Shown one piece after another: positions 1-64,000 of a stretch of DNA of 64,000 nt. The stretch lies in assembly GCA_021463145.1 (NCBI GenBank), contig JAJTWZ010000001.1:1-64000 (forward strand), in the 5' to 3' direction. Positions within the stretch are counted from its first letter, which is position 1; each line of letters begins with the position of its first letter. Below the pieces are notes generated by a model. That model saw only the letters and a list, made by a program, of their open reading frames with translations, had not been told where the DNA came from and made no database searches. Origin of the DNA: Blastocatellia bacterium (GTDB taxonomy: Bacteria > Acidobacteriota > Blastocatellia > UBA7656 > JADIYM01). Made by a program: the position numbers and the translations under genes.

Positions 1-105
1 ATTACGCACAAAGGGCTTGTTCCCCCTGGCGTACACGTTCGGAACGACCATCGACACAACGGCAAACAGCATCACCATTGCGTAGAGAGTCTTCTTGAGG
101 CTCAT
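1..105 (-). CDS. Start of a small exported protein (C-terminus outside window)
   Basis: The minus strand from an ATG at 105 reads 35 codons without a stop and runs off the window edge, so only the N-terminus is visible. It looks like a Sec signal peptide: a basic start (MSLKK), a hydrophobic core (TLYAMVMLFAVVSMVV) and a likely cleavage site after VYA. A purine-rich GGAGAAGGA lies just upstream of the ATG, supporting this start. The mature protein begins RGNKPF; nothing more can be said of its role. It is too short to appear correctly in the ORF track. Confidence 0.6.
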   Translation of the reverse strand, partial: MSLKKTLYAMVMLFAVVSMVVPNVYARGNKPFVRN

Positions 106-500
106 TTCCTTCTCCATTCGTGGAAATTACACGTGAGTAACTGAAAGTTAAACTGAATTCGATTGTGTCAGAAAACTCGGCGACAGGTAATATGCACGTT
201 GCGTGCCAGAAGACGGCGGGTCGGTCAGCGATCTGAATTGATTTCAACTAAGAGAATGGCCATAGCCCGAGAGCCTGAAGAGGCCGAAAACTCGAAAAAT
301 CCGAATACAATTGCCGGTATCCGGTGATTCGCAATTGCTTTCGGCCTGACGTTACCGGAGCTGTTCGGTTCTTAAAGCTGAAAGCGATACGCCTCTTTGC
401 CGTCGAACTCTCCAGGACCATACGGCAATACCGGCGCAATTCCGTAAGGCCGACGGCGTCTGGGAGATAGAACGGCGAAAGACCTGAAAGTAAAAGCGGA
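106..500. other. Intergenic stretch, no convincing gene
   Basis: About 395 bases between the exported-protein start and the DUF1611 gene. It is visibly more AT-rich than its surroundings. The 63-aa minus ORF here has no ribosome binding site or recognisable composition. It probably holds the promoter of the leftward exported protein. I see no strong terminator or RNA fold. Confidence 0.4.
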
Positions 501-1574
501 TCACTTGGCCTTGTGCCGGACGCTATTTATGGACGCCTGTACGGTTTCCGCGAGACCCGCAACTCCGTCCGCCAATACGTCTGTAACGAGCAGGTCGAAG
601 CGGGACCTTATGGCTTCGGCAGCTTCGGCGAAGTATTCCGGGGAACTGCCTTCCGGGTTCAGGGTAATGGCGACGACAGGCGATCCTGATAGCAACTCCG
701 CCGCGGAGATGTGGCGCTCGAGTGTCCGAAGGCCGTATCTGTCGCTGCCGTCGAGGCTGGCGTGGGTCGGCGCGTGCTGCATCACTACTGCGCACGGACG
801 TGCCGTGGTAAGCAGCTCCAGTCCGGATGGGCTGGATGGATTCAACACGCTTCCCTGCCCCTCGAGAACCATCGCTTTCGGTTGCGTCGCACGCCACGCA
901 TCGACGATTTCGCCCTCCAACTCGCCCGCGACATACTTGTGCACGATCGAATCCAGGATGACTGTCCACGGCACTCCCTGGAACCACGACGTCTCGCCGG
1001 TACCAATCATTACCGTCGCCACCCCGGCCGACTGAAGCGCCTCCGTCAGGCGGACCGTCGTCGTGCGCTTGCCAACAACGGAATGGGTTCCGACAACGGC
1101 TATGCGGGCCGCTTCCACGCCTTCAATCTCCCCACTGTATAGACGGAGCTGCGAGATCGGCTTCGGATATCCAACGGACCTGATCCTCGCCGACGACTGC
1201 ATCGTGAGTCCCGGAAACTCAGCGTCGTCGATCAGATAAGGCTTGAGGGCGCTGTCGACGCTGATCCCGGACCTCAACGCATCGCGAATCACTTTCCGGT
1301 ACTGCGGCGGCAGGCGCCCATCGCTCGGGTTCAGTCCGATGACGAGGTAGTCCGGACGATCGCTCAGGGCATCCAGGGCCTGACGAAGGCTGGCGAAAAT
1401 GGGAATGGCCTTCTTCACGCCGCCGATCACGTCACCGGCCAGCCGCCCGGACTGCTGGCTGTCGATGACGCCGAGAATGTCGTAACGGGTACCGAAACGA
1501 ACCAGTCCGTTTGCCGACTTCCCTTCCGGGCGGCCGAATGCCGCCTCACTGAAGATCAGTGCCGTTCCGTCCAT
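501..1574 (-). CDS. DUF1611 family protein, DgcN-like (D-glutamate N-acetyltransferase family)
   Basis: 357 aa with the architecture of the DUF1611 family: an N-terminal Rossmann-like region (residues about 25-130) and a C-terminal P-loop domain with a Walker A-like GTHSVVGKRTTT near residue 163. One family member, DgcN, has been described as a D-glutamate N-acetyltransferase in marine bacteria; whether this protein does the same reaction is inference. The ATG at 1574 is preceded by AGGGGAG. It lies 32 bp after the winged-helix regulator gene on the same strand and is probably co-transcribed with it and the membrane protein upstream. No DgcA-type dehydrogenase, the usual DgcN partner, is adjacent, which weakens the assignment to D-Glu metabolism. 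Confidence 0.75.
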   Translation of the reverse strand: MDGTALIFSEAAFGRPEGKSANGLVRFGTRYDILGVIDSQQSGRLAGDVIGGVKKAIPIFASLRQALDALSDRPDYLVIGLNPSDGRLPPQYRKVIRDALRSGISVDSALKPYLIDDAEFPGLTMQSSARIRSVGYPKPISQLRLYSGEIEGVEAARIAVVGTHSVVGKRTTTVRLTEALQSAGVATVMIGTGETSWFQGVPWTVILDSIVHKYVAGELEGEIVDAWRATQPKAMVLEGQGSVLNPSSPSGLELLTTARPCAVVMQHAPTHASLDGSDRYGLRTLERHISAAELLSGSPVVAITLNPEGSSPEYFAEAAEAIRSRFDLLVTDVLADGVAGLAETVQASINSVRHKAK

Positions 1575-1606
1575 CGAAACTCCCCTGCCTCACCGTGCTG
1601 ATACTC

Positions 1607-2011
1607 CTATCGGGCTCGCATTGCGCGGATCAGCGCTTCCATGTGATTGAGGTAGCGCTCGAGTGCAGCGCGGCCGGACCGTGTAATCCGATACTCCGTC
1701 CTGGGCAACCTTCCGTCGAACGACTTGTCGCATGTCACGTAGCCGGCATCCTCGAGCTTTCGAGCATGAACGCTCAAGTTTCCATCTGTCGCGCCCAGCA
1801 ATCGCTTCAGGTCATTGAACGTCAGTACTTCGTTGACGGCGAGCGCGCTGACGATGCCAAGCCGCATCCGCTCGTGAATCAACCGGTCGAGAGTATGCGG
1901 AGCGACGGAATCGGCCCGTTCTCCCGCCAACCCGGGCCTTACAGGCGCAAGCGCCCGCTTGTGGGAACCGTCGTCCGGCACCCGGTCAGCACCGGTACTT
2001 CGCTTAGCCAC
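1607..2011 (-). CDS. Winged-helix transcriptional regulator (HTH_34/MarR-like)
   Basis: 134 aa. The core (residues 40-125) follows the pattern of winged-helix regulators that detect one signal and are paired with a membrane protein: helix (ERMRLGIVSAL), LTFNDLKRLLGATDGNLSVHARKLEDAGYV as the helix-turn-helix, and a wing (RTEYRITRSGRAALERY). The first 40 residues are probably disordered. GTG start at 2011 with GGAGG five bases upstream. Its start overlaps the end of the upstream membrane-protein gene by 8 bp, so the two are translationally coupled. In related loci such regulators control their own operon; here that would include the DUF1611 gene. Ligand unknown. Confidence 0.8.
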   Translation of the reverse strand: MAKRSTGADRVPDDGSHKRALAPVRPGLAGERADSVAPHTLDRLIHERMRLGIVSALAVNEVLTFNDLKRLLGATDGNLSVHARKLEDAGYVTCDKSFDGRLPRTEYRITRSGRAALERYLNHMEALIRAMRAR

Positions 2012-2552
2012 CGTGCCTCCTGGCGATCAGAAATCCGAATGCAATATGCAGGATGCCGAAGCCAGCGGCCATCAGGTGATTGCCAAGTACCGGCACAAGC
2101 AAGGCAATACAACCGAGCAGCACGAATGCCGAGCCCATAACGGGAACGCTGCGGACCGAGGATGCCCCGCCAGCCGTGACAGCCGCTCCGTACATAGAGA
2201 GCCACGTTCCCGGCAGCGCCTCCCAGACTTCGCTCCGCAGCAGCGCAAGTGTCAGGACCGCGCCGACAACGAACGGCGGCGCGAACCCGAAAACGAACTT
2301 CCGCCCGGGTCCCGACAGCAACGTTTCATTCGCCCTTCGCAGCTTCACAGCCATTGCTGTTGCCGCAATTGCGATTGCGACACCAGCTTCGCAGAACCAT
2401 ATGACCAGCCACGATCGCACGTCGCGCGTATTCCAGGCCAGGCCCGAGGCAAGCAGTGCAGTCACCCCCATCGCTACTCCGCCCCAGCCGGGAACCGCGG
2501 TGAACGACGATGCATTCGCCATCGTCTCGCGAATGAACCGCAGATTGTCCAT
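2004..2552 (-). CDS. Multi-pass membrane protein paired with the winged-helix regulator
   Basis: About 182 aa from Met-22 of the ORF-track frame, or 203 aa from 2615. I prefer the inner start because MDNLRFIRETM is where recognisable helical sequence begins. Roughly five hydrophobic segments follow (GVAMGVTALLASGLA, WLVIWFCEAGVAIAIAATAMA, FGFAPPFVVGAVLTLALL, FVLLGCIALLVPVL, AAGFGILHIAFGFLIA). No catalytic motif is visible. It resembles the membrane partners of HTH_34-type regulators and overlaps that gene by 8 bp, suggesting a membrane sensor or regulator-sequestering role, which is inference. Confidence 0.65.
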   Translation of the reverse strand: MDNLRFIRETMANASSFTAVPGWGGVAMGVTALLASGLAWNTRDVRSWLVIWFCEAGVAIAIAATAMAVKLRRANETLLSGPGRKFVFGFAPPFVVGAVLTLALLRSEVWEALPGTWLSMYGAAVTAGGASSVRSVPVMGSAFVLLGCIALLVPVLGNHLMAAGFGILHIAFGFLIARRHGG

Positions 2553-2684
2553 CGCACGGTCGTGCAAGGCAGGGGGCCCAGGTGGAACATCGCGCTGGTG
2601 CGAGCTAAGCGGCACACCTGAAGTCTAGCCAGCAAGAGTTCGACCGACAAGTTCATCGCAAGTGGCAGTCCGATGGTCGTTGAC

Positions 2685-2710
2685 TACCGCGGCGCCCGCG
2701 GTTCGCGGTA
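2685..2710 (+). promoter_or_regulatory. Inverted repeat upstream of transaldolase
   Basis: TACCGCG at 2685-2691 and its reverse complement CGCGGTA at 2704-2710 form an interrupted palindrome about 50 bp before the transaldolase start. A TTGACT at 2680 overlaps it, but the spacing to the nearest TAGACT is 23 bp, too long for a normal promoter. Possible operator, weakly supported. Confidence 0.25.
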
Positions 2711-2759
2711 GACTGCCGCGCGGCGGGCAGCAGCGAACCTTCCGATTGGAGATGCGACC

Positions 2760-3422
2760 GTGAAGTTCTTTCTCGACACAGCAAACTTGAACGAGATCCG
2801 GGAAGCCGCCCGGCTTGGCGTGCTCGATGGCGTCACTACGAATCCATCCCTGGTCGCCAAAGAGGGCAATATCGATTTCCGAGACCACCTTGCCGCGATA
2901 TGCGAAATAGTGGACGGACCCGTCAACGGCGAGGTCGTATCGCTCGACACCGAGGGCATGCTCCGCGAAGGCCACGAGCTCGTGAAAATTCACAAGAACA
3001 TCGTGGTAAAACTGCCGACCACCGCCGCTGGAATCCGCGCCTGCAAGGCGCTCTCCGACGAAGGCATCAGGACGAACATGACGCTCGTCTTTTCCGCGCC
3101 ACAGGCCCTCATCGTCGCCAAGGCGGGAGCCGCTTACGTCAGTCCTTTCGTCGGCCGTCTCGACGACATCGGCCAGGACGGAATGGAACTGATTGCGGAG
3201 ATCGTGGACATCTACGGCAACTACAACTTCTCAACAGAGGTACTGGTCGCGTCGATCCGCCATCCGATTCACATCACCCAGGCCGCCAGAATGGGCGCCG
3301 ACATTGCGACGATGCCCTACAAGGTCATCGAACAGCTTCTCAAGCATCCATTGACAGACATCGGACTCGAGAAATTCCTGAAGGACTGGGAAGCGACACA
3401 GGGAGCGGCGAACCGCGCATGA
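2760..3422 (+). CDS. tal: Transaldolase, short TAL/F6P-aldolase type
   Basis: 220 aa, the compact TIM-barrel form of transaldolase. It begins MKFFLDTAN, has the DGVTTNPSL signature near residue 24, the Schiff-base lysine in VVKLP at Lys-84, and the C-terminal [15 protein letters not shown]. It transfers a dihydroxyacetone unit between sedoheptulose-7-P and glyceraldehyde-3-P in the non-oxidative pentose phosphate pathway; fructose-6-phosphate aldolase activity is an alternative in this subfamily and cannot be excluded by eye. GTG start at 2760 with GGAG nine bases upstream. Its TGA overlaps the ATG of the aminotransferase (ATGA), so the two are coupled. Confidence 0.9.
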
Positions 3423-4639
3423 CCTCGAGCGCCGAGTACCTGGCCGGTCGAATCTCCGAGACGGCGCGGCGCCTCCGGCCCAACGCAATTCGAGCCATGG
3501 CGCCGTTGCTCACTCGCCCCGGGCTCATTTCGTTTGCGGGCGGCGTCCCAAGTGCCGCGACATTTCCGGCCGACGCAATAGCTCGGATCGCGGCACGGCT
3601 CATTCGTGAGGAGGGATCCCGCGTCCTCCAGTACGGAATGACGAGGGGGAATCGCGAACTGGCCGGCTTCGTCGTGGATCGCCTTCGTGCTAAGGGCATT
3701 TCGTGGACTTCGCCCGAGAGCTTGCTGCTGACAAGCGGTTCCCAACAGGCGCTGGACCTGCTGTCGCGAGTGCTCGTCGATCCCGGCGACGTCGTTTTCT
3801 GCGAGCTTCCCAGTTACATCGGGGGGCTCTCCTCGCTGTGGGCAGCCGGGGGCGATCTAGTGGGAATCAGTCTCGGAGACGACGGTCCCGACCTCGACGA
3901 ACTCGAGCGTAGGGTCCTGGCCGTGCGGTCCGGGGGACGCACGGCGCGCCTCGTTTATACGATTCCCACGTTTCAGAATCCTTCAGGCATCACGGCAAGC
4001 GCTTCGTCACGCGCGGCTCTCGTCGAGTTGGCAGAGAAGCTCGACCTGCTCGTCATCGAAGACGATCCGTACAGCGAGGTCTACTTCGACGCTTCGGCCC
4101 CTCCCCCCGCCTCTCTTGCGTCAATGGATACCGGCGGCCGTGTGATCTACCTCGGAAGTCTGTCGAAAGTACTGTGCCCCGGACTGCGCGCGGCGTGGGT
4201 GGTGGCGAACCCGGAGATTTCGCGTTACCTGGAACTGGCGAAAGAAGGCGCCGACCTTTGCTCGTCGACGCTCGATCACGCAATTGCGGCCGAGGCGCTC
4301 CGCGAGGGGCTCGTCGACGACCGGCTTCCCGGCATCAGGAGCTTCTATGCCGAACGATGCGCTGCAATGCTCGCGGCCCTTCAGCGGGAAGCCGTTCCAG
4401 GTTGCTCCTGGACGCTTCCAACCGGCGGCTTGTTCGTCTGGGTGACTCTGCCTGGATCCTGCGACGCCCGCCAGATGCTGGACGCGTGCGTGGACGCCGG
4501 AGTCGCGTACGTGCCTGGACAGCCCTTTTTCGTGGATGGAAGCGGCGCGAATACGCTTCGCCTCGCCTTCTCGAAGGAAGACCCGGACGCAATCGACGCC
4601 GGAATCACTTCCCTGTTTAGAATCGTGGCAGCCGGATGA
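3419..4639 (+). CDS. PLP-dependent aminotransferase (fold type I, 2-aminoadipate/aromatic aminotransferase-like)
   Basis: 406 aa. The ORF track gives a longer frame from 2900, but its first part is the shadow of transaldolase; the ATG at 3419 overlaps the transaldolase stop and starts [16 protein letters not shown]. Features: [12 protein letters not shown] near residue 39, [12 protein letters not shown] for cofactor phosphate binding, [19 protein letters not shown], and the PLP lysine in [12 protein letters not shown] (Lys-250). This is the aminotransferase half of MocR-like proteins without the GntR DNA-binding domain, as in LysN/ARO8-type enzymes. Substrate cannot be told from sequence. It overlaps the next gene by 4 bp. 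Confidence 0.88.
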
Positions 4640-5094
4640 ACGACTGGCGCGATAACCTCGTCACGGATGTCGACGGCATTGCGAAAATCCTGGACGCCGC
4701 CAGCCGCATTGCCGTCCTCGGGATCAAGACCGAAGCACAGGCGGGCCAACCTGCGATCGAGGTTCCGAGGTACATGCTCGAACACGGGTTCGACATCGTG
4801 CCGGTACCGGTCTACTTTCCAGAAGTGACGACTATTCTAGGCCAACCCGTTGTGAGGCGCCTGGCCGACATCGATCCTCCGGTCCACATAGTCAACGTTT
4901 TCCGCCGATCCGCCGATGTCGCCGCTCACGTCGACGACATACTCGCCGCAAGTCCGGCGTGTGTCTGGCTGCAAGTCGGTATTTCGGACGATGCCGCAGC
5001 CGAAATCCTGGCGCGAGCCGGCATCAGGGTCGTGCAGAGTAGATGCATCATGGTGGACCACGCCAAGCTGGCACGCGGGTCCGCTTCGCGGTGA
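4636..5094 (+). CDS. CoA-binding domain protein (YccU-like)
   Basis: 152 aa consisting of one CoA-binding Rossmann fold: RIAVLGIKTEAQAG (normally VVGLS-type glycine loop), RYMLEHGFDIVPV, VVRRLADIDPPVHIVNVFRRSADV, VWLQVGISDD and the final SRCIMVDH. Stand-alone proteins of this family bind CoA in vitro but have no agreed role. The ATG at 4636 overlaps the aminotransferase stop (ATGA), so it is the third gene of the tal operon. Confidence 0.85.
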   Translation: MNDWRDNLVTDVDGIAKILDAASRIAVLGIKTEAQAGQPAIEVPRYMLEHGFDIVPVPVYFPEVTTILGQPVVRRLADIDPPVHIVNVFRRSADVAAHVDDILAASPACVWLQVGISDDAAAEILARAGIRVVQSRCIMVDHAKLARGSASR

Positions 5095-5191
5095 GCGGGC
5101 GTCACCTGACTCGCCGGATTTCCATCCAACGGAGAAACCTCCCCGACCGGCCGCGCTGATGCGCACGAACCCGGAGAAAGATGACGACAGG

Positions 5192-5803
5192 ATGCCTCCC
5201 ACTCTCTATATCTCGCTGGACGTCGAAGCGAGCGGTCCCGTTCCGGGAATGTTCAATCTGCTGGCGATCGGCGCCTGCTCACTCGTCGACGACGGATCAG
5301 AAGCACGATTGCTCGAATCCGCGGAGCACGAATTCAAGATTCTGATCCGGCCAATTCCCGGGGCCCAGAACGATCCCGAAGCGCTCAAGTTCGCCGGGGG
5401 ACTGGTGCCGGAGGAGCTCGAGACGACTGGTGAGGAGCCGCGCGTCGCCTTGCTCGCTCTCAACGAGTGGATCGAGCGCGAACGCGTCGCCGCGAATGCA
5501 AGCCGGCCGCATTTCCTGGCGCACGCCGCAAGTTTCGACTGGATGTACATGCGCTGGTACTACCAGAAGTTCGGCGTGAGTTGTCCGTTCGGGTTCGCCG
5601 GTGTCGACATCAAGGCCTTTGCGATGGGCTCACTCGGCATCTCTTGGGAAGAGACGTCGAAGGACGCGCTTGGCCGGCGCGCCGGTCTGGAATCCGTCGA
5701 TCCGCTTCGCCTGCACGATCCGCTCTACGACGCTCACTACCAGGCGCGGCTTTTCTGCGCGTTGTTGAACGCAAGGCGTCGAATGACGTCGTCCGCGGGC
5801 TAG
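5192..5803 (+). CDS. DEDD-family 3'-5' exonuclease (RNase T/oligoribonuclease-like fold)
   Basis: About 203 aa from ATG 5192 (MPPTLYISLD); the in-frame ATG at 5159 would add 11 charged residues. The first DEDD motif is SLDVEASG (D-x-E); HAASFDWMYM supplies the second Asp region and the C-terminal HDPLYDAHYQARLF the last Asp/His. That order fits DEDDh exonucleases, acting on short RNA or DNA 3' ends with two metal ions. The ORF track extends the frame upstream to 4916 over the CoA-binding gene, which is a shadow. RecQ follows after 18 bp, so the pair may function in DNA processing, though this is inference. Confidence 0.8.
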   Translation: MPPTLYISLDVEASGPVPGMFNLLAIGACSLVDDGSEARLLESAEHEFKILIRPIPGAQNDPEALKFAGGLVPEELETTGEEPRVALLALNEWIERERVAANASRPHFLAHAASFDWMYMRWYYQKFGVSCPFGFAGVDIKAFAMGSLGISWEETSKDALGRRAGLESVDPLRLHDPLYDAHYQARLFCALLNARRRMTSSAG

Positions 5804-5821
5804 ACGCGACGTGGAGGCAAC

Positions 5822-7852
5822 GTGAGCGATCTCGGCGAGGCGCGGTCGGTGCTGGAACGAGTCTTCGGGTTCCGGGACTTTCGCGAGGGCCAGGACGATG
5901 TGGTTCGCGCCGTACTTGCCGGCGAGAATGCGCTGGTGGTAATGCCGACCGGGGGCGGCAAATCGCTCTGCTACCAGTTGCCGGCCATTGTTCGCGAAGG
6001 GACGGCGCTCGTCGTCTCGCCGCTGATCGCTCTGATGAAGGACCAGACCGACTCGCTCGCCGAGCGCGGCATTCCGGCAACGATCATCAATTCGACGGTC
6101 ACTCCCGGCGAAATCGCGAAGCGATTGCGGGCAATGCGAGGCGGAGCTTTCAAACTCGTCTACGTCGCGCCCGAGCGGTTTCGCAGCGAGCGGTTCGTCG
6201 AGGCGGCGGCCGACAGCAGTATCTCGCTCGTGGCCATCGACGAGGCCCACTGCATTTCGGAATGGGGCCACGACTTCCGCCCCGACTACCGGATGCTGGG
6301 CGCAAGCCTGAATCGGATCGGGAGTCCGCAGGTTCTGGCCCTCACCGCCACCGCCACCGCCGAAGTCAGAGCCGACATAGCGAAGCAACTCGTCCTTGGG
6401 GACGCGCGCCACTTCATTGCCGGGTTCGACCGGCCGAACCTCGCCCTTCGGGTTGTTCCAACGGCAAGGGAGCGCGACAAGCTCACCGAGGCCGTTGCGC
6501 TGGTTCGCGAAGCCGGCGGCACGGGAATCGTATATGCCGCCACGCGAAAGGCCGTCGACTCGGCGGCCGCTCAACTGGCATCGGCGGGAATTCGGACTGT
6601 CGCCTACCACGCTGGACTTTCGGACCGGGCGCGCGTCGCCGCCCAGGACGCCTTTAGAGCCGGAGACGTCGATGCGATCGTCGCCACCAACGCGTTCGGC
6701 ATGGGAATCGACAAGCCCGACATCCGCTTCGTGATCCACTGGCACATTCCCGGTTCCATCGAGGCCTACTATCAGGAAATCGGACGCGCTGGCCGCGACG
6801 GTCTACCGTCGACGTGCGCGCTGCTCTTCAATTACGCGGATACGCGCCATCAGCAGTTTTTCATCGATGGCAGCTTTCCGTCTCCCGACACCGTCACGGC
6901 GGTATACGCCGCGATCGTCGGGCTCAATGCTACCGGCCGCGAGCCGACGACGGCCTCTGTGGCAAGTCGCGTGGCGCTGAAGAACGAGATGAGCCTGAGC
7001 GCCGCTCTCGCGATGCTGGAGCGCGCCGGGCACATCGAACGCGTGGCGGCACCGGAGGGCGGGGACCGGTTCGCACGGTCCATTCGCCTGCTCGACGCGA
7101 AGCCGGCGAGAGTGCTGCGTATCAATCGGCCCGAGGTTGCGGCCCGCGCGGCTTCCGAGCAGAGGAAGCTCCGGCGGATGGTCGACTTCGCATACTCCGA
7201 CAAGTGCCTGCGAGCGTTCATCCTCCGTTATTTCGGTGATCGAAAGCAGATCGGCGAATGTGGCACTTGCAGCGTATGCGTGCCGGCTGCCCGCATTTCG
7301 CGGAATCACGCGCAGACGCGCGCGCGGGGGGTCGCCGATCGGATGATTCTGGAGTGCGCGCCGACCGGCGATTCTCTCAGGGAGCACCTTCGTCAGACAC
7401 GCAGCGATCGTGACGACCAGTCCGCGCGTGAAGTCGCAATCGGAGCTTCGGACCCCGAGCCGGCCAGCACCGCCACGCTCGGCGAACACCAGACTCTCGT
7501 CGTGCGAAAGGTGCTCTCCTGTGTCGCCCGGCTCAACGGCCGGTTCGGCAAGAGCACGGTGACGCGCGTCCTCGCGGGATCGAAGGCGAAGAAGCTGGCT
7601 GACGCCGGACTCACGAACCTCTCGACGTTCGGGCTTCTCAGCGAGATGACCGTCGACGAACTCGGATCCTGGTGCGATGCGCTCGTAGCCGGGGGACTCG
7701 TCAGCGTCTCGCCCGGCGCATACCCGACGATGTCGCTGACATCAGCCGGACGTGACGCCATGCGCGGGACGGTCCCGATTTCACTGGATCTGCGGCGCTT
7801 CGGTCTGTCGCGGTCCGGGCTTCCGCCTGTCGCGCCGGAACGCCCCCGATAG
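5822..7852 (+). CDS. recQ: RecQ-type ATP-dependent DNA helicase
   Basis: 676 aa. GTG start with TGGAGG upstream. Motif 0 (FREGQDDVV), Walker A ([15 protein letters not shown], about residue 41), the DEAH box with RecQ extension ([17 protein letters not shown], about residue 140), TATA motif III, and motif VI ([12 protein letters not shown]) are all present. A zinc-binding region (CLRAF... CGTCSVC, about residues 465-487) follows, then an RQC-like winged-helix segment (residues 560-650). There is no obvious HRDC domain. It unwinds DNA 3'-5' in recombination and repair. Confidence 0.95.
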
Positions 7853-7871
7853 GCCCCCGGTACTGTGCTGG

Positions 7872-7877
7872 TATACT
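7872..7877 (+). promoter_or_regulatory. Extended -10 box for the thiolase operon
   Basis: TATACT preceded by CTGG in the 68-bp gap between recQ and thiolase, 43 bp before the ATG; a clear CTGGAGG ribosome site lies at 7904-7910. No good -35 hexamer is visible. Confidence 0.4.
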
Positions 7878-7920
7878 CGCGGGTTCGTCCCAATATCTCT
7901 CCTCTGGAGGCAGTGACATC

Positions 7921-9099
7921 ATGCAGGACGCATTCATAGTTTCCGGCGCCAGAACGCCGGTAGGAAAGTTCCAGGGCACGCTCTCGCCCTTCAAGGCGCC
8001 GGAACTCGGCGGCTTCGCGATTCGTGCTGCAATCGAGCGCGCGGGTCTCGATGCCAGCGAGGTAGAAGAAGTCATCATGGGCTGCGTCCTGCAGGCTGGA
8101 CTGGGTCAGAACCCCGCGCGCCAGGCAGCGTTGAAGGCCGGATGCTCGAGCTCGGTTGGCGCACTCACGATTAACAAGGTCTGCGGCTCGGGGCTGAAGG
8201 CAGTCGGACTGGCGGCGAACGCGATCGCGCTTGGCGAGTCCGACGTTGTCGTCGGCGGCGGTATGGAGTCGATGACGAATGCTCCGTACCTGCTTCCGAA
8301 TGCACGGCAGGGATACCGCCTCGGAAACGGCACGCTCGTTGACGCGATGATCAACGATGGGCTCTGGTGCGCGATGGACAACTGGCACATGGGTAACACC
8401 GGCGAGTACGTCGCCGAGAAGTACGGTATCTCGCGCGAAGAACAGGACGCCTTCGCGGTGAACTCGCATCGAAAGGCCGCCGCGGCTATGGAGGCGGGGC
8501 GGCTGTCGGATGAAATCGTCCCCGTCGCGATTCCCCAGAAGAAGGGCGATCCGATCCTGTTCTCCGTTGACGAGTCGGTTCGTGCCGACACCAGCGTCGA
8601 AGCTCTCGCAAAGCTTCGACCTGCTTTCCAGAAGGACGGGACGGTAACCGCCGGCAACGCGCCTGGAGTCAACGACGCCGGCGCGGCCGTCGTCGTCACG
8701 AACGCCGCTGGAGTGCAGCGCCTCGGTCGCGATCCGCTCGCACGCGTCGTCGCCCAGGCGACGAGCGGAATGGAACCGAAGCTCGTGATGATGGCGCCGG
8801 TTGAGGCGGTGAAAAAGGTGCTGGCAAAGACGGGCTGGCAACGTGGGGACGTCGATCTCGTGGAACTCAACGAGGCATTCTCGGTTCAGGCGCTTGCGGT
8901 CACACGCGAGCTCGAACTCGACCCCGAGCGAGTAAACGTCAATGGCGGCGCGGTTGCGATCGGCCATCCTATCGGTGCGAGCGGAACGCGCGTCCTCGTC
9001 ACGCTCCTGTACGAAATGCAGCGGCGGGGAGCCAGGCGCGGCATCGCGGCGCTCTGCCTCGGCGGCGGGAATGCCGTAGCGATGGCCGTCGAACGGTAA
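7921..9099 (+). CDS. Acetyl-CoA C-acetyltransferase (thiolase)
   Basis: 392 aa, normal length for a biosynthetic/degradative thiolase. It starts [17 protein letters not shown]. The acylation cysteine is in [10 protein letters not shown] (Cys-88), the general-base histidine in [10 protein letters not shown] (His-349), and the second catalytic cysteine in [10 protein letters not shown] (Cys-379). It condenses two acetyl-CoA to acetoacetyl-CoA, or cleaves it. The next gene is 3-hydroxybutyryl-CoA dehydrogenase, 47 bp downstream, so the pair interconverts acetyl-CoA and 3-hydroxybutyryl-CoA. Synthesis versus beta-oxidation cannot be decided here since no reductase, crotonase or synthase is adjacent. 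Confidence 0.94.
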
Positions 9100-9146
9100 A
9101 GAAACGGGCAACGAGGGCCGATGAATCGAGAGGAGAATCAGACAAA

Positions 9147-10004
9147 GTGTCACACGAGATCAGCACATTCGGCGTAGTCGGCGCCGGCACCATGGGAAAC
9201 GGCATAGCGCAGACGGCCGCGAGGGCTGGGCTCTCGGTCATTCTGCGCGATGTCGAGCAGCGCTTCATCGATCGTGGAATAGCCGCGATCGACAAGAGCC
9301 TTCAGCGTGACGTCGATAAGGAGCGACTGACGGCCGACGGCAAGGCCGAAATCCTGGGGCGGATCGCGACGACCACCGGACTCGAATCATTCTCGGAAGC
9401 CGACATCGTAGTCGAGGCCATCACCGAGGACCTTGCGGTCAAGACAGATCTATTTCGTTCGCTCGATCGCATTGCGCGACCGGGAGTGATCCTCGCGAGC
9501 AACACTTCGTCGATATCGATCACGAAGCTCGCGGCTTCAACGTCGCGGCCGGAACGTTTCATCGGAATGCATTTCATGAATCCGGTACCGGTGATGAAGC
9601 TGGTCGAAATCATCCGTGGAGTTGCGACGGCCGACGAGACCTATGCGGACGTGAAGGCTCTGTCCGAGCGCATGGGAAAAACGCCGGTCGAGGTGAACGA
9701 TGCGCCCGGTTTCGTGTCGAATCGTGTCCTGATGCCGATGATCAACGAGGCAATCTTCTGCGTCTACGAGGGTGTCGGAACACCCGAGTCGATAGATGAG
9801 GTAATGAAGCTGGGGATGAACCACCCGATGGGACCGCTCACACTCGCCGACTTCATCGGGCTCGACGTCTGTTTGGCGATAATGAATGTGCTCTACGACG
9901 GGTTCAACGATTCGAAGTACCGTCCGTGCCCCCTGTTGAAGAAATACGTCGACGCGGGATGGCTCGGCCGGAAGTCGGGTCGCGGCTTCTATGTTTATGG
10001 ATGA
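9147..10004 (+). CDS. hbd: 3-hydroxybutyryl-CoA dehydrogenase
   Basis: 285 aa. N-terminal NAD-binding Rossmann fold begins [21 protein letters not shown]; the catalytic HxFxPxPxM pattern is seen in [16 protein letters not shown], and the C-terminal domain contains [17 protein letters not shown]. It oxidises 3-hydroxybutyryl-CoA to acetoacetyl-CoA with NAD(P). GTG start at 9147 with GAGAGGAGA upstream. Co-directional with the thiolase and probably one operon. Confidence 0.93.
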
Positions 10005-10059
10005 GATGTTCAATGAGAAGTGGCTTGAAATTGCGCGAATCGACGTTCGCGGAAAGTTG

Positions 10060-10065
10060 TAGAAT
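10060..10065 (+). promoter_or_regulatory. -10-like TAGAAT, six bases before a GTG start
   Basis: TAGAAT sits six bases before the GTG of the TPR gene, where transcription would begin at or next to the start codon. No ribosome binding site is present. Suggests a leaderless mRNA; the -35 is poor. Confidence 0.3.
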
Positions 10066-10071
10066 GCCAGC

Positions 10072-11298
10072 GTGAGGATTCTCTGTCAGAACTGTGCGAC
10101 TCCGAATCCGGGAAGCCAGGCGCTATGCGTCCGGTGCCGGGCGCAGTTGCACATCGTCACGATTCCGCGACGTCATCGGCACCTGTTCGCCGAGCCCGAC
10201 GGAATCGAGGAGCACATCCTGGAGCGCATCTCGACGCTGGAGACGGAACTCGAGAAGTTGCGAGCGCGCAACGATCGCCTGCTGGACCTCGTTCATCGGC
10301 AGGCCAACGCGAGCTTCAACGACCGCGCTCTGCTCGACGCCGTGGTCTCGTTGCTCGAGGAGCACTCCGGACTCGACACGGACGCAGTCGAGCTTCGCTG
10401 GCGACAGCTGGTCGACCGCTATTCGGAAGAACTCGACGAACGGGACAGGCTCGAGGAGCGGTCTCGAGAGATCTCTCTCGCGTATGGCGGAACCGACAGG
10501 CCTTCGTTCGATCGGCTCGTCGACGACGGAATGCAACTGGTGCTCGGAGGCGACGAACGGCGCGGAGTCCGGCGTCTCGAGAAAGCGCTGCTGCTCGATC
10601 CGGCGAACGGCCCCCTGGGCAAGTTCCTCGGCGAGCACTTTTTCTTTGCCGGCCGGCCTTCGCTCGCTCGACACTACCTGGAGCGCGCAGCGTCGAACGA
10701 GCCGCGAAACACTCACGTTGCGTTGATGCTCGGTGTCGTGTGCGGTGATGACGGCGAAACGGAGTCTGCCCGTCTGCACTTCGAAAGGGCGCTGGCCCTG
10801 CGAAAGGACTCCTTTCTTGCTCATTACGGACTTGGCAGGCTGCACGCCGTCGAGGGCAGATTCCGCGAGGCCCTGGTCCATTTCAAACGCGCGCTCACGC
10901 TGAGTCCGTCGGCCGAGATGCACTACCTGGTCGGAAGGATCTACCTCGAGCAAGAGCGGGTCGACGTTGCCGAACGGCATCTTAGAAAAGCGGTGGATCT
11001 CGATCCTACTTTCGACCAGGCCCTCTACCACCTTGGCCTGATCCTCATGCGGCAGTCGGACGTGACTCGCGCCCGCGAGCTCTTTCTGGCGGCGGCCGAG
11101 GTCAATCCCGATGAGCGCCGCTACCGCACGGCGATCTCGGCCAAATCGGCAAAGCGGCTGGTCTCGCTTCCGGTCTTCGGACCCGGACGCATCGCGAAGC
11201 GGCGTTCCATTACGAATGGCGATGCTCGATTTACCCTGCTGGTAATGCAGACCCTTGCCGACGACGCGTTCGGATCCCTGCCTGGCGCCGGGAAATGA
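10072..11298 (+). CDS. Zinc-ribbon TPR-repeat protein
   Basis: 408 aa. The N-terminus is a zinc ribbon (MRILCQNC ... LCVRCRAQL, two CxxC knuckles). Residues 35-140 are charged and helical, probably coiled coil (ERISTLETELEKLRARNDR). From about residue 145 onward at least five TPR-like units can be read, such as ARLHFERALALRKDSFLAHYGLGRLHAVEG and VDVAERHLRKAVDLDPTFDQALYHLG. Such proteins act as protein-protein scaffolds; no enzyme domain is present. GTG start at 10072 without a ribosome site. Partner unknown. Confidence 0.8.
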   Translation: MRILCQNCATPNPGSQALCVRCRAQLHIVTIPRRHRHLFAEPDGIEEHILERISTLETELEKLRARNDRLLDLVHRQANASFNDRALLDAVVSLLEEHSGLDTDAVELRWRQLVDRYSEELDERDRLEERSREISLAYGGTDRPSFDRLVDDGMQLVLGGDERRGVRRLEKALLLDPANGPLGKFLGEHFFFAGRPSLARHYLERAASNEPRNTHVALMLGVVCGDDGETESARLHFERALALRKDSFLAHYGLGRLHAVEGRFREALVHFKRALTLSPSAEMHYLVGRIYLEQERVDVAERHLRKAVDLDPTFDQALYHLGLILMRQSDVTRARELFLAAAEVNPDERRYRTAISAKSAKRLVSLPVFGPGRIAKRRSITNGDARFTLLVMQTLADDAFGSLPGAGK

Positions 11299-11358
11299 CG
11301 TTCGAACCCTGACCCCGACTTCCTGGAACAGCATTCCAATCCCGGAGAATCCGTTCAC

Positions 11359-12051
11359 ATGACAACCGCTTCCCCCTCGACGGCGCCCGGCCGCCGGCTT
11401 GCTGTGCTGCAACCTTCGGGCGAATGTCTATCCTGCGTGCACGGCCGCGTCCGAATGGTCAAGGAGCGGTTGAAGATCACGTGCGCCCGTCGCAGGCGCT
11501 CGGGCATCGACTGCCCGGAGTACGTCGACGACGGCCGCTCCGAAGTGCTTCACGCCATCGTTAGACGGCTTCGGCGCACACAGACGGGATATCGGCGTGT
11601 CTTCAACGTGGTGCAGCCGGATTGCCCCAACTGCAAAGAGAATTGCTGTACGCGCCCGTTCCTGAAGAAGACGCCGTTCTACGGCGAGGACAGCATTTAT
11701 TACCTCCTGATTGGACAGCCGCTTCCCGACATCCCGCCTGGCGCGGACCACTGCATCTTCTTCGACCGGGGATGCACCCTTCCATCGCACCTTCGGCCAC
11801 ACGTCTGTATCGAGTACAAGTGTCCGTTCGTCCCGCAACCCCGGCAGATCGACGTTCTTGGCGAACGCATGCCGGAGGACACCATCTATCTGCTGTCGGT
11901 CGCCACGCAGGAATACGCCGGATGGCGGGGTTCGTACCCGCGGACAACAGACAACGGGCTGCCGACTGGGGAGACGGTGGACCGATTTCAGAACGTATGG
12001 AATCCGGAGCGACCGCTGGACGATCTGCGCGAGCGCTACGGCCTGACGTGA
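11359..12051 (+). CDS. Cysteine-rich protein, YkgJ-like metal-cluster pattern
   Basis: 230 aa with about 13 cysteines. The central part has CPNCKENCC (residues about 89-97) and GCTLPSHLRPHVCIEYKC (about 138-155), matching the spacing idea of YkgJ-type cysteine cluster proteins, which carry an early CxxCxxCC-like group and a later C-LP-RPxxC group. An extra N-terminal CLSC/C pair (residues 24-27, 42, 52) may bind another metal. A Zn or Fe-S site is likely; function is unknown. It follows the TPR gene by 60 bp on the same strand. Confidence 0.6.
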   Translation: MTTASPSTAPGRRLAVLQPSGECLSCVHGRVRMVKERLKITCARRRRSGIDCPEYVDDGRSEVLHAIVRRLRRTQTGYRRVFNVVQPDCPNCKENCCTRPFLKKTPFYGEDSIYYLLIGQPLPDIPPGADHCIFFDRGCTLPSHLRPHVCIEYKCPFVPQPRQIDVLGERMPEDTIYLLSVATQEYAGWRGSYPRTTDNGLPTGETVDRFQNVWNPERPLDDLRERYGLT

Positions 12052-12064
12052 TCGAGACTGCCGA

Positions 12065-12688
12065 CTAGGGCAGTTCCGGCCTCGTGATCCTCGGCGGTCC
12101 CGATTTCGGTTTGGTCGGTGGCGATGCTGGACGCTGGTTAACGCCTGGCGCATCAGAAGAAGCTGGCGCCTCGGCAGCGGGAGGCGCGTCTACTTCAGGC
12201 GGCGACTTCAGCTCAGTAAGAATGACCTCGATTTCTTCGCGCACCGAATAGTAAGGCTTGTCCGATATTGCGTTATCGGCATCGCGCCAGTCCTGTACGA
12301 CGTCGCCATCGATTCGGAAACGACCGTGCTGATAGTTCAACGTGCGGTAAAGCCCGCCGTCGCGCACCAGGAACACGAGCCACTCTTCCTTCTTCTTGTA
12401 CTTGTCGTCGGTGTTGGCGATCAGTGAATTGCTCGCCACCCGTACTTCATCGAGCGTGAAATCGCCCTCGATGACGTCCACGATTTCGAGCCTGGCGATC
12501 TGTTTGAAGTCTCCCCAATCCGAATCGTCGGTCTTCTCGACGCGGGCGCGGGCGATCAGAATCGATTTCTCGACGAGTTCTCGCGTCGGCATGACCCGCA
12601 GGTCGCCGTTGCCAGTCGCGAAACCGGCCTGGCTGCAGGCGATGACGAGTCCGGCCACGAGCACACTCAGCAGGGGCGTTCTGAACAT
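12065..12688 (-). CDS. Secreted or lipoprotein, function unknown
   Basis: About 207 aa from ATG 12688 (MFRTPLLSVLVAGLVIACSQAG). The leader ends in a lipobox-like LVIAC, so lipid attachment at Cys is plausible. The body (residues 30-140) looks like a single beta-rich domain with IARARVEKTDDSDW and RLEIVDVIEGDF. The last 45 residues are Pro/Ala-rich and probably disordered. A TTG at 12715 would give the longer ORF-track form, but GAGGGAAGG lies too far from the ATG to decide. It converges on the cysteine-cluster gene with 13 bp between stops. Confidence 0.6.
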   Translation of the reverse strand: MFRTPLLSVLVAGLVIACSQAGFATGNGDLRVMPTRELVEKSILIARARVEKTDDSDWGDFKQIARLEIVDVIEGDFTLDEVRVASNSLIANTDDKYKKKEEWLVFLVRDGGLYRTLNYQHGRFRIDGDVVQDWRDADNAISDKPYYSVREEIEVILTELKSPPEVDAPPAAEAPASSDAPGVNQRPASPPTKPKSGPPRITRPELP

Positions 12689-12792
12689 AGAGATGTTGAC
12701 CGTGCCTTCCCTCAAACGTCGAAGTTTACCCGACGCCGGTTGCGTCTGACAACGAGCCGTCCCTCAAACGCCTTTCGCAAGGAGACGTTGCA

Positions 12793-13425
12793 TTACTCCT
12801 CGGCCTTGGCCGCCGAGCGGATGGCGAATCGCCTCCAGGCCCAGCCGGCCAAGCCGGCGAGAACGACTACGCCAAGCACCTCGAGCCCGTGTCGCTTGAT
12901 GATATCGACAGCTTCGTCACCGAACTTGACGGCGAGAACGGCCTCGAGACTGAACCGCAGCAAGCGCCCAGCCGCGACGGCAGCTACGAATCGCACCCAG
13001 TGGATCTTCAGTACGCCAGCCGTGAGGTTGAAAGCCTTGAACGGGAACGGCGGAGGCAAAACGGCAGCGGTGGCGATCGTCACGACGTCGTAGCGGCCGA
13101 GCAGATTCTCGATGCGCTCACGTCGCTTCGGCGCAATCTTCGACAGGGCGGCCGACCCGGCGCGCCGGGCCCCGAGATATAGAGTCGTCGATCCGATTAC
13201 CGCTCCGGCGGTCGCGGCGAGCACGGTGACGGGCGCCATGGCCGGCGCTTTCGTCGATAACACGATTACCGCGAAGTCCGCTCCCCCGGGCAATGGGATG
13301 AACGAATCGAGCAGCGATATCAGGAACGCGCCGAGCGGCCCGAAGGCAATGAACCAGTTCGTGAGTTGGGCGAGCTTGTCGCCAAAGGGTATCAGGCTAG
13401 TGAGGAGCATTGGACTGGACCGCAA
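12793..13425 (-). CDS. VTT/DedA-like membrane protein (YqaA type)
   Basis: 210 aa. The VTT domain runs from about residue 30: GPLGAFLISLLDSFIPLPGGADFAVIVL with the family's F/G-x-x-x-P reentrant feature, then GAVIGSTTLYLGARRAG, and a second half with PPPFPFKAFNLTAGVLKIHWVRFV and AGRLLRFSLEAVLA. This family is linked to lipid scrambling or undecaprenyl-phosphate recycling; the exact role here is unknown. It ends with a TM helix and a basic tail. The SpoIID gene lies immediately downstream on the minus strand... i.e. the SpoIID stop-to-VTT order is SpoIID first, VTT second, 3 bp apart, so they are one operon. Confidence 0.8.
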   Translation of the reverse strand: MRSSPMLLTSLIPFGDKLAQLTNWFIAFGPLGAFLISLLDSFIPLPGGADFAVIVLSTKAPAMAPVTVLAATAGAVIGSTTLYLGARRAGSAALSKIAPKRRERIENLLGRYDVVTIATAAVLPPPFPFKAFNLTAGVLKIHWVRFVAAVAAGRLLRFSLEAVLAVKFGDEAVDIIKRHGLEVLGVVVLAGLAGWAWRRFAIRSAAKAEE

Positions 13426-13428
13426 AGC

Positions 13429-14622
13429 CTACACGTCGCCTGTCCGATGTGGCAACGTGTCGACACTTGCGGCCGGGAAATAGTGGAGGACAATTGCTTC
13501 CCCGGTCTGGCCGGCCACAGCAAGCCTCTGCGCTCCTTCCAGGCACAGTCCAATCCCGTGTCCGAAACCGGCTCCGCGAAACACGAACGCGCCCCGCTCT
13601 CGCTCGACCTTGAAATTCGGACTCGGCAGTGCGTCCCATCCCAGCCGGCGACCGATAGTTGTTCGGAACACGTCGCCCGGCATTCGTCGATCGCCCGCGC
13701 TCGACACGATGTGGACCGACGTGACCCAGCCGGACTCGTCGCGATCGGCGCGGAGTGAGTAGTCGGATCGCACCGGTGGGCCCGACCGGTCTGCCACCGC
13801 CGAAGCAACAGAAGATGCAGCGATGGTTCGCGTCCACGAGTAGTACTTCGTTCCCCGGCACCAACGGCACTCCACTGAAGTGAAGTCGCCCGAGTCGTCG
13901 ATTCCCCATAGACTGGCCGGCGTCGTCGTCCGCCCTCCACAGCACGCGCTGAAGAATCCGGTGACTATGTGCCCGTCGCGGACAAGTACCTTTCCTGCTG
14001 TCCCCGCGGCGGCCTCCAACGCCAGACGGCGAACTGACGTGTCCTGGCCGATCAACCCGACCGAATGCAGGCAATGCGTCGAGTCGCAGACGTCAAACCC
14101 CTCCCGCGCGTGCCGGGCAACCGAGACCGCGAGATAACTACGGATGGCGATAGCGCCGGCCCTGAGGGCCTCGAGGCGTTCGCAAGAGTCCAATTCCGCC
14201 GATACGGCACTTGCCACCAGCGATTCGAGGGACATATCGGCGCGGATCGCGATTCGGCCCGCGAAGAACTCGAAGTGAACCGGGGCGGGCAAACGCCTTT
14301 GCCGCCGGCTACGGCCGGTCACGTCAACGTCGATCGGCGCGTCGCTGTCGGCGTCTAGCCTGGATCCAAGCCACGCCGGCCGCCCGGGCGTCCGGACTCT
14401 CAATTTACCGGAGTCCACTTCGATCGTGATCGGAGTCCCTGACGGCAGCGTCCAACCGGTTGAGAGCCGAAGCGCCCTTGATGGCCGAATCACCACTCGC
14501 CGAGGCTTCACAATTCCGAGAATGTCTACCCGGAGCGTGACAGGCAGAGTTGCCGTCGCGGCACTCGTCGAGGCGATCGGAACGACCAGGAGCAGTATGG
14601 CCAGCAGGCAGCGAGCGCGCAC
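13429..14622 (-). CDS. SpoIID/LytB-domain secreted protein
   Basis: 397 aa with a signal peptide (MRARCLLAILLLVVPIASTSAA). Residues 130-370 match the SpoIID domain: LESLVASAVSAELDSCERLEALRAGAIAIRSYL carries the catalytic-type glutamate, followed by FDVCDSTHCLHSVG, a GFFSACCGGRTTTP segment, and GFGHGIGLCLEGAQ. In Firmicutes SpoIID is a lytic transglycosylase acting on denuded glycan; in other phyla such proteins are annotated as amidase enhancers. Several cysteines (CDSTHC, CC, CRWC) may form disulfides in the periplasm. It is followed after 3 bp by the VTT protein. Confidence 0.88.
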   Translation of the reverse strand: MRARCLLAILLLVVPIASTSAATATLPVTLRVDILGIVKPRRVVIRPSRALRLSTGWTLPSGTPITIEVDSGKLRVRTPGRPAWLGSRLDADSDAPIDVDVTGRSRRQRRLPAPVHFEFFAGRIAIRADMSLESLVASAVSAELDSCERLEALRAGAIAIRSYLAVSVARHAREGFDVCDSTHCLHSVGLIGQDTSVRRLALEAAAGTAGKVLVRDGHIVTGFFSACCGGRTTTPASLWGIDDSGDFTSVECRWCRGTKYYSWTRTIAASSVASAVADRSGPPVRSDYSLRADRDESGWVTSVHIVSSAGDRRMPGDVFRTTIGRRLGWDALPSPNFKVERERGAFVFRGAGFGHGIGLCLEGAQRLAVAGQTGEAIVLHYFPAASVDTLPHRTGDV

Positions 14623-14661
14623 GCAGAGAGCCTCCGCCTACAGACTACACGACCAGGGCAC

Positions 14662-14690
14662 AAAAAAAGGGCCGCCGGGGATGGCGGCCC
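14662..14690 (-). terminator. Rho-independent terminator of the sigma-factor gene
   Basis: On the minus strand GGGCCGCC-ATCCCC-GGCGGCCC is followed by TTTTTTTG, an ideal terminator 30 bp after the sigma-factor stop codon. Confidence 0.85.
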
Positions 14691-14719
14691 TGTGGAGGCT
14701 ACTGCGGAGGAAACACCCA

Positions 14720-15472
14720 CTATGCAGCGCGGTCGAGCATGCAACCGCGGAGGCGAGCCACAGCTTTCGTGTGGATCTGCGAAACTCGAGACTCGTTGAC
14801 GCCAAGTACGCTGCCAATCTCCTTCATCGTCAACTCGTCGACGTAGTAGAGAGAGATGACCAGCCGCTCCTTCTCCGGAAGCGCTTCGACGGCATCCGCC
14901 AACTGCTGCCGCGCTTCTTCGCGCTCGTAAGTCGTGAACGGATTGAACTCTGGCGAAGCCGGAAGGGACTGAATCGGATCGATCACAGGCGAGCCGTCCG
15001 CGTCGTCACCCAGGTGAAGGCTCGCGAGCTGAACAGAATTGATCTCGTTGACGAGGCCGTGAAGCTCGTCGATGCCAATCTCCAGGAACGCGGCCACCTC
15101 GACATCCTCGACGGAACGGCCGTGTTCGCGCTGCAGTGTAGAGTGAGCCGCCTGCAACTCCCGCGCGCGGCGGCGAAGACTGCGCGGCGCCCAATCGAGA
15201 CTGCGAAGGTGATCGAGGATGGCACCGCGGATTCGCCGTTCGGCATACGTGCGGAATCGAATGCCACGTGTCGGATCGAACTTGTCGGCCGCATCGATGA
15301 GCCCGATCGTGCCGGCGCCGATGAGGTCGTCGACCTCGATGCTCGACGGCAGCTTGCTGCAGACCCGGCCCGCCAGGAACCGAACCAGGCTCAAGTGGTC
15401 CTCGATCAGCGAATCGCGATTGAAGTTCTCGAAGATGAAGGGCGCTTCGATTGGAATGTATGCAGTAGCCAT
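14720..15472 (-). CDS. FliA/WhiG-type sigma-70 family factor
   Basis: 250 aa. Region 2 is seen in LVRFLAGRVCSKLPSSIEVDDLIGAGTIGLIDAADKFDPTRGIRFRTYAERRIRGAILDHLRSLDW, region 3 in residues 100-145, and region 4 in LPEKERLVISLYYVDELTMKEIGSVLGVNESRVSQIHTKAVARLR. The DxRGIRFxTYAxRRIRGAI pattern is typical of the sigma-28 (FliA/WhiG) group, which directs flagellar or developmental genes. No flagellar genes are in the window. Its 500-bp upstream region holds a sigma-54-type promoter and paired palindromes, so this factor may be the second tier of a sigma-54 cascade. A good terminator follows. Confidence 0.9.
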   Translation of the reverse strand: MATAYIPIEAPFIFENFNRDSLIEDHLSLVRFLAGRVCSKLPSSIEVDDLIGAGTIGLIDAADKFDPTRGIRFRTYAERRIRGAILDHLRSLDWAPRSLRRRARELQAAHSTLQREHGRSVEDVEVAAFLEIGIDELHGLVNEINSVQLASLHLGDDADGSPVIDPIQSLPASPEFNPFTTYEREEARQQLADAVEALPEKERLVISLYYVDELTMKEIGSVLGVNESRVSQIHTKAVARLRGCMLDRAA

Positions 15473-15497
15473 GTCGATTCTCGCTTTCGATCGCGAC

Positions 15498-15533
15498 TGT
15501 CGGGTTTTCGGCAGCGCTGTCGGTTTTCCGTCA
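15498..15533. promoter_or_regulatory. Pair of palindromic sites (proximal pair)
   Basis: Two related sites, TGTCGGGTTTTCGGCA (15498-15513) and TGTCGGTTTTCCGTCA (15518-15533), centre-to-centre 20 bp, lie 26-61 bp before the sigma-factor ATG. They are imperfect copies of the palindrome TGTCGG-TTTT-CCGACA found complete at 15868. Confidence 0.6.
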
Positions 15534-15738
15534 GGCCAAGGTTGGCCATTTCTGAAATTCGGAACGCGGGCGACGACGCGAACCCTCTATGGCGAGCCGT
15601 GTGAGTGAATCCGGAAGCTCAATATTCAAAAGAACTTCCGAGCTTCTCTCGCGGCTGCGTTCTGGATTTTCGTAGTCGGTTCCGATCAAAGAGCTCCACG
15701 ATTTCGAGGTGTCGTTTCGTGGTTCGCCGACTACTAGG

Positions 15739-15753
15739 GCAACTCTGGTGCCA
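15739..15753 (-). promoter_or_regulatory. Sigma-54-type (-24/-12) promoter
   Basis: Minus strand TGGCACC-AGAG-TTGC matches the TGGCACG-N4-TTGC consensus with one mismatch, and the GG and GC are exactly 10 bases apart. Transcription would start near 15727 and reach the FliA-type gene after a leader of about 255 nt. Paired palindromes lie 95-145 bp upstream, where enhancer-binding proteins usually bind. Confidence 0.6.
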
Positions 15754-15846
15754 CAACCCGCCACAGATCGGAAGCGGGAAACATGGGGCGTTTTGCCGCA
15801 GCCTATTGGCGGACAGGTCCTGTTTCGCCCTCTTTTCCCGCTCTCG

Positions 15847-15883
15847 AGTCGGTAATCCGACACGTACTGTCGGTTTTCCGACA
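15847..15883. promoter_or_regulatory. Pair of palindromic sites (distal pair, enhancer-like)
   Basis: AGTCGGTAATCCGACA (15847-15862) and the perfect palindrome TGTCGGTTTTCCGACA (15868-15883), centres 21 bp apart, two helical turns. They lie upstream of the minus-strand sigma-54-type promoter, centred about 137 bp from its predicted start, and also 100 bp before the 83-aa gene on the plus strand. Confidence 0.6.
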
Positions 15884-15988
15884 ACTGACGTGCCTTGCGA
15901 TCGGGACCGAGATGACCATTGCGGAGGAATCGACGGCCGTGCTAATGAATCTGGCGTGCTTGTCGATACGTGTCCTGGGGCAAACGAG

Positions 15989-16240
15989 ATGACACGAGAC
16001 GAGCTCAAACAGCACCTTTCAGACATGGCCAACGGTCTCTCGCTGATGGCGGACTGCGACGCTAAAGACATTGCCGTCGCTGAGGTGCTCACGAAGCTTC
16101 GTGAGGCGCTTGGCCATCGGACCGAGATCGAGTTCCTCGTTCACTGTCAGTCGTTTGACCCGCACGAAGCGCTGCTCCGCCGCGAGCACGCCGCCCGAGT
16201 GCGACGCGTCACGGGAGAGCTTCCCAGCCGTCCATCGTGA
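15989..16240 (+). CDS. Small helical protein, function unknown
   Basis: 83 aa from ATG 15989 (MTRDELKQHLSDMANGL), with GGGG eight bases upstream; the longer ORF-track frame upstream lies in regulatory DNA. Residues 5-45 and 55-75 look amphipathic-helical and charged; there is no membrane segment or metal motif. Its TGA overlaps the GTG of the ART-like/Nudix gene, so the two are translated together and may work together. I do not recognise a family. Confidence 0.6.
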   Translation: MTRDELKQHLSDMANGLSLMADCDAKDIAVAEVLTKLREALGHRTEIEFLVHCQSFDPHEALLRREHAARVRRVTGELPSRPS

Positions 16241-16977
16241 AAGCTAAACATTCTGAGTGTCGTATTCCGGAGCGCCTTTTCCTGGCTGTTCCAATCGAGG
16301 GCCTGTTCGACGTCCTGGATGACGGACTTGCACCGATCCGATTGCATTGCTCCGAGAAGGCCGCTCGAAAGGCCACGGACATCCGTCGACCGGCAATCCT
16401 GACCGTGTTGGCCTGGGAAGCCGCGGCCCAGGGTCACGAATTCGAAGCAGACGGTGATGGATGGCGCGTCACGGCGGCGCTTCCGCACCACCTGCTTGCG
16501 TGCGATGACCGTCGCGCGCTCGCGAAACTGCGCGTCAAGGGCAGACAATCCTGCGGTGGCATCCTGATCAGCAATCTGGAGGACCCACGCGTGCTGCTGC
16601 TCTTCAAGGAAAAACCTGGCTTCACGGCCTGGAAGTTGCCGAAGGGCGGATTGGAGGATGGAGAGTCGCGCCGACAGGCGGCCAGGCGTGAGGTCGCCGA
16701 GGAGGCCGGAATCCGGCGGGTGCGGGTGCTCGGCAAGGTAGGGATGATTCAATACTTCAAGCAGGGCAAGAAGGGCCGGCGACGTGAAAAGACCGTCGAC
16801 CTCTTTCTCATGCTCAGCCGGGACGGCGAATGCAACATTGCGCCGCGCAAAGGAGAGTCGTTCGTCGCGTGCGCCTGGTTGACTTTCGAGGAAGCAATCG
16901 CCCGCGTCACCCAACCCGAAGCACGCGGTTCCATCGCCCGCGCCCGGGCGCTGACTCAACGACTGAACAAGCGCTGA
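16237..16977 (+). CDS. ART-like (KptA/Tpt1-related) domain fused to Nudix hydrolase
   Basis: 246 aa. The Nudix box is complete: GGLEDGESRRQAARREVAEEAGI (about residues 140-162, GX5EX7REUXEEXGU), within a domain from about residue 105 to 235. Residues 12-90 align by eye with the C-terminal ADP-ribosyltransferase lobe of RNA 2'-phosphotransferase (KptA/Tpt1): LFDVLDDGL with FLDEIKKQGL, CSEKAARKA with SADEATARKVG, RRPAILTVLAWEAAAQGHEF with GSPVILTVKAQEMAKRGIPF, and a final GDGWRVTAALPHHLL. The NAD-binding HGT of KptA is replaced (FLAVP), so transferase activity is doubtful. GTG start overlaps the upstream stop. Substrate unknown; a nucleotide, capped RNA or ADP-ribose-type ligand is inference. 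Confidence 0.8.
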   Translation: MKAKHSECRIPERLFLAVPIEGLFDVLDDGLAPIRLHCSEKAARKATDIRRPAILTVLAWEAAAQGHEFEADGDGWRVTAALPHHLLACDDRRALAKLRVKGRQSCGGILISNLEDPRVLLLFKEKPGFTAWKLPKGGLEDGESRRQAARREVAEEAGIRRVRVLGKVGMIQYFKQGKKGRRREKTVDLFLMLSRDGECNIAPRKGESFVACAWLTFEEAIARVTQPEARGSIARARALTQRLNKR

Positions 16978-16999
16978 CCTCGCCTGCAATCGGAATTCG

Positions 17000-17032
17000 A
17001 AAAAGGCCACCCTCGACTGCTCGAAGGTGGCC
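17000..17032 (-). terminator. Rho-independent terminator of the candidate RNA
   Basis: Minus strand GGCCACC-TTCGA-GCAG-TCGAG-GGTGGCC followed by TTTTTC. Strong hairpin with a U tract. On the plus strand the tail after the hairpin (CTCTTTC) is weaker but it may also stop the Nudix transcript. Confidence 0.85.
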
Positions 17033-17246
17033 TCTTTCACGACGCGATGGAGAACCGCTCAACCGTGTCGGGACTGGATTTTGAACCTATCCAAGATAAG
17101 TGGGCGGCATATCAACTGGCGTTCGGAGTCCCCGACCTAAGTGGGGATGCACTGTCCAGATATCGCTACGCCTCCCGTCTCGTATAGCGTTGGTTCAAAA
17201 TTTTCAACCCCGGTGGAACCACGAATCTCGCAGTGAATCCGCCGCG
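17000..17246 (-). ncRNA. Probable structured small RNA, 6S RNA-like
   Basis: Between two convergent genes the minus strand has a sigma-70-like promoter (TTGACC-N17-TAGTCT, 17281-17253), a start near 17246, no ORF, and a rho-independent terminator at 17032-17000. A long-range stem pairs ATTTTGAACC (17192-17201 region, read on minus) with GGTTCAAAAT (17087-17078), 10 perfect pairs plus two G-U. Inside it are ATATC/GATAT with GGCG/CGCC, and a TCCCC/GGGGA hairpin. A rod with internal bubbles of about 125-245 nt is the shape of 6S RNA, the RNA polymerase regulator; the family call is tentative. Confidence 0.5.
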
Positions 17247-17252
17247 AAACGA

Positions 17253-17281
17253 AGACTAGCCGCCACTGGAACAGCGGTCAA
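17253..17281 (-). promoter_or_regulatory. Sigma-70-like promoter of the candidate RNA
   Basis: Minus strand TTGACC (17281-17276), 17-bp spacer, TAGTCT (17258-17253). No coding region follows before the terminator. Confidence 0.55.
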
Positions 17282-17376
17282 GCTCATTCTCTAAGTAACT
17301 GTGTCTAATGACTTTCGGGCGATTTACGGAGTGAATGAAGCGTACGGATTCATCGCCACGCAAAAGTCCGTGTTCG

Positions 17377-18480
17377 CTATGACTTGCGGAGCGCCGCCTT
17401 CAAAACAAGGCTCAGAATCCGGCCTTCGTCGTCGGATCTGAAGGCTATACGGACCGCGTAAAGAGGCAGGGCGACCGGATCGAATCGCTCTAGTTTGACT
17501 GCGTCCTTCTCGGTGGTGAGAAGCGCCTCGGCGCCTGACGAAATGGCCGAAGCCGCGGCAGCGGCGAGGTCCTCTCGGGAGTATGGGTGATGATCGCGAT
17601 GCGCACTCTCGGAAACAACCTGCATTCCAATGTTCCGAAGGTCTTCCGTGAACAGGACCGGGTTTCCGATGGCCGTCAGGACGCCGACCTTTCGGCCGCG
17701 CAATGTCTGGGGATCTCGCAACTCGCCGCCGAACACGGGCCTGAGCGCGTCGATGTCGTGCCATGAATGAAATATCGGGATGTCAGGCCGGCAGGTTCCC
17801 CTGACGACGCGCTCGATCGCCGACTCGTCGAAGGGACGGTCCGAGCGGGTCACGATCACGGCATCGGCGCGCTTCATTCCCTGCAATGGCTCGCGGAGCC
17901 GCCCCACCGGGGGCATCCGCAGACATCCAAACGGATCGGTGGCATCGAGGACCAGCAGGTTCAGATCACGCGCCAGCTGCAAGTGCTGAAAGCCGTCGTC
18001 TAGGACGAAGACTTCGGTACCCAACTCGAGCGCGGCCCAGGACGCTGCCTTCGCACGGTCCGGGTCCACGACTATCGGCACGCCGTCGAGTTCACGCGCC
18101 AGCATCGCGGGCTCGTCTCCGGCGCGATCCGCGTCGTTCGTCGCCCTGGGTTCGTCACGGGCGCCCAGCACGACCCGCTCTTTCGACTGCCGGCCGTAAC
18201 CGCGCGTGAGCACAGCGCATTCGTACCCCTGGTCGCGCAGCACCCGGACAATGTGGGCGACAATCGGGGTCTTCCCCGTTCCGCCTAAAGTCAGATTCCC
18301 GACGCTGATGACAGGCCGATCGAGGCGGACCTGTGACAGATAGCCGGTCTCGTATGCCACTCCACGGACCAGCGCGCCGAACTCGGCAATGCGCACGAAT
18401 GGACCGAGCATGCGCGCCAACGGGCCTGGCGAACCCCCTGGCCGCATCCCCGATTCGAGCCGCTCGCGAATTCCGGTCAC
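17377..18480 (-). CDS. lpxK: Tetraacyldisaccharide 4'-kinase
   Basis: 367 aa. The P-loop is in ISVGNLTLGGTGKTP (about residues 58-72), followed by LTRGYGR, GDEPAMLAREL, VVDPDRAKA, and VLDDGFQHLQLARDLNLLVLDA, all LpxK hallmarks. It phosphorylates the 4' position of the lipid A disaccharide at the inner membrane using ATP. The N-terminal 40 residues carry the amphipathic membrane-associated helix. GTG start overlaps the waaA stop by 4 bp, so Kdo transfer and lipid A phosphorylation are co-translated. Confidence 0.94.
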   Translation of the reverse strand: MTGIRERLESGMRPGGSPGPLARMLGPFVRIAEFGALVRGVAYETGYLSQVRLDRPVISVGNLTLGGTGKTPIVAHIVRVLRDQGYECAVLTRGYGRQSKERVVLGARDEPRATNDADRAGDEPAMLARELDGVPIVVDPDRAKAASWAALELGTEVFVLDDGFQHLQLARDLNLLVLDATDPFGCLRMPPVGRLREPLQGMKRADAVIVTRSDRPFDESAIERVVRGTCRPDIPIFHSWHDIDALRPVFGGELRDPQTLRGRKVGVLTAIGNPVLFTEDLRNIGMQVVSESAHRDHHPYSREDLAAAAASAISSGAEALLTTEKDAVKLERFDPVALPLYAVRIAFRSDDEGRILSLVLKAALRKS

Positions 18481-19799
18481 GTGCGTGGGTCCGACGAATC
18501 GATGAGCCCTCGAATGACGGCAATCGTTCGCATCGTAGAGCCCCGATTGGCGTCGAGCACAGCCGCGGCACTGGCGCCGAGCAGCCTGCGTCGCTTCTCG
18601 TCGGTCAGCAGTGACTCGAACGCTCGCGCCAGTCCGTTGGCGTTTGCATCGGCGTGGTCGAGCTGAACGACCGCGCCGGCGGCCAGAAAATCGCTAACCA
18701 CCTGGCGGAAGTTCTCCGTGTGAGGTCCGACTACGATTGGGCGGCCGAAGAGCGCGGGTTCGAGGATACTGTGGCCGCCTCTTGGAACGAGGCTGCCGCC
18801 AACGAAAGCGACGGTCGCGAAAGAATATGCGGCCGCGAGCTCGCCAATCGAATCGAGCAGCAGAATGGCGGCATCGTTTGCCGGAAATTGAGAACCGGCA
18901 TCCGAGCGGCGGACGAAGCCAAGGCCCGACGCCGCCAGGAGGCGCGCAACCTCGTCGAACCGCTCGGGATGGCGCGGCGCGATCATCATCCGAGTGTCGC
19001 CCAATCCTACGCGTCCACGAAGCTCTTTGAGCGCATCGATCAGCATCGCTTCTTCTGCGGGCCCTGTCGAACCGGCCACGATCAACGGCCGCTCGTCGTC
19101 AAGAGCGAAGATGCTGGCGAGATCCGACCGCCGAGAGGCCGTGCGAGCCTGAAAGTCGGCAATGTTCAGGTCGTACTTCATGTTCCCCGTCACGGACACT
19201 CGCGTGGGGTCGGCGCCGAGCGACTTCATCCGATCCGCGTCGGCGGCCGATTGCATGAGGAACCGGGCAACGGCAGCGAGCACTCCGCGCAGAATCCACC
19301 GCAGCCGCGCATAGCCACGATAGGAATTGTCGGAAAGCCGTCCGTTGACGATTGCAACAGGCACGCGACGCTTGCGGCACGCGGCAAGCACGTTCGGCCA
19401 GATCTCGGTCTCGACAAGACAAAGCACGCCTGGACCGATTCGACTCATCGCCCGCGAGACCGGCCCTGGCAGGTCGATAGGAAAGTAGAAGACGTCGAGG
19501 TCCGGAAACCGGTCTCGCGCGACCTTCTGGCCGGTTGCCGTTGTCGTTGAAACCGCCACGCGCCAGTTCGGGAAGGCGGTGACGGCCTCACGCACGAACT
19601 GCTCGACCGCGACGACCTCGCCGACCGAAACGGCGTGAATCCATAGGGTCGGCTTCTTCGATGGCCTGATGTTCGGAGCGCCGAGTCGTTCGGACAGGCT
19701 GCCGATGTACTTCCGATGGCGAATCGCCCGAAATACGAGCACCGGCGCCATTAGGAACAGGCCGACAACCAGAAGAACGGTGTAGACGGCGCGAAACAC
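18477..19799 (-). CDS. waaA: Kdo transferase (lipid IVA 3-deoxy-D-manno-octulosonic acid transferase)
   Basis: 440 aa, GT-B fold. It starts with a membrane anchor (VYTVLLVVGLFLMAPVLVF), then RKYIGSLSERLG, LWIHAVSVGEV with the catalytic-region motif, STTTATGQKVA, PIDLPGPVSRAM, VETEIWPNVLAACRKRRVPVAIVNGRLSDNSYRGY, and the C-terminal VGGSLVPRGGHSILEPALFGRPIVVGPHTENF. It adds Kdo from CMP-Kdo to lipid IVA. GTG start. How many Kdo residues it adds cannot be told. lpxK follows with a 4-bp overlap, and efp lies 63 bp upstream on the same strand. Confidence 0.94.
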   Translation of the reverse strand: MFRAVYTVLLVVGLFLMAPVLVFRAIRHRKYIGSLSERLGAPNIRPSKKPTLWIHAVSVGEVVAVEQFVREAVTAFPNWRVAVSTTTATGQKVARDRFPDLDVFYFPIDLPGPVSRAMSRIGPGVLCLVETEIWPNVLAACRKRRVPVAIVNGRLSDNSYRGYARLRWILRGVLAAVARFLMQSAADADRMKSLGADPTRVSVTGNMKYDLNIADFQARTASRRSDLASIFALDDERPLIVAGSTGPAEEAMLIDALKELRGRVGLGDTRMMIAPRHPERFDEVARLLAASGLGFVRRSDAGSQFPANDAAILLLDSIGELAAAYSFATVAFVGGSLVPRGGHSILEPALFGRPIVVGPHTENFRQVVSDFLAAGAVVQLDHADANANGLARAFESLLTDEKRRRLLGASAAAVLDANRGSTMRTIAVIRGLIDSSDPRT

Positions 19800-19862
19800 G
19801 CGATTGGCCGGAATACTCGGACGTCGGCGAGTCTCGATGGCGGCTCGCGGGACCTAGTGGCG

Positions 19863-20420
19863 CTATTTAGCCCGCTCGAGGTATCGCCCTTCGTTCGGGT
19901 CGACGCGAATGACGTCGCCCTGTTTTACGAACGGCGGAACCATAACGGTTACGCCAGTGGACAGCTTGGCGGGCTTGTTCGAGTTAGAAGCGGTCGCTCC
20001 CTTGAGTTCGGGCTCGGTCTCGACAACCTCGAGCTCGATAACGGGTGGAAGCTCGATTCCGATCGGGCTACCGTCGAAAAACTCCACTTGAATCTTCAGG
20101 CTCTCGGTCAGGTAGCCCACGGCGTCTCCGAGCTGTTCGGCATTGAGACCGATCTGCTCGTACGACTCGGTATTCATGAAGTAGTAAAAGTCGCCGTCGG
20201 AGTACAGATACTCCATATCGTGCTGCTCGAGCGTGGCCCGTTCGACACTCTCGGTAGCGCTGAACCGAGTCTCCATGCTGGTTCCAGTCTTCAGGCCGCG
20301 CAGTTTGCACTGAACGAACGCTCGAAGGTTGCCGGGGGTGCGGTGCTGGAAGTCCAGCACGCGGTATGGCTCACCGTTGTAGATGATGATGTGTCCCCGG
20401 CGGATCGCATTCGCGTTCAT
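19863..20420 (-). CDS. efp: Translation elongation factor P
   Basis: 185 aa from ATG 20420 (MNANAIRRGHIIIYNGEPYRVL); the 32 upstream residues of the ORF-track frame are not EF-P like. The three OB-type domains are present: KOW-like domain I, central domain (RATLEQHDMEYLYSDGDFYYFMN), and the C-terminal STGVTVMVPPFVKQGDVIRVDPNEGRYLERAK signature. EF-P rescues ribosomes at polyproline. The domain I loop reads RTPGNLRA (residues 27-34), where most EF-Ps have PGKG with a modified lysine; here Asn-31 occupies that position and Arg-33 is nearby, so the usual EpmA-type lysylation target is absent. Confidence 0.95.
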   Translation of the reverse strand: MNANAIRRGHIIIYNGEPYRVLDFQHRTPGNLRAFVQCKLRGLKTGTSMETRFSATESVERATLEQHDMEYLYSDGDFYYFMNTESYEQIGLNAEQLGDAVGYLTESLKIQVEFFDGSPIGIELPPVIELEVVETEPELKGATASNSNKPAKLSTGVTVMVPPFVKQGDVIRVDPNEGRYLERAK

Positions 20421-20588
20421 GAAAAAAGTACCTCGTCGGAATGTCGTCAGCTTCAGCCGTGCTCGAAAGCAGCCGTGGAGGATACGCGCCGGGCGTTGGT
20501 TGGTCAAGGCAGGCAACGCCAGGCCGAGTCCGTCGAATCCTCATCTCGAAACGGATCGAAAAGGGCGCCACCATGCCGGCTGGCCAAC

Positions 20589-20618
20589 TTGCCTGACCCA
20601 GGGTCAGCGGTGTATGGT
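20589..20618 (+). promoter_or_regulatory. Promoter with palindromic operator for the transpeptidase operon
   Basis: TTGCCT (20589-20594) and TATGGT (20613-20618) with 18 bp between them; the spacer holds the odd palindrome CTGACCC-A-GGGTCAG (20593-20607). A repressor at this position would block the polymerase. Confidence 0.35.
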
Positions 20619-20681
20619 CAGGCCAGATTTCATTTTTCGATTCGAACAAACACGGATAAGGGTTACGGGCCACTGAACCTC

Positions 20682-21968
20682 ATGTTTAGACGTTTGAGTG
20701 TCGTCTCGCTCGTACTTGCACTGGCGCTGGGCGCGCTGCCATTCGTGCCTTCCGCCGCGCTTGCAAAGTCTTCCAAAGCCTCTTCGAAAGCCAGGAAATC
20801 CAAACCTGTTTCGAAGAAAAAGTCCGCAAGGTCGTCCAAGGCCGGAAAATCACGAAAGTCCTCCAAGCGCGACGTCGTAGCGAAGCGCGGCAAGGGCGGC
20901 AAGAAGTTGTCCAAGAAGGAGCGGCAGCGAATTGCCCGTGCCGCGGCGGAAGCCAGGCGTCGCGAGGCGGCGAGGCTCGCGGCAATCCGGCGCTTCGATG
21001 CTTCACTGCTCGAGGCCTCGCGGGCGAGCATTGCAAGGGACGATCTGCGCGGTGAAGACCTGTTCGTGAGACAGGCGGCGATATCCGCACTGGGAAATCG
21101 AGCCGGTACGGTTGTCGTCATGGATCCCAACACCGGACACGTCCTGTCGATCGTGAACCAGCAGATGGCCGTATCGAGCCCGATCAAGCCCTGTTCAACG
21201 TTCAAGCCGGTAGTCGCGCTGGCGGCATTGAGCGAGAACCTCATGCCCGATTCCGACGTGCGGATGCTCAGGGCGTGTAACTGCGAGATCGACATGGACG
21301 ACGCGCTGGCTTACTCGAACAACGAGTACTTCCAGCAGCTCGGCCGCCAGATGGGCCTGGAAAAGCTCACGTCCTACGCCCGGCAGTATGGATTCGGCGA
21401 ACGATCGGGAATCAATCTGGCCGGCGAGAGCCCGGGAGTCCTGCCTTCCTCAGTGTCCGGAGATGGACTCGGACGGGTCGCGAGCCACGGAGACGGCATC
21501 GGAATCACGGCAATCCAGCTTGCTAATTTCATTTCGACGATCGCAAACGGTGGATCGCTCTACCAGCCGCAGGTGCTCGCTCCTGGAAAGGTCTGCACTC
21601 CCGTTTTGCGGCGCCAGATCAAGCTCGACCCGAAGAACCGCCGCGCCGTGCTCGACGGCATGGTAGAGGCGGTTGAGGTCGGCACGGCGCGTCGCGCCAA
21701 CGACGCCGGCGAGGAGATCGCGGGCAAGACGGGCACTTGCATCGGGCACGGATCGTGGATCGGGCTATTCGGATCCTACGCCCAGGTAGACAATCCGAAT
21801 CTCGTCGTCGTCGTGATCACCCGCGGTTCGTCGGCGCGGGGCAAGTACGCAGCCGACATTGCCGGCGACGTGTACCGGATGGTGGGATCCCGCTTCGGAA
21901 GCACGGCGCAACGTCCGCGCCGAGTCGGCGACGAGGACGGCGACACCCCTTCACTGACGATCAGGTAA
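20682..21968 (+). CDS. Penicillin-binding transpeptidase-domain protein
   Basis: 428 aa from ATG 20682 (MFRRLSVVSLVLALALGALPFVPSAALA signal peptide). The 703-aa ORF-track version extends antisense over efp and is wrong. After the signal comes an extremely Lys/Ser-rich stretch (residues 29-90), then the transpeptidase domain: SxxK as STFK (Ser about 171), SxN as SNN (about 211) and KTG in AGKTGTC (about 347). It would cross-link peptidoglycan in the periplasm. No pedestal or transglycosylase domain is present. Its stop overlaps the dacB start (TAATG). Confidence 0.87.
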   Translation: MFRRLSVVSLVLALALGALPFVPSAALAKSSKASSKARKSKPVSKKKSARSSKAGKSRKSSKRDVVAKRGKGGKKLSKKERQRIARAAAEARRREAARLAAIRRFDASLLEASRASIARDDLRGEDLFVRQAAISALGNRAGTVVVMDPNTGHVLSIVNQQMAVSSPIKPCSTFKPVVALAALSENLMPDSDVRMLRACNCEIDMDDALAYSNNEYFQQLGRQMGLEKLTSYARQYGFGERSGINLAGESPGVLPSSVSGDGLGRVASHGDGIGITAIQLANFISTIANGGSLYQPQVLAPGKVCTPVLRRQIKLDPKNRRAVLDGMVEAVEVGTARRANDAGEEIAGKTGTCIGHGSWIGLFGSYAQVDNPNLVVVVITRGSSARGKYAADIAGDVYRMVGSRFGSTAQRPRRVGDEDGDTPSLTIR

Positions 21969-23503
21969 TGCTCGCACGGTTCCTACGCCGGACCACGAAG
22001 CTGGCTTCGTTGGCGCTCGCAGCTGCAGCGCTGCTTCCGGCCGTCTCAGGGGCGCAATCTACAGCGCGAGGTACAGCTACAGGCACTGCCGCCCAGTCGC
22101 GCCTCGACGAAAGGATCATCGCCTTGACGTCGGCGGCGCAGTTCAGGGCCGCCCGCTGGGGGGTTTTCGCTATCGACCTCGAGAGTGGCGAAGTCCTGGC
22201 ATCGATCGACGCCGGCAGACGATTCCTTCCGGCTTCCAATATGAAGCTCTACACGACGGCGCTTGCCCTCGCGAAACTCGGTCCAGGTTATCGCTGGCGA
22301 ACCAGCGTTTTCGCTGAAGGACGGCCGGATGTTCGAGGACGGCTCGCGGGCGACCTCGTCCTTTACGGACGTGGCGATCCCTCGATTTCCGACACATTCG
22401 GGGCCGGTGTCGCCTCCCGGAAAATCGACGAGCTCGCGGACCGCGTCGCGGCGTCGGGTGTAAAGCGAGTGGCTGGGAATCTGGTGGCTGACGAGAGTTA
22501 CTTCCCGGGAAAACGTTTCGGGTACGGCTGGGAATGGAACGACCTGCAGTGGGGATACGGTGCGGAAGTCAGCGCGCTATCGGTTGGCGACAACGTCGTG
22601 TCGCTCACCGTAACGCCGGCGCCGAAAGCAGGCGAACCGTGCAGCGTCGCTCTCGGCGCCAGGAACGGCTTCGTCCGTTACACGAACAGGACGCGGACAT
22701 CTCCGAAGCAGGGACTCAATGACCTTGGCGTATACCGCGCCGAGAGCTCGAATGTGATCGACGTGTTCGGACACGTGCCGGTGGACGCGCCGAAGTTCGA
22801 CCAGTTCGTCGCGGTTCACGATCCAGCCGGTTATTTCGGGGCGCTCCTTCGAGATGCTCTGGCGCGGCGCGGCATCGTCGTGGAAGGCAGAACGCTCACC
22901 GCCGACTCTCGAATGCGCGAGGTTGCGCCGTTCGACACGGCGGCCGCCGTCGAACTTGCAGCGATAGAGTCCGAGCCGCTCTCGAGCGTGGTTCGAGAAA
23001 CAAACAAACAGAGCCAGAACCTGTATGCCGAACTGCTGCTCAGAACCGTGGGCCGCGTGGCCGGCCCGGCAACGGAGACGACTTCAGAGGCGGCCGGGAT
23101 CAAGGCGCTCAACGAGTTTCTGCGAGCGGCGGGCGTCGACGTTGTGCCGCTGCTGTTCAGCGATGGATCCGGTTTGTCTCGGCAGAACCTGATTACGCCT
23201 GAGGCGACGGTGCGACTACTCGCCTATGCTCGCAAGCAGCCATTTGGAGACGTACTTTTCGCGTCGCTACCTGAAGCCGGCGTCGACGGCACTCTCGAGA
23301 AGCGCTTCCGGGAAACGGCCGGGACAAGCCGTATCCGGGCGAAGACAGGGTCTCTCGGCGACGCTTCTGCACTGGCGGGATTTGGCCTGTCGCGGACGGG
23401 ACGAACCGTAGTCTTCTCGGTCATGGTGAACAATATGCCGGGCGACAAACGCGAAGTCCGCTCGGTGATCGACTCCATCGTTCTCGCGCTGCTCGACGGT
23501 TGA
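21968..23503 (+). CDS. dacB: D-alanyl-D-alanine carboxypeptidase/endopeptidase (PBP4, S13)
   Basis: 511 aa from ATG 21968 with a signal peptide (KLASLALAAAALLPAVSGAQS). S13 motifs: SxxK as ASNMKL (Ser about 89), SxN in NKQSQNLYAELLLR (about 348), and KTG in IRAKTGSLGDAS (about 458). The insertion between the first two motifs (residues 130-330) is usual for PBP4. It trims or cuts peptidoglycan cross-links. Translation is coupled to the transpeptidase upstream, so cross-linking and hydrolysis are co-expressed. The ORF-track start at 21737 lies inside the transpeptidase gene. Confidence 0.93.
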   Translation: MLARFLRRTTKLASLALAAAALLPAVSGAQSTARGTATGTAAQSRLDERIIALTSAAQFRAARWGVFAIDLESGEVLASIDAGRRFLPASNMKLYTTALALAKLGPGYRWRTSVFAEGRPDVRGRLAGDLVLYGRGDPSISDTFGAGVASRKIDELADRVAASGVKRVAGNLVADESYFPGKRFGYGWEWNDLQWGYGAEVSALSVGDNVVSLTVTPAPKAGEPCSVALGARNGFVRYTNRTRTSPKQGLNDLGVYRAESSNVIDVFGHVPVDAPKFDQFVAVHDPAGYFGALLRDALARRGIVVEGRTLTADSRMREVAPFDTAAAVELAAIESEPLSSVVRETNKQSQNLYAELLLRTVGRVAGPATETTSEAAGIKALNEFLRAAGVDVVPLLFSDGSGLSRQNLITPEATVRLLAYARKQPFGDVLFASLPEAGVDGTLEKRFRETAGTSRIRAKTGSLGDASALAGFGLSRTGRTVVFSVMVNNMPGDKREVRSVIDSIVLALLDG

Positions 23504-23547
23504 GCGTTACCAATCTCCTTTAGCTGGCCACTCTGTCCGGCTCGTCG

Positions 23548-23553
23548 TACAAT
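23548..23553 (+). promoter_or_regulatory. -10-like TACAAT 11 bases before the kinase ATG
   Basis: TACAAT in the short gap after dacB; transcription would start within a few bases of the ATG at 23565. No ribosome site is present. Candidate leaderless promoter. Confidence 0.3.
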
Positions 23554-23564
23554 CCGGCCAAACA

Positions 23565-25379
23565 ATGCACGATGACGCCCCGAGACTTTGTCCGTCGTGT
23601 CAACGACCGGTGTCAGAAGAGGTCGATTACTGTCCGTTCGACGGATCGCCTCTTCGAGAATCCCGGCCGCTGCCCACTTCGGCCGATGTGGTCGACTTGG
23701 GAATTCCCTCTCCGGCAGCGACGACGCCTGGCAGCGATCCGTTCATCGGATACGAGCTTCTGGGCCGATACCTCCTGCTGGAGCGAATCGGCCAGGGCGG
23801 CTTCGCCACGGTCTATAGAGCGCAGCGAATCGGGCAATCCGGCTCTGTCGCCATCAAGCTGGTGACTCAGTCGAGGCGCGGAGACGAGACTATCGCCCGG
23901 CGATTCGAGCGCGAGGGCCAGATCCTCAACGCATTCTCGCATCCGAACGCCGTTGGCATCGTCGAGTGCGGCGTCACCGGCGAAGGACTGGCTTACATCG
24001 TGATGGAGTACGTCGAGGGACAGACACTCCGTTGGATCATTGCGAACGAGTCTCCGCTCGCGCTGCCGAGAATCGAGGCCGTCCTGCTTCAGGTCGGGGC
24101 GGCGATCACAGCCGCGCACCGGAAAGGCATCATCCACCGCGATTTGAAGCCGGAGAATGTGGTCATCGTCCAGACTTCGGCCGGCGAAGTGGCGAAGGTA
24201 CTGGATTTCGGCGTGGCGAGCCTGCGATCGGCCGACGTGGTCGATGGTCAGATCACCGGCAATGACCTCGTCGTCGGAACACCGAGATACCTGGCGCCGG
24301 AAGCGTTGATCGAAGGCGTTCAGACGGCCGCATCCGACGTCTACACACTTGGCATCGTGGCCTACGAGATGCTGACCGGGCGCGCCCCGTTCGAGCCGAC
24401 TGTCGGGGAGAACTCGCTCGAGGTAGCCGTCAGGCTAGCCCGACAGCAGCCTCCCCCTCCGAGTAGCTTCAACCCTCAACTGTCGGCAGAGATCGACGAC
24501 GTAATCCTCAGGTGCATTTCCCGAGAACCAGGTGATCGATTTGCAACGCCCACGGAGTTTGCCGAGGCCATTGCCGCTGCGATTACCGACGTGCTGTCGA
24601 ATTCTCCCGAGACCGATCCACTCAGCAGGTCGATGCCCGCCCTGCGACCCGATCAATACGACGCGATCGAAGAGACGATCAAAGGCGTGCCGGCAATATC
24701 GGACGAAATGCTCGCAGGCGCTTCGATTTCGGTCGACAAGACGGTAGTCGGTATGCCGTCGTTGCCGCCGTCCGCGCCACTTCCCGCAGCCCCGGCGACA
24801 GTTGTAGGAATGCCGGCGCTCCCGCCTTCCGCGCCGCTTCCCGCAGTCCCGGCGACCGTCGTTGGAATGCCGGCACTTCCTCCATCGGGGCCATTGCCTG
24901 CGGCCGCAGAAACCGTGGTCGGCATGCCTGCGCTTCCTCCATCGGGGCCATTGCCCGCGGCCGCCGAAACCGTGGTCGGGATGCCTGCGCTGCCTCCATC
25001 GGGGCCATTGCCTGCGGCCGCCGAAACCGTGGTCGGGATGCCTGCGCTGCCTCCATCGAGGCCATTGCCTGCGGGTGCTGCAACCGTGGTCGGGATGCCG
25101 GCGCTGCCTCCATCGAGGCCATTGCCTGCGGCTGCTGCAACCGTGGTCGGGATGCCCGCGCTGCCGCAGTCAGGCACATTGCCAGCGGCCTCTGAGACGG
25201 TGGCTGGGATACCGGCTGACAAGTCGGCACCGCTGCGAAGCGAGCAGGCGCCATCGGTTGCATCGGGCAGAGAGTCGCGGGCACAGGCCGGGCCGGCCAG
25301 ATCCTTCAACCCGGTAGCAATCATTGCAGTTCTTGTGGTACTGGCGGTCGTCCTCGCCGCCATCCTTCTGTTGAAGTAG
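23565..25379 (+). CDS. Zinc-ribbon Ser/Thr protein kinase with TVVGMP repeat tail and C-terminal TM helix
   Basis: 604 aa. N-terminal zinc ribbon (LCPSCQRP ... YCPFDG, residues 8-27). Hanks-type kinase domain from about residue 66: GQGGFATVY, VAIK (Lys about 98), HRDLKPEN (about 188), DFG, GTPRYLAPE, and SDVYTLGIVAYEMLTG, all intact, so it should be active. Residues 393-544 are eight 19-residue repeats TVVGMPALPPSGPLPAAAE plus a degenerate ninth. A single TM helix (VAIIAVLVVLAVVLAAILLL) ends the protein, so the kinase and repeats would face the cytoplasm as a tail-anchored protein. The repeats' threonines could be phosphosites for FHA-type partners; that is inference. Confidence 0.92.
   Translation: MHDDAPRLCPSCQRPVSEEVDYCPFDGSPLRESRPLPTSADVVDLGIPSPAATTPGSDPFIGYELLGRYLLLERIGQGGFATVYRAQRIGQSGSVAIKLVTQSRRGDETIARRFEREGQILNAFSHPNAVGIVECGVTGEGLAYIVMEYVEGQTLRWIIANESPLALPRIEAVLLQVGAAITAAHRKGIIHRDLKPENVVIVQTSAGEVAKVLDFGVASLRSADVVDGQITGNDLVVGTPRYLAPEALIEGVQTAASDVYTLGIVAYEMLTGRAPFEPTVGENSLEVAVRLARQQPPPPSSFNPQLSAEIDDVILRCISREPGDRFATPTEFAEAIAAAITDVLSNSPETDPLSRSMPALRPDQYDAIEETIKGVPAISDEMLAGASISVDKTVVGMPSLPPSAPLPAAPATVVGMPALPPSAPLPAVPATVVGMPALPPSGPLPAAAETVVGMPALPPSGPLPAAAETVVGMPALPPSGPLPAAAETVVGMPALPPSRPLPAGAATVVGMPALPPSRPLPAAAATVVGMPALPQSGTLPAASETVAGIPADKSAPLRSEQAPSVASGRESRAQAGPARSFNPVAIIAVLVVLAVVLAAILLLK
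24741..25196 (+). repeat. Tandem 57-bp repeat, eight copies
   Basis: In-frame 57-bp units encoding TVVG(M)PxLPPSxPLPAxxx, at 24741, 24798, 24855, 24912, 24969, 25026, 25083 and 25140, with a decayed ninth at 25197. Units 3-5 encode identical peptides and are nearly identical in DNA, so copy number is likely to vary by slippage or unequal crossover. Confidence 0.9.
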
Positions 25380-25585
25380 ATCCTCGTCAGGCTCCTCCCC
25401 GATGGTCGTTCGAAACTTGAGAGTGCGCGTACAATCATTTGTGGAAGCTGTTTACCGTGTTGAACCTCAGAAGCAACCGAATCCGGGAAATCGGAGTCTC
25501 AGGCCTAGCGGATGTCGGCCTGCCGCGCGGCGGCGTGGTTTGCGCGACGAGTGAGCGACAAAAAAATCTGTCGAGGATTCATCAG

Positions 25586-26686
25586 ATGACAGTCAAGTCC
25601 CTGAAGATCGCAGTTCCCGCCCTCTGTGCCGTTCTCCTGGCAATTCCAGCGCTCGGACAGGCCCACACCAACCTGAACATCGGAGACCCCGTCGCGAAGC
25701 CGCTGACGCCGGCTCCCGTGCCGGCCGACACGATCGATATTACCGCCGTCGTGGAAACCGTTCCCGTTCCAGTGGGCGGCGATGCGGCTGACGATCCCGC
25801 GATCTGGGTCAATCCTAAAGACTCTTCCAAGAGTCTCGTCCTCGGCACGAACAAGCAACTCGGACTGCACGTCTACGATCTCGCCGGCAGCGAGCTGCAG
25901 ATGATTCGCGACGGAAAACTGAACAACGTCGACCTGCGCGATGGTTTCAAGCTGGGTACGCGCACTGTGGCGCTGGTCACCGCCGGCAATCGCTCCACAA
26001 ATTCAATATCCGTCTACGCCCTGGATCCGGCGACCCTTCGGGTAGAGAACGTAGCGGCGCGTCTCATCACGACCGCGCCGGCCTACGGTTCCTGCATGTA
26101 CCGAAGCGCGAAAACCGGTAAGTTCTATTACATTCTCGCCAACAAGGTCGGCACGGTTGAGCAGTGGGAACTCTTCGACAACGGCGCGGGCAAGGTCGAT
26201 GGGAAACTCGTTCGCACGTTCAAGCTCGATAGCCAGATCGAAGGCTGCGTGGCGGACGACGAACTTGGCCACCTTTATATTGGCGAAGAAGCGGTAGGGA
26301 TCTGGAAGTTCGGGGCCGAACCTGACGCCGGCGACGTTCGCACTCCAATGGCGATGGCATCTGGTGGCCGGTTGACGATCGACGTCGAGGGAATGGCGAT
26401 CGCGAAGTCGGGTCCGAAAAAGGGATTCATCGTCGTCTCGAGCCAGGGCAACAACACATATGTCGTGTTCCGCCGCGAAGGCTCGAACGAATACGTCCGC
26501 ACCGTTAGAGTAGTTGATGGCGATGGAATCGACGGAACGTCGGACACGGATGGTCTCGACGTCACAAGCGCCGATCTCGGCGGTAGATTCCGGCACGGAC
26601 TGATGGTGGTTCAGGACGGCTTCAACGACAAGGGCTTCCAGAACTTCAAGTACGTGCCTCTCGAGAAGGTCCTCGGGGACCGATAG
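25586..26686 (+). CDS. Secreted beta-propeller phytase (3-phytase)
   Basis: 366 aa from ATG 25586 (MTVKSLKIAVPALCAVLLAIPALGQA signal peptide) with GAGG upstream; the 415-aa ORF-track start has no ribosome site. Beta-propeller phytase features: GDAADDPAIWVNPKDSSKSLVLGTNKQLGLHVYDLAG, NNVDLRDGF, YGSCMYRSAKTGKFYYI, IEGCVADDELGHLYIGEE, DVEGMAI, and the closing GLMVVQDGFN. The enzyme releases phosphate from phytate in a calcium-dependent way outside the cytoplasm. Single gene, no phosphate-transport neighbours. Confidence 0.9.
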   Translation: MTVKSLKIAVPALCAVLLAIPALGQAHTNLNIGDPVAKPLTPAPVPADTIDITAVVETVPVPVGGDAADDPAIWVNPKDSSKSLVLGTNKQLGLHVYDLAGSELQMIRDGKLNNVDLRDGFKLGTRTVALVTAGNRSTNSISVYALDPATLRVENVAARLITTAPAYGSCMYRSAKTGKFYYILANKVGTVEQWELFDNGAGKVDGKLVRTFKLDSQIEGCVADDELGHLYIGEEAVGIWKFGAEPDAGDVRTPMAMASGGRLTIDVEGMAIAKSGPKKGFIVVSSQGNNTYVVFRREGSNEYVRTVRVVDGDGIDGTSDTDGLDVTSADLGGRFRHGLMVVQDGFNDKGFQNFKYVPLEKVLGDR

Positions 26687-26888
26687 CGCGTTCCTCGGGG
26701 AACGCAGCGACGAGTGTCGACAGGGTTTCCGCGACACCCGGCGAGTGATTGGCAATCGTCAGGAGACGACTTCAGATTTGGGCGGCCGCCTCGCTGCATC
26801 GCGCGACGGCCGGACACCTCCTGCCGATTCTGACCACCGCTGAGGAGCCGGGAATCCTGTCCACGCTCCCACACGCCTCGACGTACTG

Positions 26889-26894
26889 TACAAT
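26889..26894 (+). promoter_or_regulatory. -10-like TACAAT eight bases before kdsA ATG
   Basis: TACAAT followed by eight bases and then the kdsA ATG at 26903, with no ribosome site between. Transcription from this box would give a leaderless kdsA mRNA. The -35 is weak. Confidence 0.4.
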
Positions 26895-26902
26895 CGGCCG
26901 GC

Positions 26903-27736
26903 ATGACTACTTCGGTCGCGTCGTTCGACATTGGACCAGTCGAGGTTGGTGGTCCTGACCTTTTTCTGATTGCCGGCCCGTGCGTGATCGAAAGCGAGCG
27001 CCACGCGACGTCGATGGCTGAGCGAATCGCGCAGATTGCCGCGGACGCCGGCGTTCCTTTCATCTTCAAGGCGTCTTTCGACAAAGCGAACCGCACGTCG
27101 ATCTCCTCGTTTCGCGGACCGGGAATCGAAGAGGGTCTTCGCATTCTGAGGACGATCCAGCGCGACGTCGGCGTTCCGGTGCTTACAGATGTTCACGAAG
27201 TCTGGCAGGCCGAACGTGCCGGTGAAGTCGTGGATGTCCTACAGATTCCGGCCTTTCTCTGCCGCCAGACAGATCTGCTCGTAGCTGCGGCGAAGACGGG
27301 CAGGGCCGTGAACGTCAAGAAGGGCCAGTTTCTGGCCCCCTGGGACATGCGGAACGTCGTGGACAAGATGCGCGAAGCCGGCTGCGCCAGACTTTCGCTT
27401 ACGGAACGCGGCGTATCGTTCGGCTACAACACTCTCGCCGTCGATATGCGGTCGTTCCCGATAATGCGCAGAATGGGATGGCCGGTCGTATACGACGTTA
27501 CGCACAGCCTGCAGAAGCCCGGCGGCCTCGGCGCAGCATCGGGCGGAGACTCCGAGTTCATCGAGTACCTCGCTCGTGCCGGTGTCGCGTGTGGCGTCGA
27601 TGGCGTCTTCATGGAAATCCACGACGACCCGGCCAACGCGCTGAGCGACGGACCGAACGCCTTGCCGCTCGAGCGACTCGCCCCCCTGCTCGAGTCGCTT
27701 ACTCCAATCCATCGAATTGCCCGAGAGGTCGCATGA
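26903..27736 (+). CDS. kdsA: 3-deoxy-8-phosphooctulonate synthase
   Basis: 277 aa. Diagnostic motifs of KDO8P synthase: [83 protein letters not shown], and [13 protein letters not shown]. It condenses PEP and arabinose-5-P to KDO-8-P, the precursor of the Kdo that WaaA uses. A cysteine in the AGPC motif suggests the metal-dependent class. Its stop overlaps the ATG of the M1-like gene (ATGA). Confidence 0.95.
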
Positions 27737-30087
27737 TCCGTTGGCTCCCCGCCCTGGCGCGCGCTGCGTTCGCCTGCCTCGTAGTTTTCCTGTTCGCAAC
27801 GGTTGTTCTGGCTCAGGAAACCGATGTCCGGAAGTACGCAGTCGACGTCCGGCTCGAACCGGCGTCTCACTCCGCGATCATCCGCACGACCTTGACTGTC
27901 TGGAATCCCACGGACGCGCCGAAGCGGAACCTGCAGTTTCGAATCAACGGAAAGTCCGAGATTCGATCGGTGACGCTCGGCGGGCAGGCAGCAACGGTCG
28001 ACGTGAGGGAGGACCGGCGGCTCGCCGGGCTCGAGGCAGTCTCGGTGACGCTGCCGGCTGCCATCCCTGGCAAAGCGACGGCCGATCTCGTGATCGAGTC
28101 GAAGTTGACGCTCGCCGCGTCGACAGCCGACGCACGGATCGGGATCGGGGAGACGGTCCTGTTGCCGTCGAGCATCTGGTTTCCGATGGTTTCGACCCCG
28201 TTCGTCCAGTACGGTGCGAACACCGCGCCATTCTCGGTGTCCATTGCAGGAGCGGACGGCGAGCGCGCGCTTTCGGGTGGAGTTGCGTCCGGCCAGACTT
28301 TCACGCAGTCGCTCTACGGATTGCCGTTCGTGATCTCAGGTCCTTACGGTCAGCCGGTAACGAAGGCATCCGGGGCCGTGTCCATCGAAGCCTGGCTCCC
28401 GGACGGAGCCTCACCGGAGATCCGCGCCGGAGCAGAGCGCCTCGTGGCAGACGCCGAGCGAATCGTGGCGTATTACTCGCGCGTGCTTGGGCCTGCACCG
28501 GCGGCCACTTTCAGGATCGTCGCAAGTGACGCAGCAGCCGGATTCGTCAGTCCGTCCGCAGTGGCGCTGGGACTGCGCGTTCTGGCCCGGCCTCAGACCG
28601 ATGCCGAGACGTTCGAGTTGCTCGCCGATTCAATTGCCCGGATCTGGATAGACGGCGGTGCGGCGGTCCGGGGCGCGACTCCCGGGGCCTCGGCGAATCG
28701 ACCAAATGGCGTCGGGATCGTTCGCGATGCCCTTCCTCGTTATCTGGCCGTGCTTGCTGCCGGAGACCGCTACGGCGCATCCGCCGAGGCCCGGGCATTC
28801 GATCGGGCGCGCATCGCCCTCCAGCGACAACGCGACGCCTCGACCTCCATTCAGCTGTCGCTGCTGACGCCTTTCGACGCCTCCTATCTGGGATTGATCA
28901 CAACCAAGGGGCCGATGGTTTTCCGTATCCTCGAACGGGAAATCGGGCGCGATAAACTGCTTGCGGCGATTGCGGCGACCGTTGCGACCGCCCGCACCTC
29001 CGGCTCTCTAACCGCCGACAATCTTCGGGCGGCTGTCTCCGCCGCCGCAGGTCGCGACCTTGGGCCAATCTACCGAACCTGGCTCGACACTGCCGCGCTG
29101 CCGGATCTGATCGTGGGCATACCTCAACAGGCAAACGGCGCCTGGACCAGTGCGCTTCGAAACCTGGGGACCGGCGATGTCACTGTCGACGTAGTTGCGA
29201 CCACTGAGTCCGGCAAGAAACTGACGGTAAGGGTCTCCGTGCTGTCGAACGGCTTTGCCGAGGCCCGCTTCGACAGCCCGGAGCGTGTCTCGTCGGTTCA
29301 GATCGATCCGGATCACATCATCCCGCAGGCGGCGTATGGCAACGACTCGCGCCCGGTCCTTGCCAACGCTGACGAGTTGTTCGCCGATGGCGTGACGCTG
29401 TTCCGAAAGAAGGACTTCGCCGCTGCCGAAACAGAGTTGCGCGAAGCGACGCTCGCCGATCCTCTCAATGATGGTGCGAAAGCGTGGCTCGCTCGGGCGC
29501 TTTTCGAGCTTGGCCGGAACGCGGATGCGGAGAAGGCGGCCAGAGACTCCGTCGCCGTGGAACCTGCCTCGCTGGAAGCGCTTTCGTGGTCGAACTTCGT
29601 GCTTGGACAGATTGCGATTGCGGCGAACCGGCCGAAGGACGCCATATCGTTCCTTCAGCGCGCCATTGCATTCGGAAACGAATCTTCCGCGCTCAGAGCC
29701 GCACGCGAGGCCATCGTCGCGGCCAGGAAGTCGGCAGGCGAAAGCGTAGTTCCGGACGAGAACGTACTCCGCTACTTTGCTGACTTCGACCGGACAGTCA
29801 GCGCCGGCGTCAATACCCAGCAAGCCGAGCGTCTCATCGACTCGCATCTGCTGCCGGATTTTGTCCGTGGTCTCGTTACGAGCGTCGCGAGAGCGTGGAC
29901 GACGGAGGTCCTCTACACCGAGTCGCTCGGTCGAGACGAGGTGTTGGCGGATATCCGGTTCACGACGGGCCCGGCCACGCGGCGAATCACGGCAACCGCG
30001 GTTGTCAGGCTTCGGAAGCTTGGTGGTGGTATGAAACTGGTGGACATCCAGTTGCTCGATACAGGTGAGCCCACGGACCTCAACTGA
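27733..30087 (+). CDS. M1-peptidase-like protein lacking the zinc site, with TPR repeats
   Basis: 784 aa from ATG 27733, overlapping the kdsA stop. Signal peptide ([21 protein letters not shown]). Residues 30-240 look like the N-terminal beta domain of M1 aminopeptidases ([24 protein letters not shown]). The helical part with [21 protein letters not shown] resembles the M1 C-terminal half, but where HEXXH and the downstream E should stand only LADSIARIW is seen, so it is probably inactive. Residues 545-670 hold TPR-like repeats ([21 protein letters not shown]). Likely a periplasmic binding protein. DUF4350 gene follows 5 bp later. Confidence 0.7.
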
Positions 30088-30092
30088 ATCCG

Positions 30093-31265
30093 GTGAATCG
30101 AAACGCGCTAACGATAGGCTTCTTCCTGCTGGTCCTGGCGGCCATCATCGGCCTTAATCTGCTGCTGATCGCTCCGCGCTCGAGGGAGGAAAACGAGGCC
30201 GAAGGGAGCCGCTCGTCCTACAAGGGATCGCCCTACGGCACGCTCGCCTATCACGAATTGCTCGTCGAACAGGGGTATACGGTTTCGCGTTTCGAAAGTC
30301 CGTACACCGAGCTCCATGACTCGTCGATCAGGACGCTTTTCATCGTGCAGGTCGATCCCAACATCGTAATGACCGAGGCCGAACTGACGGCCCTGATCGA
30401 GTGGGTCGCGGGTGGCGGCCGGGCGATCGTGGCAGACAGGGTCATCCGGTTGAGTGGCGAGGGTCTCAGGATCGAGACCGGTCCGCCCCGTCGCGGCGCG
30501 GTTGTACCGGTGGCCGTCTCGCCGTTGTGCCGCGGCGTGTCGAATGTCGAGGTCACGGATTACGCGACGACTGTAGCCGACGAGGACAACGTCGCTACCG
30601 TCCATTTCGCCTCGGACAACGGCGCCGTGCTCATCGATCGTCCTTACGGCGCCGGCCGCTTCACGTTCCTTACCGAGCCGTACGTCATTCAGAACAACGG
30701 CATCGCCGTATCCGACAATCTTGCTCTCGCGCTCAATCTGGCGGGTTCGAAGGAGACCGCTGGCGCTATTGCGTTCGATGAATTCCATCACGGATTCGGG
30801 AGCGTGACCGGATCCGGTTCTGGCGGACTTCGCGGTTACATCGCGGGAACGCCGGTACCGTGGGTCATCATGCAACTTGCGTTGCTTGCAATCGTGGTTG
30901 CGGTGTCACTCGGCACAAGGTTCGCGCGGCCGGTGCCTCTGGCCCGCGAGCGCCGTACGAGCGCCCTCGAGTTCGTGTCGTCGATGGCAAACATCCAGCG
31001 CCTGGCCAGGGCCTCCGACCTCGCGATCGAGAATATTTACGGGCACTTCCGCCGACGCCTGTGCCGATTTGCGGGAATGCCGTCGAATTCGCTCACGGAT
31101 CAACTCGCCACGGTGGCGGCGGAACGCGGCCGGATAGATCGAGAGGAGCTCGTTTCCGTGATGCGTCGCTGTGACAACGCGCTGGCGATCAAGGCGCCGG
31201 ATCCGAAAGTCCTCGTAGACCTCGTGGCGGACCTTCGGCGCGTCGAAGCGAAACTCAAGCTCTAG
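30093..31265 (+). CDS. DUF4350 membrane protein
   Basis: 390 aa. One N-terminal TM helix (LTIGFFLLVLAAIIGLNLLLI), then a Rossmann-like extracytoplasmic domain (SPYGTLAYHELLVEQGYTVSRFESP, TLFIVQVDPNIVMTEAELTALIEWVAGGGRAIVAD) typical of DUF4350, a second TM helix (WVIMQLALLAIVVAVSL), and a cytoplasmic helical tail. Family members often sit beside MoxR ATPases and DUF58/DUF4129 genes; none of those is here, only the M1-like gene. GTG start at 30093. Confidence 0.8.
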   Translation: MNRNALTIGFFLLVLAAIIGLNLLLIAPRSREENEAEGSRSSYKGSPYGTLAYHELLVEQGYTVSRFESPYTELHDSSIRTLFIVQVDPNIVMTEAELTALIEWVAGGGRAIVADRVIRLSGEGLRIETGPPRRGAVVPVAVSPLCRGVSNVEVTDYATTVADEDNVATVHFASDNGAVLIDRPYGAGRFTFLTEPYVIQNNGIAVSDNLALALNLAGSKETAGAIAFDEFHHGFGSVTGSGSGGLRGYIAGTPVPWVIMQLALLAIVVAVSLGTRFARPVPLARERRTSALEFVSSMANIQRLARASDLAIENIYGHFRRRLCRFAGMPSNSLTDQLATVAAERGRIDREELVSVMRRCDNALAIKAPDPKVLVDLVADLRRVEAKLKL

Positions 31266-31347
31266 CTCGCGTCCGACTGGTTCGGATGGCCAGGAAACGA
31301 AGGCTTGGCCGCCCTTTCGCCGCTCCCCATCACGCGTGTGGCCTTTC

Positions 31348-31374
31348 TTGACACTCAAAAAGTGCGGGTGCTAC
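31348..31374 (+). promoter_or_regulatory. CIRCE element overlapping the hrcA promoter
   Basis: TTGACACTC-N9-GGGTGCTAC matches the CIRCE consensus TTAGCACTC-N9-GAGTGCTAA with two mismatches per arm. Its left arm begins with TTGACA, a perfect -35, so HrcA bound here would directly mask the promoter. The -10 is poor (TACCGT at 31372). Confidence 0.75.
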
Positions 31375-31427
31375 CGTAGCGACGGAGCTTTGCCGGTAAG
31401 TACTTGATCCGCTTGGCTGTTTCAGGA

Positions 31428-32504
31428 ATGCGGAGAGCGAGAGAGTTCACGTTCGACGACCGAAGCCGTGAGATACTGACGACGGCGATTCGCCTCTTCG
31501 TGTCGACGGGCGAAGCCGTTGGATCGCGTACCCTGGCTCGAATGTCCCGTGAAGGTCTTTCCGCGGCGACGATCCGGAATATCGTGTCGGATCTGGAGGC
31601 CTCGGGATACCTGTACCAGCCTCATACTTCGGCTGGCCGGATTCCAACCGACAAGGGTTATCGCTTCTACGTCGACAACCTCATAGGTCAACTCAGGATA
31701 TCGAAGCACGACGAGGCCCGGATCCACCGCGGGCTCATCGACGAAGAGACGCTTCTGCGGCCGGAATCGCTGATGGAGCGGACGTCGCAGATGCTGTCAC
31801 AGGTGTCCGACAATGTCGGAGTCGTCGTTTCACTGTCGCGGCAACACGACTCCATCGAACAGCTCGAATTCATCAAGCTCAACGACGGGCGGGTCGTTGC
31901 CGTCACGGTGCTGCGCGGCGGCGAGATCCAGAACCGTATTTTTCGGCTCGACGAGGAAGTTTCCCAGTCCGACCTCGACCGTACGGCGCGCTATCTGACA
32001 CAGAACTACCGCGGGCTGACATTGTCGGACATCCGCGAACGCCTTCTGGCTCAGATGTCCGAGGAGCACGCCCTCTACGACAAGCTGCTCCAGACGGCGA
32101 TGCTCGTGTGCGAACGCGGACTCGCAGACGGCGGAGCCGACGTTTATGTCGATGGGGCTGCAACCATTATCGAGAAGCCCGACTTTGCCGATACGGAGCG
32201 GATGCGATCGCTCTTCCGAATGTTCGAGGAGAAGAGCCGGTTGGTTAAGCTTATCGACCAATGCCTTACGGCTCCGCTCAACAGCGGGGTCCATATCCAG
32301 ATCGGAACGGAGACCCGGACGCCGTGGCTGCGGGACTGCGCCATCGTCGCTTCGCCATTGCACGTCGGAGACCGTGTGATAGGCGGTATCGGAGTTGTCG
32401 GACCGTCGCGGATGGAGTACGCTCGGGTGATTGGAATCGTCGATTACGTAGCAAAGCTCTTCGAGCGAACCCTGCTCGATAGCCGCAACATCGCCGTGCG
32501 GTAG
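31428..32504 (+). CDS. hrcA: Heat-shock repressor HrcA
   Basis: 358 aa from ATG 31428 (MRRAREFTFDDRSREIL), or 366 from a TTG at 31404; neither has a strong ribosome site. N-terminal winged helix: ILTTAIRLFVSTGEAVGSRTLARMSREGLSAATIRNIVSDLEASGYLYQPHTSAGRIPTDKGYRFYVD. The rest is the GAF-like domain (VVVSLSRQHDSIEQLEFIKL, GGIGVVGPSRMEYARVIGIVDYVA). It represses the operon through CIRCE and is fed back by GroEL. First gene of hrcA-grpE-dnaK-dnaJ. Confidence 0.95.
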   Translation: MRRAREFTFDDRSREILTTAIRLFVSTGEAVGSRTLARMSREGLSAATIRNIVSDLEASGYLYQPHTSAGRIPTDKGYRFYVDNLIGQLRISKHDEARIHRGLIDEETLLRPESLMERTSQMLSQVSDNVGVVVSLSRQHDSIEQLEFIKLNDGRVVAVTVLRGGEIQNRIFRLDEEVSQSDLDRTARYLTQNYRGLTLSDIRERLLAQMSEEHALYDKLLQTAMLVCERGLADGGADVYVDGAATIIEKPDFADTERMRSLFRMFEEKSRLVKLIDQCLTAPLNSGVHIQIGTETRTPWLRDCAIVASPLHVGDRVIGGIGVVGPSRMEYARVIGIVDYVAKLFERTLLDSRNIAVR

Positions 32505-32571
32505 TGTACTGCCCTCACCGCCGGAGCGATGACCTTACGACCCTTAAGTTCAAGGACACAAAGACAAGATA

Positions 32572-33501
32572 ATGTCCGATCAGCTCAAACACTCGCCCAT
32601 CAATATTCCGATCGAAGCCGCAGACGATGATGTTGATGTTGAGGAAGATCCGGCAGACATCATCGAGATAGACGGCGATGATCTCGTTTACGACCCAGAC
32701 GACCTGATTGAAGTTGACGAGGATGAATTGGAGACGGAGTCGCCGTCGTCCGATGACTTGCCGAAGCCGCGTATGCCGATCACGACCGAATCTCTGGATC
32801 CGTACGTCCCGCCGCACTCCATCGCAGATGCGCTGGAGGAAGACGACCTGGCGGTCGTCGAAAGCGTAACGGACGACGACGTGATCGATGAAGTGTTCGA
32901 CGCCGCTGGCGAGGATGGCGTCGAAGACGACGAAGCGGCTGACGTAGTTGCTCGGCCGGAAGACGCCGGTGAAGCCTCCTCCGAGGACGAAACGACGACT
33001 GTATCGAAACAGGCAGTCGTGGATCTGATGACTGAGCTGAGACAGAAGTCCGAATCGATCGCGCGCCTTACCGACGAGCGATCGGATCTTTACGACAAGC
33101 TGCTGCGCAAGCAGGCCGAGTTCGAGAATTTCCGGAAACGCGGCGAGCGGGAAATGCAGGAAGCATATGTCCGGGCGCGCGCGGACCTCATGCTCGATCT
33201 GCTGCCGGTGCTCGACAATTTCGATCTTGCAGTCCAGCACGCGGATACCGCGAACCCGGACGCGGTGCACGAAGGCGTCCACCTGATCTACAAGCAACTC
33301 TTCGATTCGCTCTGCCGGATGGGCCTCGTGTCCATTGAAGCAGATGGACAACCATTCGACCCGGAACTGCACGACGCCGTCGCTACCGAGCCGACTGACG
33401 AAGTGCCGGATCACACGGTGTTGGTAGTCCTGCAGCGAGGCTATATGCTCGGTGACCGGATGTTGAGACCCGCACGTGTCAAAGTCGCGGTGACGCCGTA
33501 A
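32572..33501 (+). CDS. grpE: Nucleotide exchange factor GrpE with long acidic N-terminus
   Basis: 309 aa, well above the usual 180-210. The GrpE core begins about residue 145: ELRQKSESIARLTDERSDLYDKLLRKQAEFENFRKRGEREMQEA (coiled coil), LLPVLDNFDLAVQHA, and GLVSIEADGQPFDPELHDAV... VLQRGYMLGDRMLRPARVKVA. The first 145 residues are strongly acidic (runs of D/E) and low-complexity. GrpE releases ADP from DnaK. Second gene of the heat-shock operon. Confidence 0.95.
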   Translation: MSDQLKHSPINIPIEAADDDVDVEEDPADIIEIDGDDLVYDPDDLIEVDEDELETESPSSDDLPKPRMPITTESLDPYVPPHSIADALEEDDLAVVESVTDDDVIDEVFDAAGEDGVEDDEAADVVARPEDAGEASSEDETTTVSKQAVVDLMTELRQKSESIARLTDERSDLYDKLLRKQAEFENFRKRGEREMQEAYVRARADLMLDLLPVLDNFDLAVQHADTANPDAVHEGVHLIYKQLFDSLCRMGLVSIEADGQPFDPELHDAVATEPTDEVPDHTVLVVLQRGYMLGDRMLRPARVKVAVTP

Positions 33502-33531
33502 GCGCGGCCCGCCGAGGAGGATTAGAACCGC

Positions 33532-35412
33532 ATGGGCAAGGTGATTGGCATCGATCTCGGGACGACGAACTCCTGCGTTGCAGTCATGGAGGGTGGCGTC
33601 ACGCAGATCGTCCCGAACAAGGAAGGCGGCCGGACTACGCCATCGGTCGTCGCTTTCACTGAGAAAGGTGAACGACTTGTCGGCCAGATCGCGAAGCGTC
33701 AGGCGATTACCAACGCGTCAAACACCATTTACGCGGCCAAGAGGCTCATCGGCCGTAAATACGGCTCTCCCGAGGTTCAGCGTGCGCAGGATCTGTGTCC
33801 TTACGAGATTACCGAGGCCTCTAACGGCGATTGCCGCATTCGGGTCAGGTCGCGCGACTACAGTCCGCCGGAAATCTCGGCGATTCTCCTGCAGCGACTC
33901 AAGGCCGCGGCCGAGGACTTCCTCGGCGACGAGGTAATCGAAGCCATCATTACCGTTCCCGCTTACTTCGACGACATCCAGCGGCAGGCGACCAAGGATG
34001 CGGGCAAGATAGCGGGCCTCAACGTCCAGCGCATCATCAACGAGCCCACGGCGGCAGCGCTGGCCTATGGGCTCGGTAAGAAGGAGACGGAGAAGGTCGC
34101 CGTATTCGACCTCGGCGGGGGCACGTTCGATATTTCCGTGCTCGAGATGAACGACGGTGTTTTCGAAGTTCTCGCGACGTGCGGCGACAGCTTCCTCGGT
34201 GGCGAGGATTTCGACCAGCGGATAATCGACTGGATGGTGGCCGAGTTCAAGACCGAGACGAACATCGACCTCCGTCAGGATCGCCTCGCGCTTCAACGGC
34301 TCAAGGAAGCTGCCGAGCGCGCGAAATGCGAACTGTCGACGGCTACAGAGTCGCACATCAACCTGCCGTTCATCTCGGCCGACGCCTCGGGGCCGAAGCA
34401 CTTCAACAAGACGCTGACCCGCGCGAAGTTCGAGGAACTGGTCACGGATCTGGTGGAGCGAACCGTGGAGCCGTGCGAGAAGGCGCTCTGGGACGCAAAA
34501 CTCCAGTCGAACGACATCGACAAGGTCCTTCTCGTCGGTGGCCAGACACGCTCACCGATCATCGTCAGGCGGGTGCGCGAGATTTTCAACAAGGAGCCGT
34601 CGAGCGAGATCAATCCTGACGAAGTCGTCGCAATCGGCGCTGCAATCCAGGGCGGCGTGCTCACTGGCGAGGTCAAGGATCTCGTGCTCCTCGACGTAAT
34701 TCCACTGTCGCTGGGTATCGAGACGCGTGGCGGACTTTTTACGAAGATTCTGGAGCGCAACGTCACAATTCCGACGAAGAAAGCGCTCACGTTTACGACG
34801 GTCGCCGACAACCAGTCAGCGGTGGAGGTGCACGTTCTGCAGGGCGAGCGCGAGATCTCCGCTGGTAACCGGTCGCTCGCCCGGTTCGAGCTAGTGGGCA
34901 TTCCGCAGGCTCCGCGGGGTATTCCGCAGATCGAGGTCAGCTTCGAAGTGGATGCTGACGCAATCGTTTCGGTCTCGGCAAAGGACAAGATGACCGGACT
35001 CGAACAGGCAATGAAGATCACTCCGTCTTCAGGGCTCTCGGCCACGGAAATCTACGACCTCATGGAAGAGGCACAGCGGAACTCGGACGCCGATCGGAAG
35101 ATGAAGGAGGTGATCATCGCCCGAAATCGGCTGGAGGGGCTGCTGCAGAACTCGCAGCGGTCATTCAGCGAGTTCGGCTGGATGCTCTCGGCGCAGGATC
35201 AGGAGATCGTCCGTAACGCCCTCGAAAAGGCGCACGCAGCGTGTGCCAGCGAGGACGGCGACGCGATTCGCTCCGCGCTCGAAACGCTCGAACATTCGGC
35301 ACGGATGATCACGGATGCGATGTTCAAACCGGCATCCGTTTCGCGACCTGATGACGACGAGGACGGCGTCGTCGAGGATGGCGGTACCAAGGCGCTTCCG
35401 GAGTCCACATAG
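33532..35412 (+). CDS. dnaK: Chaperone DnaK (Hsp70)
   Basis: 626 aa. ATPase domain: [33 protein letters not shown]-type [51 protein letters not shown]. Linker [17 protein letters not shown], then the peptide-binding domain and a helical lid. The C-terminus is acidic and lacks the EEVD-like tail, as normal in bacteria. GAGGAGGATT precedes the ATG, the best ribosome site in the operon. It folds proteins with GrpE and DnaJ. Confidence 0.97.
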
Positions 35413-35441
35413 TCGTCGCATTCCAACCGTCGGGTTTCGCG

Positions 35442-35475
35442 AAGGCGCAAATCGAGATGTCATCGTTTGCGCCTT
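35442..35475 (+). terminator. Hairpin between dnaK and dnaJ
   Basis: AAGGCGCAAA pairs with TTTGCGCCTT across a 14-base loop, 30 bp after the dnaK stop. The short T run suggests partial termination, reducing dnaJ relative to dnaK. Confidence 0.55.
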
Positions 35476-35541
35476 TGACGCTTTCGCGGAGCAGGCGGGC
35501 GACTATCTTCCCTGTTCTGTTCTGATGGAGATCGAGAATTC

Positions 35542-36654
35542 GTGAGCAGCAAACGAGATTACTACGAGGTTCTCAACGTCACGCGGACGGCCACCGACCG
35601 CGAGATCAAGAGCGCCTACAGGAAACTTGCCGTCAAGTACCACCCTGACAAGAACCCTGGTGACACTGCGGCCGAAGACCTGTTCAAGGAAGCGGCGGAG
35701 GCATACGCGATTCTGAGCGACGTCGAACAACGCGCTCGCTACGACCAGTTTGGACACGCCGGGCTCCGTCAGACGGCGCCCGACTTCTCTGGCGCGGGTT
35801 TTGCAGGCTTTGAGGATATTCTCGGCGATATTTTCGGCGATATTTTCGGATCGGCTCGGAAACGTTCCACCGTCCGTCGCGGGGCCGACCTCAGATACGA
35901 TCTGGAGATCACGCTCGAGGAAGTGCTTGCCGGCACCTCTCGATCGATCCAGATTCCAAGGCTCGAGACGTGCGAGACGTGCACGGGAGCCGGGACGGCC
36001 GAAGGATCGCATCCGATTCCCTGCCCGACGTGCGGAGGATTCGGGCAGGTGCGGTATCAGCAGGGATTCTTCTCCGTCAGCCGCACGTGCAACCATTGCC
36101 GCGGCACCGGGAAGATCATCGAAAATCCGTGTACGGACTGCCGCGGCGACGGTCGTATCGAGCGCGAGCGCAAGCTTGAAGTAAACATACCGGCCGGCAT
36201 CGATTCCGGCTCGCGAATCCGGCATCGAGGCGAGGGCGAGGCCGGAGCCGGAGCTGGCCCGGCGGGCGACCTCTACGTCGTCGTCCACGTTGCCGATCAC
36301 CCCCAGTTCGAGCGGCAGGACACGAATCTCTATACAACGGCTCCCGTGTCATTCGGACAGGCGGCCCTTGGAGCCGAGATCGTGGTCCCGACGTTGGACG
36401 GCACCGAAATTCTATCGATTCCGGAAGGCACGCAAACCGGATCGGTGTTTCGACTCAAGGGAAAGGGGCTGCCGGTGCGGGGCGGACGGGGCCGGGGCGA
36501 CCTCTATGTTGCCGTCTCGATCGTCACGCCGACGGGACTGAACCGCGAACAACGGAAAATCCTCGAAGAACTCGCGAGAATAGAATCGCCCGCTTCGGTA
36601 CCTGCGGCCGACGAAAAGGGCCTGTTCGACAAGGTCAAGGACATGTTCTCGTAG
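35542..36654 (+). CDS. dnaJ: Chaperone DnaJ (Hsp40)
   Basis: 370 aa. J domain with KYHPDKNPGD (HPD around residue 35), a G/F region (FSGAGFAGFEDILGDIFGDIFG), four zinc repeats (CETCTGAG, CPTCGGFG, CNHCRGTG, CTDCRGDG) and the C-terminal substrate domain (AALGAEIVVPTLDG, RLKGKGLPVRGGRGRGDLYV). Stimulates DnaK ATPase and delivers substrates. GTG start at 35542; ends the heat-shock operon. Confidence 0.96.
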   Translation: MSSKRDYYEVLNVTRTATDREIKSAYRKLAVKYHPDKNPGDTAAEDLFKEAAEAYAILSDVEQRARYDQFGHAGLRQTAPDFSGAGFAGFEDILGDIFGDIFGSARKRSTVRRGADLRYDLEITLEEVLAGTSRSIQIPRLETCETCTGAGTAEGSHPIPCPTCGGFGQVRYQQGFFSVSRTCNHCRGTGKIIENPCTDCRGDGRIERERKLEVNIPAGIDSGSRIRHRGEGEAGAGAGPAGDLYVVVHVADHPQFERQDTNLYTTAPVSFGQAALGAEIVVPTLDGTEILSIPEGTQTGSVFRLKGKGLPVRGGRGRGDLYVAVSIVTPTGLNREQRKILEELARIESPASVPAADEKGLFDKVKDMFS

Positions 36655-36779
36655 AAGTGTGGACAGGAGTTGCCCTATTGACCGGGAGTGTCTACGAGCC
36701 GACCAGCCAGGATGCGCAAGTAAGCAGTTTGCCTGCCGAAATCCTGTCAATCCTCTCCCATCCTGAGAATCCGGCCACT

Positions 36780-37703
36780 TCACTCGCCTACGTCCCCATC
36801 GCGATTGCGCTTCCGCGTCTCGGTGATGTCGCGGTCCCCTGCAACGGCAGATGTGAGCACGAAGGTCGCCGTCCCATTCGACGTCTTCATGACGGCCTTC
36901 ACCGGCGTGCGGCTCTCGTCATCGGTGAACCAGACGTGTAGTTCACCGTCGCGCCGAACGAACCGGCCGCCGAAGATCCGCGCGTCGACGCGCAACGCAT
37001 CGTACCTGCGGCCTTCGACCTCGATCTTCTCCTTGCCGATCAGCGCAATGCCAACGTCGTAGGTCTCGCCACGATCGCTGATAGGAAACCGTACTTCCTT
37101 TCCTGTCTTCTTCAGTTTCCGCGTTCGAGCGAAGTAGATCGCCGAGACCACATCCTGAACCCAGGGCCGCGTAGCCTGCTCGACCGTCGTTCCCGCGTCG
37201 CCGGGCACGGCCGGATTGCGTGAGTTGTAGCGGACTTTCGGCACGTTTCGGTCGAACAACGCCTCTTCGAAAGTCCGCACGTCATTCTCGTGCAGTACCT
37301 TGATCGACGAGTAGATGAAGAGGTCGTTGCGATCGGCGAGCGTCGTGAAAGTGTCGTTGACCTTAACGCCAAAGAGACTGGCGAGAGCGCCTTTCGACAC
37401 GGCGTTCACCTCGAACTTGACGTGTTCGGCGCTACCAGTTGCTTCGCTCACAGTGAAGGTCAACTCTCCAATGTTTGCCGAGATCGGAAATCGAGAGAAC
37501 TTCACGTCGTATACGAGCCGTTCTCCGTATCGGAACGGCAACGGATGTCTGACTGCGAACGATCTGACCTTCGGTGACTTCGTAGTAGTGTCAGATCCCT
37601 CGGACGCGCCGGCAACCGGCTGTGACGACACGACTGCTGCCAGAACACCGAACAGCAGTACCCGAAACCCGACAAGCCGGCTCGGCCGCAGAATGTTCTT
37701 CAT
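36780..37703 (-). CDS. DUF3108 periplasmic protein
   Basis: 307 aa with a signal peptide (FRVLLFGVLAAVVSSQPVAGA). The body is the DUF3108 fold: PFRYGERLVYDVKFSRFPISANIGELTFTV, DTFTTLADRNDLFIYSS, YFARTRKLKKTGKEVRFPISDRG, and the closing LHVWFTDDESRTPVKAVMKTSNGTATFVL. Function unknown; the family recurs near LPS and envelope genes. It is the last gene of a six-gene minus-strand operon, overlapping the upstream methyltransferase-like gene by 4 bp. Confidence 0.85.
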   Translation of the reverse strand: MKNILRPSRLVGFRVLLFGVLAAVVSSQPVAGASEGSDTTTKSPKVRSFAVRHPLPFRYGERLVYDVKFSRFPISANIGELTFTVSEATGSAEHVKFEVNAVSKGALASLFGVKVNDTFTTLADRNDLFIYSSIKVLHENDVRTFEEALFDRNVPKVRYNSRNPAVPGDAGTTVEQATRPWVQDVVSAIYFARTRKLKKTGKEVRFPISDRGETYDVGIALIGKEKIEVEGRRYDALRVDARIFGGRFVRRDGELHVWFTDDESRTPVKAVMKTSNGTATFVLTSAVAGDRDITETRKRNRDGDVGE

Positions 37704-38260
37704 GGAAGCACCGCCATCTTTGCAATCAGGATCGCCAGTACGGCGAACAAACCCAGCGCAGCTCGATACTCACGATAGCGCAGGTAGAGAGACCCATCAA
37801 ATCTGACGCTCCCGGCGCCCTCGGCTTCGGCCGCACTCAGTCGAGGCAGGAAGAGGGGCACTTCGGCCGCCCAGTCGTCGTAGGCTGCTGGAAACAGCGT
37901 TCTCATCGTCTCTACTTCGGCAATCATGACCGGGACATAGACAACGAGATACGCCGACGCGATCAACACGCCAAGCCACCAAACGCCACCCGCCACCGTG
38001 ACGCCAAGCACGAGAAAGAACGTCCCGAGATAAAGCGGGTTCCGCGTGTGCGCGTAAGGTCCGGATGTCGTGAGCTCAGTCATTTTTCTCAAGTGACCAC
38101 TCGCCCACGCGCGAATGAGCAGACCGGCCACCGAAATGACCGTGCCCATTGCGAGTGAGAGAAGCGTCGGCCGGGCAAAGATGACGAACACGGGGGCGAG
38201 CACGAACCCGAGTGGGACGCGTAACCTTTGCGCGAGTCGTCTGAGCCTGGCCGCATTCAC
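37700..38260 (-). CDS. Isoprenylcysteine carboxyl methyltransferase-like membrane protein
   Basis: 186 aa from GTG 38260, which overlaps the heptosyltransferase stop (GTGA); the ORF-track start at 38335 lies inside that gene. Several TM helices, and the SAM-binding signature of the ICMT/PEMT family: TSGPYAHTRNPLYLGTFFLVLG followed by AEVETMRTLFPAAYDDWAAEVPLFLP. Such bacterial proteins methylate lipids or small amphiphiles; the substrate is unknown. Coupling to a heptosyltransferase suggests an envelope substrate, which is inference. Confidence 0.8.
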   Translation of the reverse strand: MNAARLRRLAQRLRVPLGFVLAPVFVIFARPTLLSLAMGTVISVAGLLIRAWASGHLRKMTELTTSGPYAHTRNPLYLGTFFLVLGVTVAGGVWWLGVLIASAYLVVYVPVMIAEVETMRTLFPAAYDDWAAEVPLFLPRLSAAEAEGAGSVRFDGSLYLRYREYRAALGLFAVLAILIAKMAVLP

Positions 38261-39279
38261 GTCGTTTGAAGCCTCGCGTCGATGAGTCGTTGTACTGCCT
38301 CGACTGAAATCTCCATGCAGATCCACTTGTCGCATGCCCGCCGGTAACAGTCTGTCCGGCAGTCGATGTCATTGCGGCCTATAGTGCGATCCCTCGGATC
38401 GAACGGTCCGTTTCGAAGCGGACTCGTGGGCCCGTAAAGCCCGACAATGGGAGTGCCAGCAGCCGCCGCGAGATGTAACGGGCCTGTGTCACCGCCGACG
38501 AAGACGCGCGCGCCACGCGCCAGGGCAACGAACTCCTCGAGTGAGCACCGAAACGGGATTGCACTGCCACTCTCGCTCGAAGCTGCGACCTCTTCCGCGA
38601 GGGACTCCTCGCCCGGTCCAAAAGTAACGAGTGACGGCAGGCCATATTGCGTTCGAATCGTGTCTGCGAGCCTGCCGTACGATTTCGCCGGCCAGAGCTT
38701 CGTTGGCCATCCTCCCCCCGGATTGAGAATGACATAACCGTCGGACGGAACCCGAGCCGCAATCGCCTGGATCGCAGATTCGGTCACTGCAATCGGAAAT
38801 TCGTAATCACCACCGGCGTCGATGCCGAAGGCGCGGACGAGCGCGATGTTCTTCTCGATGACGTGGCCGCGGTCGTCAACAGGCACTTGCTCGGTAAGAA
38901 ACACGCGGCTCGCGGACTCGCGCAGCGCCGCGGTCTCGAATCCGATGCGCCGGGGTGCACCCGACGCGAAGGCCACGAACGCGCTCTTGATCAGTCCCTG
39001 GAAATCGATCGCCACGTCTACCGGTTCGGCGCGCAGGCTCGACAGCCGTGACCTTAGCGCACGCTGGGTCTCTCTCCTCAGAAGGCTCCTGCGCCAGGAT
39101 CGCGTGTCGATCTCGATCAACCGGTCGATTACTGGCGAGTTGCGCAGAATGGCTGCGGCGGATCGCTCGGCGACCCAGGATATTCGAACGTCCTCACGTT
39201 CGCGCCGTAAGGCGGCCACAGCCGGCATGGCGTGGACCACGTCGCCAATGGCGCTCAACTTGACGATGAGAACGTGCAA
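38257..39279 (-). CDS. waaC: LPS heptosyltransferase I-like glycosyltransferase (GT9)
   Basis: 340 aa. GT9 features: MHVLIVKLSAIGDVVHAMPAVAALRR, DVAIDFQGLIKSA, IGFETAALRESAS, VILNPGGGWPTKLWPAKSYGRLADTI, and ARVFVGGDTGPLHLAAAAGTPIVGLYGPTSPLRNGPF. It transfers heptose from ADP-heptose to Kdo. The C-terminal CRTDCYRRACDKWICM cysteine group is unusual in the sense of being dense but is seen in related enzymes. TTG start at 39279 with AAGGG upstream, one base after the adenylyltransferase stop. Heptosyltransferase I versus II is a judgement from overall similarity. Confidence 0.88.
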   Translation of the reverse strand: MHVLIVKLSAIGDVVHAMPAVAALRREREDVRISWVAERSAAAILRNSPVIDRLIEIDTRSWRRSLLRRETQRALRSRLSSLRAEPVDVAIDFQGLIKSAFVAFASGAPRRIGFETAALRESASRVFLTEQVPVDDRGHVIEKNIALVRAFGIDAGGDYEFPIAVTESAIQAIAARVPSDGYVILNPGGGWPTKLWPAKSYGRLADTIRTQYGLPSLVTFGPGEESLAEEVAASSESGSAIPFRCSLEEFVALARGARVFVGGDTGPLHLAAAAGTPIVGLYGPTSPLRNGPFDPRDRTIGRNDIDCRTDCYRRACDKWICMEISVEAVQRLIDARLQTT

Positions 39280-39280
39280 T

Positions 39281-39748
39281 TCAACCCTTCATGCGCTCCA
39301 GAACCTGTGTCGACGAATGATCCTTCGGATCCCCAACGATCGCAACGCGTCCCCCGTACTCGGCGACGACAGCGCGCTCCGGCACCGTCTCAGGAGTGTA
39401 GTCGGTGCCCTTGGCGTGCACGTCGGGCCTGATCGCCCGAAGCACGGGCTCAACCGTGAGCGTTTCGAAGATGGTGACGAAGGCAACGCCGTCTATTGCA
39501 CCCACGATCTCTGCCCGCTCGCCCGCTGGCATCACGGGCCGATGCCCGCCCTTCAGAGTGCGAACGGCTTCGTCGCCGTTTACCGCTACTACAAGCACAT
39601 CGGCTTCGGCCCGAGCGCCACGCAGATAACGGACGTGTCCGACGTGAACGACATCGAAGCACCCGTTTGCGAGCACGATGGTTCTGCCTTCGGCCCGGAG
39701 TCGTGCCACCTCAGACGTCAACTCGTCGAGTTCGACTGTTCGTCCCAT
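39281..39748 (-). CDS. rfaE2: D-glycero-beta-D-manno-heptose 1-phosphate adenylyltransferase
   Basis: 155 aa from ATG 39748 ([42 protein letters not shown]), with AGGGA upstream; a GTG at 39793 that overlaps the previous gene would add 15 basic residues. Nucleotidyltransferase motifs: [27 protein letters not shown], and [13 protein letters not shown]. It makes ADP-heptose from heptose-1-P. This is the stand-alone C-terminal half of HldE; the kinase half is not in the window. Confidence 0.92.
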
Positions 39749-39789
39749 CGTTCCCTGCTTCCTGCGACGGATTCGAATGGGGAGACTGC

Positions 39790-39963
39790 TCACATCGGGA
39801 TGAAGTACATCACCCAGCCTATGACGAATCCGATCCCAATGAAGGCCGCGAAAACCTTGAGGCCGTACAGTGCCTTTGCCCGCAGGCCGTGACGCTCCGA
39901 ATCGATCACGGCCATCACGGTCGCCACAACTCCCGCGAAAATGGCCATCAAGAGAAAATGCAC
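39790..39963 (-). CDS. Small two-helix membrane protein
   Basis: 57 aa from GTG 39963 ([21 protein letters not shown]), preceded by GGAGG. Two TM helices with a basic loop between ([13 protein letters not shown]) and a second helix [20 protein letters not shown]. The longer ORF-track start (39999) lies inside the DUF6677-type gene. Packed between genes of an LPS operon. Family not recognised. Confidence 0.7.
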
Positions 39964-39964
39964 G

Positions 39965-40399
39965 CTACGACTTCCTCCCCACGGCGACATCGTACGCATC
40001 GAGTGCGGCCAGATAGTTCAACAGACCCGCTACGTGCAGCAGGCTCGTGCCGTACTCGTACGTCGGACTCTTGACTGACGCATCCAGGCCAATGTTTGCG
40101 AGAAGGCTCCCAAGATACAGTAGTCCGGAGCCGGCATCGGCAAACACGAAAAAATAGGAGAGACGGTTCTCGACATCGATCGTTGCAAGCCGTCCGTGCA
40201 ACAGGATGCCCAACGTGAACGCGCCGATGAGCACCACTCCAAGCAGCACGGCACGCTTGACGCGACCCGAGAGCAAATGACCGGCACCCGGGATGAGCAA
40301 CCCGGCTACGAAGGCAACAACGCCCCTCGGAGACAACCCCTCCCGATCCGCCATCTCGGCGACAGCCACCGCAGCGCCCGAGTCCTGCTCGTCGTCCAC
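39965..40399 (-). CDS. DUF6677-type membrane protein
   Basis: 144 aa. An acidic N-terminus, then PRGVVAFVAGLLIPGAGHLLSGRVKRAVLLGVVLIGAFTLG, the L-PGAGH-L-GR signature of small membrane proteins of this type, followed by two or three more TM segments (FVFADAGSGLLYLGSLLANIG, HVAGLLNYLAALDAYDVA). Function unknown. It leads the minus operon that continues through the small membrane protein, heptose adenylyltransferase, heptosyltransferase, ICMT-like and DUF3108 genes. Confidence 0.7.
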   Translation of the reverse strand: MDDEQDSGAAVAVAEMADREGLSPRGVVAFVAGLLIPGAGHLLSGRVKRAVLLGVVLIGAFTLGILLHGRLATIDVENRLSYFFVFADAGSGLLYLGSLLANIGLDASVKSPTYEYGTSLLHVAGLLNYLAALDAYDVAVGRKS

Positions 40400-40544
40400 T
40401 GGCCCTCCCTCAGACCGTCAGTTTCGCGCGAACGGGCATTCTAGGAGCCTGCCCGAGATCCCGCAAGCCGTGGCTTCGCCGGACCCGGCCGATACGCCGC
40501 CATTCGTCCGGCGTTCACACCGGAAGCGGCTCACATACAGATTC

Positions 40545-40573
40545 TTGACGGTCTCGAGTCGTGTTGCTACGGT
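40545..40573 (+). promoter_or_regulatory. Sigma-70-like promoter for the PilZ-GGDEF pair
   Basis: TTGACG (40545-40550), 17-bp spacer, TACGGT (40568-40573). The start would be near 40580, within a few bases of the ATGs at 40578/40587, so the transcript has essentially no leader. Confidence 0.5.
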
Positions 40574-40586
40574 GTTCATGGCCATC

Positions 40587-40895
40587 ATGAATTGGCAATC
40601 CCATCGACAGTCCGAACGTATTCACATCGCGGTGTCGGTCCGAATATCCGGCCAGGATCTACTCGGACGTGCCTACGATCGCGAGGCGTGGACGCTCGAC
40701 GTCAGCGGCGAAGGTGCGTCATTGCACATCCCCGAAGACCTGCACATCTCTCGTCGGATGCACGTGACCTCTCTCGATTACCAGTTCCGTGCAGATGCCG
40801 ACGTGGATGTAGTATGGGAACGCCGGTCACCTCAACGTGCTGTCGGCGTGCGTGTGAAGCCCGGCACGCCGTCAGATTCCTGGCAGTCTCGCTGA
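40587..40895 (+). CDS. PilZ-domain protein
   Basis: 102 aa from ATG 40587 (MNWQSHRQSERIHIAVSVRISGQ); an in-frame ATG at 40578 adds three residues but lies too near the -10 box. A short PilZ fold: basic RQSERI near the N-terminus in the RxxxR position, and TLDVSGEGASLHIP in the DxSxxG position. PilZ domains bind cyclic di-GMP; the arginine motif here is R-Q-S-E-R, which fits. The degenerate GGDEF gene follows 37 bp downstream. Confidence 0.7.
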   Translation: MNWQSHRQSERIHIAVSVRISGQDLLGRAYDREAWTLDVSGEGASLHIPEDLHISRRMHVTSLDYQFRADADVDVVWERRSPQRAVGVRVKPGTPSDSWQSR

Positions 40896-40932
40896 AGCGT
40901 TCCCCTCTCCTCGCCCCCGCCGGGAGACCGTC

Positions 40933-42159
40933 GTGACTCACCTTCCGCTGAATGTCCTGCTGATCGAAGCCGACACCGGCCTGGCTGAGGCCTGCAGGCG
41001 CTCGATCGTGCGGGTTCTGCCCGCCGCCAGCGTCGATGTGTCGAAGACTGACGGATCGGCGATGACGCTACTACAGCGAATGGCTCATTCGGGAGCGCCA
41101 CAGCCGTTCTACGACGCAGTCGTAGTCAACATCGATACCGCGTCGGATAGACCTGTCGAACTGCTGGAGCAACTTTCCCAGATCGTGCCGGGAACGCCGG
41201 TTCTCGCGGTCCGGGAAGGCGACCCGATCGCCGGAGACGTGGACCCGATCGCAGCCTGGACCGCGGAGGTCATTCGCGCAACGCCGGACTATGCATTGCA
41301 TCTCGCAACGATCCTGAAATTGCACGTGGCGCAGAAGCGCCTGCTTGCCGAAATCGAGCGGCAGCGCCTCGAACTTGTCGACCAGGCCTCGCGAGACGAT
41401 CTTACGGGACTCGCGAATCGCGCCAGGTTCAGCGAAACCCTCGAGAACGAGATTGCCCGCTCGCTCCGATTCCATCGCCCCCTCACCCTGTTGTCGCTCA
41501 ATGTCGACAAGATGAAACTCATCAACGACACGCACGGCTACGCGGCAGGAGACGCCGCGCTCGCGCACGTTGCCAACAGCCTGCGCGGTGAGGTGCGTCA
41601 GTTCGAGATCGCAGCTCGGACCGGGGGTGATACCTTCGGCGTTCTGCTCGTCGACACGAATTTCGACGGTGGCCGGCAGACCGGGGAGAAGCTTCGCCGC
41701 CGTATCGCCGAGGCTCCGGTAAGATCCGTTGGCGAGGTAACGGTAAGTATCGGCGTTGCATCGCTTCCAGCACACGCCGAAACCGCGAACGACCTGATGC
41801 GAATGTCGGACGAAGCTGTGCTCGAAGCGCAGACGAAAGGCCGAAATCGCGTTGTAGTCAGCCGGAACATCCGGCGTGAGCGCTCGGGTGAAAGGCAGCC
41901 GATCCGGTTCAAAGTAGTCGTCGAGGGCCGCGACAACCACGGTGCGGCGTTCTCCGAAGAGACCGAGACGGAACTGGTGAGCCGGTGCGGTGCGCGAATC
42001 CTCCTATCGCACTCCATGTCGACTGGAGAGACGATCCAACTGCGCACTCCCTTTCACGACCGCGTGCTAACGGCTCAAGTGACGGCGTGCTACAAGGGGC
42101 TCGACAACCGGCTGCGTGCTGGTTTCAAGCTCATCGATCCCCCTAAGTGGGGAACGTAA
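40933..42159 (+). CDS. Receiver-like / degenerate GGDEF / PilZ-like protein
   Basis: 408 aa. Residues 1-120 resemble a receiver domain (NVLLIEADTGLAEACRRSI) but the phospho-acceptor Asp is not clear (VVNIDTA). A GGDEF domain spans about 150-310: DDLTGLANRARFSETLENEI, NVDKMKLINDTHGYAAGDAAL, and the active-site loop RTGGDTF, where GGDEF would be expected; the metal-binding Glu is Thr, so cyclase activity is doubtful. Residues 320-405 (RQPIRFKVVVEG, LVSRCGARILLS, AGFKLIDPP) look PilZ-like. GTG start. Confidence 0.8.
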   Translation: MTHLPLNVLLIEADTGLAEACRRSIVRVLPAASVDVSKTDGSAMTLLQRMAHSGAPQPFYDAVVVNIDTASDRPVELLEQLSQIVPGTPVLAVREGDPIAGDVDPIAAWTAEVIRATPDYALHLATILKLHVAQKRLLAEIERQRLELVDQASRDDLTGLANRARFSETLENEIARSLRFHRPLTLLSLNVDKMKLINDTHGYAAGDAALAHVANSLRGEVRQFEIAARTGGDTFGVLLVDTNFDGGRQTGEKLRRRIAEAPVRSVGEVTVSIGVASLPAHAETANDLMRMSDEAVLEAQTKGRNRVVVSRNIRRERSGERQPIRFKVVVEGRDNHGAAFSEETETELVSRCGARILLSHSMSTGETIQLRTPFHDRVLTAQVTACYKGLDNRLRAGFKLIDPPKWGT

Positions 42160-42183
42160 GCAACGCTCTGAATCCCGATTCGC

Positions 42184-43185
42184 CTAGGGTTCGTCCAGCA
42201 CGGCTGCCGCGAAGAGCGGAATCATCAGTTCGTGATGTCCGGTCAACGCGAAACCACGGCCTGTTCCAGCGGTCGGCCGCCGCACGACGTTCGTCAGGGG
42301 CCTGTAGTGCTGAATGAAGTCGAAGTTCGCCGTCGTGAAGCCTTCGAGCCGTTGCCTGTTTCTTACAACCGTCACTGCCTTCAGGAAAACCTCCGGCAGG
42401 ATTACCGCGGAACCGAGGTTGAGGTAGACCCCGCCGTCGTCGAGTCCGGCAACGACGGAACAGAGCAACTGGAAGTCCCGCATCGACGTCGCGCCAAGCG
42501 AAGCTCCGTCGACGTTCGGATGTATGTGCGGAATATCGTTTCCCAAGGCCACGTGTACTGTCACCGGAATGCGCGCGCGGTAGGCTTCATGCAGGATCGA
42601 AGATGAAGAGTGCGCGGGACTGACGGAAGCGATCGCCCTGCCCACTGCCTCACCCAGGCCGATTCGATCGGCCGCTCCGGCCTTCGCCGCATCGTTGAGA
42701 AACCGGCCGGTCTCCTCGGCGGCCCCGAACTGACCCGAGCCGAGAGTTGCGTCGACGTCCTCCGAGGTTCCTCCGTTCACCGCGATCTCGAAGTCGTGCA
42801 CGAGGCAGGAACCGTTCATCGCGAACGCGGTGACGATGTTGCGCTCGAGCAAGTCAATGAGAATTGGACCGCAGCCCGTCTTGATGACGTGACCGCCAAG
42901 ACCCACGACGACAGGCCGATCCTTCGAGCGTGCTTCGCGAACTCGCCGCGCAAGTTCGAGCAGTTCGACCGCCGCTAACACCTTTGGCAATGACGACAGA
43001 AAGGCGCTGAAGGACCCGCCGGCATACGGCGTCGCAAAGTCCGCAACGGACACTTTGCTCGGACGCGACGCAAGCGGATACGTCTTCAGAGCCGACATAT
43101 CGAACGGTTCGAGGTCGTAAATGGACATTCGGCGGGTTACCGGAGTCGAGTAAGTGCGGCGCTCAGACGCTGGCGTTGGCCGCAT
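42184..43185 (-). CDS. Conserved protein, possibly deoxyhypusine synthase-like fold
   Basis: 333 aa (314 if it starts at Met-20, MSIYDLEPFDMSALKTYPL, which looks like the natural beginning). Conserved-looking segments: KVSVADFATPY, RPVVVGLGGHVIKTGCGPILIDLLERNIVTAFAMNGSCLVHDFEIAVNGGTSEDV, HVALGNDIPHIHPN, DGGVYLNLGSAVILPEVFLKAV. The glycine-rich order recalls deoxyhypusine synthase-type NAD-binding proteins, but I cannot confirm it and eIF5A is absent from bacteria. It follows gmhA with a 23-bp overlap in an operon with uvrA. Confidence 0.55.
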   Translation of the reverse strand: MRPTPASERRTYSTPVTRRMSIYDLEPFDMSALKTYPLASRPSKVSVADFATPYAGGSFSAFLSSLPKVLAAVELLELARRVREARSKDRPVVVGLGGHVIKTGCGPILIDLLERNIVTAFAMNGSCLVHDFEIAVNGGTSEDVDATLGSGQFGAAEETGRFLNDAAKAGAADRIGLGEAVGRAIASVSPAHSSSSILHEAYRARIPVTVHVALGNDIPHIHPNVDGASLGATSMRDFQLLCSVVAGLDDGGVYLNLGSAVILPEVFLKAVTVVRNRQRLEGFTTANFDFIQHYRPLTNVVRRPTAGTGRGFALTGHHELMIPLFAAAVLDEP

Positions 43186-43810
43186 CGGCCGTCGAATCGC
43201 CGAACATGGACTCTTCGACGAGTTGGCAGAGAATGTGCCCGATGAGGATGTGAGTTTCCTGAATCCGGGCCGTCTCTTCGTGGCGGACGATCAGCGGAAT
43301 GTCGACGATCTCGGCGGCGCGCCCGCCGTCGCGCCCCAGGAGCCCAATGGTGTGCATGTTCTGGTATCTGGCGGCCTCGAGTCCCTTGACCACGTTTGGA
43401 GAGTTGCCGGACGTCGAGATTCCGATCGCGACGTCCCCACGACGGCCAAGAGCCTGAACCTGGCGGTCGAAGACGTGGATGAACGACGAGTCGTTCGCAA
43501 TCGACGTGAGAATCGAGCCATCGGTGGTCAGAGCGATCGCCGGCAGGCCCTTACGGTTCTTGTTCATGAACACGTTTACAAGCTCTCCGGCAATATGCTG
43601 GGCGTCACACGCGGAGCCCCCGTTTCCGAAAAGCAGGAGTTTGTTTCCGGCGCGAAGCGCATCGATGATCAGTTGAGCCGACCGTTCGACCTCTCGCACA
43701 TGGTTCGAGAAGAAGATCACCTTGGTGTTCAGGCTCTCGTGGACGATCGCGTCGATTCGTTCGTAGACGTCGTCGTCGGAGCCGCCCAGTGGTCGCTTGG
43801 GTGTCTTCAC
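43163..43810 (-). CDS. gmhA: Phosphoheptose isomerase (SIS domain)
   Basis: 215 aa. SIS-domain motifs of Gmh[76 protein letters not shown], and [21 protein letters not shown]. It converts sedoheptulose-7-P to D-glycero-D-manno-heptose-7-P, the first step toward ADP-heptose used by the heptosyltransferase gene in this window. GTG start at 43810 overlapping the uvrA stop. Confidence 0.93.
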
Positions 43811-46632
43811 GCGAATCTCCGGCGCCGTCCGGGCCCGAGTACGGACCGAAGGGCCAGCCCCGTGTAGGATTTCCGGCTCTTCACGACCATTTCCGGACTT
43901 CCTTCGGCGACGATACGTCCTCCTCCTTCGCCACCTTCCGGCCCGAGGTCGACGATCCAGTCTGCGCTCTTGATGACATCGAGGTTATGTTCGATGACGA
44001 GCACAGTATTGCCCATATCCACCAGACGGTGCAACACTTCCAGCAATCGGCGAACGTCTTCGAAATGCAGGCCGGTTGTCGGTTCGTCGAGAATGTAGAA
44101 GGTTCGGCCCGTAGCTCTTTTCGACAGTTCCTTGCCGAGTTTGATCCGTTGGGCCTCACCCCCGGAAAGGGTCGTGGCCGACTGTCCCAGCTTGATGTAG
44201 CCGAGTCCGACATCTATGAGCGTCCTGAGCTTCCGTTCGACCTGCGGGATGTTCTCGAGCAGAACTAGCGCGTCTTCGACAGTCATGTCGAGCAGCTCGG
44301 AGATTGACTTTCCCTTGTACCTGACAGCCAGCGTCTCGCGGTTGTAGCGCGCGCCACGGCACGCGTCGCAGAGCACGTAGACATCGGGCAGGAAACTCAT
44401 CTCGATACGCTTCAAGCCGTCGCCCTGACAGGCTTCGCATCGGCCTCCCTTCACATTGAACGAGAACCTTCCGGGCATGTAGCCGCGTTCGCGCGACTCC
44501 GGAAGCGAGGCGTAGAGTTCGCGAATCGGTGCGAAAAGCCCCGTATAGGTCGACGGGTTCGAACGAGGCGTCCTTCCGATGGGAGACTGGTCGATCTCGA
44601 TGACCTTGTCGATCAGGTCGAGACCTTCGAGTGCTCGGTGTTCACCAGGTGTAACCGCGGACCGGTAGAGAGAGCGAGCCATCGAGCGGTACATGATCTC
44701 GTTCACAAGCGTGGATTTTCCGCTGCCTGACACACCAGTCACCGCAACGAAGGCCGCTAGTGGAAACTCGACGTCTATGTTCTTCAGATTGTTGGCTCTC
44801 GCGCCAAGCACTCGAATCACCTTTCCATTTCGCGGGCGTCGCTTTCGGGGCACGGTAACGGCGGCCGCACCCGAAAGATACCTGCCGGTCACCGAGTCCG
44901 GATTCTCGGCCACTTCGTCCGGGGTTCCGGACGCGACGACCTTGCCACCCTCGGATCCGGCCCCCGGCCCAAGGTCGACAACGTGGTTGGCGCGCCGAAT
45001 CGTCTCCTCGTCGTGTTCGACCACGAGAACCGTGTTCCCCAGGTCGCGAAGTTCCTCGAGCGTGTCGATGAGCTTAAGGTTGTCGCGCGGGTGAAGGCCG
45101 ATCGACGGCTCGTCGAGAACGTAGAGTACGCCCCGAAGCTGCGATCCGATCTGAGTCGCAAGGCGAATCCGTTGCCCTTCACCCCCCGAAAGAGTGGCGG
45201 AGCCTCGATCCAGCGAAAGGTAGCCGAGCCCGACGCGCTCGAGGAACGATAGGCGGTCGCGTATCTCGCGAAGCACCAGGCCCGCAATCTTGTGCTCCCG
45301 GTCAGTGAGGCGGATCTCCGCAAACGCATCGACGGCCTGGTCGGTAGGAAGCGCCGCATAGTCGGCGATGGATCTGCCATTGACACGAACGGCGAGCGAT
45401 TCGCGGCGCAGCCGGCTCCCGTGACACGCGGCACATGAAACAGGCGACATCAACGACTCGACACCCTCGAGCACCTTCTCGTTCGGTGCCTCGTCGCGTT
45501 GCCGCCTGAAATAGCTGCTCGCTCCGGCCCACGAATGGCTGTATGACTGGCGGCCCTGCTTGAGCTTCAGCTTCTCCGATTGTCCGCGGAAAAAGGAGTC
45601 GCGGACCTTGGCCGTCAGTCCCGAGAAAGGGCTCGATTCGGGCAGGCCGTTCGAAAATGCGAGCGCGACAAGCACGTTGCGCAGGTATGAGTTCATCGAC
45701 CTGTCGAACGGAGCCAGATCGAGTTCACTGATCGGAAGCGACTCGTCCGGCACCAGCTTGACCGGATCGACCTCCCAGGTAGTCCCAATTCCCTTGCAGT
45801 TCACGCAGGCGCCGTATGAACTGTTGAAGGAGAATGAGCGAGGTTCGAGCGCGGGAATCGAAATTCCGCATTCGGCGCATGCCTGGCGCTCGGAGTAGAG
45901 GCGCTCCTCGCCGTCGACTACCGAGACGAGGACGAGACCGGACGTAAGCTTCACCGCTGTCCGAACGCTCTCCTCGAGGCGTTGCGCGACACCGGGACGA
46001 ACCAGAAGCCGGTCGACGACGAGCTCGATAGAGTGGTTCTTGCGTTTGTCGAGGACTATCTCTTCGTCGAGGAACCGGACTTCACCGTCGATCCGAACCC
46101 GTTCGAAACCGGCACGGGCAAGCTTATCGAGTTCCTTCCGGAACTCGCCCTTCCGGCCACGCACGACGGGCGCGAGGATCATCACGCGCTCCCCTTCCGG
46201 CAGCTCCTTGATCGAGCTGACGATCTGGTCGACGGACTGCCGCGAAATCTGCCGATCACATTGCGGGCAGTGCGGTTGGCCGATGGACGAGAACAGTAGT
46301 CGCAGATAGTCGTAGATTTCGGTAACAGTACCGACCGTTGAGCGTGGACTGCGGCTGATCGTCTTCTGCTCGATGGAAATTGCCGGACTGAGGCCTTCGA
46401 TCGAGTCGACGTCCGGCTTCTCCAACTGGTCGAGGAACTGCCGCGCGTAAGACGAAAGCGATTCGACGTAACGCCGCTGTCCTTCGGCATATACGGTGTC
46501 GAATGCAAGCGAGGACTTACCGGAGCCACTAAGCCCCGTGATGACGGTGAGCGCATGGCGAGGGATATCAAGACTGATGTTCTTGAGGTTGTGCTGCCTT
46601 GCTCCGCGGATCTTGATCGAAGTAAATGCCAT
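43807..46632 (-). CDS. uvrA: Excinuclease ABC subunit A
   Basis: 941 aa from ATG 46632 ([30 protein letters not shown]); the 43 residues before it in the ORF-track frame lie in the promoter region. Two ABC ATPase modules: Walker [10 protein letters not shown] and GVSGSGKST; signatures [13 protein letters not shown] and [23 protein letters not shown] and [10 protein letters not shown]. Zinc modules CAECG...[12 protein letters not shown] and CEACQGDG...CDACRG. It detects bulky DNA damage in nucleotide excision repair. Begins an operon with gmhA. Confidence 0.97.
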
Positions 46633-46678
46633 TCCCACAAACCCACTGTCCGGAAATCCCACCCTGGTCGAACCCGGG

Positions 46679-46709
46679 ATTGTAGCTGTCTGGCAACGCG
46701 ACGTGTCAA
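46679..46709 (-). promoter_or_regulatory. Promoter-like hexamers for uvrA
   Basis: Minus strand TTGACA (46709-46704) and TACAAT (46684-46679) with a 19-bp spacer, 47 bp before the uvrA ATG. Both hexamers are near consensus, the spacer is 2 bp long. I see no obvious SOS box. Confidence 0.5.
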
Positions 46710-46759
46710 GGTAGCCACTACAGACGCAAAACCGCCACGGCAAATCGGGTGAAGAGAAC

Positions 46760-46793
46760 AAAAATACCGGCCGCCGCGTTTGCGGCGACCGGT
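46760..46793 (-). terminator. Rho-independent terminator of the small minus-strand gene
   Basis: Minus strand ACCGGTCGCCGC-AAAC-GCGGCGGCCGGT followed by ATTTTTG. It ends the transcript of the 95-aa gene before the uvrA promoter. Confidence 0.8.
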
Positions 46794-46850
46794 CAAAGTT
46801 TTCAACCCTCGCTAACCGTCACTAAGGAGAAGACAGACTCAACTGCACCA

Positions 46851-47138
46851 TCAACCAAGCCGTCGTCGAAGCTGCTCAACCGACGGAACGTCGGGAACGG
46901 CCTCGCCCGTTGCGTCCTCGGACGCCAAACTCTCGAACATTCCGATCAGCGTGCACTCGAGGTCACGCTCGGACGACACGAAGAGCACTGGCCGGTGACC
47001 AAGCTCGGCCCGGCGGCCCAGAAGCTCCTCAAAAAGGTCGACAACATCGAAACGATGGCGCTTTTCTCTGTCGGCGCGCGCATCGGCGGTTCGATCGCGT
47101 CGTCCCGTCACTTCGCTGAACTCTGCCGCATTCATCAT
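46851..47138 (-). CDS. Small soluble protein of unknown family
   Basis: 95 aa from ATG 47138 (MMNAAEFSEVTGRRDRTADARADREKRH), preceded by GGAGGG at 8-bp spacing, the reason I accept it. The C-terminal part reads like a folded alpha/beta unit (FDVVDLFEELLGRRAELGHRPVLFVSSERDLECTLIGMFESL). No membrane segment or metal motif. A good terminator follows 58 bp downstream, so it is monocistronic. The 114-aa ORF-track start is replaced by this one. Confidence 0.6.
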   Translation of the reverse strand: MMNAAEFSEVTGRRDRTADARADREKRHRFDVVDLFEELLGRRAELGHRPVLFVSSERDLECTLIGMFESLASEDATGEAVPDVPSVEQLRRRLG

Positions 47139-47565
47139 CGCGCTGCCCTCCTTCTGGCGACTTCGCCACTTCTTCCACGCGCTTCGGCCAAGCAATACGC
47201 GTGCCGTAACTATTCAGTTCGGGCATTTTCCCGACAAAATCGTGCCAGTCGCCCATTAGGTAGCTTTCGCCCAAAGAAAGTCGCCAAACTCTTCCACCTG
47301 GACTGACGCATATGGTGTCAAGCCGCACGGTCAGGGATGAAAACGGAAATCCAGGCCCGCTCTGGCATCGACTGCTATGAAAACTTTGCAAGCAAGGTGA
47401 AAAACTCCATTCCTGCCTTTGATTTGCGGACTGAAGGCCTTCAGTCCTTCAACCAACCCCGACCCGCGGCGAGAGTTTTGTGAAACAATTCTCAACATCG
47501 GATAGTACACTTGGCGCGCCTGAAGAACGCGGCAGCCGAAATTCTCAGACAACGGGAGTCCCACC
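47139..47565. other. Divergent intergenic region with a 20-bp palindrome
   Basis: 427 bases between the small minus-strand gene and the first permease. Apart from the palindrome at 47428-47447 it holds an AT-rich TTGTGA/TAGTAC stretch at 47476-47506, possibly the permease promoter with a 19-bp spacer. A minus-strand reading frame from 47256 (MGDWHDFVGKMPEL...) looks protein-like for about 45 codons and overlaps the small gene out of frame; see findings. Confidence 0.4.
47428..47447. promoter_or_regulatory. Perfect 20-bp palindrome
   Basis: GGACTGAAGGCCTTCAGTCC is its own reverse complement. It lies 119 bp before the first permease start and fits a dimeric-regulator operator. Confidence 0.5.
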
Positions 47566-48792
47566 GTGCGTTTCGCCGAAGTCTTCGCACTTGCCTTTGA
47601 CACTCTTTGGCGCAACCCGTTGCGATCTTTTCTGACCCTGCTCGGCGTCATCTTCGGTGTGGCTGCGGTAATCGTCGTCGTCTCGCTGATCGAGGGATTC
47701 AATGTCTACATCGACGAAAAGATCGCCGATATCGGCACGAACGCCCTTAGCGTTCAGAAATTTGGCATTGACGACTTCGCGAGCCTGGACAACTTCATCA
47801 AGGCGAGCCGTCGCAATCCAGACGTGCGACTCGCGGACGCGGATGCGATCCGGACACTGGCACCGCTGGTCGACAAGATCAGCGTCCGAGCCCGCACGAT
47901 AGCCGAAGTCAGACACGGCAACGAAGTCCTCCAGGCAGTCCAGACACAGGGCGCTCCGGCGAATGCCATCGACATCGACAGGTTTACGGTCGAATCCGGA
48001 CGTTATTTCACGGAGCAGGAAGACAGAAAGAGCCGCGACGTGGTCTTCATCGGGCGTGACGTCGCGGATCGCTGCTTCCCGACAGGAGATCCGCTCGGCA
48101 AGTCCCTCAAGATAGACGGACGGCCATACACGATCGTCGGGGTAGCCAAATCGCAGGGCTCCGTGTTCGGTCAGTCGCGAGATGCGTTCGTGATCATCCC
48201 GATTACCACCTTCCTGGAGACCTATGGATCGCGACGATCCCTGACGATACTCGTCACCTCCCGCGACCAGGAAAGCTATTCGGCAACAGTAGACCAGGTT
48301 CGCTCGGCACTTCGTGTGCGCAGACACCTCTCGCCGAACGAGCCCGAGAACTTCGGCATCATGACCCCGGATGCGATCAACGAGCTTCGCGACAACATCT
48401 TCGGCACGATCCAGACGACAACGATCGGCGTGACCGCGATCTCGCTCATCGTAGGCGGAATCGTCATTATGAACATCATGCTCGTATCGGTCACCGAACG
48501 TACCCGCGAGATTGGCATCCGGAAGGCGATCGGGGCGCGCCGGGACGACATCCTGAGGCAGTTCCTGGCCGAATCGACGATTCTGTCGCTGCTTGGCGGA
48601 ATCATCGGGACACTGATCGCTTTTGCGCTGGCTCTCGTTGTACGGAACGCCACGCCGATCCCGACCGCGCTTCCCGTCGCGTGGACAATCGCGTCGATTG
48701 CCGTTTCGGGCATAGTGGGACTCGTTTCGGGTGTTTACCCCGCGTGGCGCGCTGCCGGGCTCGACCCGATCGTCGCGTTGAGAGCGGAATGA
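47566..48792 (+). CDS. MacB-type ABC transporter permease (FtsX family) 1
   Basis: 408 aa. N-terminal TM helix after the usual MRFAEVFALAFDTLWRNPLRSFLTLLGVIFGVAAVIVVVSL; a MacB_PCD periplasmic domain (residues 45-270); and three C-terminal TM helices beginning IGVTAISLIVGGIVIMNIMLVSVTERTREIGIRKAIGARR. Such permeases drive mechanotransmission with a cytoplasmic ATPase; no ATPase gene is adjacent. GTG start at 47566. The second permease follows 12 bp later, so they may form a heterodimer. Confidence 0.9.
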   Translation: MRFAEVFALAFDTLWRNPLRSFLTLLGVIFGVAAVIVVVSLIEGFNVYIDEKIADIGTNALSVQKFGIDDFASLDNFIKASRRNPDVRLADADAIRTLAPLVDKISVRARTIAEVRHGNEVLQAVQTQGAPANAIDIDRFTVESGRYFTEQEDRKSRDVVFIGRDVADRCFPTGDPLGKSLKIDGRPYTIVGVAKSQGSVFGQSRDAFVIIPITTFLETYGSRRSLTILVTSRDQESYSATVDQVRSALRVRRHLSPNEPENFGIMTPDAINELRDNIFGTIQTTTIGVTAISLIVGGIVIMNIMLVSVTERTREIGIRKAIGARRDDILRQFLAESTILSLLGGIIGTLIAFALALVVRNATPIPTALPVAWTIASIAVSGIVGLVSGVYPAWRAAGLDPIVALRAE

Positions 48793-48804
48793 ACGAGGTG
48801 CGTG

Positions 48805-50067
48805 ATGACCTTCGCTGAGATCGCCGAGAACGTCCGAATCGCGCTCGATACCCTGCGATCCAATCCGTTGCGGTCCTTTCTGACCGTGCTCGGTATCGTC
48901 ATCGGTACGACGACGGTGATCGTCATTTCTGCGTTCGTCTCCGGGATCGACACCACCGTCCAGAAGGAGATCGAGTCGTTCGGTACGCGGTCCCTGTATA
49001 TCTACAAGTTCGACGGCGCGTTCAACATCAATCCGAGTCGCGAGGAGAGAATGCGCAAGCCGATTTCCTTCGACGACGCGGTAGCGATCGACGAGCATAT
49101 TGCCTCGGTCGAACGTGTGGCCGTTTTCGTCTCGCCGGTCGACTACACGAGCGGCCCATTCCAGGAGCGGCCGACCGTTCGATACCGCGACGTGGAAATG
49201 AACAACGGCACCGTCACCGGCGTGACGGTCGAGTACTACAACATGGGGGTCGTGCGCATTGCGGAGGGCCGCGCGCCAACGCCTTCGGAGGAAGCGCGCC
49301 GGGCACAGGTCGCAGTCATCGGCATCGACGTCGCAAATACGCTCATGCCTGACGTCGACGCCATTGGAAAGAGCATCCTGATCAAGGGGCAGCCTTTCGA
49401 GGTAATTGGAGTTCTCCAGCGGCGCGAGACTTTCCTAGTCTCGTCCGACGACCCCAACAACGAAAACAAGAGCGTCTACATTCCATACTCGACGATCCGG
49501 AAGTTCTACCCACAGCACGACGACAACTTCGTCATGGCTCAGGCCTATCCTGGCCGCGTCGCCGAAGCGTTCGAAGACATCCGCGGTCTGCTTCGCCAGC
49601 GTCGCGGCGTCGGTTACAACGACCCGGACAACTTCGCCGTCACGACCTCGGACCGAATCCTCGAGCAGTTCGACCAGATAGTCGGCGGCGTATTCGCGCT
49701 GATGGTCGCGATCAGCAGCGTCGGCCTGCTCGTAGGCGGGATCGGCGTCATGAACATCATGCTCGTATCCGTGACGGAGCGGACGAAGGAGATCGGAGTC
49801 AGAAAGGCCATCGGCGCCAAGCGCGGCGACATCGTCTGGCAGTTCCTCGTCGAGGCGATGACTCTGACCTCGTTAGGCGGATTGCTGGGAGTAACGGCGG
49901 GTTGGCTGCTCGCCATGCTCATCCGGCTCATCCTGCCGAGCTACGTACCGCTTTGGGCACCGATTGCCGGGCTCACGGCCTCGCTGGCGATCGGGCTCGT
50001 GTTCGGGATGTGGCCGGCAGTGAAGGCCGCCAGGCTGGATCCGATCGAAGCGCTGAGGTACGAGTAG
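48805..50067 (+). CDS. MacB-type ABC transporter permease (FtsX family) 2
   Basis: 420 aa from ATG 48805 (MTFAEIAENVRIALDTLRSNPLRSFLTVLGIVIGTTTVIVISAFVSG); the ORF-track GTG one codon earlier is an alternative. Same architecture as permease 1, with a periplasmic domain at 45-285 and the FtsX core VGLLVGGIGVMNIMLVSVTERTKEIGVRKAIGAKRGDIVWQFLVEA. Sequence differs enough from permease 1 to suggest an old duplication and heterodimer. GAACGAGG upstream. Confidence 0.9.
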   Translation: MTFAEIAENVRIALDTLRSNPLRSFLTVLGIVIGTTTVIVISAFVSGIDTTVQKEIESFGTRSLYIYKFDGAFNINPSREERMRKPISFDDAVAIDEHIASVERVAVFVSPVDYTSGPFQERPTVRYRDVEMNNGTVTGVTVEYYNMGVVRIAEGRAPTPSEEARRAQVAVIGIDVANTLMPDVDAIGKSILIKGQPFEVIGVLQRRETFLVSSDDPNNENKSVYIPYSTIRKFYPQHDDNFVMAQAYPGRVAEAFEDIRGLLRQRRGVGYNDPDNFAVTTSDRILEQFDQIVGGVFALMVAISSVGLLVGGIGVMNIMLVSVTERTKEIGVRKAIGAKRGDIVWQFLVEAMTLTSLGGLLGVTAGWLLAMLIRLILPSYVPLWAPIAGLTASLAIGLVFGMWPAVKAARLDPIEALRYE

Positions 50068-50131
50068 GGCCTCCCGCGACTCCGCGCCCGGCGATCCCCG
50101 AGACGTACGCAGAGCCGCGGAAGTTCGAATT

Positions 50132-50992
50132 CTACTTCGAGAAAACAGCCGCACCGGCAACCGCAAGCAGCATCATGACCACGTAGGGAGTGATCACTAT
50201 GGATGCAGCCGAACCCGCCTTCATCTTCTTGACGCAGACGGTCGAGATACCAATGATCGCCAGGGCCAGAAACCAGATCGAAAAAAGGTCGATCCAGCTC
50301 ATCGCGGCAAACAGTACCGGGTTCGCCTTCGCGGAGATGAAGGCCGCGGGACTGGCCTGAATGAGTCCTCCGCCCTCGAGGTAACCGACAGGATCGACGG
50401 ACTCCGGAGACTTCACGAACGAAACCACAATCTGCAGAAACCACTTGATGGTCTGGGGAACACAGTAGGCGTACGCCACTACAGAAATGCAACGGAAGTA
50501 CGTCGTGCGCGCCTGGAACAACGGAGCGAGTCCCCTGTACAGGCTGCCAGTCAGAAAAACCGTAAGCACGACAAGGAACATCGCAAGCGCGGGACCTATG
50601 GTGTAAACGAACGCCGTTCCCTTCTCCTGCATTTCTACTGCCTGCTTTTCCTGCTCGGAAAGGTCCTTCCGAGTCTTCCCCTGCCGCTCCAGTCCAAGGT
50701 CCACCGTCGCCGTAGCCATGACTTCAGGCGTCAGGCCAAACCGCCACTGTGCGACGTAACCCGCCACGCTTGCGACAATCACAAGAAGCAGAATCGGAAC
50801 GATCCAGTCCTTCGGGCTGCGCCGCACGTCAGCGAACATCTCGCCCGGCGAAAACACCGCGTTGACAAGCCGCGATATAGGATTCATCTGCGCGGGTTCG
50901 CTCAGTTGCTCGCGCGTCGAAGGTTCGGCAGTGGGCGTTGCCAGGCTGGATCCGTAGTCCGGAGCCTGGCCGTACGGCGATTCCTGAGACAT
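50132..50992 (-). CDS. Yip1-domain membrane protein
   Basis: 286 aa. A soluble N-terminus of about 38 residues, then ISRLVNAVFSPGEMFADVRRSPKDWIVPILLLVIVASVAGYV, the opening typical of bacterial YIP1-family proteins, and four more TM segments ending WFLALAIIGISTVCVKKMKAGSAASIVITPYVVMMLLAVAG. Function unknown. It converges with the permease operon (64 bp between stops). Confidence 0.85.
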   Translation of the reverse strand: MSQESPYGQAPDYGSSLATPTAEPSTREQLSEPAQMNPISRLVNAVFSPGEMFADVRRSPKDWIVPILLLVIVASVAGYVAQWRFGLTPEVMATATVDLGLERQGKTRKDLSEQEKQAVEMQEKGTAFVYTIGPALAMFLVVLTVFLTGSLYRGLAPLFQARTTYFRCISVVAYAYCVPQTIKWFLQIVVSFVKSPESVDPVGYLEGGGLIQASPAAFISAKANPVLFAAMSWIDLFSIWFLALAIIGISTVCVKKMKAGSAASIVITPYVVMMLLAVAGAAVFSK

Positions 50993-51086
50993 TACGCAAC
51001 CTCTCCTCGTCGAATATCGAAACTGTCCAGTTGTCTGTGGGACGAACCGAGGTACGACGACGGTTTCAATCAGGTTCTTGCAAAGT

Positions 51087-52058
51087 TCAGGAAGCTTGCG
51101 TCCGGGCTGCGACGTGGCACGCCACCCGATGGGCGGGCGCTATCTCGACGAGCTGGGGCTCGACCTCGGCGCACTGCGGCTCGGCAACGGGACACCTCGT
51201 CCTGAACCTGCAACCGGACGGAGGATTGAGGGGTGTCGGCACGTCTCCCGCCAGCACGATCCGCTCGCGACGTTGGTCTGGATCGGGGTTCGGAATCGCC
51301 GAGAGCAGGGCCCTCGTGTAGGGGTGCAACGGTCCGGAGTACAGGTCGCGAGCGGGAGCGATCTCGGCCATCCTGCCCAGGTACATCACTCCAACCTGTG
51401 TCGAAATATGCTCGACGACCGCCAGCCCGTGCGAGATGAACAAGTATGTCAGCCCGTGCTCGCGCTGCAGATCCTGCAGCAGATTCACGATCTGCGCCTG
51501 CACCGATACGTCGAGCGCCGAAACCGGCTCGTCCGCAACGATCAGCCTCGGCTTCAACGCAAGAGCGCGCGCGATGCCGATCCGCTGCCGCTGACCTCCC
51601 GAAAACTCGTGCGGGTATCGCTCGCCGGCGTCCGACGCCAGGCCAACCTCGTCGAGCAATTCGCGAACACGCTGCCGCCTGGCCGGCTTCGCGCCGGCGC
51701 CGTGAATCACGAGCGGCTCTTCCAGGATGTCGCGAACGCGCATTCGGGGATTCAACGAAGCAAACGGGTCCTGAAAGATGATCTGCATGTCGCGGCGGCG
51801 GCGGCGAAGCGCATCACGTCCCAGCCCGACGAGATCCTCGCCGTCGATGAAGACCGAGCCCGCAGTCGGCTCGATCAGCCGAAGCACGCATCGTCCGACC
51901 GTAGTCTTCCCGCATCCCGACTCTCCGACGAGGCCGAACGTCTCGCCCGGCGCGATCGAGAAGCTCACGTCGTCGACAGCTCGCACCGTGCCGCCTCCCG
52001 CACCGAACAGGCCGTTTCCTAATTGAAAATGCTTCGTCAGCCCCCGGACATCAAGCAT
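51087..52058 (-). CDS. Oligopeptide/dipeptide ABC transporter ATPase, OppF type
   Basis: 323 aa. Walker [19 protein letters not shown] signature [34 protein letters not shown], Walker B inside it, and the C-terminal oligo_HPY cysteine motif [19 protein letters not shown]. It powers peptide import with OppD and a permease pair. oppD lies upstream with an 8-bp overlap. No permease or binding-protein gene is in the window, so the transporter is split over the genome. Confidence 0.9.
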
Positions 52059-53064
52059 CGGAAACCTCGACGACTATCTCCGAAGCCCGCCTTGGCTCGA
52101 AGAGCGTGCACCGGACCTCGTGGCCGCCGTCAACGGTAGTAAGAGGAATCGGGCTGTCCGCGCAAACCTCGGCCCAACTGCCGCACCGCGGTCCAAACCT
52201 GCATCCGCGGGGCAGTTCGTAAAGACTAGGCACTACGCCGTCGATCGTCTCGAGCCGCGCGGCCGCAGGCTCCGAAGAGTCACGTCTTAGCTTCGGGACG
52301 CTCTTGAGCAACCCCTGCGTGTACGGATGCTTCGACGCGGTGAAAATCTCACGCATCGACCCTCGTTCGACGATCTGCCCCGCATACATCACGGCGACGT
52401 CGTCGCAAACCTCGGCGACGACGCCCAGATCGTGGGTGATCAGCAGCAGCCCAAGCTCCATCTCGTTCTGCAGCCGCGCCAGAAGTTCGAGTATCTGCGC
52501 CTGGATCGTGACATCGAGGGCCGTCGTCGGCTCGTCCGCGATGAGCAGCTTTGGCTCGCAAGCAAGCGCCATTGCGATCATCGCACGCTGGCGCATACCA
52601 CCGGACATCTCGTGAGGATATGCACGAGCCCGCCGCGCCGCGTCCGGGATGGCTACCAGTTCGAGCATCTCGACAGCCCTTGTCCGCGCGGCCCTCGCCG
52701 ACACGCCACGATGCACGCGAACCGATTCCGCGATCTGGTCGCCGATCGTGAAGACAGGATTCAGGCTCGTCATCGGATCCTGGAAGATCATCGCAATGTC
52801 GTTCCCGCGAACGCGACGCATCGCATCATCGGAAAGCAATCCCAGATCCTGTCCCTCGAACAACACCGCTCCCGACACGATCCGGCCGGGAGGAGCAACG
52901 AGCCTCATGACCGACAGGCTCGTGACCGACTTGCCCGACCCCGACTCGCCGACAAGTCCGAGCGTCCGTCCCTTCTCGACCGAGAAACTGACGCAATCAA
53001 CCGCTCGGGCCGTGCCGCGCGGCGTTACGAAGTGCGTCGAAAGGTCGCGGACGTCGAGAAGCAT
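52051..53064 (-). CDS. Oligopeptide/dipeptide ABC transporter ATPase, OppD type
   Basis: 337 aa. Walker [41 protein letters not shown], signature [36 protein letters not shown], and C-terminal [14 protein letters not shown]. Pairs with the OppF-type ATPase that follows with an 8-bp overlap. Substrate cannot be inferred without the binding protein. Confidence 0.9.
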
Positions 53065-53101
53065 CGCCTAACGAGGGCGCATCCGAACACGGCGCGCCAG
53101 A

Positions 53102-54760
53102 TCAGATCTCCATGATCACAGGAATGATGACGGGACGCCGCCCCGTGGCTTTCTGGATGTGTCGCTTCAGGGAGATGCGGATGCGATCCTTCATGATCGA
53201 TCCGTCCGTGCGTTCGTCGTGGCCGGCGGCCTTGATCGTCGATTCGAGCACGTCCTTCATTTCGGTGAGCATCTGCTTGTCGCTGTCGTCCATGAACCCG
53301 ACCGTCACAAGCTCAGGATCGGTCTCCATGGCTCCGCTGGTCGGGTTGAAGGCGACGATGGGCATGACGAAACCGTCGTAGGAAAGATTGCGGCGATCGC
53401 GGACGACCATTTCGGCGACTTCTTCCATTCCCGTGCTATCGATGAAAGTGCGGCCGACCAGTACCTTGGCGTGCACCCGAATGCTGTCGGAGTCGAGAGC
53501 GATCACGTCGCCGCTTTCGCACATCAGGACGTTCCGCTCGGTCACGAGCCCGGCGCTTACGACGAAATCCTTGTGCCGGAAGAGCTGCCGCGGCTCGCCG
53601 TGAATGGGTATGTAGAACTTCGGCCGCAATGCCTCGGTGACGATTCGCAGGTCATCCTGTTTCGGGTGACCCGACACGTGTACGCGCGCCACCGACGAGT
53701 CGACGACCGTCCCGCCCTTCTTGAAAATGTTGCCCATCATCCGGGAGATCGAGCGCTCGTTACCGGGAATGATACGGCCCGAGAGCACGACCGTGTCTCC
53801 CTTGTCGATCGCGCACTGTTTGTGCGCGTCGACGGCGATGCGGCCCATTGCGGAAGCGGGCTCACCTTGGCAGCCGGAAGCGATGACGACCAGTTCTTCA
53901 CCCTCGTACTTCTTGATGTCGTTGGGGTTGATCATCAATCCGTCCGGAATGTCGAGGAAGCGCAGGCTGTCGCCGAGCTCGACATTGCGCTGGATCGAGC
54001 GTCCGAGCACGGCCACTTTCTTGTGGAACTCGTACGCCATGTCGAAAATGATCTGCAGCCTGTGGATTGACGAACTGAAGCAGGTGACGACGATCTTGCC
54101 ATCCGCCTGTTCGAAGACGTCCTCGAAAGCCGGGATTACCGACTTCTCCGAGCCAGTCCTCCCTGGCGACTCGGCGTTTGTCGAGTCGGTGAAGAGCGCG
54201 AGCACGCCCTTGTCACCGATCTCTCTCAGACGCGTCAGATCGATAGCCGAGCCGCACACAGGTGTTTCGTCCACTTTGAAATCGCCCGTGTGAACGATGG
54301 TTCCAACCGGCGTAGAAACCGCCAATGCCACGCAATCGACAAGCGAGTGCGAGACACGGACCGGCTCGATCGAAAACGGTCCAATCGAGAACGACTCGCG
54401 CGGCTTGATGATGTTGAGTTGGACCTTTTGCGCCAGGTCGTGCTCGTGCAGGCGACCCTCAACGAGACCGAGAGTGAATCGCGTTCCATAGACCGGGACG
54501 TTGGCTGTCTTGAGCACGAACGGCAAAGCGCCGATGTGGTCCTCGTGCCCGTGAGTCAGAACGATCGCGCGAAGGAGGTGTTTGTTGTCGGCAATGAAGG
54601 TAAGGTCCGGAATGACGAAATCGACGCCCGGAAGTCCGTCCTCGGGAAACATCAATCCGCAGTCGATAGCGATCATGTCGTCGCCGTAGCGAACGACCAT
54701 CATGTTCATGCCAAATTCGCCAATCCCACCGAGTGGGATGACTTCGAGTGTGTTACTCAC
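53102..54760 (-). CDS. rnj: Ribonuclease J
   Basis: 552 aa. Metallo-beta-lactamase motif LTHGHEDHIGALP (about residue 72), IVHTGDFKVD, the beta-CASP segment with FTDSTNAESPGRTGSE and VTCFSSSIHRL, GCQGEPASAMGRIA, and HVSGHPKQDDLRI. It starts VIPLGGIGEFGMNMMVV, as RNase J does. It has 5'-exonuclease and endonuclease activity on RNA. GTG start at 54760 with GAGGAAC upstream. A hairpin lies in its leader. Confidence 0.95.
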   Translation of the reverse strand: MSNTLEVIPLGGIGEFGMNMMVVRYGDDMIAIDCGLMFPEDGLPGVDFVIPDLTFIADNKHLLRAIVLTHGHEDHIGALPFVLKTANVPVYGTRFTLGLVEGRLHEHDLAQKVQLNIIKPRESFSIGPFSIEPVRVSHSLVDCVALAVSTPVGTIVHTGDFKVDETPVCGSAIDLTRLREIGDKGVLALFTDSTNAESPGRTGSEKSVIPAFEDVFEQADGKIVVTCFSSSIHRLQIIFDMAYEFHKKVAVLGRSIQRNVELGDSLRFLDIPDGLMINPNDIKKYEGEELVVIASGCQGEPASAMGRIAVDAHKQCAIDKGDTVVLSGRIIPGNERSISRMMGNIFKKGGTVVDSSVARVHVSGHPKQDDLRIVTEALRPKFYIPIHGEPRQLFRHKDFVVSAGLVTERNVLMCESGDVIALDSDSIRVHAKVLVGRTFIDSTGMEEVAEMVVRDRRNLSYDGFVMPIVAFNPTSGAMETDPELVTVGFMDDSDKQMLTEMKDVLESTIKAAGHDERTDGSIMKDRIRISLKRHIQKATGRRPVIIPVIMEI

Positions 54761-54787
54761 CAGGTTCTTCAGTTCCTCTGCTCAAAA

Positions 54788-54802
54788 TTGCGCTGAGCGC
54801 AA
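54788..54802 (-). promoter_or_regulatory. Hairpin in the rnj leader
   Basis: TTGCGCT-C-AGCGCAA followed by TTTTG on the minus strand, 28 bp before the rnj start codon. Terminator-like or RNase-binding hairpin. Confidence 0.4.
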
Positions 54803-54860
54803 AGCCCTCCACCATAACAGAGTTATAGATCGTTTGTCGCGGCCGGTAGGCGCCACGGGG

Positions 54861-54899
54861 CCGTAGCCCTGCCACATGGTTCGGCCGCCAGGGCTACGG
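54861..54899. repeat. Interrupted 11-bp inverted repeat
   Basis: CCGTAGCCCTG (54861-54871) and CAGGGCTACGG (54889-54899) with a 17-base loop. The right arm covers the stop codon of the DUF885 gene. No U tract follows on either strand. Confidence 0.6.
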
Positions 54900-56651
54900 G
54901 CGGCGACGTTCCCGGATGTACTCCTCTATCCGTTCGTCGAGTATCGAAAGGGGAACGGGACCGGTCTCGAGTATCGCGTCGTGAAAGGATCGGATGTCGA
55001 AGCGCGCTCCCAGTTCCTTCTCCGCCCTCTCGCGAAGCTTGCGGATCCGGATCTCGCCCGTCTTGTACGCCAGCGCCTGACCGGGCCACGAGATGTACCG
55101 ATCCGTTTCGGTCCTAACCTCGTGGAGCGAGAGCGCCGTGTTCGCTGCCAGATAGTCCATGGCCTGCTGGCGTGTCCATCCTTCGTTGTGAAGCCCGGTA
55201 TCTACGACCAGCCGGCAGGCGCGCCACATCTCGTATGTCAATCGGCCGAAGTTACTGTACGGATCGGAGTAGAAGCCTGCTTCGAGCCCGAGACGCTCCG
55301 CGTACAGCGCCCAGCCTTCGCTGTACGCATCGATCGAGACTTGCCGGCGAAAGGGCGGCAGTCCCGGAAGTTCTCTCTGAAGGGCGACCTGCAGATGGTG
55401 TCCCGGCACGGCCTCGTGCAGGCTCAGAGCTTCGAGCGTGTACATCGTGCGGGTTTCGGGACGGTACGTGTTTACCCAGTAGAAGCCAGCCCGCGAGCCG
55501 TCAGTCGCGGGCTCGACGTAACGCCCGGCGGTGAACTTCGGCGCAAGGTCCATCGGCACCGGCCGCACTCCATATGGCACGCGCGGCAGCTTTCCGAATA
55601 GTTGAGGAAGCGCTCCGTCCATGCGCTTCACGATGTAGGCGGCCTCGCGCATCAACTCGTCGCCTGACTTCGGCCGAAACCTGGGATCGGTCCGAAGGAA
55701 GTTCAGAAACGCAGCGTAGTCCCCAGAAAAGCCCGTCTTCCGGATGACTGCGTCCATCTCGGCGCGAATTCGAGCGACCTCGGCGAGCCCTGTCTTGTGA
55801 ACTTCCTCTGGCGTGACGTCGAGCGTCGTGTACCGGCGAACACAGTAGGCATAGTAGGCCTTGCCATCCGGCATGTCGCGCGCCCCCGTCGTCGTTCGTG
55901 CCGCCGGAACGTACTTCTCCGTCCAGAACCCCAGTAGTTCCCGATAGGCGGGTACGACAGCTTCACGGATTGCGGAGAGCCCGGCCGCACGAAGGCGGGA
56001 GCGATCGGCGTCAGATATCGCCGACGGAAATGCGTCGAACGGCCTCGCAAAGACGCTCGTCGAGGGATCGTCGACGACGTGCGCCCGGATCGTCTCGTCA
56101 TAGCCGTCGAGCACGATCCGCGGCAACGAGAATCCGGTCCGCAAGCCCTCGGCGAGAAGTGCGATCTGCTCGCGGTTGTACCTCGGGAAGTCGCGAAGCC
56201 GCGCGATGTAGTTCTCGTAGTCTCGGACCGTGGCGAGCGGAACCTCCGTTGGCAACTGGGCAAAGCCCATGTGATATCCCCAGTCACCTGTCAACGAACA
56301 ACGCCACTGTCCCCGATCGAACATCTCGATGCTGTTGCGTAGATCCCAGGCGAACACATCGAAGCTGACCCGATCGACGCTCGTGAGGCTCGCGCGATCG
56401 ATCGCCGCGAGCCGCCGGAGCATCTCTCTGTCGTGCTCTGCGCGTCGCGTGAGGTCTGCGACCGTAACTGACGCAAGCCTGTCGTTTGCCCTGTGGTCGC
56501 CAACCGAGGTGGCAAGCATCGGATCTTCGGAGAGCCGGAACTCCCAGTCCTCTGCGAAAAGCGCGTGAAGAGTGGCGGCGGCGTCCGGCGAAGCAAACAC
56601 TTTCAGCGAGCACACCAGAATCAGCACGAGGCAGACTGTCACGAGGCGCAT
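54894..56651 (-). CDS. DUF885 secreted zinc peptidase-like protein
   Basis: 585 aa with a signal peptide (MRLVTVCLVLILVCSLKVFA). The DUF885 C-terminal half is complete: LEALSLHEAVPGHHLQVALQRELPGLPPFRR (HEAxPGHxLQ near residue 407), YSEGWALYAERLG, LTYEMWRACRLVVDTGLH, and the final FDIRSFHDAILETGPVPLSILDERI. These look like a gluzincin-type HExxxH site with a downstream Glu. Members act as carboxypeptidases or are uncharacterised. Family length is about 550-600, so it is full length. Confidence 0.88.
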   Translation of the reverse strand: MRLVTVCLVLILVCSLKVFASPDAAATLHALFAEDWEFRLSEDPMLATSVGDHRANDRLASVTVADLTRRAEHDREMLRRLAAIDRASLTSVDRVSFDVFAWDLRNSIEMFDRGQWRCSLTGDWGYHMGFAQLPTEVPLATVRDYENYIARLRDFPRYNREQIALLAEGLRTGFSLPRIVLDGYDETIRAHVVDDPSTSVFARPFDAFPSAISDADRSRLRAAGLSAIREAVVPAYRELLGFWTEKYVPAARTTTGARDMPDGKAYYAYCVRRYTTLDVTPEEVHKTGLAEVARIRAEMDAVIRKTGFSGDYAAFLNFLRTDPRFRPKSGDELMREAAYIVKRMDGALPQLFGKLPRVPYGVRPVPMDLAPKFTAGRYVEPATDGSRAGFYWVNTYRPETRTMYTLEALSLHEAVPGHHLQVALQRELPGLPPFRRQVSIDAYSEGWALYAERLGLEAGFYSDPYSNFGRLTYEMWRACRLVVDTGLHNEGWTRQQAMDYLAANTALSLHEVRTETDRYISWPGQALAYKTGEIRIRKLRERAEKELGARFDIRSFHDAILETGPVPLSILDERIEEYIRERRRP

Positions 56652-56852
56652 ATCGGTTCTCCGTTGGCCGCTGGCTGCGGCACTGATGACTGCAGGCGCC
56701 CACTCTACTCGATGACGGCATTCGGATCGCAGGCAGGCGGCCCTGGATCAAGTAGTTTCCGGCGGTGCTGGCACCTTGCGGCTCGAGGGTAGCAGCCGCC
56801 CGGAACAAGCCAGCTTCCGCCTCCCGGCGAACCTGGCTCCCCTCTCGCCCGT

Positions 56853-58466
56853 TCAGACCGTGAGGGCCTCCGCGTATTCGCCGAACACGGATCGCAGCCG
56901 ATTCGATATCTCGCCCACCGTGGCATAGGCCTCGACAGCAGCAAGGATCAGGGGCAGGAGGTTGTCGGATCCAGCCGCGCCTGCCTCGACAGCGGCCAGC
57001 GCCTGCTCGCACCTGGTAGCGTCACGAGACGCGCGCACGGCTCGCAGGCGTTCGACCTGGGCGGACTCGATCGCCGGATCGATCGATTGAGCGTGCCGGG
57101 GCGGTTCGGTTTCGACGGTGAACCTGTTGACGCCGACGACGATCGCTTCTTCCCTTTCCACGGCGAGTTGCGCCTCATAGGCCGCATCCTGAATCTCGCG
57201 CTGAATGAACCCGGACTCAATCGCGGCCAGCGTTCCGCCCATTTCGTCGATACGCCGAATATACTCGGCGGCGCCGCGCTCGATCTGTTCCGTCAGCGAC
57301 TCGATCGCGTATGAGCCGGCAAGTGGATCGGCCGTGTCCGCAACGCCGGATTCATACGCCACGACCTGCTGGGTGCGAAGCGCAACAAGCGCCGACGCTT
57401 CGGTCGGCAGGCCGATCGCCTCGTCACGCGAGTTCGTGTGCAGCGACTGCGTCCCGCCAAGCACGGCCGCCAGCGCCTGCAGGGTAACGCGGACAACATT
57501 GACATCCTGCTGCTGCGCCGTAAGGGTAGATCCCGCAGTTTGCGTGTGGAATCTCAACATCTGCGACTTCGGGTTCGTCGAGCCGAATCGATCCCGCATT
57601 ATGCGCGCCCACAGGCGGCGCGCCGCGCGGAACTTCGCGACCTCTTCGAGAAAATTGTTGTGCGCGTTGAAGAAGAACGAAAGCTGAGGGCCTATCCGGT
57701 CGACGTCCTGCCCCCTGTCGACTGCCGCCTGAACGTAGCAAATCGCATCGGCGAGCGTGAAGGCGACTTCCTGGACTGCGGTCGATCCAGCCTCCCGGAT
57801 GTGATAGCCCGAGATCGAGATCGTGTTCCACTTCGGGGCTTCGCTGGCGCAGAACTCGAAGATGTCGGTGACGATCCGCAGGCTTGGCCGCGGCGGGTAG
57901 ATGTACGTTCCGCGAGCGATGTACTCCTTGAGGATGTCGTTCTGAACGGTGCCGGACAGTTGAGTCGACGCGACTCCCTGCTTCCTTCCGACCGCGATGT
58001 ACATACAGAGGAGGACGGCGGCGGTTGCGTTGATCGTCATCGACGTGGAGACCCGCTCGAGTGGAATGCCCTCGAAGAGCGTTTCCATATCGGCAAGAGT
58101 GTCGATGGCGACGCCAACCTTGCCGACCTCGCCACTCGATAGCGGGTCGTCCGAATCCAGCCCGATCTGCGTCGGAAGATCGAACGCGACCGAAAGCCCC
58201 GTGGTGCCCTGCCCGAGCAGATACCGGTAGCGGCGGTTCGACTCCTCCGCCGTGGCGAATCCCGCGTATTGGCGCATCGTCCATAGGCGTCCTCGATACA
58301 TCGTCGGCTGCACGCCTCGCGTATACGGAAAGCTGCCGGGATCCCCGAGATCACGTTCGTAATCGGTGCCGCAGCTGTCCTCGACGCGGAAAGCCCGCTT
58401 CAACTCGATTCCACTGGATGTTTCGAACCTATCTCGTCGCTCGGTACTGCTAGTCTTGCTGCTCAT
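56853..58466 (-). CDS. Methylmalonyl-CoA mutase, catalytic (alpha) subunit without B12 domain
   Basis: 537 aa. TIM-barrel features: [122 protein letters not shown], and [19 protein letters not shown]. The C-terminal cobalamin-binding domain (DxHxxG) of single-chain mutases is missing, so it must pair with a separate small subunit, not present here. It isomerises methylmalonyl-CoA and succinyl-CoA; related acyl-CoA mutases are possible. sucC lies near but on the other strand. Confidence 0.92.
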
Positions 58467-58538
58467 CGCTCGCGTCTCCGTTCAGGTGTTGACCCGGAAG
58501 TATGGCGAATCGCCAGTCCCGGTGCGAGGATTGTGGGA

Positions 58539-59180
58539 TCAATACTGGCGAAACGTCAGGTTGTAGCGGCCCGGAACGCCAAGTTCGGCTGGCCCGGTGC
58601 CAGGCGCGATCCGTGCGATGCCGTGGTAACGGAGCCTCGCTGGACCGCCGAACACGAACGCGTCACCAGACTCGAGCCAGAAACGACGCACGGGATCTCG
58701 CCTCCGCAATCCGCCGAACTCGAACAGCCCCGAATCGCCGATCGAGATAGACACGATCGGCACTCCCGCCTCGATGGTCTCGGGGCGTTCGTCCTTGTCC
58801 ACATGCAGCCCCAGTCGCCCCTCGGCCCCATACCAGTTCACAATGAGAACGTCGGGATTGATCGCAAATCCGGACGCTGCCGCTGCCCCCCGTGCGCGCG
58901 TCGCGAGCGACTCGGGAATGGCCTGAGCCGGGAGACCGTCGACATCCGTTCGAATCGACTCGTAGCGATACGTGCGAGCATTCCAGTGATGCCCACAACA
59001 GAGCATGCGGACACGCATTCGAGCCCCGCTTCGAAGAACCGGGGTATAGAAGCCAGCCTCCGACTCGCCGAGCCGCCGGACGGCCTCGAGCACCTCCCGC
59101 TGCGCGACCGAGGACAGCCACGACCGCAGAAGCACCGCGCCGTCCGCGATTTCGGTGTGTGCTGAAATTGCCGCAGTCAC
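58539..59180 (-). CDS. alkB: AlkB-type 2-oxoglutarate/Fe(II) dioxygenase
   Basis: 213 aa. The iron site is read from GLHVDKDE (His and Asp, about residue 125) and RYHGIARI (His about 188), with Arg residues in GRYNLTFR for 2-oxoglutarate. It repairs N-alkylated bases by oxidative demethylation. The mutase gene follows 72 bp downstream on the same strand; a shared promoter is possible but the functions are unrelated. Confidence 0.9.
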   Translation of the reverse strand: MTAAISAHTEIADGAVLLRSWLSSVAQREVLEAVRRLGESEAGFYTPVLRSGARMRVRMLCCGHHWNARTYRYESIRTDVDGLPAQAIPESLATRARGAAAASGFAINPDVLIVNWYGAEGRLGLHVDKDERPETIEAGVPIVSISIGDSGLFEFGGLRRRDPVRRFWLESGDAFVFGGPARLRYHGIARIAPGTGPAELGVPGRYNLTFRQY

Positions 59181-59217
59181 GGCCCGAGTCTAGCACTGCA
59201 GGGCTACTTGACGTTGC

Positions 59218-59246
59218 TTGACGCTCCCTTGCCGGTCGACTAGACT
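59218..59246 (+). promoter_or_regulatory. Sigma-70-like promoter of sucC
   Basis: TTGACG (59218-59223), 17-bp spacer, TAGACT (59241-59246). A second TTGACG lies 10 bp upstream at 59208. Best textbook-type promoter in the window. Confidence 0.65.
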
Positions 59247-59296
59247 CCGCCTCTTTTCCGGCCAAAAGCCGCTATTTTCCGGTCCGAGGAGTCGGC

Positions 59297-60457
59297 ATGA
59301 AGATTCACGAGTATCAGGCAAAGGCGTTGCTTGCGAAGTTCGGCGTCAAGATTCCCAGGGGCATCGTCGCCAGGTCAGTCGAGGAAGCCGTCGAAGCCGG
59401 CAAGTCGCTTGGGCTGCCCGTCGTCGTGAAAGCGCAGATTCACGCTGGCGGCCGCGGAAAGGGTGGTGGAGTCAAGCTGGCGAGGACGGAAGCCGACCTC
59501 GAATCCATCGCCGGGCAGATTCTCGGAATGCAGCTCGTGACGCACCAGACCGGCCCGGAAGGGCGAACCGTCAAGACTCTGTTCATCGAAGAAGGCCTCG
59601 CAATCAAGCAGGAGTTTTACCTCGGGATCGTGCTCGACCGCGCCACGTCGAAGCTCGTGTTCATGGCCTCCCGGGAAGGCGGAATGGACATCGAGGAGGT
59701 GGCGGCAACTCACCCCGAGAGGATCCTCAAGGAGACGATCGATCCAACGGTTGGAATGCAGCCTTTCCAGGCCCGCAAGCTCGCATTCGGTCTCGGACTG
59801 GCGCCCGAACTCGTCGGCAAGGCGACGAAGTTCATGCTCTCGCTAGCGAAGGCATTCGACGAGGCTGACGCGAACCTTCTCGAGATCAATCCATTCCTGC
59901 TGACGGAGGACGGCGAGCTGTACGCTCTCGATGCAAAGGTCGGCTTTGACGACAATGCGATGTTCCGTCACAAGGACTACGCCGAGCTCCGCGACCTGAA
60001 CGAAGAGGAGCCGCTCGAGATCGAAGCTTCGAAGTTCGACCTGAACTACATCAAGCTCGACGGGTCCATAGGCTGCATGGTCAACGGCGCCGGGCTCGCG
60101 ATGGCGACGATGGACATCATCAAGCTGGCCGGAGCGGAGCCGGCGAATTTTCTCGACGTGGGCGGTGGCGCGAGCCAGGAACGTGTCGAGAACGCGTTCA
60201 GGATCATTCTCGCGGACCCGCACGTGAAGGCCGTCCTGATCAACATTTTCGGCGGAATAGTCCGGTGCGACATGGTCGCCTCGGGCGTCGTTGAAGCCGC
60301 GAAGAAAGTAGGGGTACAGATACCGATCGTCGTGCGTCTCGAAGGAACGAATGTCGAGATGGGCCGCGAAGTGCTTGCGGCGTCCGGTATCGACATAATC
60401 ACGGCGAGCTCAATGAAGGATGCGGCTGAAAAGGTAGTTGCCGCATCCTGCAGATAG
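59297..60457 (+). CDS. sucC: Succinyl-CoA synthetase beta subunit (ADP-forming type)
   Basis: 386 aa. ATP-grasp domain starts [22 protein letters not shown], with [48 protein letters not shown], and the C-terminal CoA-ligase part [31 protein letters not shown] and [22 protein letters not shown]. It makes ATP or GTP from succinyl-CoA in the TCA cycle. The normal partner sucD does not follow: a terminator comes at once. Confidence 0.95.
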
Positions 60458-60480
60458 CGGGGTGGCTTTGAGTTTCAGTC

Positions 60481-60512
60481 ACGGGCGCGTTCCGGCAACG
60501 GGGCGCGCCCGT
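60481..60512 (+). terminator. Rho-independent terminator after sucC
   Basis: ACGGGCGCG pairs with CGCGCCCGT, followed by TTCGTATT. 24 bp after the sucC stop, so it isolates sucC from the next gene. Confidence 0.7.
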
Positions 60513-60631
60513 TTCGTATTCGAGCGCGTATCAGGCCGAGTCCGGCAGACCTCAGTGCTCGAGGGGCGTTTGATATACTTCGAGGCAGGCAGCCGCGCCC
60601 AAGAGTCGGTTCAAACGAGGAGTTCCAGCGC

Positions 60632-62581
60632 ATGACATTTCGATTACCTGACCTGATCCGTGCGGCCTCCAGCACACTTTCCATATCCGCGGTTCTCCTC
60701 ACGTCGCTCGCGGCATCGCCTGCGAGCGCCCCTGCCGCCGCTTCGGATGACGCGGCCCGTTCCCGATTCACTCGCTATGCGCGGGCGACCGGGACTGCCC
60801 ACGCTCCTGTGATTGCGTACGGACACTTCGGCAGGATCCAGCCGCTCGACCCGTCCGCACTGGATTCGCAGGGCAAGCGGGCGTTCGTCGCCGATCCATC
60901 CGAGGTTCTCGCGTTCCTCGACGCAAATCCGGAGTTACTCGGCACCGCCCATCTCCCTGGCTCGCTGTCTCTGCAGCGTGCGGTAACCACGCCACTTGGA
61001 ACGCACGTCTCATTCGACCAGATGCTCGGCGACAGGCCGGTGTTCGGCGCGCGCACGACGGTCCACGTCAGCGGAAGCGGCGACGTTTTTGGCCTGGCCT
61101 CGACGTTGGCAACTTCGCTCGATTCCGATCTCGCGGTCGCCGAACCTTCGATCGACGTCGATTCGGCCACTGTAGTTGCGCTTGCTGCGGCCGGAGTGAC
61201 CCCAGCGCGGGTTCGCCGTGACGAGCCTGCGGAGCCGGTGCTCGGCATTGCGAACATCGACGGTGGGCGGCTCGCGTGGCGAATCGTGGTTGCGGCAAGC
61301 AATCCGTATGGCGAATGGGCGGTGCTGGTAGATGCAAATACTGGCCGGGTCCTTGGCGATCCGGAGCCACTTTTCGCGAGTGCCGGGCAGGCGCGGGTCT
61401 TCGTGCCGAACGCCGTCGTCGCGACCAACGATGTAACTCTGACCGACAGTGGAAACTCGGGATCGGCCGTGCCCGAGTCGGGCTACACACTCGTGGATCT
61501 GCAGGGCCTCGATTCCAGCGGTTTCCTGACGGGTCCGTTCGTTACGACGGATCGCACCGACAATCGAGTGAACTCCGTGAGCGGTGACTTCACGGGCCTT
61601 CGGCGCGACGACTCGGGATTTGCGGAGGCCGAAGTCTACTGGGCGATCGACTACGCACAGCGCTACATCCAAACGACGCTCGGGATCGACAACGCCGGAA
61701 ATTATGCAATCCGCGCCGACGTGCACGCATTCTCGGACGACAATTCGAACTACACTCGCAGCGGCACGAATACCGGTGTCCTGAACTTCGGCGACGGTGG
61801 CGTGGACGATGCGCAGGACGCCGAGATCGTCTGGCACGAATACGGTCACGCACTGCTCGACAACACCGGCCAGATCACTTTCAGCGGCGAGTCCGGCGCT
61901 ATTCACGAGGGTTTCGGAGACTACGTGGCTGCGACGCTGTCCACAACCGTGCCGGGAAACTCTCGTTACTACGCGACGGTAGGCGAATGGGACGCCGTGG
62001 CATACAACCCGGGCAATCCGCCTTTCCTCCGCCGCGTCGACACCGACAAGGTCTATCCCCGGGATCTGGTACGGCAGGTGCACACTGACGGCGAGATCTA
62101 CTCCTCGTGCCTGTGGGATCTGCACCAGGCGGTCGGCCGTGACGTGGCTAACGAGATAATCTTCAACGCGAACTTCCTCCTGCCGAGCGCGCCGACGATG
62201 CCGGATGCCGCCCAGGCCATGGTCCAGGCCGATCTGGCCTTGAATGCGGGCGCGAACGCCTCGGCCATTGCGTCGGCTTTCGGAGCCCACGGAATCGTTC
62301 TCGACAGCGTTGGGCCGACGGTAACGTTCGTCAAACGGAAGAAGGGCAAGCTCACCGTTGACGGAAGCAACTTCGCCACGGGCTCAGCCGTCATCGAGAT
62401 CGACGGCACCGCATTGGGATCGATGAAGTACCCGAAGCCGTTCCGCGAGAATGGTGTATCGACGCGCATCACGAGCAAGGACAACCGTGTAGCCGCTCTG
62501 ACACCCGGCGTTTCGGTGACGATCACGGTCCTGAACCCGGCCACCGGGCTACGTTCGGCGCCATTCGCTTTTATTCCGTGA
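60632..62581 (+). CDS. Secreted M36-like (fungalysin-type) metallopeptidase
   Basis: 649 aa. Signal peptide (LSISAVLLTSLAASPASAPAAA), then a propeptide-like region (residues 50-245) with PepSY/FTP-type sequence (LAWRIVVAASNPYGEWAVLVDANTGRVL). The catalytic domain has VWHEYGHALLD (HEXXH, about residue 402) and HEGFGDYVAATL (about 423) with the third-ligand Glu. The last 85 residues (VTFVKRKKGKLTVDGSNFATGSAVIEIDGTAL) form an IPT-like beta domain. It would be exported and self-processed. ATG with AGGAG upstream. Confidence 0.88.
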   Translation: MTFRLPDLIRAASSTLSISAVLLTSLAASPASAPAAASDDAARSRFTRYARATGTAHAPVIAYGHFGRIQPLDPSALDSQGKRAFVADPSEVLAFLDANPELLGTAHLPGSLSLQRAVTTPLGTHVSFDQMLGDRPVFGARTTVHVSGSGDVFGLASTLATSLDSDLAVAEPSIDVDSATVVALAAAGVTPARVRRDEPAEPVLGIANIDGGRLAWRIVVAASNPYGEWAVLVDANTGRVLGDPEPLFASAGQARVFVPNAVVATNDVTLTDSGNSGSAVPESGYTLVDLQGLDSSGFLTGPFVTTDRTDNRVNSVSGDFTGLRRDDSGFAEAEVYWAIDYAQRYIQTTLGIDNAGNYAIRADVHAFSDDNSNYTRSGTNTGVLNFGDGGVDDAQDAEIVWHEYGHALLDNTGQITFSGESGAIHEGFGDYVAATLSTTVPGNSRYYATVGEWDAVAYNPGNPPFLRRVDTDKVYPRDLVRQVHTDGEIYSSCLWDLHQAVGRDVANEIIFNANFLLPSAPTMPDAAQAMVQADLALNAGANASAIASAFGAHGIVLDSVGPTVTFVKRKKGKLTVDGSNFATGSAVIEIDGTALGSMKYPKPFRENGVSTRITSKDNRVAALTPGVSVTITVLNPATGLRSAPFAFIP

Positions 62582-62621
62582 TAGCGGACACGAGTGCGAC
62601 GATGCGTTTCGGCGCACTCGA

Positions 62622-64000
62622 ATGCTCCAACCTGTGATCGTTCGCCTGATCGACCGATATCTCGTTCGCGAGATCCTGCCTTACGTCGTGCTGACGCTCG
62701 TCCTCATGACGTCTGTCATCTTTCTGCATCAGGCGAACCGCTTCTCCGAGCTCTTCATTGTCTTTACCAGATCGGGACTGCCGACTGGTCCGCTTCTCGG
62801 TCTGCTTGCATCGATCCTGCCTACGATCCTCGTCTACACGATGCCGATTGCGTTGCTTGTCGGCGTTCTGATGGGCCTCGGCAGACTGTCGGGCGACAAC
62901 GAGATCACAGCGATGCGCGCGAGCGGCATCAGCCGGCGGCACCTGACCTGGCCACTGCTCGCCATTGGCCTGGTTGCGGCTGGATTGATGATGTGGGTGA
63001 CGTTTTCGCTCGCCCCGGCCGCACAGCGGGTCCTCGGACAACTGAAGGAAACTCGGGGCGACCTGATCTACAAGGGTCTCGCCACGCAGGTGAAGCCCCG
63101 GGTATTCGAAGAATCGGTTCCAGGAAAGGTCTTCTTCGTCTCGGACATAGACCGTCGAACGAACGAGTGGCGCAACATCCTTATTGCCGACACGCCAGGC
63201 ACCAACGAACCGGACGACGTCACGATATACACGGCGCGCGCCGGGAGGCTGTCCTCGCCTGAACCGGGTCAGTTGCTTCCGGAGTTTCACCTCTTCGACG
63301 CCGAAGCACACAAGGTCTCGAACGTCGAAGAGCGGAATAGAGTCGAGTACGACATCGTGTCCGCCGAACGCTTGTCCATTGTGTTCAATCCTGCACCCCA
63401 GCAGGATGATCCAAATCTCGCTCCGAAGCCGCCGGCCCTGGCTGAAATGGACTTTGCGACCCTGACGGCCTACACGCCAACAGCCGAACAGAAGTACAGC
63501 TATCCGGTCGAAGTTCACAGGCGCGTCGCAGTTCCAGTGACCTGCCTCATTTTTGCCGTCATCGGCCTTGCCTTCGGAATTCACAACGTTCGTGCGGGAC
63601 GATCGTTTGGACTTGTCGTCGGACTAGTGCTCACGACCATCTTTTACGTGCTCACGCTTGGCGGCGATCAGAGTGCGCGCAGTGGCGCCATCCCGGCGTG
63701 GCTCGGCGTCTGGGCCCCGAACCTTCTGTTTGCCGGCATTGGTATCTGCGCTGCCGCAGTAAACAGGTTGCCGTCGTGGATGCTGGCTGCGAGCTGGACC
63801 ACTCGGCGGACGGAGCAGAAGGAGACGGAATCGCGGAACGTCGCACATGATCGCGGTCGTTCGGTCGGGGCGTGGCGATTTGCCGCGTCTTTTCCGCGAA
63901 TCATAGATCGGATGCTCCTCTCGGACCTCGGTACGCACGTCGCCTACGTCATCGCCGGTCTGACGGTAATATTCATCGTCTTCACGGTATTCGAACTCGT
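62622..64000 (+). CDS. LptF/LptG-family permease, probably an LptF-LptG fusion (3' end outside window)
   Basis: At least 459 aa from ATG 62622 (MLQPVIVRLIDRYLVREILPYVVLTLVLMTSVIFLHQANRFSELFI); no stop before the window edge, so it is missing from the ORF track. The first unit has six TM helices with a jellyroll-like insert (residues 130-290), and DNEITAMRASGISRRHL, a YjgP/YjgQ signature. From residue about 425 a second unit seems to start (IIDRMLLSDLGTHVAYVIAGLTVIFIVFTVFEL). LptF and LptG form the inner-membrane channel of the LPS exporter; here both halves look to be in one chain. Confidence 0.8.
   Translation, partial: MLQPVIVRLIDRYLVREILPYVVLTLVLMTSVIFLHQANRFSELFIVFTRSGLPTGPLLGLLASILPTILVYTMPIALLVGVLMGLGRLSGDNEITAMRASGISRRHLTWPLLAIGLVAAGLMMWVTFSLAPAAQRVLGQLKETRGDLIYKGLATQVKPRVFEESVPGKVFFVSDIDRRTNEWRNILIADTPGTNEPDDVTIYTARAGRLSSPEPGQLLPEFHLFDAEAHKVSNVEERNRVEYDIVSAERLSIVFNPAPQQDDPNLAPKPPALAEMDFATLTAYTPTAEQKYSYPVEVHRRVAVPVTCLIFAVIGLAFGIHNVRAGRSFGLVVGLVLTTIFYVLTLGGDQSARSGAIPAWLGVWAPNLLFAGIGICAAAVNRLPSWMLAASWTTRRTEQKETESRNVAHDRGRSVGAWRFAASFPRIIDRMLLSDLGTHVAYVIAGLTVIFIVFTVFEL

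Follow-up and report, generated by a model that had tools for sequence, protein, structure and literature searches.

Within the 64,000-nucleotide stretch of Blastocatellia DNA analysed here (the window), a NUDIX-domain gene (Pfam PF00293) on the plus strand ends at position 16977 and lpxK on the minus strand ends at 17377. Both genes converge on a putative 6S RNA gene on the minus strand (Table 1), which adjoins an efp-kdtA-lpxK cluster (region 16977–20430). The best matches of LpxK are mostly Chloracidobacterium and Blastocatellia records, and by this protein affinity the genome was assigned to Acidobacteriota, class Blastocatellia. An initial annotation of this region had described convergent flanking genes and, between them, a series of structured elements on the minus strand, and all of these were found where they had been placed. 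None of 200 dinucleotide shuffles folds as well as the minus strand (z = -4.96). The plus strand folds well too, if more weakly (z = -3.28), which is to be expected for the complement of the minus strand. A coding reading was rejected; only short mechanical ORFs of about 31–84 aa overlap the RNA. Elsewhere on the minus strand, at 14720–15472, a 250-aa ORF resembles a FliA/WhiG-type alternative sigma factor, as judged by eye from its translation.

Table 1. Features of the 6S RNA locus, with positions in the window
Feature	Positions	Strand	Remarks
Promoter TTGACC-N17-TAGTCT	17253–17281	-	TTGACC 17281–17276, TAGTCT 17258–17253; 13 bases upstream of the model start
6S RNA	17048–17239	-	RF00013 positions 1–187
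Closing stem, 5' strand	17225–17233	-	pairs with 17055–17063; alignment columns 7–15 with 216–225
Closing stem, 3' strand	17055–17063	-	pairs with 17225–17233
P2, 5' strand ATTTTGAACC	17192–17201	-	predicted pRNA template; 10 pairs with 17078–17087
P2, 3' strand GGTTCAAAAT	17078–17087	-	pairs with 17192–17201
Predicted pRNA start, template C, pRNA 5'-GUUGGUUCAAAAUU	17189	-	presumed from its place as third base past the conserved CC
3' central-bubble hairpin ACUUAUC-UUG-GAUAGGU	17085–17101	-	exclusive with P2; covaries in relatives
Distal arm, 5' strand GGGAGGCGTA	17167–17176	-	pairs with 17102–17111 in predicted fold
Distal arm, 3' strand TATGCCGCCC	17102–17111	-	pairs with 17167–17176 in predicted fold
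Terminal hairpin TCCCC...GGGGA	17129–17147	-	predicted fold
Intrinsic terminator	17000–17032	-	12-bp stem 17032–17005, GCAG loop, TTTTT 17004–17000; from sequence and predicted fold

6S RNA, a well-known small RNA, mimics an open promoter and thereby holds RNA polymerase in check. A divergent 6S RNA had already been guessed at this locus. When positions 16950 to 17400 were scanned against all 4227 Rfam families, a match to the 6S model RF00013 was obtained that covers the model in full length (43.2 bits, E = 1.5e-7). The match is 3.2 bits short of the curated Rfam gathering score of 46.4 bits, which is an annotation convention and no defining biological feature of 6S RNA, and 36 of the 128 genomes of the class with a 6S match also score below this value. 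Further families appearing at E values up to 10 had scores far under their own cut-offs and fell mostly on the terminator. A search of the whole genome (5.28 Mb) with RF00013 returned the same single match (E = 4.3e-7). At default thresholds, no Rfam family is reported in the 64-kb stretch, and routine annotation would therefore miss this RNA. We conclude that the minus strand at 17239–17048 almost certainly encodes the organism's only 6S RNA (ssrS), one that is ordinary in kind. Both its sequence and its structure identify it as a genuine 6S RNA.

DNA similarity to the region was found in none of 38 other genomes of the class, and relatives therefore had to be identified via structure. Together with the score below the gathering score, this finding would be in accordance with a small structured RNA of this lineage that is unrelated to 6S and only 6S-like in its helices. 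However, near-invariant 6S blocks occur in the same order in relatives that score up to 24 bits over the cut-off, and the genome contains no other 6S candidate; we regard an unrelated RNA as very improbable. Among 162 genomes of the class, 128 yielded one 6S match each, and 92 of these were over the cut-off. In a sample of the phylum, 199 of 297 genomes had a match, with scores of up to 117 bits. These counts indicate that 6S RNA is common in Acidobacteriota and that the copy described here is among the more divergent ones. The earlier statement that 6S RNA is often missed in these phyla is at odds with the sample, as 176 of the 297 genomes exceed the Rfam cut-off. In addition, a covariance model for the class (R1) was built from an alignment of 25 class relatives (A2) which excluded the sequence studied here. 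In a search of the genome, R1 recovered the 6S gene with 72.5 bits (E = 8.7e-17), the runner-up reaching 16 bits (E = 0.18). Since the relatives had themselves been found with RF00013, R1 tests kinship with these relatives and not 6S identity anew. A divergent acidobacterium thereby gains a 6S annotation that is missed by standard Rfam cut-offs and easily found by a model from a class alignment.

An inverted repeat of 10 bp without mismatches is formed by ATTTTGAACC and GGTTCAAAAT, which are separated by 104 nt and have a mean pair probability of 0.98 in the predicted ensemble. This repeat had been taken for the closing stem of the RNA. The repeat itself is real, but it corresponds to P2, beside the central bubble, with the actual closing stem further out. 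Enclosed by P2 are the GGCG/CGCC and TCCCC/GGGGA helices, and in the predicted fold of the RNA on its own the distal arm is formed by GGGAGGCGUA with UAUGCCGCCC.

Conservation of these helices was assessed in an alignment of 27 sequences (A1), the present one among them; its row seems to be about one column out of register in the distal arm, and the terminal arm is poorly aligned. For closing stem, distal arm and 3' hairpin combined, 95.5% of the cells in A1 were paired, compared to 29–47% when the structure was slid by 1–3 columns, and 33 cells were doubly changed compared to a shuffled mean of 9.6. With P2 in place of the 3' hairpin, 90.6% of the cells were paired and 42 were doubly changed (shuffled mean 15.6). 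As the shuffles ignore relatedness, these values represent strong indications of covariation and no formal probabilities. Compensatory changes across homologues were present in the closing stem (both-sided at columns 13/218 and 14/217), in P2 (four pairs changed on both sides), in the 3' bubble hairpin (100% of cells paired) and in the helix equivalent to the distal arm. Pairs that are G-C and C-G in relatives are A-U and U-G in the present RNA, so that its hairpin stays paired. For the local hairpin GGTT...AACC, proposed in the 5' part, no corresponding repeat could be seen in the relatives. With the terminal part of the arm excluded, compensatory change in A1 conserves closing stem, central bubble and distal arm. 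Sequence and covariation support a rod-shaped RNA in which these three elements and the promoter are conserved.

The predicted promoter matches the consensus at only 8 of 12 positions and is absent from the calls of a pattern scan, though its position is conserved. Upstream of the 6S RNA, almost all of 20 relatives have TTGACC or a close variant of it, followed by a spacer of 15–19 bases and a TAnnnT-like hexamer, and the element ends 9–16 bases ahead of the model start. In one relative (G009, L119), the best-scoring hexamers are out of pattern. By its position, the promoter would start transcription near 17246. Being present in single copy with a promoter of its own, the 6S RNA appears from sequence to be an independent small-RNA gene. 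The terminator with its T tract, also part of the initial annotation, is strong, yet it was missed by the pattern scan. No equivalent was obvious by eye downstream of the 6S RNA in the relatives.

In beta- and gamma-proteobacteria, ssrS is preceded by zapA (PMC7641849). Likewise, zapA is located upstream of the 6S RNA in relatives belonging to several families (L116, L122, L124 and L132). A gene for a TIGR00282 metallophosphoesterase is located downstream in L116, L122 and L132, and ORFs of similar size occupy this place in others. In the genome studied here, zapA is located on another contig (C86), and a search for TIGR00282 (ymdB-like) genes, positive in control genomes, detected none. The Nudix/lpxK synteny is not conserved in the relatives, except that in two members of another family (L129 and L130) the 6S RNA is found beside kdtA and efp, and in L129 beside lpxK as well, with a gene order opposite to that observed here. 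A simple reading would be that the 6S gene moved away from its customary neighbours and is equipped with a terminator of its own. A location outside the zapA neighbourhood and a sequence divergent for the class might also point to a 6S gene in decay that has lost its function. However, paired changes maintain the helices, P2 pairs perfectly over 10 bp, neither promoter nor terminator is damaged, and the gene is the sole copy. Decay is therefore highly unlikely.

The predicted pRNA start is a pyrimidine in 24 of the 27 sequences. We take position 17189 to correspond to U44 of E. coli 6S RNA. U44 is cited as the start of the E. coli pRNA in PMC8876501. The GGU of GGUUCAA belongs to both P2 and the 3' hairpin, which are mutually exclusive, and the alignment supports the view that both are conserved. 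A switch involving the long-range stem had been suggested earlier: covariation indicates that P2 does have an exclusive partner, but this is the 3' bubble hairpin and not the one in the 5' part. In silico, the mean probabilities in the free RNAs were 0.50 for P2 and 0.46 for the hairpin; occupation of nine template bases changed them to 0.02 and 0.93, respectively. For the free RNA of the present organism, P2 was predicted to be dominant (0.98). The hairpin was predicted at 0.42–0.49 with a pRNA started at 17189 (0.42 for a 9-nt pRNA) and at 0.96 with a 9-mer started at 17187. With values of only 0.42–0.49 for a start at 17189, the release step is less certain here than in the relatives.

In 6S RNAs of E. 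coli and other gamma-proteobacteria, a hairpin of the 3' bubble can form once P2 has opened, and it takes part in release (PMC8876501; SAXS study PMC10406553). The gamma-proteobacterial mechanism is known from experiments. By analogy with known 6S RNAs, the central bubble would imitate an open promoter and occupy RNA polymerase that carries the main sigma factor. With plentiful nucleotides, the polymerase would use the 5' strand of P2 as template and begin a short pRNA at or near 17189. Synthesis of the pRNA would free the 3' strand, upon which the 3' bubble hairpin could close and help to eject the RNA. For the order of these release events, E. coli serves as the model. It is conceivable, at somewhat less than an even chance, that acidobacterial 6S RNAs are released by such a switch, similar to that of E. 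coli, with a near-invariant ACCUGU/ACAGGU 3'-bubble hairpin taking the place of P2 on pRNA synthesis. If true, this would suggest that the switch is older than the gamma-proteobacteria. Our literature search found no 6S experiments for Acidobacteriota, the main survey of 6S distribution being outside its reach; the covarying, mutually exclusive helices make the release mechanism testable in this phylum.

The RNA resembles E. coli-type 6S RNA (SsrS, RF00013) in its full-length match to the model, the rod with central bubble, the UUGAACC-type 5' strand and GGUUCAA 3' strand of P2, the 3' bubble hairpin exclusive with P2 and, in its relatives, the neighbouring zapA. It differs in its score under the Rfam cut-off, its own intrinsic terminator, its own locus beside lpxK and the hairpin sequence CUUAUC/GAUAGG. 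6S-1 of B. subtilis likewise has a rod, a central bubble, a pRNA template and a small 3' bubble hairpin, which are predicted features here. In 6S-1, the hairpin is already formed in the free RNA and pairing with the 5' bubble in a collapse helix is part of release (PMC8876501), whereas the free RNA here is predicted to contain P2 and no hairpin. 6S-Flavo (RF01685) and Ms1 are also 6S-related or 6S-like RNAs. RF01685 gave no match in the scan of 16950–17400, even at E = 10. Ms1, an actinobacterial RNA which according to PMC9130861 binds core RNA polymerase, would be set apart from the RNA studied here by this description.
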